From Hybos culiciformis (Eukaryota; Arthropoda; Insecta; Diptera; Hybotidae), in the NCBI GenBank assembly GCA_964007475.1, contig OZ023273.1, forward strand, positions 9,021,740 through 9,085,739: a stretch of 64,000 bases of DNA. The letters are read 5' to 3'. The notes under the pieces are model-generated. The model was not told where the DNA came from and did no database searches. It saw nothing but the letters and a program-made list of their open reading frames with translations. Within the stretch, counting starts at the first letter, position 1; each line of letters begins with the position of its first letter. Positions 1 through 64,000 of this stretch are shown here, in pieces. Position numbers and translations under genes: made by a program.

Positions 1-1080
1 ATTTTAAACGTGTGTGGTCTTTGGATCAATGATATATGATGTCATTATACCGATAATGGGAATTAGATATACATTTAGAAGATTGAAAATCTTTTTTTTT
101 TAAATAAATATTTTGTGGAAAATTAAAGGCGACTAATTTAAAATCTTTATTAAATTTTGCATTGAAGCTTTGATACAATAAGATGATGAAAATAATTGAC
201 AAAGTTCCAGAATCTCATTATTTAAATTAAATGCAAGAATAACATATAAATAAGCAATTAAACTTTGTACTTAAATAATAATAAGTAGAATGGACAAACG
301 AAATAAAAATGAGAATTCTAGTCTAAATAAATTTTGTTTAAGCTTTAAAAGGTTTGAATATAAAATTTCACTTTTAAATTAAATAATAAGCACTTTAATT
401 AAAATATATAATTTTGCGATTTGTTACATTTGAACTTTGTAATAGAATCAGAAATAAATTCTAATTGGCAACATTTTGAAACTTACTTTGATTTTATTGC
501 TTTAAAAATTATAACATATTTTAATAGGAAAACTAGTAAGACATTATGTTGTGTCACAATATTTTATTCTTAACAATTAAAATTAGAAAATATCAAAGTA
601 ATTTGATATGGTTTCGAAATTTAATATGACTTTGAAATTTGATAATAAAATTAAGGAAATAATAAAGTGAATTGTGAAATTTGATATAAAAATTTATTTA
701 TTGAAAAGGAAGATTGAAATAATAAAAATTAATATCAAAATCAGCTTCAAAGTACGAAATATCTTTTCTTTACGATAATGACTGGTTTCTATTGTTTTGA
801 CATTTACTTACAATTAGTATTAGGTGTATAGCTAAAAATTAATATAATACTATTTCCATGATATGTTCCGTATTCAAGGTTTTTTTTTATCATAAGGTTG
901 ACATGAATACATAACATACATTATATAAGTTATATTTTATTTCACAGGATTCCATATCAATTGTATATAAACAAACAAAAACGAAAAGACAATTATTTTA
1001 AGGAAATATTTATGACCCGTTTTCCATTAAAAATGAAAAAATTGGCTCAACATTAGTTGTGACCTAGGAATATAATAGTA
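1..1080. other. AT-rich non-coding sequence
   Basis: No open frame of 60 codons, RNA gene or clear repeat. It is downstream of dsx exon M and may be intergenic or part of a later dsx 3' UTR exon region. Confidence 0.6.
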
Positions 1081-2027
1081 CGGGAAAGGCTTGCAGGTTG
1101 CCACCACCGATATATTTTGACATTCTAGCAGTCTTACAAACTAAACTCCAAGTGACATCGACGTCAAAAGAACAGTTGTCACTTTTAATCTACTTTTGGA
1201 GCGGACAGACGCAATAACACAATGTTTACTGAGCAAAGTGTCAATTATTATTTTCAAAAACTTTAAAAATTAAAAATTGTGTTTTTTTCCCGTGCTCGTA
1301 AAGTGAACTTTTTTATTAGCAATTCAATATAAATATTTGGGTTGTGTTGCTTTTTCATTCAATTAACATATTCCAAAAAGAATTAAAAATATATTATGAA
1401 TTGGCGGTTTTTTTAAATGGATTATACAAAATTGCGTCAGAATGCAGGTTGCCACCTTTATTGGCTTGCACTCTTGCAGGTTGTCACCTTGATGAAAGCA
1501 CTGATGACTGTATGATTTGTTTGAAGAAAATGTCGGAAGTAGACACAACACTATTATGTGCCACAAATGCAGAAGAGCCGTTCACGCGAAATGTGTTTTA
1601 GTGTTTAAACTTGCCCGAATTCTAATTCCGATTAAGATTTGGAATGATTCCATACCATATTGCAATTTTATTTTTTATGTCAATTTTCAGTCATTTCTAT
1701 ATGTTGACAGCCACTGGGTGCAAGTGAAATTCAATAAATTTGAATACATTTCTAAATGAGACATTTTTCAGTTTCAGTTTTTCAACATTTTCAGCAATCT
1801 TCCAAAGGGTGGCAACCTGCAAGCCTAAATTTGAAGAGTTCGATTTTAGATACTTTTGAAAATTTGTTATAGAATTTTTATTTTTTGATATTTCAAATGA
1901 TTTCTAGGCCAGGATTGTAGCTTTTTACTTCCTCTTTCCAACGCATATACTTTTTGTACAATATGTTCATTTTTTGACGAGTTATGGTAAAAAAAGCTAT
2001 GGGGTGGCAACCTGCAAGTTTCTCCCC
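1081..2027. mobile_element. TIR element with TA target duplication (Tc1/mariner-like ends, probably non-autonomous)
   Basis: Inverted ends of 25 bp, 1081-1105 and 2003-2027, match at 21 of 25 positions and share CTTGCAGGTTGCCACC. TA directly flanks both ends (1079-1080 and 2028-2029), the signature of a TA-targeting cut-and-paste transposon. The core motif recurs inside: 1443-1456 and 1473-1488 on the plus strand (the second with one change) and 1808-1825 on the minus strand, giving five copies arranged + + + - -. These may be transposase-binding repeats or a nested smaller copy. No transposase is recognisable. The interior carries a frameshifted zinc-finger-like fragment. The exact superfamily is not settled. 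Confidence 0.72.
1504..1614 (+). pseudogene. frameshifted zinc-finger (PHD-like) fragment inside the TIR element
   Basis: One frame reads DDCMICLKKMSEVDTTLLC, and a second frame, reached by a one-base shift, reads MCHKCRRAVHAKCV. Together they give a C-x2-C, C-x2-C, H-x2-C ligand order, as in the first part of PHD and related treble-clef fingers. The final ligand pair is not seen, and both frames close soon after. Such fingers occur in transposon and LINE proteins as well as host genes, so its origin is open. As it stands it is not translatable as one domain. Confidence 0.35.
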
Positions 2028-2029
2028 TA

Positions 2030-3527
2030 TTAATTAAAAAAAAAAATTTAAATTAAGTAATAATTTATGAGTAAAAAATTAGGTTTCACAGTAAAATTTT
2101 AAATGATAGAATTAAGTATAATTTTAATTACTTTAGAAGTAATCTTTTGTGAAAGGTATACGTTTTTTACTATTTGCACAGTATATTAGGTTATATTATA
2201 ATTTTTATATTGATTGAAAATAGTAACATACTAATATAAATTAAAGTTCATTAAAGATATTTTATTTACTTTTTTAATAAAGTTTTAATTTCTGGAAAGA
2301 AACTGGAAATTCTACAAAGAAACTAAGTGTAAGTTTTCTTATATTAAAAAATAGTATTTAATATGAAATTGAAAATTTTTAAAAATCTAACATTAGAAGT
2401 CAAAATAATTAATTAAAACATTAAATAATGTCATATATAAATATATATTAAAAACAAATGTATTTTTAAACTTAAAATATATAGTGACTGTTGAGCTTAA
2501 TATTCTAAAATTATCAAAATATATGTATATTTAATTTTAAATCATTTAATTGCATTTATATAGTGAATTACAGTCCTATACATATTTAACAAAAGGAGTT
2601 AAATAGTGATTGGATATACATGAACACGACACGTGAAAGCTATCAACAGAATGGTACATAGTGTATAATAAAGTACGTGTAGTAATATTATTTAATTTTA
2701 TCACATAATTTTATTTTGAGTATATAGTATAATTTTTTATTAGCTATATAAATTTCTAATCTCTTATTTGCACAAAAAATTAATTTAATCTTTTTATAAT
2801 AGTTACACTATACTTTATTTTAAGTTGCAGCCACTCTTAAAATTCAGAAATATTTTCCACTTTTCAGAACACTCGAAATTAGCCGACACATACCTAGTTG
2901 TTATTTTATTTTATTTATATATTACTTCTTTCATATATTTGAATTGTAATTAACTTTAATTTAATTTATTACTCAAAAAAAAAAGTTGAACTTAATTGTA
3001 GTTTTATTTCTTTGAGCGGATAATAGAATTTTCACTTTTTATTTATGAGTTCGTTCGTTGTTTTTATATACCTACGTTAAGTAACCTTTATATGAATATA
3101 ATCATTGCATGTTATCAAGCTGACTTCAAAGCGACCCCAAGCCGATCAGTTGTTAATTTTTGTTGCTAATTCAAGAAATTTGTTTCCTAAAAATATGCCT
3201 TTTTATTCAATAACCGCGACGTGATGTGCGACATGTATATTATATAAACATTTTGCTATGATTTGTTCTTTTACTCTTAAAAAGACGCACAAAAAATTAC
3301 AAAAAAAAATAATTAAAAAATTTAATAGTATGTACACTCCATACTATGAAAAACGAACCAGCAGGTATATCATTTATTTCTTCCAATTTGTTTAATTTTT
3401 TTCAGCATAACCGACGGAATAGCTTGTTAAAAAAATTTATGAAAATGATTGTATGAGTGCAATGCCCAGCCTGCCTAAATAAATCTTACAGTGCACTACT
3501 ATATATTCTATATTAGTTTATGATTTA
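2030..3527. other. AT-rich non-coding sequence
   Basis: Nothing recognisable between the TIR element and the LINE remnant. Confidence 0.6.
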
Positions 3528-4314
3528 ATGTCAACTTTTGATCCCCAATTTTCTTTCCAAGGAGAAAGTATTGGCAAATCTGGAAACCTTGACATTTTAG
3601 GCTCGAAAATAACTTTAGATTTGAGCTGGAAACTTCATATTTTCGAAACGGCAAAAAACGCAGCGAAATGTCTCGGTTTCCTTAAAAGATGTAAACAATA
3701 CTTTTCCCCCTCTGATCTCTTGAACATTTATAAATCCTACATACGACCGAAATTAGAATATAATTCACATATATGGGCTGGAGCTCCAAAAACCCACCTT
3801 GAGTACCTGGACAAAGTTGAGAGAAGGGCTATTAGATTGATAAACAATCACCAAACCACCAGCTCATTGACATCACTCAATCACCGTCGCAATGTAGGTT
3901 CACTTTCCATTTTTTATAAATAACTTGTTGGAATGGATACGTGTTCCCTGGAAGTAAAAGCCCTACTTCCTTCACTTCAAGTATTTTCACGTCAAACACG
4001 TACCGCCTCAACGTCACACCCATATTCCGTCAAAATTCCCAGATGTGATAGAACGAGCTTCGGAGATTCGTTTTCAGTTCGCACCTCGAAAATGTGGAAT
4101 GCTCTCCCATCAAAATTGTTCCCGACAGCTGGCGGACGTTTGATTTACGACTTGCGCCGCTTTAAGAAGAGTTTAAATGATTACCTCCTAACTGTCCCAC
4201 TTTATAATCCCGTCTAAACTTCCTGTCCCCATTACCAAATCCATACTTCTCTAAGTATAAAAGGTATCCCACCTAGTGATTTGGTAACTTTAATAAAAAA
4301 AAAAAAAAAAAAAA
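3528..4314 (+). mobile_element. 5'-truncated non-LTR retrotransposon (LINE), end of reverse transcriptase plus poly(A) tail
   Basis: An open frame from 3528 to 4217, interrupted by one in-frame TAA at 3921-3923, encodes the C-terminal part of a LINE reverse transcriptase. Recognisable blocks are AAKCLGFLKRCKQYFSPSDL, IYKSYIRPKLEYNSHIWAGA, LDKVERRAIRLI and, near the end, SFSVRTSKMWNALPSKLFP with LRRFKKSLNDYLL. These are typical of the Jockey/CR1 group. The catalytic YxDD region and the endonuclease are missing. A short 3' UTR follows and ends in a 20-base A tract at 4295-4314, as in an integrated LINE copy in plus orientation. Its GC content is well above the neighbourhood, suggesting a fairly recent insertion; the single stop makes it dead. 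The 5' junction and target duplication are not clear. Confidence 0.85.
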
Positions 4315-7300
4315 TGTGTTTAAAACCTTAAGACTATAAGTAAATTTTTACTGTTTCCAGTTTTAACAAAAGTTTTATTATCTAGAGATAGTAGTTAAGT
4401 ATATACATATATATAATACTATATAAGTTATATTTATCTCGATAATGTATAAAAATGTGTTAAGAAAATGTTATGTAGGTATACTTATATAAAAAATAAA
4501 ATTATATTAATAGCGAAAATTATTGCTTGACAAAATTGATTACATAATTTTTTTTCTCATTCGTATAAAGAAAAGTTATCAAAAACTGCAGCAAGTCTGT
4601 GGTACATAATAAGAATTAAATTTTTATTTAATAGAAGGTCCAGTTATCTGGATGAATTTCAATGAAATTTTTTATTTTAACTCATCGTTAATCAACTGAA
4701 AATATAAAAGCTATAAAATTTTTAATATACTTTCGTATGATAATAATAAAAAAAAAAATTATGTGCAACATTCCTTCTATAGTTTGTTACTATATAGAAA
4801 AAACAAAAAAAAAAAATATTAATGTTAATAATAAAATTTCTAATTTGACAGCCTGATTTCATTTGCCAGTGGAAGTTTTGAAGACTAAAATGGAGCCGTT
4901 TTGTTTTAAAACTACATAATGCTATCACTTTTGTATTTAATGCACCAGCGTAAAATAGGAAAAAAAAACAGAATTGATTTAGAAAAAAAGTCCAGCAGGT
5001 TACGTTATAAGAGAAATACAATTTTTAAAGTAATACTTTTTCTTTTATTAAATTTCTTCTTTCTATTTTGACAACTCTGAATAGAAAAATGAATCATGTT
5101 TCTTAGACTGGAGGAGACCCTTACGTTTTAATTGTAAAGCATCTCTACAACTTGTAACTTTATGTGTACAGACAAATTTCTTACGTTATGCTAAACAAGC
5201 ACTATACCTTGTAAATAAACACTATTTCGATTTACCAAGCTTGCAAACAAGAAAGACACTCTTTATATTTCTTCTAAAATTGTTTTGGCTCAAGTTTCTT
5301 CCTCATTCTTGCTCTGTATAAATTATAAGTAAATGTGCTTGTTAGATCATCCGAAACAGTGTTTCAGATATTGCGTGCATTTTTTTCTATTCCTATGATA
5401 AAAATGATAATTTATTCTCGACGATTGGATTGAACGAACTTTAAAAACCATTATGTCATTTTTAATGTAAAGCTCCAACAATTTATGCAAAAAATTCTTC
5501 GGTTGAAAAGAATTTAATTCGAAAATTTCCTAAATAATTCAGAATTTTTATTACTTATGCATTTAACACTAATTAAATAATAAAAACCCTATTGTCGTCG
5601 TCTTTAATTTCGTAAACATAAATAAAGAAATTTTCTTGTTTCAAATGAAATTACAAAATAATAAAACTGTATGCAGTACAGTATTTTTTTTTTAATAAGA
5701 GCTTTAGTTTTAATTTTTGACCAATTATTATATTTTCCATGAATTACGAGAATAATAAAAAAACAAAATAAACAAAAATATTTGTTAAAAAAAAAATTAT
5801 ACTTTATTCAAACATTTAGTATTTTCCCATTTTTTTTTGTTCCCTCAATGAAAATAAAATATATACTTATAGAAATAATAAAAGATTTTCTAATCTGATG
5901 AATTTTTTGATTAATGTACCGGAAGAGAAATTTAAAATATGCTGTGTAGCTTTTCCTATATATTTATTATGCATTTTTGCTATGCAGAAAGTTCTACAGA
6001 ATAAAATATTATCCTTTTTATTCTTTAAGCAAAATCCCTTGCAGGAAAACAAACTGAAAATTATTCACACAAAAAGTAGTTAAAAATATAAAAAAAAAAA
6101 TGAATAATAATAAAATTACTCAGAAAGAACTTCAATTTTCGTTTACTTAAATTAGAGTGATTCAATATTTGCAGGTATATATTTTAAATTTTTTTGTGTT
6201 AGGTTCAAATTCCGAGCCAAATACTGCAATCTATAAAAGTGATAATAAAAGTATATAAGTTTTTGGTTTTAGCAGAATTCTACTAACGAGTGTATATAAA
6301 AACTGTTATAGTTTAACTTCACAGCAACAGAAGATCCTTGATCATAAATCCATATACATAGTGATTAAAATAATTTTTTTCTTCAAACTAAAGGTTCAGA
6401 TTTAATTGTCGTCTATAAAATTATAAAAAATAGCTCCAAACGAAAGTGAATTAAACTTACTTGACCATCGAAACTAGCGAGAACATAAAATTTAGAATTA
6501 TATGTTTTATACATGTTTCACAATTTAATGAAAAAACATTTTTTTTCTATGGTCATGGGATAAAAATTTAATTTACTTAATCTCTATATATGAAAAATTT
6601 TGTTTAATTAACTTTTTCTATTTGTTGATCCACCTTAACTGCTAAATTTGGATAAATAAGGTATATATACTCATCTTCATCTAATTTAGTTTTTAAAAGT
6701 TTGAATTTTTTATTACATCCACTGAGAAAAAATTTAATCATTTTATTTTAAAGCAATGCCAAAAATGATTATATAAATATATGTATAACTTTTAATAAAA
6801 AATTAGTACCAAATGCGGACAAATATTGTTTTTAAATTAAATTAAATATATTATGTATTACACTTAAGCAAACGGAAATTCTGAGAAAACAAAATCAAAG
6901 TTAAAGTTTTAAATTTAAACATTTAATATTATTAAATTTTATTAAAAATATAAAATATTTAAATTATAGTTAATTATAGAATACAAAAGCTTATTTCGGC
7001 TATCTAGATTTTAGACCAGTGGCTATATTTAACAAAAAAGTAGTTTTTAACAAGTTAGTTGTTCAACCATATTCAACGCAAATACTTCTAAAGGAAGTCA
7101 GAAATATTAACAATTCATAATTTCGGAATATACTTGTAATTAAAAAAATATTTAATTCTTCTCGACATTTTTTTCGGTGTAATTAATAATCTTTAACCAA
7201 AATTTGATAAGAATATTTGTTATATATATGTATATAAGGTATGTTCTATCTATCAATATTATTCTACACAATATTATTTTACATAAAATGCGATATCCTA

Positions 7301-10040
7301 TATATATTATTTTAAGGATATTTTTGGTGCATAATTTCAATCGTTTCTTATTTTATGAGTTACGTTACTTGAATGCATGATATAATTTTATTTTTATTTT
7401 TTATTTTTTGCGATTTTTGCTTTTACTTTATCTCCTTTGCTTTTGGATGCTTTTATTTTTTTTTTGCTTCTGGTGCATCATAAGTAAAATATCCTGAAAA
7501 GTATTCTTAGATGCAAACTGGAATGCAACTGTTTTTCGTTTATCGTTCAAAACTCATAAAAACTATGAAAAAGAATAAAAAATATATAATATATTATAAT
7601 ATATATATTTTTTTTTTTATTTAAATATAACTAAACTACATATAAACATAATATTGTATATACACATACATACATGCATATTTTCTGGTAGCATTATATC
7701 GAAATTTATTTATTTCTTTTTTTTTTTTGCTGCTGTAATAAAAAAGCTATAAATTCATATCCATCCATCCATCATTTATTTAAAAAAAAAAATAAAATTG
7801 TGTATTGAAGGACAATTTTATATTATATTAAAAGAAAACTTATAGAAAATATACATCAGAAAATGAGAAGTATATATAATTTCATATAAACATATATATA
7901 TAGATATGTATTGTACATAAATGTAATATTTTATAATTTTTAGGGAGTTTTTCTTTTGTTACCCATTAAATAATATGAGCTGCAATCATTTCCGTTATCG
8001 TTATAGTTCAGGAAATTTAAGCTAGAAATTTAGTCTATACACAGTCTTGCAACAAACAAAATATTTTTTCCAAAACGTAAAATGAAATTTATCTATGGGC
8101 ACACTTTACTATATTTATGTTTTTGTATATATACAAAGTAATGTACGTATGTGTTATGTGTTTTGTTTGTCAATTATTACATATCTTATTTCATATTTTT
8201 CAATCTTTATTACACTTTGACAATTTATTAAAATCAATAAATCGATTGAAAGTTTTTGATGGAAAACTACTACACAAAATACAAGTGAATTATTGAAGCA
8301 GTTTAATTACAAATTAATGTAACTTCATATTTTCAATGACTTAGTGTCGTTGATACGAGAATCCAAGATGTTCTATTTAGAAGTTACGGCTACTAATTAA
8401 CTTTATTTTGTTGGTCTCAAAACAGTATAAGCTGCTAATTCTGACAGCACTTTAAATTAGAAATTTTTTTTAAAATCTTTTACACATATGTCAAACACCA
8501 TATTATTACCGTACTTAAAATTTTGTCAATTGGTCATTAAAAAAAAATCGTCATTATCAACATCTTATTAAATATTCAAAAAAAAAATAAATAAAATTAT
8601 CAAGTACTTAAAAGATACTACGGCAATGTACAGTAAAATTATTTACGTGGCTATATAAATTTTGATCGCCTATCGACCGTAAGTTATGACATTTCAGTAT
8701 AGCTTATTAGATACTTAAAATATTTTTCAACAGAAATCTATAAACTGGTGTATAAAATATTGAGATCATAAAACTTTTCCGAATTTTTGGTTACTTTTAT
8801 TTCGCACAGTGATTCAAAAATAATAGTATTATTCATTTTTTTTTTTTTTTGTTTTTTATAAAACAATCTTAAAATCATTCAACCGTGCACACTTAAATTT
8901 TAGAATTTATATGCAGACTATTTTCTTTCATTTAATGTTCCAAGAAGCATTAAAGAATTATATAGCGCTTTTTTCTTGATGAAACACATTAAAAAAAAAA
9001 CAAAAAAAAAAAAAACGGCCGTAAAAACTTTTAAGGATTTTAAATTTTTGAATCGAATTAAAATTCAATGATATATAATTTTATGTTTGAACAAATTTAG
9101 CACAGGACAATTTAGTACAATTTTGTACAGAATTTGAGTAAATTTTAGTATTTTATTTGAAGACTTATACGGAGAATTTTTTTTTACTTTTTTAATATAC
9201 TATAATTGATTAATATATTATTTAATTAAAAGTTTGTATGAATTGGAGAAATTAATAATGAAACCGCATAACCCATAATATCTGTGATACATCGCCACAT
9301 TTTAATATTCAGAATTTTCGAAAAAATTTTCTTACTTTCAGAATGAGGAAAAATATTTATTTCATTTATAAAAATTATAATCTCTATGGTTTTCCGTAAC
9401 AAAATAAAAAGAAACTTCAATTTATTTTGTTATTTTTGTTCGTACATTTTATAAAACAAGAAATGGAAAAGGATCAAAATTTTTTATTACCCTAAATAAA
9501 CTATAAACCACAAATGAAAATTTTTTTTTCTATATAATGTTTTTGATAAATACATATGTTTATTTATTATAATAAAAGATAGTTCAAATTATTCAAAACG
9601 TACAATGAATGCGCAAGAGGTATAAGAGAGTTGGGAATAAAGTTTATCCACGAAACTTTTTAGATGTTATGTTTTCTATTTTATGGTTTTGAAAGTACTA
9701 AAATTACGAAAATACGAGATAAAATATTTAATTGAATGAATTTTTTGTTATTCAAGTTATTTATTTTTTATTATTTTTTTTTGAGAATTTAAGGATACCT
9801 AAATTTTGCATTAATTTTTTTTTTGTTTTAGTTTTAAAGATCTGTGAAATAATAAAATTAAATAAATTGCATTTGGCTAAGTAATAAGTTTATAATATGG
9901 ATAGAGAGAGAGAACTTGAATAAATTAATAATTATTTCTTTAAGTAAAAACGAAAAAACATTATATTTTCCTACAATATATATTTAGTAAATATATATTG
10001 TATAATATGTTAGCTTGATAATAAATTATAATATGCGAAA

Positions 10041-10172
10041 GAATGTTTCTTTTCCATATGGAATTAGAAGTTATATGATCCTTAAAATTGAATTTCATTA
10101 TTTTTAAAGAATGTTTCTTTTCTATATAGAATTAGAAGTTATATGATCCTTAAAATTGAATTTCATTATTTT
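10041..10172. repeat. two-copy tandem duplication, 68-bp period
   Basis: Two nearly identical copies begin GAATGTTTCTTTT at 10041 and 10109 and run to TTTCATTATTTT. They differ at two positions in the middle (CCATATGG against CTATATAG). A simple local duplication, no coding meaning. Confidence 0.9.
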
Positions 10173-11390
10173 CTAACTTCCAATATTTAAGGTTTAAGAT
10201 TTTGGCCCTGTAGAACTGGAATGGATACAATTAAAATATGTACTTATTAAATATTTGGGTTTAAAAAATTTATAAAAGTTAAAGAGTTAAAGGCTGTAAG
10301 ATTTCATCCTAACTAATTTAAAAGTACTTCGGAGTCCTAGTAAATATTTACTACGAATTTTTCAATTCATCCTTGGAATCTATTTATCGTTTTAGCCATT
10401 GATTTTCATTTATGACGGCTATTTGAATATTCTGAATCACATAGAAGTTACTAGCATCGATCAACTTTAAACTTTAATCGATCTAATAAGAACAGGATCA
10501 AAGATCAAAAATTTAAAATAAAAATTGAATTTTGTACGATCGATCAGTCATGCATCAATATCTAACATTTTGTTGAAAACGATGTTCAACTTTAAAAAAT
10601 TTCTATCAAATAAAAAAGGAAAATATTTTGTCATACTTTTCTTACTACAAAAACATTAAAGAATAGTTCCCATTGCTTTTCGAGTATTTTTATAAGATCA
10701 TCAGATCTCTTGTACTATTATTGCTTAATAAACGGAAATTGAGGAAAAATAGAATTAATCAGTGAAATTGAAAAAAAAAAAAAAAATTCCGATATAAAAA
10801 TAAAGCCAAATTTATTTTAAAATTAAATTTAAGAAAAGATAAAGAAAAATATAATTGAAAAATGTAATTGAAGATGATATTAATTTTTTTTTACCTATTT
10901 TTCGAATAATAATAATGGAATGAATTTATAATCAAGCAGGAAAGTGTTAATTTATTTTTTTTTTATGGGCCGTTCGTGATCATAAATTGAAAAAAAAATT
11001 AATCTGGATATTAAATAAATAAAAATTACTCAGTAGTTCACTATTTGAACTTGAAACTTTTTTTTTTTTTAAATTATTATTTTTTCATATTTCATGGCAA
11101 AGAATAAATCCAAGTCTAGGATGAATAATTTTAATTAATAGACAGATAGGCTGATAGGTCTTTACGGTAGCATTATAATAACTTGATATCGAGATTTCTA
11201 TTTTTAAGTACCATTTATAATTTTCCCTCGTTTTATGATATTGTGATTAATGTATAATGACGAAAAAAAATTCTTCGGACATAGACTAAATAAAACCAAT
11301 TTCTATCTACGAGCTTTCTAAAATTTTATTTTCTTTATCAAGTGTTTGTAATTGTATAATATGTTTTATAATAAGTATAATTTGTGAAAT

Positions 11391-11440
11391 AGTGGTAACT
11401 TCTAATCCTCAAAAATAGTGGTAACTTCTAATCCTCCTAA
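11391..11440. repeat. two-copy 26-bp tandem duplication
   Basis: AGTGGTAACTTCTAATCCTC occurs at 11391 and again at 11417. A short local duplication. Confidence 0.9.
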
Positions 11441-11489
11441 AATAGCTTCTTATAGTGCATCTTCAAAAAAATTAAAAATTAAAAAAAAA

Positions 11490-11640
11490 TTAAAACAACG
11501 TGGAATCTGCAAGAATCGACGAGGTTATCGTTAACAACCGGCTTTGTGGTTCTCAGGGCTTTCCCAGTATACAATTTTTAAGATCGTCCTCTCTCGCCTA
11601 CTTTGAAAATTAGATTATTTCCTTTTAACTTAGTTTTGGT
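11490..11640 (-). other. GC-richer island with short coding-like frame, probably a decayed repeat
   Basis: This patch stands out from the AT background. On the minus strand it reads YTGKALRTTKPVVNDNLVDS and a few more residues before the frame is lost upstream. I do not recognise a family. A transposon remnant is the likeliest reading. Confidence 0.2.
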
Positions 11641-12927
11641 GATTAGGTCACAGAAAATCAACTCGCTATCAAAAATTTCAACTTGGTCATGATGTTAAAA
11701 AAAAACAAATTGTCCATAAAATCAATTCATTTTATGTCCCTTTTACAAAAGGATATAACGATCAAGGTAACTTGACTTTTATCTCATTCCTACATTAATG
11801 AAGACTATTAACTTTATTAACTTTATTTCACCTCTCACCTTTTTGCATCAATTTTAGCTTAAATATTTTAATTTTAAAAATTCATGTTACGGAAATAATT
11901 TTTTATTTCCAACTTATTTGAATATTTGTTTCTTTTTAAAATTAAAATTTCTCTTTTTGTGTTTTAATTTTCCAATACTTTTTAGGTACCTAAATGTAAT
12001 TTAATTTCAGCATAATATTTAACTATAAAATAGTATATATATATATTGTATTTAAAGAAATTTGTCATATATATAGTTAATTCTTAATTCAATTTAGATT
12101 TCCCTTATTGTTTACATAAGATGCACAAAAAAGAAAAAAAGTCAAAGAAATTCATGTCTTTCACATCATTTACATTTAATAACAATTTTTTTGCAAATGT
12201 TTGCGAACAGAATTATTTAATTTTTTTTCGTTGTTGATATTTTCTTCATTTTCCTAAATGTTTTTTAAAACTTTAAGACGAATTGCATTTACATAACAAA
12301 AAAACAAAAAAAAAAAAAAACAACACAAATCATCATTTCAATTTAATTAAAATTTGTTTATCAAAGAATGAGAAAACAAAGGAAAAATTTTTTTAATATC
12401 AGAAAAATGAGAATTTTCTTTTAAAAAAATTAACAAATTTACATTTTTAGTTATTTTTTTGTTTGTTTCATTTTTATAATCAGTTTAAAAGTACTCGGTA
12501 CTTAATATCAAATTGCTCTCGAATAAATAGAGATTCCTTATTTACTTATTTTTATATTTTTATTTATTCTGAAATTTATTATATAATAAACAAAATAATC
12601 AAAGCAGGGCGAATTTCCTCAAACACTATATATAAGAACTCGACTCTTTAAAGAAACTTCGACAATGATCCGAAAAATTTCACTGCATTACGAATTACGG
12701 AACTAGACTCGAATACTATATCTTTACGAGCACACTATCATTTTGTATAAGGAAAAAAAATTAATATTTCATATAATCACAACTTTATTGTTTTTATTTT
12801 TAATTTTATTTAAATTTTAGCCGCAGGATTAAAATTAATTTAAAAATTAATTTAGTCTAAAATTAAAAATTAAAAATTCAAAAGAAAATAATTTCAACTT
12901 ACAAATAACTAGAATTTGAAGGAATTG

Positions 12928-13238
12928 CTATGTTGAAACACCAGCTGCATTTGAAGATAAACTACTGGATGGTCTAGACGGGCTTGACGGCCTTGTTGGT
13001 ATAGTTTCAGGTGATGGCACTCTTATCGATGTCGATGATGTTGTTATTGATGATGCTGATGCACCGTTTACACCTGATAACGACATACTAGACAAATTTA
13101 AATGTGAATATGGTAAATATGTAGGTGGAGAATTAACTGCAGCTACCGCTTGTTGATAATAGTAATAAGGCGACACAAAGACACGTGGATAGGTCATAAA
13201 ATTTTGCAGTGTCAACATAGCTTCTAATATACTTTGAG
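12928..13238 (-). CDS. dsx: doublesex male-specific exon M, C-terminal end of Dsx-M
   Basis: Male-specific terminal coding exon. The acceptor ATATTTTTAG precedes CTCAAAG, and joining to A or A' (GAA G|CT) keeps the frame: AQSILEAMLTLQNFMTYP followed by RVFVSPYYYYQQAVAAVN, then SPPTYLPYSHL. The block YYYYQQAVAAVNSPPTYLPY lines up with YYNYYTPMALVNGAPMYLTY in Drosophila Dsx-M. The last half is low-complexity Ser/Thr/Pro, typical of the disordered male tail, and ends AGVST before TAG. The tail is 102 residues, shorter than Drosophila's. Codon use is clearly more GC-rich than its surroundings. The first ATG of the open frame (13216-13218) is internal to the exon and not a start. A further male 3' UTR exon, as in Drosophila, could lie below 12928 but cannot be identified. 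Confidence 0.88.
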
Positions 13239-16200
13239 CTAAAAATATATTAAGAATAAAATTTATTATATTTTTGTTAATTAGAAATTTTCACATGTAA
13301 CTATAGGTATAGATTTTATAAGTTTTTTTATAATTTTTTTTTAGACCTGAATACTAATACTGATTCATGGTTATGTGATAAATTTATGAAACTGTAGAAA
13401 TCTGGACCTAAACCTTTTTCTCGTCAATAACCTTCTCAAAAATCTTGAAACTTCATTCAAAACTCAAAAGTTCTTAATTTAATAATTTTTTATTAACTTA
13501 ATATTAATTCTATGTTGGGATTTTATATAATCGGAAGTAAGCACGTATAAATGTAGAAATACACATATAGTTTATATTATAATACGAAATGAATTTGATA
13601 TTCAATTTGCAGAATTGTGTGTGTGATTTTTTTACCATAAAAATTCACGCACCAGACAGCAATAATTAATAATGAAAAATATATTTGACTAACTAAAATT
13701 GAATAATGGAAAATACATAAATCAGCTTTCTAAATATAAATTGCAATCTTTTAAATTAATGCACCATAGTAATAACAAAAAGGAAGTTATTATAAAGTTT
13801 TCTAGGAGTTTGATTAGTTTTTTTTTTTTTTGTGTAAAATCCAATTTTAAATGTTGTTAAAACGGAAAAAAAAACTCGTATTATTATTATTATGCTAATA
13901 ATTAAAGATCAGCAGAGTTCAAACTAGGAAATCCTTTTGAAATTCAGCAAAAGTGTTGAAAATATAAAGTGAAATTTATCATAATAATTATAAAATATTT
14001 CATGTATTTATTTGTGTATGTTTTATGCACAATTACGTATATATATTATATGCTTATCTATGCAAAGATCAAAAAGAACTATATTCATAAATAAAGTGAT
14101 AATGCAAAGACAAAGAAATTAAATTACATAATTGTTTCTAGATAAGATTTCCCTCTTCAATTTTAATTTTGAACATAATTTTAATCACTCGTATATTTAT
14201 GTACCAAACGAATTACTATGAAAATTTTATATTTTATCCCTGTAATAGGCAAACTCCACTTAGACTAAAGGTTAGTTTTATATGTTTACTTTAGTAAATG
14301 CTAAAGCTTGTTTTTTTCATTTTTTTTAGTGTACAATAGGTTCATTTATATGTTAGTTCTTAGGTCAGTTCGAGCTAAAAGTTAGTTTAAAGGTCTGAGT
14401 GGAGCTTGCTTATAAGGTTATGAAGAAATATTTAATCCTTCATTTTGATAGAGCCGCCATATTGGAGGTATCATAAAACTGAATATATTATATTGTATTG
14501 TCTTCAGAACTGAAGATGCATACAAAGTTTTAACAAGATCAAATATTGGAAATTAGTCGAAAAATCAATCACAAGATTTGTTCCAAACAAAGATGAATCG
14601 AAGGTAAATAAAAGTTTGTAATAATAATAAAAAGATAATCTTGCCCTTAATTTAATAAAATATAATTCAAATATATTAATCTGAAATTGATTATCAATAA
14701 TTTTAATTAATTTTTTTTTATATTTTATTGTTATTTTGAAATTAATGACAATCTAATTTAAAAATATTCAAAATTAGAAGTTTATAACTTTCAAAAATAA
14801 CCAAGTTATTAGCCTTGTTCAATTTTAATAATTGTAAGCAAAAACAAAAGTGGAGAAACATAATGAATTAACACAAATGTAAACATGTTAAAATTAACAC
14901 GATGTCCTTACAAATTTAACGCGCACAATGAGATGCGTGCGTACCTACTACGCTTTATTTATTAAAATTACTCTAATGCCAATTAAAAATGAAATGACCA
15001 ACAATAAAAAAAAATAAATTGGCTTATCTAAACACTACAAACTGCTGCATAATTTTTGATATTATTATATTTTTTTTTATTTTTTATTACTGTAATAGTC
15101 TCTAATCCATAAAGTAAACATATACTTAAACTATAAATTAAAATTAAAAATATATTTTTCTAACTTTGTACTTATATAATTCATATACAATTAAGTATAA
15201 ACATAAAAAAAATTCATTTTAACAATCGATTACTTCAAAATATATTTAAAATTATTAAACTTAGTAATAAAATACAGCTAAATTTAAAAGTTGGGCTCTT
15301 TGACCACCATGTCGAATATAAAAAAAAAAATTTAATGCAAATATTTTTATTTATTCATGTATTTATGTAGTATTTACAAACACATACCTACTTAAATAAT
15401 ATTTTCTAATAACGTTTTGAGGGAGTTTGTTCATTAATTTTTTGCAAAAAAAAAAAAATTTTTTTTTTATTACTTAATGGAAATTGAATGTTATTTCTTT
15501 TCATTTTATAATTATTAGCGTTTTTATGAGACTTTTGTAAAACTATATATATATTACAAATATATTTATTATAATTTTAAAGTTAAAGTTTGTTCTTTTT
15601 GTAAGTTTATTGATCATAGTTGTATATGTATTATTATGTACCTATGTAAAGTAGGTATATGAATTATATTATACTTAATATTTTTATATTATTTTATTAA
15701 ATGTACCTATTTGAAAGTCTTATACAAATATAATATAGTTTTAACATTGGTTAAAATTAAGGTTTGTTAACTTCTTCACATATTACCTTCGGTCCAATAA
15801 AATAATTTTTCACCTAACATGCATTTTATCGTCAGTAGTGGTGGAATAACTTTTAAGTAGATAATTGCTTTAATATATAGTAATAAATTAAATAACTATA
15901 ACCTAATTAGATTTGAGTCTAACACAAATAGTTATGACAGTTAAAATGAAACAAATGAAAACATTTAATACAAATGAACCGATAGAATGTTTCATATAAT
16001 ACTATAAACGGAACCTAAAACGTATCAGATCGAACAAAAATGAACAAACTGGTTAAAATATAAACGCATAAATTGTAGAATTCGTTTAATGAAATTTTTA
16101 AACAATTTAGAATGCGAATCTCTGGTCACATACTTCCTCACAACCTGTAGAATTATAAATTTTATTTTCCAAACATTTGAATGATTTTGAAATCAATATG

Positions 16201-19200
16201 AGTTTTTCAGATTGAAATATATTTACTTTAAGTAACTTAATTATTTTAGACTGGTAATTTCAAAATTCTATAAACTCAGTAAAGTGTTATTGCTCTCAAA
16301 TTATATTAGTCTTATGTTTAAAATTGAACGAAAATATTAGATAATTTTAATTTAACATAAAATGTATATATATTCACTGTATATAATACACAATGTTTTT
16401 GTACAGTATGATAGTCTCATTTCATAATCATTAAAAAAAAAATTTATTTATGATTCGAATTTTTTCAGAAGTGCTATATACCTACTTTAAAATTATTGCT
16501 TCTTTTGACTATAAAAAAAATCGTATTCAAAACATAAAATATGTACATATATGTTTTCGAAGCGTTTACAGATTAAAAAAAAAAAAGGTGTCTGGGACTG
16601 AATTTTATAGTCTTAACTGGTATAAAATAACCAACTCTAAAGTTTTATATAATGAAAAATAAATTTAACAACTTTTATTTTATTATATTTTTGTTATGTT
16701 TCAAAATAGAACACAAACAAACTAATATATGATGGTTATATTTATGCAGTTTTTAACTGTTGTAAAAAAATTTATTTCTTGAGTTATAATGATATAATGT
16801 ACAATAGGTATAGAAGAGGTAACTAACTAATCGAAATTATTCTAACAGCAGGAAAGATTTTTACGACAAGTCTTAAAATATTATTGTTGTTATATCTTTA
16901 TCTTTATAATTTTTGTTGCATTTCTCTACTGTTCATTTTATTCTACTCCAATGAATTATGATGGTTGGCGTTATTGTAATTTAAGAACTTATTACGCTTG
17001 TAAAATAACATTGTATGTATTTTATACGATTTAAAAAGGTGCACATTCAATGGGAGACAAAAAAAAAAATACAGTCTTTAATGATAAAACTTTAATCGTT
17101 ATATTTTTGAGGCTTATAAAAAGGATTAAAGTATTTTATGCAGAATTACTATGTCGGCATATAATGAGATGTAAATATAAGACAAACTGGATATGTAGAT
17201 ATAGTCAAAAACGTACAGATTTTTTCTTAGTCTTTCTTCATAATTTTTATATTTTGTAGATTTTAAGAGTAATATAATGATAATTCGTATAATAAATTAA
17301 TTTGTCAAATAAATATTACCTATCTGTAATTTAATTTTTAATAATAAACATAAACAAACTTAATTTAAAATAGACACGGTTGAATAGAAATGTCAATACA
17401 AATTCAAGAACACCAGAAGCTGGAAAACATTTAAACATTTTGTCGATTTTTGTCGCCGAATTAAATTGTTGTTCGGATTCGATTTCAAATGAATTGATAT
17501 GAAATTGTTTTTAAAACTTCGAAATTCTGATAAAGGCCAATTTTCATGGGAAAATATAAAAATTTTGTAAGAAAATAAAAATGAAAAAATCTACATATTT
17601 TTGCCGACATGGGTAATTAAAACAAAGTTTTTTCCGCTATTTGAAGAAACATCATTACGGAAAATTATTTTATTTTCAATCTTTATTATGACTTTTTGGA
17701 AATAGTATATGCAAACATATAAAAGTATGTAATTATGCGCACATTTATTAATATATTTTTTTTGTACATATACGTCAAACATAAAGCGCTATTTTAGTCA
17801 ATTAGTCACAACATGAGTGTAATGTTGAAAGAAAATATCCATAAGCAGTACTACAAAGTAGCTTAGGACGTATTTTAATCTTAAAAGATCCGTCACATAG
17901 TTGGGCCTACCAAGCAGTTTTATGATTGCGAATTCGTCAGAACTAATAAGTCTGATTGAAGCTGACTAACATTTAAGGGCCTAAAGTTTTTATTATCGTT
18001 ACCACCAATGTATGTACATAAATTATTTAAAATTACAATTTCTCCTAATACTATTAATAATTAAAAATAATATTTTAGGCTTCTATGTTGAATTACAAAG
18101 TTCTTAAATTTTATTAATAGAACTAAGTTTTTAATCTCATTTAAGGTATTACAGATATTGTATTTAATCCGAATAATGTATTATGTAGTACCTATAATGT
18201 TGTAAATGTAAGTAAAAATAAAAATTTTAAAAAGATATGTATTGTATGTATTCAATGATAATAAAAATTATTTTTCGTTTTTTTAATAAAAAAAAAAACA
18301 AATGATGAGTCGTGGGACACACGACGGAAGCAAAGCTTCTTACACTTATTATATTATTTTTAGGTGCAAGCATATTTATGATGTATTTGGTACTTTTGGC
18401 GTTTGGAACTTCCATCCAAATCCTGCATAAATCAACTTCGTTTCAAAAAAATAAAATTGAACTAACAGAATTATTAAAGTGCTTGTGCGTGTATGGAAAT
18501 TTAAATACATCAAAAAGTTTTTTTAATGAAATATATTAGAAATTCTTTCGTATCTATTCCACTCTTAAATATTACTATTTTGTTAATGAAATGAAAAATT
18601 TTATTAAATAATAATAATAATTTTGAAACTTATCTAAAATAAAAATACATAAAAGACATGGTAATTTTACTTAACAAATAATTTATATACATATATTTAT
18701 TATTATTTATATTATATAAATATTAATAAGAAAGTTAAAATATTTAAATGAAAAATTATATGAAAATCAAATTGTATACATCAGGTGGAATTATTTCCGG
18801 AAAAATTCTTTTATATATGTATAATATGCAATTTTTTAAAAGAAGAATAAAATTTTATCTTTATTCGTATATAAAAATAAGAAGAAAATCTTTGATAATG
18901 AATATATGAACAATTTTTGTAAAGTGCTTTTGTTTTTATTTCTTTTAAAATGCAATGCTGCAAAATCGTTAAAAGAAGCATTAAAATATGTCATCAAAAA
19001 TCTTTTTAATTCCCAGGTGTATTGTAAAATTATATCTTTTAAATACTATGATATCTTAAAGTCTTAAGTTGTTGTTTTTTACAACATAATATTAAAATTT
19101 GTATACATACATAATAATATATATACGTACAACTTATAAAAATTAAGGGTTGAAAGAAAAGTATATATATTACATTATATTCATATATCACTTTAGTAAG

Positions 19201-21163
19201 TAGGTACATATGTGTAGATTTTACTTATTTTCTATTTCAGTATCTTATTGCTGGTCAATACAAGAAATGGATATCTTAAAAAGCAGTGATCTTTAGAAAA
19301 TTTAATGTGAAGTAGTTTTATTCTAAATGACTTTTTATATTAAGAGTATTTGGACAAAGAGTAAGGTAACCAAATGTATATTCATTTTCTATTTTAAATT
19401 GACATTTTACTTTTCTTCTTAGTTGGAAGCCGTATTTAGAAATTTTATTATTATTATTATTATTCCTTTCATTTTTGTAAAGTTGTTTATTTAAATTCGT
19501 TTCCGTCTACCTAGTTAATATGTATGTTTTATTTCCTCAGTTCTTTTAAATGAGTTCAACATGCTCATATGAATTATTACAAAATTCACTCCTATACTTC
19601 AATGACCTATATTTATATATAGTTATGTTAACATTTATAAGAACGTTTTACTTGAACTTCAAAAAAATTTCTCAAATATTTCAAAAATTTAAAATATTCC
19701 TACAATATTAAAATATCTATGCGATATTAAAATTATTCATGCAGAATTGCAGACATACCATCTGATTATATGTCAATGCCTTTTAAATATTCAATATTTA
19801 TGTAAAAACAATCAAGGCTAATCAATTTCAATCGATGATGGTTAATTAGCTTTTAGAATTAGTATTCTGTCCATGTCAAACTAAATGTACATGTATTAAT
19901 AACATGCATAAAATTATATCTTGAATTATGTTTAGCATAACTCTATTGATTTACATCATGACAAAATAGACTCCTATTCCTCTCAAAAATTTAAAATAAG
20001 TAAAAATTCCAATTGTTTAACTATTTATAGTTATATACTTATTAGTCGTATAATTTGTATAAAATAACAATACCGCTTAATTTTTGAATTTAGAATGTTA
20101 ATATAAAACAGTTTAATTTTCTTTAATTACTAATAACCTATGCATTTAAGTTTGAAAACACTGTTCTTTTTGTACATATGATTCTTGATATTTAAAACAT
20201 TCGAAATGCCCTAGGTCCTAAAAACCCAAATATTTTTAGCATTCAATTACAAAGTTATTTTGTTTGAAAAAATAATCAACACTTTTCGTAGAAACAAAGT
20301 AATTGTATTTAAAAAGTATTGCATTTAAAAAGTAATCAAAATATCTAACTGTCAAATCGTGACTTTCACAAATTTTATTTTACAATAGAAGTTAGCTTAA
20401 GGTTTTTTTTTGTAGCAATAATTGTACATTAATCTAACTAAATGTGCACCTAATGCTATCTAAGGGAAAAAAATCATACGCATGAAGAAGTTAACTTCGG
20501 AATTTTGATTTATCAGAAAATATTTCGATATTTACAAAAATGTACTGTGTTTATGTACATCAATAATTTAGTAAAAAAAACATAAATTTTGCAATAATTT
20601 TTTTTACACGAATAATTTAATTAATGGTAATTATTGAATTGATTGTTTTCTAAAATTTTTATTACTATCTATACATATAACTATAAAATTTAAAATTTAT
20701 TTGAACGTAGAAAGTAAATGAATATAATAAAAGTAATTGATTGTAAACAAAACTATCAAAAATATTTTAAACATTTTGCACGTTAAATTTTTTTTTATGT
20801 CAAATTAAAATAAACTTGTGACAAAAAATATTCTGTGAATGCCCATAGTTATGAACAAGAACAGGTTTTTGCTTATTTTCGCGAAATTTATTTATTTTAT
20901 TACAATTTTATAGAGTTTTTGAATATTTTTAACTCTTTAATTTTGGAATTGATTTTAGTGTTTTTATGTTGTTTTTTTTTTAATAAACTCTATTTTTAGT
21001 TTTAAAATATAAAATTTTAATTTTCTGAAGAAACGTTTAATGTTTTTTACATCTGTCAACGCATTTAGAGCCTGTTGGCATTTAAGAGGTTTTGATATTA
21101 ATTTTTATTATGAATACATTTTGCAATAGATAGATCTTAAAAAAAATCAAATACTTTACTCAC
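13239..21163 (-). other. dsx intron between A' and M
   Basis: About 7.9 kb, bounded by the consensus GTGAGT donor of A' and the TTTTTAG acceptor of M. It contains the MITE at 14.2 kb and no other exon that I can recognise on either strand. Confidence 0.7.
14245..14413. mobile_element. small MITE-like element in the A'-M intron of dsx
   Basis: ATAGGCAAACTCCACTTAG at 14245-14263 is matched in inverted orientation by CTGAGTGGAGCTTGCTTAT at 14395-14413; the full arms are 21 bp (14245-14265 and 14393-14413) with three mismatches. The inner sequence continues with loosely inverted GTTAGTTTT words. The element is 169 bp with no coding capacity. No clear target duplication is visible. Confidence 0.45.
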
Positions 21164-21307
21164 CTTCTTCAATTTCTCTAGAAGCCTTATCAAAATCACC
21201 ATCAGCATATTTTACTATCACATACATAAGTCGCATCACTTTCCAAGGATAACGAAATTTTTCCATTAACTTTTGACAGTATTCAAAAAGAAGCTCTGTT
21301 TTACCAC
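21164..21307 (-). CDS. dsx: duplicated doublesex OD2 exon A'
   Basis: A second, diverged copy of the dimerization exon. It is exactly as long as exon A (144 nt), has the same phase at both ends, no stop, an acceptor TTATTTTAG before GTGGTAAAA and a consensus donor GAAG before GTGAGT. The frame reads GKTELLFEYCQKLMEKFRYP, then WKVMRLMYVIVKYADGDFDK, then ASREIEEG. Against exon A, 30 of 47 residues are identical, and EYCQKL, EKFRYPW, LMYVI and KAS/EAS are kept. Notable changes are MPLMY to MRLMY, LKDA to VKYA, and E to K at WE/WK. Open frame, preserved phase and good splice sites argue for a working exon, not a relic. It lies downstream of F and upstream of M, so it can enter a male-type transcript but not one ending at F. 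Because both copies are multiples of three, A and A' could also be spliced together in frame. Confidence 0.87.
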
Positions 21308-22623
21308 CTAAAATAAAAGCATAATCTATTAATTATTATAATAAGTATAAAAATAATTAAAACAAAAATATCATGACAAGAAAATATCATCTGCATTATC
21401 AGAGAAGAATCATCTGTCCTAAATCGTTAAAAATATCACATAACCTATAATTATATATATTATTTGCTTTTAAGTATATTTTTCATTATTATTTTCTTGT
21501 ATTTTTTTTTAATAACGGAAGGAAAATGATAAAAATAAATTTAAGGAAATTTTTTAAAGTAATATTTGTGTAAAAATGAAAGTTTTTTTTCTTTATTTCT
21601 ATTTTAATTTAAAATCAGTTTTGAAAAATTATTTCTTAATTTAACTATAAACATTTTTTTGTTTTGCAGTTAATTTTAATAATAATTAATTTATATTATA
21701 GGCAGGTTTTTAATTAATAAAAAAATTTTAGAATAATATTATAAATTATTTTATTATTTATTTCTCAGTTATAGTTCGAATAACTTCAAATATGTATTTA
21801 TAATTTAATTTAATTTAAAAAAAATAATAATAAAATGGATGTTTGCGTTATAGTGTAATTATTAATAATTTTCACAGAAAAATTTACTTTTAATTTAAAA
21901 TAGAGATTATTGGGAACAGAAGTACCTATGTGATGTGTCAATAAGCATTTATAATAATATTTATAAAAAAATGAATAAGCGCTAGTTTTCTAATCTAATG
22001 TTATTAACAAAGTCTGAAACTAAAAAAATGATTTTGAAATGCGCAAAGAAATATTATGACACAATATCATCATTTACACTGTACGTATCTAAAAAAAAAT
22101 AAAACTTTAAGCATAATAATAATGGAACTCAATAAACGATTCGATTCGGAATACGTTTAATATGCACCAGAATGCAAAACATTTTATTTAAAAAATTATT
22201 TTCAATTATTGATTAATAATGATTTATAAAGTTAAATTTATTTTTGTTCTATGAACTTTCTAAATAAATAAATCAAAATTATATTGAAGTTTATGTAGTT
22301 AAAAAAAAATTGGTTTATACTATAATATACTGTATATTGTATATAGTTCAACATCATATACATAGATAGTATAAACACAGATATACAGATTTTATATGAA
22401 CACTTACCCTTAAAATAATAATTAAAATTAATTGATATTATTCCATAATTCAATTTAAAAAAAAAATTCTTTAATTAAAATTTAAAAAGAATATAATAAT
22501 TATCCATTTAAGAAAATATATAACATTATTTTAATGTGATTTATTTATAAACAAATCAATTTTGAAGAAATAGCAAATTTACAAATTATGATTTTTTGTT
22601 TTTTAAAGTTTTATTTTTTCTTG
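21308..22623 (-). other. dsx sequence between the dsxRE cluster and A'
   Basis: About 1.3 kb of AT-rich sequence, intron of any transcript that uses A'. No further dsx repeat element or exon seen. Confidence 0.6.
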
Positions 22624-22872
22624 TGTTGAATGAAGAATTTAAACTCATGTTGATTGAAGAATTTCACTCCAGAATAATTAATGTTTATTTGTTTTCGCTG
22701 GTTGTATACATAATGATGAAGTTGTAAGCTTTGTTGATAGCAGAATTAAGTGTTGATTGATGTATTTTAAAATATATATATATTCGTCGAATTATTGTTC
22801 TGATCATATAAGACTTGAGACATTGTTTGTAATATTTATTGTTTGTTGATTGAAGATACTGGAGATTGAAGA
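22624..22872 (-). promoter_or_regulatory. cluster of six dsx repeat elements (Tra/Tra2 splicing enhancer)
   Basis: Six 13-nt elements in the dsx sense direction match the Drosophila dsxRE consensus TC(T/A)(T/A)CAATCAACA. Exact copies of TCTTCAATCAACA lie at 22844-22856 and 22648-22660. One-mismatch copies lie at 22751-22763 and 22624-22636. Two-mismatch copies lie at 22860-22872 and 22732-22744. In Drosophila the same number of repeats sits in the female exon, where they bind Tra, Tra2 and an SR protein to activate a weak female acceptor. Here they begin inside the candidate F' frame and continue past its stop, about 3.1 kb beyond exon F and 1.3 kb before exon A'. The clustering, single orientation and exact matches make chance unlikely. 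Which splice site they control is not evident from sequence. Confidence 0.85.
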
Positions 22873-22931
22873 AAATTTGTTAAAAATAATAATTGTTAGA
22901 TTTCTCTGCCGATCATAATGGCGCATAACCT
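22804..22931 (-). CDS. candidate second female-type exon F' of doublesex (diverged or decaying)
   Basis: A GC-richer patch that, read from a possible AG acceptor at 22932-22933, gives a phase-compatible frame (GAA G|AG) starting VMRHYDRQRNLTII and running 41 residues to a TGA. The start aligns without gaps to VVNEYSRQHNLNIF of exon F, with 7 of 14 residues identical (V, Y, RQ, NL, I). The conserved R, Q and L codons differ only at synonymous positions, suggesting past selection on protein. After that the similarity ends: there is no DGGELR or TTRQCG. The acceptor has no pyrimidine tract, and the exon runs straight into six dsx repeat elements, as a Tra-dependent female exon should. Two female-specific exons are known in Aedes and in Lepidoptera. 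It may be a live weak exon, a relic, or a chance match; only transcripts can decide. Confidence 0.42.
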
Positions 22932-25914
22932 CTTCATTGCAAATTTATTGTAAGATTTATCTTTATTGATGACTATTATATATTTAAATTATATACATTT
23001 ATTTTTTTTTTTTGAAAAGTATAATAATTATTGATAATAATTATTGAAAGCAATAATAATTATATTTTCTATTTTATAAATATTTTACAAATTTCTAATT
23101 AAAATGTTCCACATCAATTTTGTTGCTTTTGAGAAACAGAATGTAAGTTCATTAATTAGTGTTTATGTCGTTTTCATAATAATTATATATAACAATAATT
23201 ATATATAATTAAAGATTTCTATGCGTGTACCATTTACATATATTTACTAAATTTATTTAACATTTATAGCAAAAATATTATTTCTAATCGTTAAAAATAC
23301 CTATGTATGTCCCTCAACACTACTGTATTTTTTTTTTTACATAATAGTTGAAAGTACAATCATAAAGTTTATGGTATAATGAAGGAACTTGAATATTATT
23401 TAAATATTTTTAATATTGGTCCATTGTGTGGAAAACTGTAATTTTTATAATTATTATTGCGTAAATAATACAAAATTATTTTAAAACTAAATTTCGATGA
23501 TTAATAATCATTAAGTGTCAAACCCTTTAAATCTAGTGTTATAATAAAACTTATAAAATTATAGAAACCTTTATTAAAATATAAGGTTATTATTTATAAT
23601 GAGTTTCACCCTGAATGAAAAAAAAAAAGAAGCCATTAGGCAAAAATATGAGTCTACAATACTCTAAAACACTGCCTCAGTGTGAAAAATAATTTCAATA
23701 AACTACCCATGAGTTTCAAAATATATTCGATATTTGTTTTTGTTCGCAAATTTTTGAATTAATAAAAAATTTTTAATTTAATTTCTATATAACTTTTTGC
23801 ATTTCATTTTCGGTGGTTGGTAGAAATTTTTTAACTCTAAATATTTTAACAGTAACTAAATTAGATGGAATTTACTTAAATAAAATGGTAATATCAGATC
23901 TTAAAAACCATATTTCTTTGTACGTTCTTTTATGTTAAATATTTTAAACGTATTGTTTAGGTTGTTATTAGTTATTACTTATTAGGCTATCCATAAATAA
24001 AAAATAAGTTAAAAGTTCATACCAATAGTGCATCCAAAAAATGTATGTACTTTTCCTTTTGTTGAGAACAGAATAAATAGAGATATACGTATTGTATATT
24101 ATTTATTGTATATAATGTATGTTCCAAATTTTGTCAAGACAGTGCTCACAGCGCTAGATCAGGTATTTCAAAGATATATTGACGCATTTTCTACTTAAAA
24201 GAAACTTTTAATATAAAAAGAATCTTAAAATTATATTTGTTTTAATATTAATGGTGTTTATAATTTTGATAAAAGATTTATTTATTTTATAAAAGATAAA
24301 ATATATTTTTTTTCAAATGACATGATATGAAGACAAGGAATAGCATAATACCATAATAATAGTGTAATTAACACAAATTAACTCTAAACAATTTCAGATT
24401 GTTGCAACAGGAAAATTTAGTTAATTACAATGTATGCGATTTTTTTTCTCTGAAACACGATCTCTATGTATCTCTATTTATTTTGAACAGTATAGTTTTG
24501 GAAATATTAAGACAAAGAAAAGTTTGTCTTATTTATAAAAAAAATGTATTTGATCAGATAATAAGTGCTAAGAAATGTAGTTTGAAAGAACAGCTACCTC
24601 AATAACTTACTATTTACTTCTTAAAATTCCACAATTACAAACTATATATTTTAATAATACATTTTTTATTGCAAAACTAAAAATTTGCAAACAACAATCA
24701 TTATAAAAAAATCTTAAGTTTATTCTAATAATTAACTTTTATTTAATTTGTTTGTTTCTCAATAACAGTAGTGCTGATTTTCTTGCAACGCCCAAACAAC
24801 AAAATTTTTTTTTAAAATAATCTTCTAGCATTTATGAGCACCAAGTTTTCATATTCATGGCACTAGTTACAAGCACAACTTTCAGAAAAATTTTAATATT
24901 TTCGCATTCTATTAATTTCAGCAAAATAATTAATTTAAATTTTGTATTTAATAATAAAATAAATATGAACTGGAATGAAGGAATTCAAGGAATAAATTAA
25001 TATTTTATTACATATATAAAAATTATTTAATTCTTTTACGTTTGAAAAATTCTCGGTGGTTTCTGTTTTTAAGTTCCAAAAACTTTCAAATTATCTGAAA
25101 CTAATATTTTGCCTCGACTCGAACTAGAAATAAACCTAAATTTTTTAATTATTTAAATTGAAATTGAATTGAATTGAAGTCTTATTTGCACGGTTTATTT
25201 ATTTGATTTTAAAACACAAAACTTAAAGTTTCTTGCTTAACTATCTTATTCATTCCACTGTCAATATATTTCAAATTTTCTGATAACGTTATAGAAACAT
25301 AAACTATAAGTTCACGTTTACTTCTGATAGTGTGCTTACTACATTATAATTTTCTCAAAATATTTTACTGTTTTGGCATAATTTTTTTTTTTTTATAAAA
25401 TTAGATAAAAACTACATTCAATAAATATTAGCAACAAAATTTACACGAGTTTGTAATAATTTTTAATTTTTATAAATAAAAAATTTTACATATAGGTATA
25501 TATATAAATTACACTGTATAATTTGTATGTATAAAAAAATTTAATTTTATCTATTTTTTTTTTTTTCTAACTTAAAAATACGCAAATTTTCATATAAATA
25601 AAAATTCACAGATTCGAATATAAATTTTATGATTTTTTATTTTTATTATTTTTTTTTTCTTTTTAATATTTAATTTTTTTTATTTTTTCAACATACATAT
25701 GTTTTCAAAAATTATCAATTTATATGTAAATTTAATAATAAAATATACAATTTAATTTAAATTATTATATATGAAAAAAAAATAATATTTATTATTCTTT
25801 TTTTATGTACTTCATTTTATTGTTTTTTATTATGTATTTATATATTTACGTTAAGTTAATTTTAATAATTTTTAATTTTTGTAAATAAAAAGAGAAAAAT
25901 ATAATAGTGATTTA
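22932..25914 (-). other. female exon 3' UTR and/or intron
   Basis: About 3 kb following the F stop codon. It starts with an extremely T- and A-rich stretch and holds no dsx repeat element and no exon. Either it is a long female 3' UTR that reaches the dsxRE cluster, or the female transcript ends early and this is intron for other isoforms. Confidence 0.5.
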
Positions 25915-26006
25915 TCATCCACATTGACGTGTAGTGCCTCGTAATTCACCACCGTCAAAAATATTTAAATTATGTTGACGTGAATATTCGTTAACAACAA
26001 ATTGTC
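25915..26006 (-). CDS. dsx: doublesex female-specific exon F, C-terminal end of Dsx-F
   Basis: Female-specific terminal coding exon. Joined to exon A it completes a glycine codon (G|GA) and reads QFVVNEYSRQHNLNIFDGG then ELRGTTRQCG, followed by tandem stops TGA TAA. This is almost the Drosophila and tephritid female tail; VVNEYSRQHNLNI, DGGELR and TTRQCG are diagnostic. The tail has 29 residues after the split glycine, close to the 30-residue fly tail. The acceptor is ACCTGTAG preceded by an uninterrupted T tract, so it looks strong rather than weak. No dsx repeat element lies in the roughly 300 bp downstream of the stop; the nearest cluster is about 3.1 kb further on. Either the female 3' UTR is very long or that cluster serves another exon. 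The polyadenylation site cannot be chosen because AATAAA-like words are everywhere. Confidence 0.95.
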
Positions 26007-26438
26007 CTACAGGTAAAAAAAAAAATTGAATATTTTTTAATAATGAGATTTTTTCTTCCAAAATTATTTTTTCAAAGATAGTAAAGTTCATGAATATTAT
26101 TCAACAAATAGTATAAAATTAATTTTTAAACGATTTTACATTTTTTCATTTAATATGTGTGGGCCTTAATGAAAATAACATCAAACAAGAACCTACGAAA
26201 TGTAAAAATTATGTATAAGTATATATCTTATGTAGAAGTATATATCTGTAGATAGTTCGAAAAATAAAACTTCATTCTGTATACGGGAAAAAAAAAATAC
26301 TGTTTTTTGGAATAGTTAGTTGACTTTTATTTCATAAAAAAAAAATGGAAGAGAATCTCATTGATTTTGGAATTTTAAATTTTTTACACTGCCACACTCG
26401 AATACATTAAAATATACAAATCTTATTTTTCTTTATAC

Positions 26439-26582
26439 CTTCGTCAATCCTTCGTGAGGCCTCATCAATATCTGCTCTAGCATCTTTTAATATCACATAC
26501 ATAAGTGGCATCATTTCCCAAGGATAACGAAATTTTTCTAATAATTTTTGACAATACTCTAAAAGGACTTCTGCATTCTGAC
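26439..26582 (-). CDS. dsx: doublesex common exon A (OD2 dimerization domain)
   Basis: Internal coding exon of doublesex, the DM-family transcription factor at the bottom of the insect sex-determination cascade. It encodes the OD2 oligomerization domain, a UBA-like helical fold through which Dsx dimerizes and to which the sex-specific tail is attached. The frame reads QNAEVLLEYCQKLLEKFRYP, then WEMMPLMYVILKDARADIDE, then ASRRIDEG. I recognise YPWEMMPLMYVILKDA and EASRRI as hallmark motifs of insect Dsx. In the sense direction the acceptor is TTATTACAG before GTCAGAATG and the donor is GACGAAG before GTATAAAG. The exon is 144 nt, starts with two nucleotides of a split codon and ends with one. 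Exon F lies 432 bp downstream. The preceding exon is not in the window. The domain call is very secure; exact ends rest on GT/AG rules and phase. Confidence 0.94.
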
Positions 26583-29500
26583 CTGTAATAAGACAAAAAA
26601 TTAAATTCAATTTAAAATTAAAACCATAAACGTAAATAAGATTAAATTAATAAAAACTTTGACACAATCTCATTTGTTATTATATATTTTGTTTCAAGTT
26701 TCGCAATATTGGTGTCTGGTGTGTAAATGAAATAGAATTCATTATTAGAAAATGTATTACTATAATTATCTGAAAACAATTTAACAATATACTATTATTA
26801 TATGTAATTTATAATTGAATAGTTTTATACGTTTTTCAGATATATAATTAGTTCTGAAATTCCCATTAAAAAAAAATGGACTTAAAATAACATTAACAAT
26901 TACATAAATATTTATACTTAAAATTAAAAAATAGTAGTATTAGAGCAAAATAAATAGTTCAAGATATTTTATTATATGACATAGAAATAATAAGAAATCT
27001 AATAAATATTGCTATAAAATGTTGCAGCGCTGACTCGAATGGGCTATTAAGACAAGTCGAGGTTCGAGGACTCCGGTTAGGGAACTATATAGCAAATTTT
27101 CAAAATTTTGATTTCATAGCAACGTTTTGATATTATTGTAAGTTCGGCACTACCTTGTGAAACCGTCTAATCTCGTTTCAATAAAATAGCAATATACTGA
27201 TTCATTATTTTATTTGTAATCCAAAATTATATGGAATATATTAAAACTTATGTATTTGTTATATTACACTGAAAAAATTGATAGCATCCGCAACTTAAAT
27301 TTCTGTAAAGCCCTCGCTAAATCGAACTTGTGGATGATTTTAGCAAGATTAGTTATTTATCATAGCTCTTACTAATTTGAGTTTTTATAATTTTTTATAA
27401 TTTGACTAATTATAATTTTGGTGTAATCTTTGCTACAATTTCAGCACACACTGCCACAGGGCTGTGGAGTCGGTCAACAAAATTACCGACTCCAACTCCG
27501 ACTCCTCGTTTTTTTCTTTGGCGACTCCGACTCCGACTCCTACTTTGATTACTTGGACTCTCTGTCTGATACCAATGTACTATACTTTCTGTACCCCCAC
27601 CAGCAATTATAAAAAATAGTATTTCCCGAAATTGCCATAAATTTTAATATGAACATTAAAGAGTATTTCCCGTAATTTTCGCAGTAAGCCAAAAATTGTG
27701 ATAATATATTTTTATTGGATTTCTGTGCCAGACACTTGGTGTTGCTTTGTTAAATTTAATTATAAAAATATAATTATTAAAATGTTTTATTTAATTTAAT
27801 AAGTTTTGGTCGAGTATACTTTAAATTTAATAGTTTTGGAGTCGGAGTCGGCTATATTATACTCCGACTCCGACACTTAACAAGCAAAAATTCACTTAAC
27901 AATAATAAAATTAATGTCTATCTCTTTCCCAACTTTTCCTGGTAATGAAGTTATTATACAAAAACTAAGGTTAGTTTAACTTGACACTTTTTCTGATTGT
28001 TGTAAAAATAAATGCTGAATTTAAATCAAAAATTGTCTGATACGGATTTTAATTCTTAACAAATCTGCAACTTTATTCAATTTGTGGTGTCTCACTCTTA
28101 GGGGCCCGAAAATTATTAAGCTTCAGGTCGAAAAAAATTATTGAGTCACCCGCTGGTTATTCAGTTTTGTAAAACTGTATATTATAGATTATGAATTTTC
28201 TGAATCAAAATGAATTTTTTCTATATATATAGTAAGAAAAATAATTTTTCGATTTTAACAGAAATTTTAGAATTAATTATTTGTTTTATCTTCAAGATTT
28301 CGCGAGAAAAAACTTCCCCATTTTTAAGACTTATCTTATTTCGTCTTCAACAAAAATATTATATAATATTTCTATGTGTGTATACATAGTATTTCTTTTA
28401 TTTTTATCATTTAAATAACATATACCACCGAATTATTTATATGAGCTATTTAGGTTTTTTTTTGCTTATTTTAATTTATTTTTAAAGAATTAAAAAGCAA
28501 AATGGCATAAAAGAAAACATTTTTTTTTGAGCAAAAAATAAAAAAAAAAAAAATACTGCAGTTGTGGAAAAAAAATTTATATATTATAACAACTATAAAA
28601 GCATGAAACATTTAAAATGCATAAAAAATATATAAAAAGGAAAAAAAAAAAAAACTTCTCTGTGTTTAAATAGTTATGCGCTTTGTGAACATTAAAAAGA
28701 ACTGGCACCTAGAAAATCCATTAAAATGAACTTTTTTTGTTATAAATTTTTGTGCCTGAATAAAATTTTCTTTTCTTTTTTTTTCGTTTTCTTTTTGTTT
28801 ATTTTTATTTTTTTTTTGTGTTTTAAGAAGGCGGAGCTTTGAAGTCATTGGTTGAGACTGTAATAACCCTCCTTTTATTATGTTTGTGTTTTTATTATTA
28901 TTATTATTAGTGTTGTGTTTTTTTGCCGCTTTAATGGAAATTGGTATTTTTTTTTTTAATACACTGGAAGTTTTTAACAGCAGAAAAAAAAAAAATCCAC
29001 ATGATAAAAAAGACCTTCGAGAAAATGTTGTTAATAATAATAATAATATTTTCATAAAATAAAACGATGGCATACGAAAAAAAAATTAAACAAAATATAA
29101 ACAAGCTTTTTCCCATTTGTTTTTATTATTTTTATTCATATAGTATAAAAAGTGGTGATTATTCAATTTATATACATATATGTATAATTTTTCTTTTTTG
29201 TATAGTGTTTAAATGCGTGTTAAAAATTTGTTTAATAAATGAATATTATGATTGGATTTTTTTTTTTGGGACATTTAACAAGTAGCCTGAAAATGAGCAA
29301 AATTATGATTAATTTATTAATAAAATAAATATTAGTTTTCTTTTTCTGGTAAGAGGTTGAAATAATTGTGTTTCTCATTGCCTTGAGGCATATTCGTGTG
29401 TGTAAAACAAAAAGGTATATGTAAATACAAGTGAATACAAGGATTGGAAAATAAAAAAGGAATAATAATATAAATTTATATTAAGTTGTCAATTAGTTAT

Positions 29501-31094
29501 GTATATACTAGTTATAAGCCCGTTATTGAGTATGGTCATGGGGCTAGAAAAACTCACTCATTTAATATACATCTAATACTGAGTTATATTTTATCGATGG
29601 TTGACCATACGTAAAGAGAAAACTGAAATAGGGATACCAATACCACATAGTTTTGAAAAAAATTCAACAGGGGTCGTCTTAGTAATTTTGCATATGATTT
29701 CGATTCTTAAGGCCAAAATTTAAAAATAGGTTCCCTTTTCTATTCTTGTAGTTTTTTGTTGTTTTATTTAACAGAAAATAAAAAGCCGTGAAAAATGTGA
29801 CACAAAGATTGTGTGCTAAAATTTATATTTGAGTTTTAAACTGCAATTTATGACAAAAATTAATATAATAAACAAATTAAATTAATTAAAAATTGTTTAG
29901 AAGATTATAGAAATTCAAAATTGTAAGTCACAAGCCTTGAAGAGCGATATTTTAGCTTTATTTCTGACTTTGATTTTATATTATTATCTGTTTGCTTTAT
30001 ACTTCACAATCCCAGCAAATATGGTTAAGTATTTCAAAGATCAATTTGAGCAAAAAAAACTCAAAATAATACGACTCATTGACCCAGGTCTTTATTCTCT
30101 AACATTTACCCTACAATCAAGACCCATTTATCGCAGTAAGAGCTCTTAGCATTTTTTAATGGTTTAATAGAAAAAATATAAATATGAGTGTAAGTTACAC
30201 TGTGTAACTAAACGACTTCAATCTTTTCATTCAATGCGACAGACACTTTCAACATTGAAAGATGAAATAGATCAAAAAGTGGCACAATTATAACTTTTCA
30301 TTGTGATTTTATAATACCACATACTGTAGACATATACATATATTAATTTCTATTATAATTATAAATTGATCTATAATTATTACATACCTACCTAAACATC
30401 AAGAATCCATTATAATACCATGTTGTGTTGGGTACATAAGAAGGTTTATGTTATAATTTTTGTTAAAAATTTTCTATATTCATAAAATTAGATGTATCGC
30501 ATTTCATTATAATGTAAAAATAACATATAAAATCTAAAATTTTAATGTTTTATATAAAGGTAGTATCTTATATACATAAAATAAAAAATAAAAGATATGT
30601 AATAAAAAGGACTCGAAATGTAATGCGCATAGCATTCCAATCGTTAAATGCCTTTTAAAAAATATATAAATTTTTTTTTTTAAATGTATATTTTTAATGT
30701 AGTTGTAAAGCAATTTAGGCACATTTATGTTTTAGTTCTATAATGAAAAGGATGCAACTTTCTAAGATGTTATACCACCAAAAATTAATCTACATGTATT
30801 ATATGAATATGAATGAATAAATGTGTTTATGTACATAAGGAATCTCTGGATGCTGTACATTCTTTATATAGAGAAATATTTTATGGATAACAAATATATC
30901 AGATATGTTTATAATAAGATTAAGTTTATAAATTTAATTTTGTTTAAACTATTGTGACTTCTGATCTTTATTAAATTATTATTTTCTGACAATAAATATA
31001 GTTTTACTTGCTTGGAACATAAAGTTTCAAGAACAAATTTTTCCCAGTCTCCGAATTAAGACTCAAAAAAATAAATGATCCGCAATCAACATTT
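26583..31094 (-). other. dsx intron upstream of exon A, proximal part
   Basis: No exon recognised. Contains the GGAGTCGG repeat at 27.5 kb. The 135-codon minus-strand frame at 28666-29073 is a K/N/L/F low-complexity run in homopolymer DNA and is not supported as a gene. Confidence 0.6.
27459..27874. repeat. repeat element with GGAGTCGG/CCGACTCC arrays at both ends
   Basis: At 27459-27540 a GGCTGTGGAGTCGG block is followed by repeats of CCGACTCC; at 27839-27874 GGAGTCGGAGTCGG and ACTCCGACTCCGAC face each other. Each end can fold on itself and the ends also pair with each other. GGAGTCGG-rich elements are widespread in invertebrate genomes; I cannot assign this one to a class. The 60-codon open frame across the left end (DSDSDSYFDY) is a by-product of the hexamer repeat. 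Confidence 0.55.
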
Positions 31095-31207
31095 GAGCCG
31101 TTTATTTTTAAAGTGGTTTAAGTCCATTTTTCAAAAAAAAAATAGTTAAGGATAACAATAAGCACAATAGTATATTTTCTTTTTATTTATAAACAATTTT
31201 AGTGTAG

Positions 31208-31682
31208 ATTTTTAATTAACGTCTGTGTTTTTTTATTAATATCTTTTTGAATATTTGCGATCGATTATACAGACATGATTTTTAAGTAGTTGGTGAAGTA
31301 AACTGAAAATTTTATTTTTAATATTTTATCTAGGAAACTTTAATTTTTGAAAATTACTGAATTATTAAATTGTTTCGTCCTGGTATCAAGCTTAGGACTC
31401 ATCAGAATGATTTACTTGATACCTATCATTTACAATTCTAGAGATGAATGTTATACAATTTATTTTTTATTTAAATTGCATGAAGATTTTTTATTTTTGG
31501 TTCTGTGAGGTTTTATTTATGGATATAAATTGAATATCAAATTCCTCATATATTAATTGTATTATTAACTTTATGAATTTCTGAAATCTCTATTCAATTA
31601 TTATTTTTTTGTTAAATTTCTTATTTTTATTTCTCCTATTCTAATCTTGAGTGGTATTATTGCGTTTCAATTTCCGACAAAT
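31208..31682 (-). repeat. inverted arm of the 675-bp unit
   Basis: This 475-bp stretch is the reverse complement of unit sequence found, for example, from 31997 onward and across the next unit boundary (TTTGTCGGAAATTGAAACG reads inverted at 31663-31681). The turning point to the forward array is at about 31681-31683. The RNA or single strand could fold into a long hairpin. Confidence 0.9.
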
Positions 31683-34459
31683 TAAAAATAAAATTTTCAG
31701 TTTACTTCACCAACTACTTAAAAATCATGTCTGTATAATCGATCGCAAATATTCAAAAAGATATTAATAAAAAAACACAGACGTTAATTAAAAATCAATA
31801 ATTTGTGGACGTAGATCGGGAATGGTCCAAATTTGGTAATTTTCTTAACTTCAATAAAAAGTTCATTTCTGGGTGGTAATGCGAAAAAAGAAATTCCTGA
31901 CAATCTTCCAATTATGTGAGCATAATAATATTTCATAACATAGACTCAAAACCTAGAGTCAACCTTTGAAATTTATAAAAAAGTTCTCATATGGCATTTG
32001 TCGGAAATTGAAACGCAATAATACCACTCAAGATTAGAATAGGAGAAATAAAAATAAGAAATTTAACAAAAAAATAATAATTGAATAGAGATTTCAGAAA
32101 TTCATAAAGTTAATAATACAATTAATATATGAGGAATTTGATATTCAATTTATATCCATAAATAAAACCTCACAGAACCAAAAATAAAAAATCTTCATGC
32201 AATTTAAATAAAAAATAAATTGTATAACATTCATCTCTAGAATTGTAAATGATAGGTATCAAGTAAATCATTCTGATGAGTCCTAAGCTTGATACCAGGA
32301 CGAAACAATTTAATAATTCAGTAATTTTCAAAAATTAAAGTTTCCTAGATAAAATATTAAAAATAAAATTTTCAGTTTACTTCACCAACTACTTAAAAAT
32401 CATGTCTGTATAATCGATCGCAAATATTCAAAAAGATATTAATAAAAAAACACAGACGTTAATTAAAAATCAATAATTTGTGGACGTAGATCGGGAATGG
32501 TCCAAATTTGGTAATTTTCTTAACTTCAATAAAAAGTTCATTTCTGGGTGGTAATGCGAAAAAAGAAATTCCTGACAATCTTCCAATTATGTGAGCATAA
32601 TAATATTTCATAACATAGACTCAAAACCTAGAGTCAACCTTTGAAATTTATAAAAAAGTTCTCATATGGCATTTGTCGGAAATTGAAACGCAATAATACC
32701 ACTCAAGATTAGAATAGGAGAAATAAAAATAAGAAATTTAACAAAAAAATAATAATTGAATAGAGATTTCAGAAATTCATAAAGTTAATAATACAATTAA
32801 TATATGAGGAATTTGATATTCAATTTATATCCATAAATAAAACCTCACAGAACCAAAAATAAAAAATCTTCATGCAATTTAAATAAAAAATAAATTGTAT
32901 AACATTCATCTCTAGAATTGTAAATGATAGGTATCAAGTAAATCATTCTGATGAGTCCTAAGCTTGATACCAGGACGAAACAATTTAATAATTCAGTAAT
33001 TTTCAAAAATTAAAGTTTCCTAGATAAAATATTAAAAATAAAATTTTCAGTTTACTTCACCAACTACTTAAAAATCATGTCTGTATAATCGATCGCAAAT
33101 ATTCAAAAAGATATTAATAAAAAAACACAGACGTTAATTAAAAATCAATAATTTGTGGACGTAGATCGGGAATGGTCCAAATTTGGTAATTTTCTTAACT
33201 TCAATAAAAAGTTCATTTCTGGGTGGTAATGCGAAAAAAGAAATTCCTGACAATCTTCCAATTATGTGAGCATAATAATATTTCATAACATAGACTCAAA
33301 ACCTAGAGTCAACCTTTGAAATTTATAAAAAAGTTCTCATATGGCATTTGTCGGAAATTGAAACGCAATAATACCACTCAAGATTAGAATAGGAGAAATA
33401 AAAATAAGAAATTTAACAAAAAAATAATAATTGAATAGAGATTTCAGAAATTCATAAAGTTAATAATACAATTAATATATGAGGAATTTGATATTCAATT
33501 TATATCCATAAATAAAACCTCACAGAACCAAAAATAAAAAATCTTCATGCAATTTAAATAAAAAATAAATTGTATAACATTCATCTCTAGAATTGTAAAT
33601 GATAGGTATCAAGTAAATCATTCTGATGAGTCCTAAGCTTGATACCAGGACGAAACAATTTAATAATTCAGTAATTTTCAAAAATTAAAGTTTCCTAGAT
33701 AAAATATTAAAAATAAAATTTTCAGTTTACTTCACCAACTACTTAAAAATCATGTCTGTATAATCGATCGCAAATATTCAAAAAGATATTAATAAAAAAA
33801 CACAGACGTTAATTAAAAATCAATAATTTGTGGACGTAGATCGGGAATGGTCCAAATTTGGTAATTTTCTTAACTTCAATAAAAAGTTCATTTCTGGGTG
33901 GTAATGCGAAAAAAGAAATTCCTGACAATCTTCCAATTATGTGAGCATAATAATATTTCATAACATAGACTCAAAACCTAGAGTCAACCTTTGAAATTTA
34001 TAAAAAAGTTCTCATATGGCATTTGTCGGAAATTGAAACGCAATAATACCACTCAAGATTAGAATAGGAGAAATAAAAATAAGAAATTTAACAAAAAAAT
34101 AATAATTGAATAGAGATTTCAGAAATTCATAAAGTTAATAATACAATTAATATATGAGGAATTTGATATTCAATTTATATCCATAAATAAAACCTCACAG
34201 AACCAAAAATAAAAAATCTTCATGCAATTTAAATAAAAAATAAATTGTATAACATTCATCTCTAGAATTGTAAATGATAGGTATCAAGTAAATCATTCTG
34301 ATGAGTCCTAAGCTTGATACCAGGACGAAACAATTTAATAATTCAGTAATTTTCAAAAATTAAAGTTTCCTAGATAAAATATTAAAAATAAAATTTTCAG
34401 TTTACTTCACCAACTACTTAAAAATCATGTCTGTATAATCGATCGCAAATATTCAAAAA
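31208..34459. repeat. 675-bp tandem array with head-to-head inverted arm
   Basis: The word TTCAGTTTACTTCACCAAC starts at 31696, 32371, 33046, 33721 and 34396, exactly 675 bp apart each time. By eye the units are identical, so the amplification is recent or homogenised. Forward units run from about 31681 to 34459 (four full units and a short fifth). The left arm, 31208-31682, is the reverse complement of about 0.7 unit, so the array starts with a large inverted repeat. The unit holds no open frame of 60 codons. AATTTTAGTGTAG flanks the whole block on both sides (31195-31207 and 34460-34472), which looks like a 13-bp target duplication. It lies in the large intron upstream of dsx exon A. Confidence 0.93.
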
Positions 34460-36265
34460 AATTTTAGTGTAGTATCATTAAAACCGCTTTGATTTTGACA
34501 CTTGAAAATTAGCTTATGGAAACATTAATGTATATTTTTAAATCAATTCAAACACAAAACCTTAAATATCTCAATACAAGAACAAATGGACTTAAACCAC
34601 TTTCAAAATAAACGGCTCATTTAATTTAATTTAATTCAATGTGATATTGTACCTTCTATCAATAAATCTGCACCAGTGTTTCCATTACTAATAGTTATCT
34701 TATACATTGATCTCAACTGTGGCAAACGATAAATATTTTTTTTTGTATTTCCTCGTTATGAATTTGGTGCCCGGATTCTTGGTAGCTAAATAGTTTTTTA
34801 AATTCTTACAATCGACCCTTACCCACACACCAAATATCATCGAAAATCCTTTTTTATCCCGGATGCCTTCCTTTAATTGAACAACTTATAATACATATAT
34901 ACCTATTTTAATCGAAATAAAATTTCAACTATTAGTCTACAATTGAGGGCTAAATAATTTGTCTAGGTACAATCAACATTTTCCAAAATACCTATTTTCA
35001 CCGAAATCCGTCGACCTTAGCTTAGATATTATCGAAGGTTTAAAATATGTTTTAAAAAAATCGGAATCTATTAATACTCTTCAGTCTTATTAATTTATTT
35101 TATTAAAAATCACAGATATTAATGCGAATAAAATTCTTAATAAATATTAACATTTAAATTATTTGATATTGCAATTCTGTGATTATGTAAAACTTATATC
35201 TAATTATCAATACATTCTAATAAGTCATTATTCAAGTATACATATAAATGTTTATACGCATATTATCTTTTTTAATTTAAAATTTTGTGTTCACATTTTT
35301 GGATTTTAGTGTATTTTCATCGCACGAGGTGACATTTCAAAATAAAACAAATCAATCTTGATATAATATAGAAATTAATGATTTAATATATTTTTGCTTT
35401 CATTTGACAATAGCTCACCGAATATTAATTCAGATTTTAAATTCCTTCAGGCGAATTCAGAATTTATAAGCTAATTTGGCAAAGTTTCCCTGTGTATAGC
35501 AATTTAACAATTTCTTATTATATTAATTCAAGTAACGATAAATGAAAACTTAAAGGAAAATTTCAAATGATTATAAACGTCTTCGTGAATTTAAAATTTC
35601 CAAGATATGTACACAAGAAAATTAAAAGACTGGGAAAAAGTTTCTTAATAATTTTATTACAACCATTACGTTTTTTTTTTTTTTGTAAAATTTTATCGCC
35701 CTTTCAAAGTAAACATTAAAATTGAAAAAGAAAAAAAAAATTTATAGCATTTTTATAACTTAAAATGAATATGCATAAGTTTTGGCCAAAAGCAGTCTTA
35801 TATTTTTACGATCATTCATTCTTTTTTCTCTTTGGAACTATTTTACAATTTCTATATTCAATCGGTAAAGAAAAGTAATAAAATTTTATAAATTTTATTT
35901 TTTAAAGTTGGCTTCTTTTTTTACTTAAGAATTCAGTTCCTTTTCCTTGAGAGCTTTGAAAGGAAAAAACAAAAAAAAATAATTATAATTTTTTATCGCA
36001 TTGTTATGACATCATCAATTTATGTCTTTATGAGAAAAAAATTCGATTTAGGTAGAATTTGTAGAACAAAATTCTTTGGAGTTTAGACATATACTTAGCA
36101 TCTAAATAAATTCATGTGTGGGAATAAGATATTCAGTCTGCTCTGAACAAACACTTTTAAAATAATTGAAATTAGTTTTTAAATTTAAGTTATACAAAAT
36201 TAAAAAAGTATCTGATAGCTTTTATTATATGTTTTGGATAAAGTTCAGTTGACTTGAACAATTGA

Positions 36266-36309
36266 TTTTGTTAAAACTTGGTGGGTTTGTTTTGTTAAAA
36301 CTTGGTGGG
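36266..36309. repeat. two-copy tandem repeat, 24-bp period
   Basis: TTTTGTTAAAACTTGGTGGG occurs at 36266-36285 and 36290-36309. Confidence 0.85.
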
Positions 36310-36709
36310 GTAGTAAAGACAATACCCAAATTATCAAATCCAAGACATAAATAGTAATATTTGATTATTTTGGGCCTTGAATCTGCAAGTACTAAAAAAA
36401 ACCGCCTGAATATTTGAATTTGCATAAAAATGCAGTAATGAAATTTTGGAAATTAATCTATGTATCTGAAATTCAAAAACGTTCTTATGTTTTCAATAAA
36501 TGATTTATTATGCAATAAATTTTTTTTTGATGATTCATCTATTACAATTTTATCAACCCGAATATATAATTTTTTTTTTTATTATTATTATGATTATACG
36601 TAATAATCATTATAATTACTCATAAAGCTGTTTATTATTAATAAATTATTATGCTTGAATATTAAGCAAAAATAAATTTAAAACGGGAGCAGTACGTTTG
36701 ATTGTATTT

Positions 36710-37105
36710 CGTTTAACTGTAATTACATTTGACTGTGTTTTTGTTTGGCTCCATATCGTCTTACCAGGGATCGATTTTTGTCCACGATTCTTTATCTGGG
36801 CGGATAAGTTACATTTTTTAAAATGACATTTGCCCACGCTAAAAAATTCGCAACAAAAAAAATTCATACTACTCATTAAAAAACTACACGGGATTCGTGC
36901 GCGCTCAAGAAAAAAAAGTTCTTCGGATAAAAGATTAATTTTATTTTACAATCGCGAATAAGTGTCTTTTTGTAAAATGACATTCATGGCGGGCAACCTT
37001 TTACCAAATGCAGTTATAGTCAAATGTATTTATAGTCAAATGTATTTATAGTCAAATGTATTTATAGTCAAATGTATTGCAGTCAAATGTAATTGCAGTT
37101 AAACG
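36710..37105. mobile_element. inverted-repeat element with internal 16-bp repeats
   Basis: CGTTTAACTGTAATTACATT opens a 26-bp arm at 36710-36735 whose inverted copy, with one mismatch, is at 37080-37105. Just inside the right arm a 16-bp unit AGTCAAATGTATTTAT is repeated from 37018. A second internal word, AAAATGACATT near GCCCACGC or GGCGGGC, occurs twice in direct orientation. These features suggest a decayed MITE or foldback-like element; no target duplication is clear. Both short open frames here are translations of the repeats. Confidence 0.5.
37018..37097. repeat. 16-bp minisatellite, about five copies
   Basis: AGTCAAATGTATTTAT starts at 37018, 37034, 37050 and 37066, then a 15-bp variant at 37081. 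It is part of the subterminal region of the surrounding inverted-repeat element. Confidence 0.92.
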
Positions 37106-38074
37106 TCCCCAACCCAAATGGTACACTCATATTATGTATATAAAAATACATATTATGTTTATTATATTTTGGATACATGTAGGTACATACGGTTATAATG
37201 CATCAAATATTTTTAATGAATTTGAAAATAAATTTTTTGATTTGCTAGCAGAAAATAAACTAGACCACTTAAATCCAAACAAATTAATAAATATGAAAAT
37301 AAACAAAATAAATATACAAAAAACTTTTCATCTTCATCTTTAACGAACAAAATTTTATAGTTTTTTTTTTTGACAATTAAGATTCACAAAAAAAAAGATA
37401 TTATAGAGGCATAAAATTTCACCACTGAACAAGGATTGAATTAGCAAAATTTCTTTACTTTTCAGTTTCAATTTTGACGAATACGAATATATATAACTCA
37501 AATGAACTCTATGCTTAGTTTTTTTATTAGACTTATTTTGTTTGATTTTTTCGATTTTATTGTTACTAGAGTGAATTTCCTAAATAATTTATTCAATACG
37601 CAATAATCTGAGCTATAAAAAACTTAACTAACTAGAAAGTTAAAGATTTTTTTTAGGAGTTTTGAAGTACGAGTTAAATTTCATCTTCGTGTTAGGCATA
37701 GCATTTTTATTTATTTTTTTTTAAATTATGGTCCAACATCATTGTATAGATATAGAAAATTATTATTATTTTTTATTTACTGCTATCATTATTTTTTTTT
37801 ATTCCTACCCATAGCCGAAGGCAAGAAACACTTTTTTTTGATGTGATCACTAACAATGAAAGGGAATTTATACTTTTATTGCCTATAAATAGAGCTTTAA
37901 TAAAATATCTTCAACAGACATTGAAGATTGTATTGAGATTAAATTATTCACGATTTATTATTTTTTTTTAAATAAAAAAAAAGTATATACATATATTTAT
38001 TGTCATATCAATACTTAACACTTTACAAGTTTTCAAACATGTCTCTAGATTGGTTTTTTAGGAAAGGCGTTAAA

Positions 38075-38375
38075 TCCCAAAAAAAAATCACCAAACATAA
38101 TTTGCGGTAAATTTAAAATAAGCTCCAAACACAAAGTGCCCAAACACAATATTTCCAAACACAAAACCCTCAAAATAAAAATCTCCAAGGTACATTGAAA
38201 AGAGAAAAGTTTCCAAAATCCCCAAATATTTTGTGTGGTGTGCAATTATGCGCAGGCGGGGGATTATCTGTTTGGGAATTCTGTGTTTGGGGATTCTGTG
38301 TTTGGGGATTTTATGTTTTGAGATTTTGTGTTTGGGAATTTTGATTTGGGTATTTTGTTTTAGGGGACTTCAAGG
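38075..38375. repeat. inverted pair of CCAAACACAAA / TTTGTGTTTGG minisatellites
   Basis: From about 38075 to 38195 the strand carries repeated CCAAACACAA words (for example near 38127, 38139, 38154). From about 38257 to 38375 it carries the complementary TGTGTTTGGGGATT words at a spacing near 15-16 bp. The two arrays face each other around a GC-rich spacer (GCGCAGGCGGGGG). The block can form a long imperfect hairpin. The open frame 38045-38245 on the minus strand (LCLEILCLGTLCLE) is just the repeat translated. Confidence 0.75.
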
Positions 38376-41300
38376 CCAATCCATTTTTTTTATCTTTTAA
38401 TCTTGAATTCGATTTGTCTTCAAAAATATTTTTTATGGTGACCATTTTTCTCGATAATGCAAAAATAATCTTTGAAGCGGCGAATATGTATTTCTTATCA
38501 TTTGAAAGGTTGAAGAGCATCATTTGAAAAAAAATAAAATAAAAGTACGTCAAGAATTATGATTATTTTATTTTATTTTTTTTCGAATTTATTTAGTGTA
38601 GGATTATCGACAAAAACACCTAATATATTTTTTTATTCATAACATTAATTCGTCGTTTTCGAAAATTCAAATCTAACTATAATAATCAACACTGTCAAAT
38701 AAGTCAAGCAAAAGCCTCTCATTTGGTGTTTTTTACGTCGATAGTACACCAAGAAAAGATTTGCTCATAAACAGTAATGTAATTGATGGAAGTTTGTTTA
38801 TAACATATAATATGTTTTATATTTTGATTCAGCAAAATGAGACATAATTTTTTAAATAATATATCTAATTTGAAAAATTCCTAATTTCGTAATAAAACAT
38901 TTTAGTATCATTTAATACAGCTCCATGACTCCTTTAACAAATCCATATAATAAATAATTTCTATCTGGTCACCGCCACAATTACTATATCCTTAAAAATG
39001 AAAATACATAATTTACATAAATTAGCTATTTTTCACCCCTAAAGGTATTTTAATTTGGTTTTATGTTTGATTTTATGTAAATGCAAATAAAATTCAACAC
39101 GAAAATATTTAATAAAAAGAATGATAAACTTCAAACAACGTCATCATAAGAACCATATATTTCAGATAAAAATTAATTTGCTTTAAGGTAGGTCCTGGTT
39201 TTTTTGTTTTTTTTTTTCAAATCAAATTATTACGCTAAATTTTTTTTTTTTAAATAATATTTAAGTATATGAATAATAAATTATTGAAAACCAAAAATAG
39301 CATAACATTGAAGGGATGAATAATGAAAAGTATTTAATTTGAAATACAAAATCCCAGAAATTTAAGTGTTCAACAAAAAAAAAAAACAAAAAAAAACATA
39401 TAAAAAACAAACTCACATAACATGAGAGAACTTTTTAATGCAAAAACATAAAACATAATAATAACAATATATTATATTATACTGACTGACTTTAATCAAT
39501 TTATTTATTTTTTTTTTATTTTGTCTCGGTTATGTGTGAAAGTGAAAATTTTCAAAAAAACAAGGGTTAAAATAAAATCTCTAAGCAAAGAGGGTAGAAA
39601 GATATAATAATGTCTGTTTTTAAATGCCATAGGTTATTTCCTGCATGTTAGTTTTGTTTGCAAAAAAACAAAAAACATTTTTTTTTTCACAGGATTTTAT
39701 TTATTTTTTTATAATAATGTTGTTGATTTGTTGACCATATCTTGGTTAATTTTGAAAACAAGAATACAAAAAGGTCAAAATATTTTACATTATGTACATG
39801 TAAGGATAAAATTGTTTTAAATTTAATGTGCATAGGTATCTACAAGTGCTGTAAATGTTGAAAATTTAAAATTTATACATTAATTTTATAATTTTTTATT
39901 TTGATGAAAAAGTCGTTATAGCCTTATTGTTTTTTTCTAATTTCTAATTAATATTATAGGTCATGGTCGTTCGTAACGACCTTATCGGTGTGAGCAAAGT
40001 CTGTATAGAAAATAAGTTATGGTTATCTATGGTTATTTAAAGAAATTAGAAAATTTGAGTGAAAGTGAACAATAAAAGAAAATTATTGGTAATAAATAAA
40101 ATTTTCCATAAATAAAATATTTCCAATCTATGTAACATTAGTGTTCAAAATAATAGAAAAAAATAATTTCTTCTTCTTTGTACATTTCTTTAACATTTAA
40201 GATGGTTATGATGTTGCTATTGCCTTTAAACTATACTCGAATTATAGCAGGTAAAGTTTATAAGTAACAACAACTGAATCGATTCCCGTACAGTTGCCCA
40301 AATGATATTTGACAATCTGACATTTGACCAGTTTTATAATTTAACACAACATATACTCAGCTAAAAAAAACTTCTTTTTTTTGAAAAAATTTACCTATAA
40401 AGTTGGAAATAAATTTGTTTCAATTTGGAAAAGGTGTGAAAAGGAACGGGGGACTCAAATATCGGCAAATGTCAGAAAATTTTTATACAGGCATACATTT
40501 AAAAAATTACACAAAACCAAGTGGAGTATAATTATTGAATTAAGGACACGATCGAAATATTCTTTTTTCTAGGTTTTCGTAACTTAGCGATATTTTACTT
40601 TAATTAATGAAAAAATACAAAATTAAATACTTTTCATATATAATCGGGTCAAAATTATGGTTATTAAGTTTGCATATAAGAAATAAGTGTTTTAGGGTTA
40701 ATTTTTTGCAACAATTCTCTTATCATAAATATTACATATTTTATTTTTTTTCGACATATTATATAAGCACATTTTTTTTTTTATCATAAAACATGTAAAA
40801 AAAATTTTTAAATAGATAAAATTTCTAATTTTATGAACAAAAAAAATTATTTTTTTTTATGTTGCAAGTCTATGATCTCAAGCACTTTTTCAGCTTAAAT
40901 TTTTTTTAATTTAAAAATATTATTATTATTATTATTATAGTTGAGGAATAAAATGAGAACCATTAAAGACATTGACAGAATAATGGCCTTTCACATATGT
41001 AATATTCCGTCTATACAACATAAAAAAGATTGTAATTGAAAATATTAATTTTACAGAAAATAAAAATATAAAAAGCAAAAAAAACAAAAAAAAAAAAAAC
41101 TAAAATTAACTACACAATTTCCTAAAAATTTCAAATAAATGCATTTTACTTTTTTTTACTACACAACATAAAAAAAAAATCATTTGTTACGGATATTATT
41201 CTTCAAAAAAAAAAAAAACAATTTTTTTTACAAAGCTATAAAATTTTGAGAAATTGCTTGTATTGCATAAAAAAGTAGCATCACTTAACAAGGACAAGTC

Positions 41301-41388
41301 GATGAAAATTCTCATAACAATCAAACGTTTCTTTCACATTATTCATGCTAACGAAAGAAGAAACGAAAAAAAAAAAAAAAAAAAAAAC

Positions 41389-41416
41389 AGAGTCGTAAAA
41401 ACAATTTTACGACTCT
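41389..41416. repeat. perfect 12-bp hairpin
   Basis: AGAGTCGTAAAA, a four-base loop ACAA, then TTTTACGACTCT. It directly follows a long A tract and is followed by CTCCGTCGTCGTC. No known function; it is not a bacterial-type terminator in this eukaryotic context. Confidence 0.7.
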
Positions 41417-44400
41417 TCAGTCTCCGTCGTCGTCATTGTAAATGTTGTCTTTGATTATTTTCGTTTAATTTTCTTTTTGCGAGAAGAGTTATGCAAATAA
41501 AAACTTGGAATGCTGAAAAAAAATAAAAAAATTTTTGAATTGAGTATCTATGAATTTAGGTTTGAAAAATATAAATTTTATATTATGATATCTTCGTTAA
41601 CCCAAAGAAATATTATTCAAACTTTTGTCATGTTAAATAAAATTTCTTTTGCCATATTAATAAAATTTCTAAACATTAAAATCAATAAATTCTATGTAGT
41701 TAGTATACTATAAAACTACAAAACCTTTCTAAATCTAGATATACAATATATTAATATATATATACATATTATACACATAATAGATAAACTGCATCTATAG
41801 TTGAAAAAGGTTCAAATCATGTAAATTTTAATATTACAACAATAATTGTTGTCGTTGAGTAAATCACAAAAATTTAATGATATACGAGTTAAAAAATAAT
41901 AAATAAAATAATACTTATTACGGTAAAGTCTAAAACGGCTCCTCAATGGACCAGGAAATATTTTCGTTTTAAACAGGTGTGCGACTTAATATAATAATAA
42001 AATAATAAAATGTTTATTCTTAATTTTTAATGTACCTACATGTAATATATTTGATTTATTAAACTTTAATTTTTCATAAAAATTCAGAGAGCTCTACACA
42101 TTAATAAATTTAAGAACTTTTAAAGCTACATTTTAGATTCGATAGTTGTGTTAGTTTCAACCATCTGCTCATCTCCCCGTTGAATGCCATTTTTTTTAAA
42201 GGTTTTATCTGCATCCGTAGCTTTTTATTCCTTTCTTGAGAATCGTAGTAATCATCTAGAAATCTAGATCAACAGTTCTTTGTTCAGGTTCGTACGTTTC
42301 ACCGCAATGTTTAAAATTCTATGTATATCCGTAATTAATATGATTAAAATTTATCCAGCAAAAAATTGGATGTAAAATGATTAAAATATGTAAACATAAT
42401 AAAACGTCAGTTTCCGTCTTAGGCGCAGGTTAAACTGTATATTACATTTTTTAATTAAATAATTTGATTGAAAATATTACTCATAAACAGTTTCGTTTTA
42501 ATTTGTAATTTAATTTTTGTAAGGCTTGATTTACCTTGGATATTTCTACAAAGAATAGCAAAATAAATCAACGACAAATTTAATTAAGATTTGTGTTGTA
42601 CTTAAATATAGCTACTATACCTTACTTAATCATAAGAAATTTTAATTTTGAACTTTGCAAACAACTAGTAAGATTCTGTTAAAATCATTAAAAATTTACA
42701 TTAAATAAATAAAATTACATCGAAACAAACAAAAAAAAAACCAAGAATAGCCACAACTTTTCACGATTACAGAATTGAATTCATATGAGAAATTTCGGAT
42801 TAAAAATTTGTATACTCCGATACTCGTCAGTCTGAATTTTATAAGAAAAATAAATTTGATTGAAAAAAAAATATTTTATCATATACAAAATTTTCTCTAC
42901 AAAAATATAAAATCCTTTCAAAATATGTACAAGAAGTTTGTTAAAAACAAAAAAAAAATCTAATTTATCTCATAGACTCCCACAATTAAAAAAAAATAAT
43001 AATAATACAAAAATTACAATTTTGTTTTAATTCATGCGTTTAAAATGAACAGCAATGAGGTAGTTGTTTCATTTGCAGAACTAGTATAGAATTTGTCTTC
43101 TAATATAGTTTTTTTTTATTTCTTCAAAAAGTCTGGAATAAAAAAAAAAACTTTCAAATTAATTTCTCTTTTTTTTTTTTTTGTTTTTTTTTTAATTTAA
43201 CTAAAACTATAAAGAATCTGAATTTATTCGCTTTTTGGTTAAAAAAAAAAACAAAATGAAAATCATATTAGAAAGTTTTTTTTTTTAATTAAGACTTTTT
43301 TTTTAAAAACTTTCAAGAGAAATTTTTCTATTTCTAATAATGATAAAAAATGATTAATTTCTTAAATGAAATTGAAAATTTGAATTGAAATAAATTTTCC
43401 TTTTTTTTCGATTATTTTACAAACATTCATAATTATGTATATAAGTTCAAATTGAATAAATGAAATGTCTATATATATGGATTCCAGTTTTCTGCATATC
43501 GCAAGGAATTATATTTGTGGAAATTTTAGAGCATGTTTTTTGCGAAATTATCGGGTGAAATAATAGAAAGCTGGGGCATAAAAAAGAATGCTTTTTTTAG
43601 AGCTTTTCGTCGCAGATCCTGATTCTGTCATAAACCTTTTGAAATGTTCGCGTTTAACATATTTATGTGTAAAATATATGATTTAATAAAATTTAATAAT
43701 AATTAAAGAAAAATTGTGATATCAAAATTCTATAATTTCATTTTTAAATTTTCTATTGCAATATGAATTATTAATATATTATAAACCATTTGTCCTTTAT
43801 TTACTTCTATCAAAAATAAATTATTTAAAATAAAATTTCTTTTCTGTTGTTGAAAGTTAAGTTTATTCGTTTTGGCAATTATGATGATAGAAATTAAAAA
43901 AAAAACAATAATTTTTAAAGACGAAGGACCTATAGGATCATGAATAAAACTTAATAATAATGTCAATTATTATTATTTTTTTTTTTTCAACATTTTGTAT
44001 ATTAAAAAATACCAGGTGGGAAATTTTTTGCTTTAAGCATAAACAAAAACTGAAAGAATTGATAATAATGATAAAAAAAAAATTAAAATCAAGTGCATTA
44101 AAAAATTTTTTTTTATATATATGCAAAACATACAGAAATGAATTAAATAAGTACTTAAGAAAAAAAAAAAAAATATTAAAATTAGATATGAATCATTTAT
44201 GAGTACGCAAATTTACACTCTTTAAGTGTTTATTACCCATAAATATAATTATTTTGCAATTATTTAAAGTTATTGCCTATAGCAATTTTGTAAATAATGG
44301 TTTTGAAATAGATCAAATTTATGTTTTTTGATGATATTATTTGTATAAAATTAGGAATAGGTAAATATGTGGTCTGTGGTGGTGTACACAGAACATTATA

Positions 44401-47400
44401 AATTATAAATAAATAACAACTATGAGATGTATGTACCTAATCAAAGTATAGAATTGAAATAATTAATGTTTTGTATGATTAATTGTAATGAGTTCTGATA
44501 AAATTATTAGTGTAATACATAGATATTATACTGTTTTTTGTAGATTGCATAAAATAATAATGAAAATTAAAATTTATTGAAATTATTTTCGAATTATTTC
44601 AATTTTAACTCTAGTTAGTTTTTTTTTACCCACTTATTAATTACAAATAATATAATTGTATACTATTATATATAAATAAGTATAATAAATGTATAATATT
44701 AATTACTATAGTAATTACAAATTCACTATATGTGTATATTTAAATTTCTTGTGAACATCTCAAAATTGAAAAGAAACTATTCATTGTTTAGCCTAAAGGT
44801 AAATATTATTTTTTGGTTAGTTATTAACTATTTTAATTTAATTCTTTATTACAAGAAAATTTAAAATTACATTTTTTTATATATTGTAAGTCAGGCAACC
44901 TAGGCTGCAAATAGAAGAAGTGCATGTGTACGCTCCCTATGTTCCCTCGAGGAATAATAATAATTTGTATCGGACAGAATTTGAGCTGGATCCCCAGTTT
45001 TGCTAATGAAAAAAGGCGCTTTGATAAAATATAATATATTTTTAAGTCATTCATTACTTTGCTTTGTGTTCTAAGAAATTGAAATTGAATTAAAGTGAAA
45101 CACAATGTATAAATAATATACTCGCACGAAAATTATATGGTAAAATAAAATAGCCTGAAAACTTAGCAAGTTTCTTAAATTTTTACTATTTAATTCTTAT
45201 TTTTCCTTTTTTTCAAACAATAATATTGTTCATGAGCATAGATATTATCTAATCATATTCAATATAATGTTTTTAAGAAGGAATACAACATAAAAAGGTA
45301 AAAAAAAAATACAACATTACAAGGTAACAAATATAACAATTATAATGAATTTAAATGGTATGAGATCCTTAAAAAAGGGTACATATTTTTTGTGCCAGAA
45401 ATTTGCATATGTTATTAGGTTGTTTGTTTTTTTTTTGGTAACTAAAACACTCTACAAAAAAAGTTATTTATATACCCATTGCTCTTTTTAGATTATGAAT
45501 GTATTATTTTGTTATTTTATTGATATTGAGATAAAAAAGTGATATCTACTATTTGAACCGATAGAATTTGATGTAGACATATATATGTTAGCAAAAAAAA
45601 CATTTTTGGATTGATTTTTTTTTCATACATATTTTCATCACACTTAATAATAGAGACCGAGAGTTTTTATAGAAACAGAATATAAATAAATATATGTTCA
45701 TTCACACAAATGGTGTGTATATGAAGTAATTTATATCAATTCAAACGTTACCACATAGCTAGGCATTAAGAAATTTTTGAAAAGAGTTTGAGATATTTAC
45801 AAATGGAATAATTCTATATTGATTAAATTTTGAGCATTTTTTTTAATCGACAAAATATATGTTTACTGTTTTTCGATTTTCATCAGTACATATATGAATA
45901 CTTTAATATTAGCTTTAAGAGCTTACTTTTTCTTCTGTTATTCTGAATAATTTTTATTCTAAGCAATCCTGTATATGTGGTTATCAAAAGAACTAAATAA
46001 TATAAGAAGTTTTCAAGCAATACAGGATATTAAAAATTACAACATCGGAACGGAACATCGAAATTCAAAATAAATTTATTTTCCAGATACAAGGGTATCA
46101 AACAATCAAAAAATAAAATAGCACCTGATCCTGAATATATGTATTCTCCGATTACATATAATTGTAAAATCTTTTGAATTTTTTAGCAGAATTCGTTGCA
46201 AATAAATGAGCTTATTTTTTTGTATATTAGTTATAGTATTATTAGGAAATAATTCCTTCTCTTTCTATGAATGTAAATAAATCACCAATTAAAAAAGCGT
46301 AAGCAATAACATTATTAGTTTTTAAAGGCTGGTGCAATCAAATAATTTTTCACTTTTTTATGATTTACCTTCATAATAAAATTACATTTAGTATTCCAAA
46401 AGATTGAAATAATTTACATTGATTATTTATTGTTCAATTTTAGAAAAAGAATTTATTACGTCTGTAATATTTTCAGATCAATTGACCACACTGTATCGAT
46501 CATTTGTACATTGAATTTGAGAATATCCATTATTAAATAATTCATTTTAAAAAGAGGAAAATTAATTTTTCTGAATAATTTCGTATATAACGCTAACAAA
46601 AAATGACAGATGTAATTTTTTTTCAACTAATTTTATTTGTAAATATAAATTTTTAACGTTATAGAAAACGATGACAAAATTTGCATATTAAAATTTTTAT
46701 TTTATTAATTATCTTTGTGAAAAAAAAAAATTAGTTATATTGTCAAATTGAATTATTTTATATTACTCATCTTAAAAAATCGTAAGGAAAGAATCATTTG
46801 AGATTTGCTGTGAATAATATTTACATTTTAAAAAATCATTAATTTACGATTAATATTTAAAAACAGTAATAAACAATTTTTTTTATTATTTTTGAACTAA
46901 TATAAATGTTAAAATAAAAGGCATTAAATAATCTGGAATGTAACTTATTTGCATTATAATAATAATCCGGGCGAGGCAACTACCTTTCACTTTATTATAG
47001 TGTTAAATAAAAAAATCTATTAAAAGTAATTAAAATTTATATCTCAATTAGCGCCCAATTGAAAATATGAAAGTTTGGTATCTATTAAAAAAAAATTCTG
47101 AAAAATTAATTTTTTTTTTTTTATTAATATCTTAAATATAGGTCTCATCATTTCATTAAAGTTTTAATTTATTAAGAAACTTAAAATTATCAACAAAAAA
47201 CATGTCATATTTATCTTAATGATGTTTAAGTTTAAAACGTGACCTGTTTTTAATAATTTTTTTGGTTAGATCATATCTTGAATTAAAAAAACAAAATACA
47301 TATACCGCGTCGCGGTGAAAGAGGTGAATACTTAAAAAGAAAAAGAAAATTCTTTGAAGAGAAGAGGCGATAAATATAGGTATAGTATATGTATATACTC

Positions 47401-50400
47401 GTATTATGTGCTTCTGCTTATCGCAGATTCATGTACAATTTATAAGTACATGCAATATATGTTTTATTCGAAATATACATTTGAATTCAACATTAAATTG
47501 TGTTATTCCGGTTTTGCATCAATTTAATTTAAATTTGGTTTTGGGTTCTTTTTTTTCGCAAGAAAGGACACTAGGACATGTTAATAAAATTAAATTTATT
47601 TCAATTGTCAATGGCAATGGTTTGATATTTTTCGATCATGTGGTAATCGAAACCCTTATGAAAAATGTTATATTTTCAAATTTTTTTACAAGACAGCTTC
47701 CTAAGTTATGAATTTTTGACATTTAGACTACAATACTCTTTTAATGAAAATTTATCAATGATAGAGAGCCATTTGAAAGGCAATGAGAATGTAAATCATA
47801 TTAGCTTTATGAAAGTGCAAATTTTTAAAATTATAGAAATTGTTAAAAAATGATTAAAAATGTTAAAAATATGAAACATGAAAAATTGCATGAATTTTGA
47901 CAAATTAAATTATTATTAAATTTTTTATTTTCCAGAAAATGTTATTGCATAAAATTCCCCTAGAACTTTTCACATGTCACCTTAAACTAAAAGAAAACAA
48001 AAAATTTAAATATTTTGAGAAGATTTTATTTTAAAGGTGCAAACAAATTTTATTCTTGTTTTGCAATTAAGTACTATGCATCTTTATACCTAAATTTCTT
48101 TTGTTTATGTGTATTTTTTTTTTTTTTTTAATAAATTATGCAAAAGAAAACAGAAAGAATTTAGTTGCCTCTTCTAAATTACTTTTAATGAGGAATCATC
48201 ATTCTTGGCATAAGAATTTGTTTTATTAAAATGTTTTAATTTTACTCTCTAAAAAAGAAACAAATTAATTTAATATTTTGAACGTCGACTTTTTTTTTTT
48301 TTTATTTTTCGTTCAAATTGAAATATGTGGAATGGATGCATGGTTTTTTTTCTAGAATTTTTATTTGGTTCAATAAAGTAAAATTACTTCAAAATATTAT
48401 TTTTATGACTTTTGGCAAAAATCCAAATTAATTTTTGTTTACGAACTTTTCTTGATAAAAAATTATTTAAATATACTTATTGTATACTATTCTTATTCTT
48501 TTGGTTTTAATATGAAAAAAATTGTTGCAAAGATATGTAGTATATAATATGAACTTACTTTATTAATCAGTGAAATTAAGAAGATTTTGACCAAAATAAA
48601 GAAAAATATAATTCCCTTAATATGCGATGTGTATTTTTATGATTTACATGCCAAAATATAAATGTGACTATTTCATATATTAGTTTTTAATTTTTGCTAT
48701 AATTAAACATAAAATAATACGTTATCTCGACATGAAATAATATTAAAATATAATTATCTATTAAATTAAAAAAAAAAACAATTAAAATTATCTTTATTTG
48801 TCCAAACATATAAAAAAAAAACTTCACATTTACAGAGAGTGCAGCACAAAAATTGTTCTCTTTGGATTCATTTCAAATATACTAAAATTTTAGCAATCAT
48901 GAGGATTTCTAATGCGAGTTGAGATTGTAGTTAATGTATTAAGAGGAACACTGACAATAATTATCTCGCTAATATTTATTAAATTTAAAAATCTTATTAT
49001 CGTTTATTTGTTTGAATCGTGAGAGAAAATAAAAATTTAATAAAATTTGATTGAAATGCGACGTTAGACTGAAAATTATAGAAATATAATTTTATTCTCT
49101 TTTTTTCTTGAGTATCGTAAATTTATTTTCATTTTTAGCCCATTTTCCATCAAAAAGAAATATCTTAAAATTAAAGTATCTGAAATCGAAATCTGAAAAC
49201 GGGTCCCCCGGACTTAATTTTTGAGTTACTATGTTCTATATTTTTTATAAATATTGTTATAATTTTCGTTTTTAGTATAATACGATTTTATTTTTATCAT
49301 TTATTTTGTTTTCATTTTTGTAAATTTGCGGTCACAAATATAAGAAAACAGAAGACTTATCATTTTTTTAAATGCACTTAGAGAATTCACTTGATTGTAT
49401 TTCGGTCATCAAACTGATTTGTGTTCTATAATATTAAAATAAATACTAAATTTTATTTAAAAAATAATACTGTATCATCTCTACGTAGTATAAAACGAAT
49501 TCCGAACTTACTCCATTTCCTCTAATCCGTAAAATTAGCTTTTAAATCATAGAAATAACTAAAGTCACCTTGTCTCTCGAGTCTTTATAAAAGATTAAAA
49601 CCAACTTTTTCATATTGCATCTACCGCATCATTGATCAGTTCACACTGAGGCACAGTTCATCGAAAATAAAAAGGCTTAATTTTTATAACAATTTCGTTT
49701 GACTTATTCCTTATGAGCTAGTTTATAGTTTATTTTACAAATATCTATTCATCATTATTTGCGTACTCCTGTTGAACATAATATAAAACATAATATAATA
49801 GCATAATATTATACATAAAGATATTTTCAATCAACATTCCTTTGTAAATTGACATGGACACAATATTTATAAACACAATGTATAATTAAACTTTCAATTT
49901 ATAAACCAAAATGTGGTAAAAATAAAATTAGTAAATTTTATAGTTTGCACTGTGTATTCAAGTCAAAGCACATTAACCCAACAGCATTAACAAAGATTTT
50001 TTATTTAAATTGAAATGTTATTCGTTTTTTTTTTTTGATTAATCAGAATCATCAGAAACAGAAATTAAACACAAAAAAAAAAAAAGAAAAAAAAAAAGAG
50101 AACAAAAAAATTTATTGCGACAAATTGTTGGCATAGCAGTTCAATGTGGCATTGATAATCAATAATTTTATTTTTATTTTATTTATTTTTATTTACCATA
50201 TAGTGTATTAAATGTGAATTTTAAGTTATAAATTTAAACATAATGTTGTTTTTTAAACTTAAAAAAAAAAAATAAAAAAATAAAAAATGATGCAATTATT
50301 TTAACTAAATATAGTATTTGTTGATTTTTTTTGTTCTTATAATATTAGGTATATATCGAAATAAATGAGTTTTATTCAAATCGTATCAAAAATGTATCTT

Positions 50401-51741
50401 GTACTTTAAGATGTGTTATCATCAAGTAGTCACAATTGTTCTCAAGTTATTCCTTCATATTTTAATTATGTCAAGCGTGTCAACAATAGCGGAACATTTT
50501 CTCAGACGATATACGTTATTTGTTTTAAAAAATACCTACATATATACAAATTCCGATGCACTCTTGTGTGCACTCAAAAGGATTTATTATGCCTATAAAA
50601 AAAAAAACCGAAAGGAATAAAATGTCAAAAAGTCCGAAAAGTGTCAAATTTCATATTCAATCAAAATAAAATTCTGGTAATTTTTTTTTTTGCTGAAAAC
50701 ACTTAAATAATTAAAAATTTTAAGTACCACTAAAATTATTATTTTTTTGACCATAAAATCTTTTAAAATGTATGTATTCGACATACAATGTTGCAAGAAA
50801 CATATAACATAAATAAAAATGGTTAATTTATTTTGATTATACTAGCAGAACGAATTACAGAAAATTTCGTCAAAAGGGTCCTATGTCACATTTTTTTATT
50901 TAATATACAATTCCATTCATTATTCATTGAGATATTTAAAAGTGGTTTGTTCTTTATTAGTTTCAATAATGACCGAATAATTAAATTATTTTTATTATAT
51001 TGAATAATATTATTGAATTTGTTTTTAAATATATATATTTTTTTTTGTTATTGAATTGTTTACTACATTGTAATCTCTACTCCACAATCAGTACAGGAAA
51101 TAAAATGTGGCAGAATATTTTAGAATATCTTAAAAAATTAATATTAAAAATCACTCGAAAATGATTATCTTTATTTATTTACATTTTTAGAACATATATT
51201 TTGTCACGTTTTTCGTAAACATCATCACATTGTTTGCAGTCAAGTTCAAGTATAGGTTTGGAATGATGCTGTGTACTATAGACTTCAAGATTAATGTTAT
51301 ATACGCCTACAAGAATCGGAATTTGTGTTATTTTATTAAGTGGTATAATGTAATATTTCTTATTTCTATTACCGTATGGTTTTAGTGAATAAATGACAAT
51401 ACTTCACTGGTGCAAAATGAATATTATGTATTTCTATTTCGGAGTTTCTCTTGATTTATTTTTGGACTGTACATTTACAGTTAAAATGAATATTTATAGA
51501 CTTAAAACTCAATTACCTTGTAAGATTATTTTATAATTAAAGTTAATTTAACGCTTTTTTAATTTGAAATTTAAGAAAAAATCAAAATATTAGATTTTTT
51601 TATATTTGCTATACTACCATATTATTGTACATATAAGTATGTGGCAACATAAAATTCTTCACCATACTTAGAATTTTATTCCGATTTTTTCAACAGTTTT
51701 AATTTAGTTATCTTGTATTAACAAAATTTTAACATTAGGTA

Positions 51742-51748
<7 letters not shown>

Positions 51749-51819
<71 letters not shown>
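51749..51819. repeat. (TA)n microsatellite
   Basis: Uninterrupted alternation of A and T over about 70 bases. Likely to be length-variable between individuals and hard to assemble exactly. Confidence 0.97.
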
Positions 51820-51822
<3 letters not shown>

Positions 51823-54054
51823 TACCAAAATACTAAATAACTATAAATTTAATACTTTCAAAGTTTAAATGAAAAAAAAGTAAAACCAAAAATGTAATTT
51901 CAGCACTATATACATCAAGAAATCATTATATTTCAATTTAATCACAATATTTACATCTTATTAATGAACGTCCGCATAATTATGTTGTTTCGGTTTGGGA
52001 AACATAATTTTCTAGGAAATACCTGATTTCATAGTTTTTCTTAAAATAAAAAGAAACAAAATACTCCAAATGTGTGTTGTTAAGGAAAGTTCATAAAAAA
52101 AAAAACAAAATAAAATAACAACTGATTTTTGCACTGTGTAACATTGTGCACACATTTTCCGACAAAGCAAACAAATAAATATAATATATGTAGTATATTA
52201 TAAACAATAGCAACTCAATAAGCTTATAAAAAAAAAACTTACAATCAAGAAAAAAAAAATTTCTAACCCACAGTCATGTAAAATAAACCAATTTTTTTAT
52301 GATTTTTTCATAACTACACTTATGTTTTTTTTTTCATTCAATATAATTTTTGCAAACACTCTTTCCGGTTTTTTTTTTTTTTTAACAAAACGCATGAACA
52401 ATCATTGTAAGTTGTACTCTTGTACATATGTTTCTATTCCATAAATGAATATTGTATACACGTCATAGTACATGTGATAATATGAATTAATTTACAATAT
52501 CGAAATGGAAATTTTAATAAGTCAAAAATGATAAAAAAAAAGATTGCAAATTATGTTTTACAACGAATTTGGCATGTGGAAATGTATATTTAGTAAATAT
52601 TTGCGCCAATGACGACGAAATAGTTCATAAGCGTTTAAACCTAAATAATTTGAAATTAAATTAAAGTAAGTCCGCTGAACTGAGATATAACAGGCCTATC
52701 TTCTATCTTCTTTGATTTTGTTGAAATTTTAGATTTCTCAGTTCCTACTCGATATGGGATTTAATTTCCAGTTTACTAACGAGAAGTACTCTCTTAACAA
52801 GGAAAGGGTCGGAACAATAGGCCAAGCGATCTAAGTACAAGATAAAGTACTTAGTAAAACGTTCCGCCATTGAAATCTAGTATAACCTAACCTATGCATG
52901 CCTTAACATGTTCTATTACAAATAATATGCTCTTCAAAAATGTTTTATAATGTTGTATAATACCTAAACTTGTATTTTTTTCCCATTAAAAAAAGATTCC
53001 CTGGAAAATATACAAGAATTAAAAGAAAAAAAAAATGATTATTCATATTAAGAAAAAAAATATTAATTGAACAATATTTAAGCGGGCAAAAAAACTTTTA
53101 TAAGTGAATAAATCAAATTCTTTTGCTGTATTAAATACGTGTACAAATACAAAAAACATATGTGCTGTATCTTTTTATGAAATACTAACTTAATAGCTTG
53201 TTTCAAATCATCCGGTTAATAAGATTATTCATAGCCGAAAAGAATTTTGATATTTTCATATTAATTTTTTTTTTTTGCTATAAATTTGGATTCCATCAAA
53301 TAATATTTTTACTAATAGATATGTAAATCCATATAATGTGTACATATAGGAAAATTTTTATATGAAAATTCTTTTTTTCGCAAAAATTTAAGCTCTCTGA
53401 AAAAGATTATCCTTGGGAAATTTGATAAAATTTAATGTGTTTGTTTGATTAAATCATTAATTTTTTATTTGTTATGACAAAATAAAATTGAAAATACATA
53501 AACATAAGTTCTTGAAATTCTGAATTTTAGGATTCAAAATTTTAAAAATGTATTCGTTATTTATTATGCCATTTAGACTTAGATTTTGAAGTTAGTTTTA
53601 TGGCAACGCTTGAGTTCACACTATTTGTAGTTTGTAGACAATTAAGAAACAAAAAACAATTTATTTAAAATACAATTCTTGTTTTGGTTCCCAATATATT
53701 TGTTGAGATTTTTGTTCCTTTTTTTTTACAAATTAATATTATTATATTTATACGAATTCATTGACAAATTTTTTGTTTTTATTTTTTGGCAAAAACAAAT
53801 ACGATAGTAGCAATTATCTCCAAATACAATTTTTTTTTAGTTCATTATACAAATTTATTTAGATTATTCTACAAATCTACTATATCGTTTGTATCATTTA
53901 TGTTTTGAATATCACCAAGTATAAATTATTACACGGAGAGAAATCAATGATTCAATTATTCACAAAGTTCGGAATAAATGTAAAATATTTTGTTTTTTCA
54001 TGACAATTGGAACTTGGAAGAAGCATATATAACTCAAATATGTGAATTTTCAAT

Positions 54055-54245
54055 CCTGGTACATCAAGTACAGAGAATTTATTTTTTGACCCGGTCTCCT
54101 GAAATAGGGCAAATCGGGTTCAAAAAATTTTTTTGGTAATTTCGGATTTTGAGGTTTGGTCAGACCCTCTATCCCTCTCCATGTTTCAGATCGATCGAAG
54201 AAATGCGCTTTTCGAAATTTCATCCTTATTATCCCAACTAATAAA
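54055..54245. other. GC-richer island, probably a decayed repeat
   Basis: The minus strand has a 67-codon frame with non-AT-biased residues (RKAHFFDRSETWRGIEGLTK). Its borders carry AGAATTTATT (54074-54083) and AATAAATTCT (54240-54249), an inverted 10-bp word. I do not recognise a protein family; an insertion remnant is the likeliest explanation. Confidence 0.25.
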
Positions 54246-56585
54246 TTCTGCAATTACTCAATAAAAATAAATTAATTTTTTAATTATTACTACTGATTTT
54301 GGAATAAAATATGGTAATTGTGCATTATCTTCTTTGTACACCCGCAGTAGTTTATTTTTCTTTTTAATCTGGGAGAAACTAGTTTAAACGCTATGGGCTG
54401 AAAATTAGCCTTTAAACAAAAGTCAATTTTTACTATATTTTATGACTTATTGTTTTTCTTGGAAAATTTCGGAAAATTATTTTGGATAAAAATATAAGAA
54501 TTCCAAAAGATGGTTTTAAGAAATTATAACGACCGATAAAGTAATATCTTTATAAATTTGCCTATATCAAGTCCTATATAACTATAACATAACTATAACT
54601 ATAAGATAATAAATTAACAACTGTCTTTGAATTACTAAGCCTACACATAATAACAAAAAAAAAACAAAATTAATTTTTTTTTGTCATATTTGAACCATAA
54701 TAAAATTAATTATATAAATTAATAAAATATATTTAAAAATAGCATAACTTTTTTGTAACACTTTTTATTTCAAAAATATTATTGTATCTAGTTTATGGAT
54801 TTATTTTTAAAATTTGGTGCCATGGACAATTTTAAAAATTTTTCAAATTTTATTGAAAATATTTCTTTACAACTAACATAAATATTTTAAGATTTTCTGG
54901 TAAAAAATTACACAAAAAGTAAAATAAAAAAAAACATAAAAATGTCTTTTTTTTAAGTTGTTTGATTAATTAATTTTTTTTTCTTATCTTCATTTTATTT
55001 ATTTATAAACTTTAATGGAATTTCCTTTTTTAAGCCTAATATTCTGTTTTTTTTTCTGAAGCGAAATAATGTTCTATTTACATAATATTATATTTTATTT
55101 GTCATAAGTTATATTAATATATACAAAAAATAAAATTAAACATTTAATTTCGCTCCTCATTACTTGTGGTTTAAAAATTTCAAAACTGGTATTGTAGAGG
55201 TCGAGATTTAAAAAAAAAAATAACAATAAAAGGAATCTGAAAGTGCATGTATTATATTTATACATATCTGAAAGTGTGTACATAGAAGGTCTGCGATTAG
55301 TGTTAAATAAAACAGAGATATTAAAAATATTAAAAGAGTAATCAACCTCATGTGAACAATTACAAATTATTTGACATCTTCTCATAACAACCAAAAGATC
55401 AACTTTTTTCCCCTAATCAATCTTCCATTCCGATTCATGACCATATGTCTCAATCAAAATATGGTACTATGTACTTAATATGAAAAACCTTCTTGGTTTT
55501 GTATACCAGTTTAAGAAATCTACCTCAGGTAATTAATAATAAATAATTTGATCAAGAAAATAAATTTAATCTAGTTTATAAATAAAATAAAAAAAATTAT
55601 GAAAAAAATTAACTTAATTCAACTTGATTTATTAAAAATAGTAGTAGAGGAGTTGTTTTATAATCTGACTATAATAGTAAGTACTATAAATAAAAATAAA
55701 ATAAAGTAAAAATTAATTTATAGTTGTAGAGTTAAACATCATTAATATGTACATAATGTACAATGTACAGAAAATATTTTACTAATTTACTTACTATAGA
55801 ATTTGTATACCGTAATTCATTAACACCCAACAATTTTCTAGAACTTATTCGACCCACGGAACTTAATGATTTTTTTTTTTAATACGGTATATGAAAATAT
55901 TAAAGCTTGTTTTGTTTGAATCATTTAAAGGCAATCCAATTAGGATTTCAAAAGGTTATTTAGAGAAATTTGAAAGAAAATCTCCAGATTTAAACGAATT
56001 GAAAGGTGAAAGCTCTTAAATCTCGAATTTTAGCATTTCTAAGGATTTCTATTTCTATTTTTAGAATTTGAAGAAGAAACGATAAACAACCTATTTTGGA
56101 AAATTTTATGAAAACTAACATACTCGAATATCATTTCATAAGAATAAGTTTTGTTTTAAATTCACATTTAATATATTTAAAGGTGAAAATTAGAGAACAC
56201 ATTTTTTTTTTTAAATTATCATTTCAACCTTAAACTTCAAACATACAAAATTGTTCCGAAATGAAATTTCATTAACACCTATCTCTACATAAATATTTCT
56301 ATATATGTAAATTAAACTCAATGATGTTATTAAAATTCAATCGATTCTCATTCCAATTCAATAAATCTGATAAATTTATATGTACGCAGATGAAATAAAA
56401 TCAAAGAAAAAGAAAAAAATAATTTGAATTGTAAATATATCTAGTACCCCAATGTTGGATATTATTTCATCGGAAGGTAGATTCACCAAAAAAAATATTT
56501 AGGTGAAATTCTTCCGTAACCAAAAAATTTCACTAATAAACTGTTTGCAATCAAAATGTTTACCACAAAATTAACTGAGGTTCCT

Positions 56586-56770
56586 GGTTCAAATCCAAGT
56601 TATAAAATTTGGTTTCTTGTCATTTTTTTCTTGCAACATTTTCCATTTTGATAATATAAACAGCAGCTCAATGGTAAAGTGATGGATTGTAATTGCAAAG
56701 GCCTAGTTTCGTAACCCGAAAAGAGCATAAAAAAAAAATAATTAAAAAAATAGATAAATATAATAATAAA
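56586..56770 (+). mobile_element. possible tRNA-derived SINE relic
   Basis: GGTTCAAATCC at 56586-56596 equals a Pol III box B. About 70 bp later AGCTCAATGGTAAAGTG resembles a tRNA D-arm (box A), and some 38 bp after it a degenerate AGTTTCGTAACCCG resembles a T-arm. Long A-rich sequence follows. No complete cloverleaf can be drawn, so this is not a tRNA gene. Low confidence. Confidence 0.25.
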
Positions 56771-56927
56771 ATTAATAAAAAAAAAAAAAAAAATTATTTT
56801 TCTTCTCCTTTAATCGGAATACGAAAAAGAAATTACCTAAATATTTATAAAATTTTAACAAAATTTTTGGGTTGGCAGAATTTTTACGGCATTTTAGGTT
56901 GATTTTACCCAATATTTTTTTGGGTGT

Positions 56928-57146
56928 TGCATTCCTATTTGTCCAAACGACCATTTTATGCTTTTTATGTTGTGATTAATTGCATTTCTAAATATATTGA
57001 ATCTAGATTCCATTAAGAAATTTTTGATTTCTAAATAAAACAAAAATAATATACTTTGAATAAAATCTAGATTCGACACATTGAGAAATGGTAACTAATC
57101 AAAACATAAAAAGCATAAAATTGTCGTTTGGAGAAATAGGAATGCA
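56928..57146. mobile_element. palindromic MITE with about 82-bp inverted arms
   Basis: TGCATTCCTATTTGTCCAAA begins the left arm (56928-57009); the right arm (57064-57146) is its inverted copy with scattered mismatches and ends GGAGAAATAGGAATGCA. Only about 54 bp separate the arms. No target duplication is evident and no protein is encoded. The long arms fit a foldback-type MITE. Confidence 0.75.
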
Positions 57147-59029
57147 GCCGACAATATGTATTTAGGCATGTGTATCTGTATATATATAAAAATATCGATA
57201 TGTGCAAGAAAAATTATATTTATGCATCTGATACATTGCAAATACATTTCTCTTACAGGAACCAAATTCATAAATATCTGTATATATACATTTTAAGTAT
57301 TTAACTTATTTTTGATAATTTTGCTCTTAAAATATAATATGAAATATGTGCTCTTCCAGAGGGTTACTTAACCTTTTCTACTTTATAGTGTTTATTTGAA
57401 ATGATGATAAACAAAAGTTCAAAGAAATTTTACATTTTGTATTTATGTATATTGATTTACAAGTGTAATATATACGTTATTTATAATATTATGTACATGA
57501 AAAAATTTGTTTTAGTTATGAAGAAAAAAATTAAATCAATAACTCCTGAATTTCGACTACAACTCCTTTAAAAAAATGGGAACATTTGTAAACTTTCATA
57601 CGCAGAAAAAAAGAGTGCTATCTGTAATACATTTAACTTACAATAAAAATAAAAACGATCTCGATATGAATTTTTAAAATATTATAAAAAAGAAATTTAT
57701 TCTTAAAAATAAAAAATTAAAAAAAAATAAAAATTATATTTTGTACACATTATTTTTGTAAACATACAATTATGTAATTCTTGAAAAAAAATTTTAAATG
57801 GTTCAAATTTTTTTTTTTTAATTTTCGCGTTTAATTTTGTTTATTATTGCAACCACCTTACCATTTCAAATCCAATTATTGTCAATTAAATTGATGTTAT
57901 ATTTTATTATACATACTAATTTTGACTGATATGTGATAAAATAAATTACTTTCTGTACTCCTTTTAAAGCTTTTAACACTTTAAATGTGTTTCGTCGTTA
58001 AAAAAAACAAAAAAACAAATATTTTTTTCTTCCCCCTTCAAAATAAATAAATAAAATAAGACAAATTTTTTTGGGGAATTTTCATTCATTATCAGAAAAT
58101 ACCATGCTACATATACATAGTGTTATATCAAAATGTTCATTATGAAACAAAAAATAATAATAAAATTCCAGACATTGAATTTCAAAAAAGTTTTTATTAT
58201 TTCTTTTTTTTTATTTCATAAAACACGATAACAGATTAGACATTAAACCTCATTGTTATTTTCTTGTTATTCCTCTCTTATGATTTCCCTTATTCTTAAC
58301 GCAGGAAAAAAAGAACCCTCTTCAATAAATTGGGTCAACAATTGTGATTTTATCATTGACTGATTTAACCTAAAATTTATGTAGCATAATATGTAATATA
58401 GAGTATTTGTATATTTATATAAGTTATATACGGAATATGTTAACATAAATATACATACATGTAACCTACACCAAAAAAATATTTATTGGGTTAGTTCTTC
58501 TAGATTCAAATTGTTCTCATTACAATAAGAGGGATAAAATCATGTAAAATATTCCGGAAAAGTAAAGAAACATACATTTAAAATAATTTTTGATACTTTT
58601 TCTAAGAAGACAAATTCTAAATTACATTATGCAGAAATAATTCAAGTTTGAAGTTAAATTTTTTATTAAAATAGCAAGGGAATTTTTAAAATATTAACCA
58701 GTACAATGTAAATAAGATACACAGTACAGAATACATAACAAATTTATATAACTAATATATTTGTTAAGGTATATTTATGAATAAATTTTGTACCAAAACA
58801 ATTTTATTGCATAATACACTTAGATTTTATGTTTTATTTTATGATTTCTAAACTACTTTGCTTTCAGCTTAACATAAGATGTTCTCAATACGTTATCTTA
58901 AATGTAAAATTAATAAACTTGCACATGTGAATATTTCGAGTTACTCATGTATTTCTATATACTTGGGCTAAAAATATATTTCGATAAAAATTGATAGATT
59001 AATATTTTTGTAGAGCAAAAAAATGTCTA

Positions 59030-59125
59030 TCTCCCGATTTGGTTCAAGAATTCGGACTGCTGGCTGATATGGGATTCCGATTAAAACTACAGAATATGGC
59101 GCAAGGTTGATTTAATCGGTTGCTA
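59030..59125. other. GC-richer island with short open frames on both strands
   Basis: Plus strand reads LSPDLVQEFGLLADMGFRLK and on to a stop; minus strand reads PYSVVLIGIPYQPAVRILEP in an open frame. Neither matches a family I know. It could be a small exon or a repeat fragment. Confidence 0.2.
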
Positions 59126-61083
59126 ATGTTGTGTAGCCTTCAAATGATTAAAAATATAATAATTTAGATTTTTTTTATACAGTAATTAAAATTTACACAA
59201 CTTTTTATTTTGTATACTATCACTTATAAGGTAGCGTATAACTTCAAAATAGGCACCATATCGACTGGCACATGTCACTTTTCTGATTTTCACGAGATTT
59301 TACACTAAGCAATTGAGTGGCACGCACATTTTTTTTGAGTTACACGTGACTAAAGCTGTTTCGAAATTAAATCGCTTTATACATCAAAAAAAAAAAATTG
59401 TAACTTAAAATATTTATCTTCAGTACAAGGAACACGGTTTAAAAGTTTTTATAAAAATAAAATGACACCTACGACTTTATAATAGTTATATATTAATAAC
59501 TAATTTTTTTTTATTTAATTAAGAGAAACTGAATCTGTCTCTTTCTTAATTTTAATTTTTTATTTTTATTTTATATTTTTGAAAAAAAAAAAAAGCTTTC
59601 TTATAAAAAAATTACCTCGTGCACACTGCACATACAATGTACATAACTTATGCATTTCTAGTGGAAGAGACAATATAAGAAAAATTTATTTCAGAACAGA
59701 ATAACTAAATTTGTTTTTCCTCTTTTCACAACCTTGTAAATTTTCTATAAGTACTTAACTTACTGAATGCGCCCTTGAACTTATGAAAGAAATGAATATT
59801 TTTTTTTTTCATTGCGCAATGTATTTTATAAATAAATTAAATACATATTTTTTTTTTCAATCTAATATTTTAAGGTAAAATATTCAATTTATTCTTATGA
59901 CGATAATTTTTCCGTGAATAATTGGTGGATATTATATAGATATTTGAACTAGATTAACTCAATATTATTGCACAAGCATTATAGTAAGTTTAATTAAATT
60001 ACTTTAGTGTTGCTAATCAAAAAAAAAAGTAAAAAACGTCTACATTTTATAAAATAAAATTTGTGAAAACCATTACTTTCAAAACTGTGACTAATCATGT
60101 TCTATTGTTATTTTTTTGACTTATTATTAAATTAAATATCGGAATTTTAAGATCCGGAATTTCAATTTTAAACTATTTTTTAACTTACATATCTGCAAAG
60201 CTTGATAATTTCTTTTCTTTCTTTTTTTTATATTCTTATTATAACTTTCGTCACGATATGAGAAGAAAATGTTATTTGAGATTTAACAAAAAAATATGTT
60301 CTTCATAACATTTTCGGTAATTGTTTAGTTTTAAATAGTTTTTCATTTAATAATTATAGTATCGTGACATAAGTCATAGTATGACCTTAACTGCGTGCGA
60401 AGCAATGAACATTGAAAAAGTTTACAACATAAAATTTCTTCTCTTGATGATTTAATTTTCACACATACATAATAATGAATGCCTAGCACAGATAGCCAAA
60501 GGATAGAATCAAGCAACAAAATAGATATTTGATGCTCTTTATTTTCCACATTCAACATGAATCAAGAAAAAAAAATTTTTAATTAAAGTTAATCTTTTGT
60601 TCCTTTCAAAGATGAAAATACTAAATTTCAAAAATCACGAAATTTAAGTACAATTTTCCTTGTTTTAATTGAGTACAATTATTATATATAGGATATATTT
60701 ATATAGTTTAATATTAATATACCTACATTTGTATAAATATCTGTGATTTCTAACAGAAAATTCATACTAAGCTCGAAAGTAAAATATTTTTCACCAAAGT
60801 TATTCATAATTTTTTTTCAAATATTGAATTGAATTCCTTTTTTCAAAGTGTATTTAAGGTAAAATTAAATGTAAAATAATAAATTTTATACAAAATATTT
60901 GCATTAATCAAATAGAAATTAAATTTTGTTTTAATTATAATTAAGCAATGTTCATTGACATGAATAAATAAAAAACTTAAAAGCTTTTAGAACTAAAGAT
61001 TTGTATCTAAATTATATCAAAAATATAAGCCAATCGTTTTGAAAACGTTCTAAATCCTTTCAACGAAAATATTATACTTATTG

Positions 61084-61326
61084 CAAGATCAATCCATACA
61101 GGTTGCGTAAAACGTGATTTTTATGAGAAATGTCAAGTGACGTAAGTGATATCCAGCTGTTCAATTTTTCTATATAAAATTTGCATTTTTCAAGAAAAAA
61201 ATGAAAAAAACAACAACAATATATATGGAACAATATATGGAAATTGGATATCAATGACGTCAGAGCCGCGGCCATTTTTTTTTTCCTTTTTGTTCACTAT
61301 TACGCAACCTGTATGGATTGATCTTG
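61084..61326. mobile_element. hAT-like MITE with 8-bp target duplication
   Basis: CAAGATCAATCCATACAGGT opens a perfect 27-bp terminal repeat (61084-61110), inverted at 61300-61326. ACTTATTG flanks both ends directly (61076-61083 and 61327-61334). An 8-bp duplication with CA-starting ends is characteristic of hAT transposons. At 243 bp it is non-autonomous. Perfect ends and duplication indicate a recent insertion. The 98-codon plus-strand and 65-codon minus-strand open frames here start in or overlap the element and are not genes. Confidence 0.85.
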
Positions 61327-64000
61327 ACTTATTGTGCATACACGACAAATATCTGAAACTGAAACACTTTGGAAACTATCAACATATACAACAATTAGTA
61401 AACAATTTAAAAACATTTACATTTTACACAAATAAAAAATAATTATTTATTTGAAACCAACTCAATAAAAATACTTTCATTTAAAGTTTTTCTTTAATTT
61501 AGTAGACCATAAAAGAAGTCATAAATAAAATATAAATACATAAAAGTAATTGAGAGTTTTAGAAAAATCTAATGTATTTTAGTAAACACATTAAAAATTA
61601 ATAAAAATTAGTTCACTTTAAAGCGATACTTTTAATATTTTCTTTATTCAAATCAACATTTCAACAAATTTAGAAGTATGAAAGCTTTATTTTTTATTAT
61701 CACAAGTGGTGTTCAGCCTTTTCAACTCAGCATTTTCAGTCTATAATTTATTTTATTTAGCATATTTATTGTTTTTACGAAATTATTTATTCGAAGAACT
61801 ACAAATACCGTGTTCATGGTAAATTTTAAATTATATATAATTGAAATTAACTGCACTTATTATATATATAATCAGATGCTATAGTTGAGATAAGTTAAGT
61901 TGAAAGTGTTGGAATCAAAATGTCCATATTTCATGATTTAGAAATATTTCGGTTTTTTAAGAAATGTATATTAAAGTTAGAGATCCTGCAAATTTATAAG
62001 ACATTATAAGAGAGTTCCATTATTCAATTATTATATTACAACTTTTTCAGTTATATTTTCACAATTAAATTTGTTACAGTGATCATTCATAACTATTAAC
62101 TTGATTGAATAATTTAAAAAATAAATTTAAGTATTATCTGTTTTTTTTTTTAATTAAAATCAAGAAGTTTTTATGAAATATTTAAAATTTTCAATAACCA
62201 CGGCAATTTAACGTATGTATTCATTCTTCAATACTCCAATAACATTGAATTTTTTTTTTTTTTTTTTAAATAAAAACACGTATTGAATTTTAGTTGTTTT
62301 TACAAAACGTCAAACATAATTTTGTTTTAAAAGAAAACTGACTTAATTTGGAATTATTTTCTTTTTATCGAAAATGAAAACAAAATCTCACGTATTAAGT
62401 TTTCCTTTATAAGATTTCATTTTTTTTTTTTTTTTTCAATCAACAAAAATTGTGCTAAACTCAAATTGAAAATTGAAATTGTTAAAAAATATAATAATAA
62501 TAATAAAAAAAAAAAAAATTAATACAAATTGAAAAATTTTCAGAAAAAAAAAAAATTTTTCAGCAAAAATTTAAAAAGTTAAGGTGTAAATTTTTCATTA
62601 AAATCAAACCATTTATTTATTTTTGATGAGGTTACGAAGTCGTAAGTTTCTTTCAAACCAATTTTGAAATTATAACTAAGTATTACAAAGACTTACACTC
62701 GAAATAATTAACCAGAGTATATTTATAATTATATGTTTGACCAAGAATTTTAATTTGAAAAATTCCACTGACACTTGAATGAGTATTTTGAAAAAGTGTG
62801 AAAGGATTTTTAACGTCCAAAACCAGGATAAAAGTAGGTGGCAAAAAGAATTGAAGGTATGATGATTTTGTCGCCATTCAGTTCAAAAACAGACACAAAC
62901 GTTTTTTTTTTTTTGCAAACAATAAATCAAGTTTATTTTAATTTAAAAAAAAATTCTTCTTTTTCATCCATGGTAATTAATTCATTTGTAGCGTAAAAAT
63001 AAAAATTTTGTTCCTATAAATAAAAAATATTCTAATCTCTAATGACTCCAAATCTTTTATGCATAAGAAAAGTGTAATTTTGTTATTTTATTCACTAAAA
63101 GCACAAACAACTATTAATATTCTAAAGACGTCTCTCATCATCATATAAAATTATATTTATTAATTTGAATATCGTCGTTTTAAAACAAAAATGTACTTCA
63201 TAAATAATATTTTGTTGCCGCAAAAATTCGAACAAAGGTTGGTAAAAACTTAAAATTGGTTTTCGAAATATTGCAATGTTCATATTATTTTCAAGTTGAA
63301 AAATAAAGTTAATTAATTTTGTGAAGTTACTCAATTTACAGTCACAAATTATATTAACAGTCTATTTTAAAATGCATTCTTTAGTACTAGAACTTACAAG
63401 TGTACCCAAACTGCGTGAAATCTTTCAATTAAAGCGGTTTTAATTATTTATTTTTATTAGGCCACTGATAAATTGTTAGCCCCAAAATTTGCAGGGTTTT
63501 TAATTTTTTTTTTTTAAATGCTGCTAAAATATCAACTTAAAATATAGACTAGTATAGTGTTAATCATTTCGATTAAGTATACGAGAATGTTAAAGATTGT
63601 TTTTCTTTTAACCCAAAAATTTTTTATTAATTTTTTTTAAGTCTATTTTGTCTGCATTACGACGATAATAATTTTAGTACATTTTATGTAAAATGATAAA
63701 TTCCAATTCTATATTACAAAGATCTATTATAATTCCTTAATTGAAAAGTTATAAATAAATTGCATTGCATACATAATCTTGACATGTTCTTAAATATTTT
63801 TTTTTTTTTTACGTTAGTGCAATTTTACGGTATAAGTTTTTTTTTTGCTTTATATGTCTATAAATAAAAGTGTTCATCTATGATGAATCCAGTTTTTTAT
63901 GCCTATATATTATTGATAAATTAATAATAATAAAATATCATAACAAAAAAAAATATATAAACAAAAACAATTTTTTTTTTTCTAGTCTAGATGTCTGGTT

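Follow-up and report, generated by a model that had tools for sequence, protein, structure and literature searches.

A candidate alternative dimerization-domain exon in the doublesex gene of the fly Hybos culiciformis

The doublesex gene of the hybotid fly Hybos culiciformis contains, in addition to its canonical exon for the OD2 dimerization domain (exon A), a second exon of the same kind (exon A') located between the female-type exon and the candidate male exon. It is highly probable, judging from sequence comparison, that A' has been kept by selection as a coding exon. Our best explanation, to which we give about an even chance, is that A' is a genuine duplicate of exon A, has been retained by selection and serves as an alternative OD2 exon for male-type Dsx. 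The window, that is, the whole stretch of DNA analysed here (64,000 nucleotides, without any N), covers 9.02-9.09 Mb of a 152,394,966-base contig; the published description of the assembly gives chromosome 1 as 152.39 Mb with 25% GC, in a total of 342.56 Mb and 568 scaffolds (PMC12744202, in excerpt). The gene lies on the minus strand of the window, and its elements follow each other in the order DM exon (outside the window), A, F, TRA/TRA-2-like cluster, A' and M:

C1:9123266-9123974, minus strand: DM (OD1) exon, outside the window, with a GTAAGT donor at its end; joins A or A' in frame
26439..26582, minus strand: exon A, the canonical OD2 exon, 144 nt, donor AAG|gtataa
25915..26006, minus strand: coding part of the female-type exon F; A+F matches Drosophila Dsx 2jz1 over 75 residues
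22624..22972, minus strand: cluster of eight 13-mers resembling TRA/TRA-2 binding sites, between F and A' (two exact, two with one mismatch, four with two mismatches)
22402..22410, minus strand: candidate splice donor AGG|GTAAGT (8/9), GT at 22407, which may terminate a long F exon or else a second female exon
21164..21307, minus strand: exon A', the second OD2 (DSX_dimer) exon, 144 nt, acceptor ...tgcttttattttag, donor AAG|gtgagt
12928..13238, minus strand: coding part of the candidate male exon M, so assigned by frame, splice site and position; in frame with A and A'

The two OD2 exons share their reading pattern (2 nt, 47 codons and 1 nt, flanked by AG and GT), and each is free of stops in the gene frame, several being present in the other two frames. 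They are identical at 111 of 144 nucleotides (77%) and at 30 of 47 residues, FRYPW and LMYVI included, and A' has no indel relative to A. The coordinates, length, phase, splice-site layout, openness and residue conservation that the initial annotation had given for A' were reproduced exactly, and the dN/dS comparison of the two exons that it had proposed yields dN 0.219 and dS 0.631 by NG86 (omega ~0.35), and dN 0.164 and dS 0.451 by LWL85. The 33 nucleotide differences are distributed as 13, 5 and 15 over the first, second and third codon positions, leaving 23 codons identical, 7 with silent differences and 17 with residue changes. The GC content of A' is 0.326 against 0.212 in the intron, a level attained by 1.7% of intron windows. 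The openness of A' taken alone says little, because on the gene strand 333 intron windows of 141 nt, out of 12068 overlapping ones, are likewise open.

Both exons match the Pfam profile DSX_dimer (PF08828, cut-off 23.9 bits), A with 108.4 bits and A' with 75.4 bits (E 2.5e-21), and both match the solved Drosophila Dsx domain 1zv1 in phmmer (E 2.3e-21 for A, 2.1e-15 for A'), a homology that rules out a chance open frame. A profile search of the genome (342.37 Mb in 509 contigs, match counts being lower bounds) returned A and A' as the sole DSX_dimer matches at E <= 0.001 from 4 candidates scored, and DM matches in at least four places from 13 scored, one of them on this locus (C1:9123720-9123857). 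Since both DSX_dimer matches and one of the four genomic DM matches fall here, a whole-gene paralogue is not supported. We judge an assembly or haplotype duplicate unlikely, given the 77% identity, the position of F between the copies and the absence of N in the window. Joint duplication of A and F as a block was likewise rejected; tblastn of F in the window matched F itself (E 1e-18) and otherwise nothing better than E 0.34.

By their frame and splice sites, the DM exon and the pair A/A' would belong to the same gene. Three hallmarks of insect Dsx are present at the locus, namely a DM exon, an OD2 and a female exon that continues OD2 to the end of 2jz1. The combination DM-A-F gives a 314-residue protein matching Drosophila Dsx 1lpv over 52 residues and 2jz1 over 75, the female tail included; DM-A-F, DM-A-M, DM-A'-M and DM-A-A'-M are each open up to the final stop. 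Exon M has no Pfam match, and neither has the open frame at 28669-29085 on the minus strand. F precedes A' and is closed by a stop codon, so that transcripts starting with the DM exon can use A' as coding sequence only if F is skipped; a start between F and A' would be the exception. The initial annotation described A' correctly, but did not draw this main consequence of the order A-F-A'-M. Skipping of F is the male-type default mode in the flies described in PMC6593557 and PMC3045327 (in excerpt). A' could also form an untranslated part of female messages, provided that F behaves as a cassette in the way described for mosquitoes and sand flies.

Several repeats were observed in the window. 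Between the DM exon and A, the intron houses copies of a 675-nt unit (31207-34466); four agree completely over 300 nt, another agrees at 98% over 86 nt, and all five are at 675-nt spacing, with an inverted 476-nt part at the start of the array. At 10038-10172 a 68-nt unit is present in two tandem copies with 97% matches, and a 146-aa open frame on the plus strand (3483-3923) resembles by eye the end of a LINE reverse transcriptase and has no Pfam match.

Does the preservation of A' exceed what neutral decay would leave? Comparison of the 2.1-kb stretches around A and A' by blastn gives one strong in-register match, which consists of the exon plus 8 and 2 nt (E 8e-31); the other matches are many, short and out of register, the best with E 2.6e-5. 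The 200-nt flanks of the two exons are similar at z values of 0.3 and 0.96 relative to shuffles and of 0.53 and 0.84 relative to random window segments. For the 60 nt before the exons z is 0.33 relative to shuffles but 2.13 relative to random window segments, and for the 60 nt after them 1.09 and 1.45. Flanks simulated with a divergence of 0.14 per branch retain a mean z of 14.8 (40 runs at each divergence); at 0.3 per branch the mean is 5.1 with 1 run of 40 (2.5%) at or below 1, and at 0.5 it is 0.67 with 24 of 40 (60%) at or below 1. The neutral divergence is therefore probably nearer to 0.5 per branch if the duplication carried flanks of ~200 nt, since the argument presupposes that about this length of intron was copied on each side of the exon. 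Under neutral decay at 0.5 per branch, 2.9% of 4000 simulated exons stay open, and the share that is open and also keeps at least 30 of 47 residues comes out as 0.000; the latter share is 0.093 at 0.2 and 0.011 at 0.3 per branch.

A second series of simulations was conditioned on 31-35 nucleotide differences, with an omega of 0.06 for A; an omega of 0.06 has been obtained for tephritid OD2 (PMC3302808, in excerpt). Of 696 accepted runs with a neutral A', a fraction of 0.0244 keep the exon open with no more than 17 amino acid changes. With an omega of 0.3 for A' this outcome is reached in 87% of 1909 runs, and with an omega of 0.06, 17 changes arise in 0 of 641 runs. All simulations took the present A as the ancestor and intron base composition, assumed a kappa of 2.5 and allowed no indels in the exon. 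A neutral A' is thus disfavoured by this one genome, the conditional test taken alone being modest (0.024), and A' is clearly less constrained than A. The earlier proposal of an intact OD2 exon duplicate under some selection is in this way backed at the level of sequence by homology, open frame, donor, lost flanks and the neutral simulations.

The relaxed constraint is visible in the predicted protein. At 11 of the 44 compared positions A agrees with Drosophila and A' differs, and the changes at such positions include E22K, P25R, D33Y, E40K and R44E. The net charge is -3 for A and 0 for A', a shift by which A' could change the pairing strength or the partner choice of male-type Dsx. AlphaFold models of the two domains have three helices each at near-equal places, with middling confidence (pLDDT 69, from two sequences); in structure retrieval with these middling-confidence models, 1zv1 was retrieved by the model of A and not by that of A'. 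The alternative dimerization surface that had been suggested for A' is plausible.

What could govern the inclusion of A'? The gene strand of the window contains 2659 GTs, and of these the A' donor, AAG|GTGAGT, alone agrees with MAG|GTRAGT at 9/9; 10 others reach 8/9, and the donor of exon A scores 6/9. The acceptor tract of A' is ordinary, as 26% of AGs have an equal number of pyrimidines upstream. The pyrimidine tract of the F acceptor looks strong (14/16); the female acceptor of Drosophila is weak. A search of both window strands for the 13-mer TCWWCRATCAACA, at most two mismatches being allowed, gave 25 sites against 19.9 expected, and this total is unremarkable because 13 of 100 shuffles reach it. 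On the gene strand, 8 of 14 sites, two of the eight overlapping, fall inside 22624-22972 (Poisson p 6e-16 relative to the rest of the strand, for a 500-nt stretch picked post hoc). From the F acceptor to the cluster the distance is ~3.0-3.4 kb in the 3' direction, and from the cluster to A' it is a further 1.3-1.7 kb; the Drosophila TRA/TRA-2 cluster is much nearer to the female acceptor. In Hybos the cluster may control a splice site other than the F acceptor. The donor at 22407, the sole one of at least 8/9 within the scanned 25914-21401, would fit a 3.6-kb F cassette and equally a second female exon of the kind described for Aedes doublesex (PMC3045327, in excerpt). The role of TRA/TRA-2 clusters in flies is covered in PMC3045327 and PMC6593557 (in excerpt).

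We hypothesize that where F is skipped, the upstream exon would be spliced to A' instead of A in some tissues or stages, and that the DsxM encoded by the resulting transcript would have a variant of the three-helix domain; the alternative product would be DM-A-A'-M, which carries two domains. The repeat cluster before A' would be the place at which TRA/TRA-2 promotes F in females, and A' would then be either absent or untranslated 3' of the F stop. Whether A' replaces A in male-type transcripts seems to us evenly balanced. Exclusive use of one or the other is not forced by the sequence; A and A' together stay in frame. A full split of OD2 by sex, with A and F in females, A' and M in males and each sex having a pairing module of its own, is a tentative idea that we consider rather unlikely. 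If it were true, the charge changes of A' could bias male Dsx against pairing with A-type Dsx, and the male domain could thereby be freed from the constraint common to females.

Joint inclusion of A and A' deserves to be weighed as an explanation in itself, as DM-A-A'-M would place two OD2 domains in male-type Dsx and alter the size of the oligomer rather than swap its surface. The exon length of 144 nt is divisible by three, the phases match, the combined frame is open to the final stop (436 letters with the stop), and A' has a strong donor and a usable acceptor, all of which accords with a tandem arrangement. Adjacent copies of a dimerization domain might, however, pair inside one chain, and no such protein is found in titles or abstract openings among the open-licence matches listed; we regard this arrangement as unlikely. 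The raised amino acid change in A' allows a different reading, in which the exon is unused or cryptic, having been functional till recently and now decaying. The 11 of 44 positions at which A alone keeps the Drosophila residue agree with this, as does an amount of change that fits an omega of 0.3 and not 0.06, and the second OD2 copies of beetles have been judged probably untranslated (PMC4538375, in excerpt). Yet A' is without a stop or indel and retains a perfect donor and an intact frame, while its flanks show no detectable similarity to those of A, which makes recent decay improbable.

The importance of A' could also reside in the RNA, with the encoded peptide being incidental. A' would then be a 3' UTR exon of female transcripts, in which the F cassette is spliced on to M, and would tune their stability or splicing. 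A precedent is found in mosquitoes and sand flies, where the male exon is the 3' UTR of female mRNA (PMC6593557, in excerpt), and such a cassette is compatible with the 8/9 donor, which follows the TRA/TRA-2-like cluster at ~220 nt and precedes A' by 1.1 kb. The coding signatures of A' argue in the opposite direction: the frame is retained, only 5 of the 33 differences are at the second codon position, and the DSX_dimer score is far above the cut-off. We consider a role mainly as RNA very improbable.

A selectively retained OD2 exon for male-type Dsx would be of consequence for the evolution of the gene. In the fly genes described in PMC6593557 and PMC3302808 (in excerpt) the OD2 exon is common to both sexes, and changes in OD2 consequently touch male and female Dsx at once. 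With an intact second OD2 exon 3' of F, male-type Dsx could be exposed to selection by itself, and A' would be a natural test of the part that the dimerization domain plays in sex-specific gene control. It also bears on the question whether the second OD2 copies of beetles are relics of once-working alternative exons.

The initial annotation took known dsx genes to have one OD2 exon, which is incomplete: OD2 duplication as a kind of event is already published, although the beetle copies were read as probably untranslated (PMC4538375, in excerpt). According to that source, Price et al. (2015), Gyrinus and Onthophagus carry the additional OD2 downstream and in another frame, Meligethes carries one that is also downstream and overlaps the first, and in Meloe the extra copy follows a stop; the authors suggest that the duplicates are not translated. 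Hybos A' resembles these copies in lying downstream of the first OD2, in or beside the dsx transcript, and differs from them in that it forms an exon of its own, in frame and with a splice site at either end. The excerpts of PMC4461909, PMC7257214, PMC3045327, PMC6593557 and PMC3302808 make no mention of such an exon, and among the open-licence matches listed, titles and abstract openings contain no intact, separately spliced, in-frame second OD2 exon and no dsx study of hybotids or their kin. The excerpt of PMC4538375 further notes evidence that dsx has been duplicated in the fly Belgica antarctica, and whole-gene duplicates or paralogues of dsx in Zygentoma, Zoraptera and Daphnia, which likewise place a diverged second OD2 in the genome. 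In Hybos, by contrast, both DSX_dimer matches are in one gene, and one of the four DM matches is located here.

Relative to the canonical doublesex of Diptera (Drosophila, sand flies, mosquitoes), with its four-exon layout (PMC6593557, in excerpt), Hybos has the same OD1, OD2, female and male exons and TRA/TRA-2-type sites. It departs from this arrangement in that an additional OD2 exon, in frame, stands between F and M, and in the distance of its TRA/TRA-2-like cluster from the F acceptor. A further comparison is offered by Dscam, in which duplicated exons are mutually exclusive. Like exons of the Dscam type, A and A' are homologous, of the same length and phase, and provided with homologous splice sites within one gene; unlike them, they jointly keep the frame and are separated by the female-type exon.
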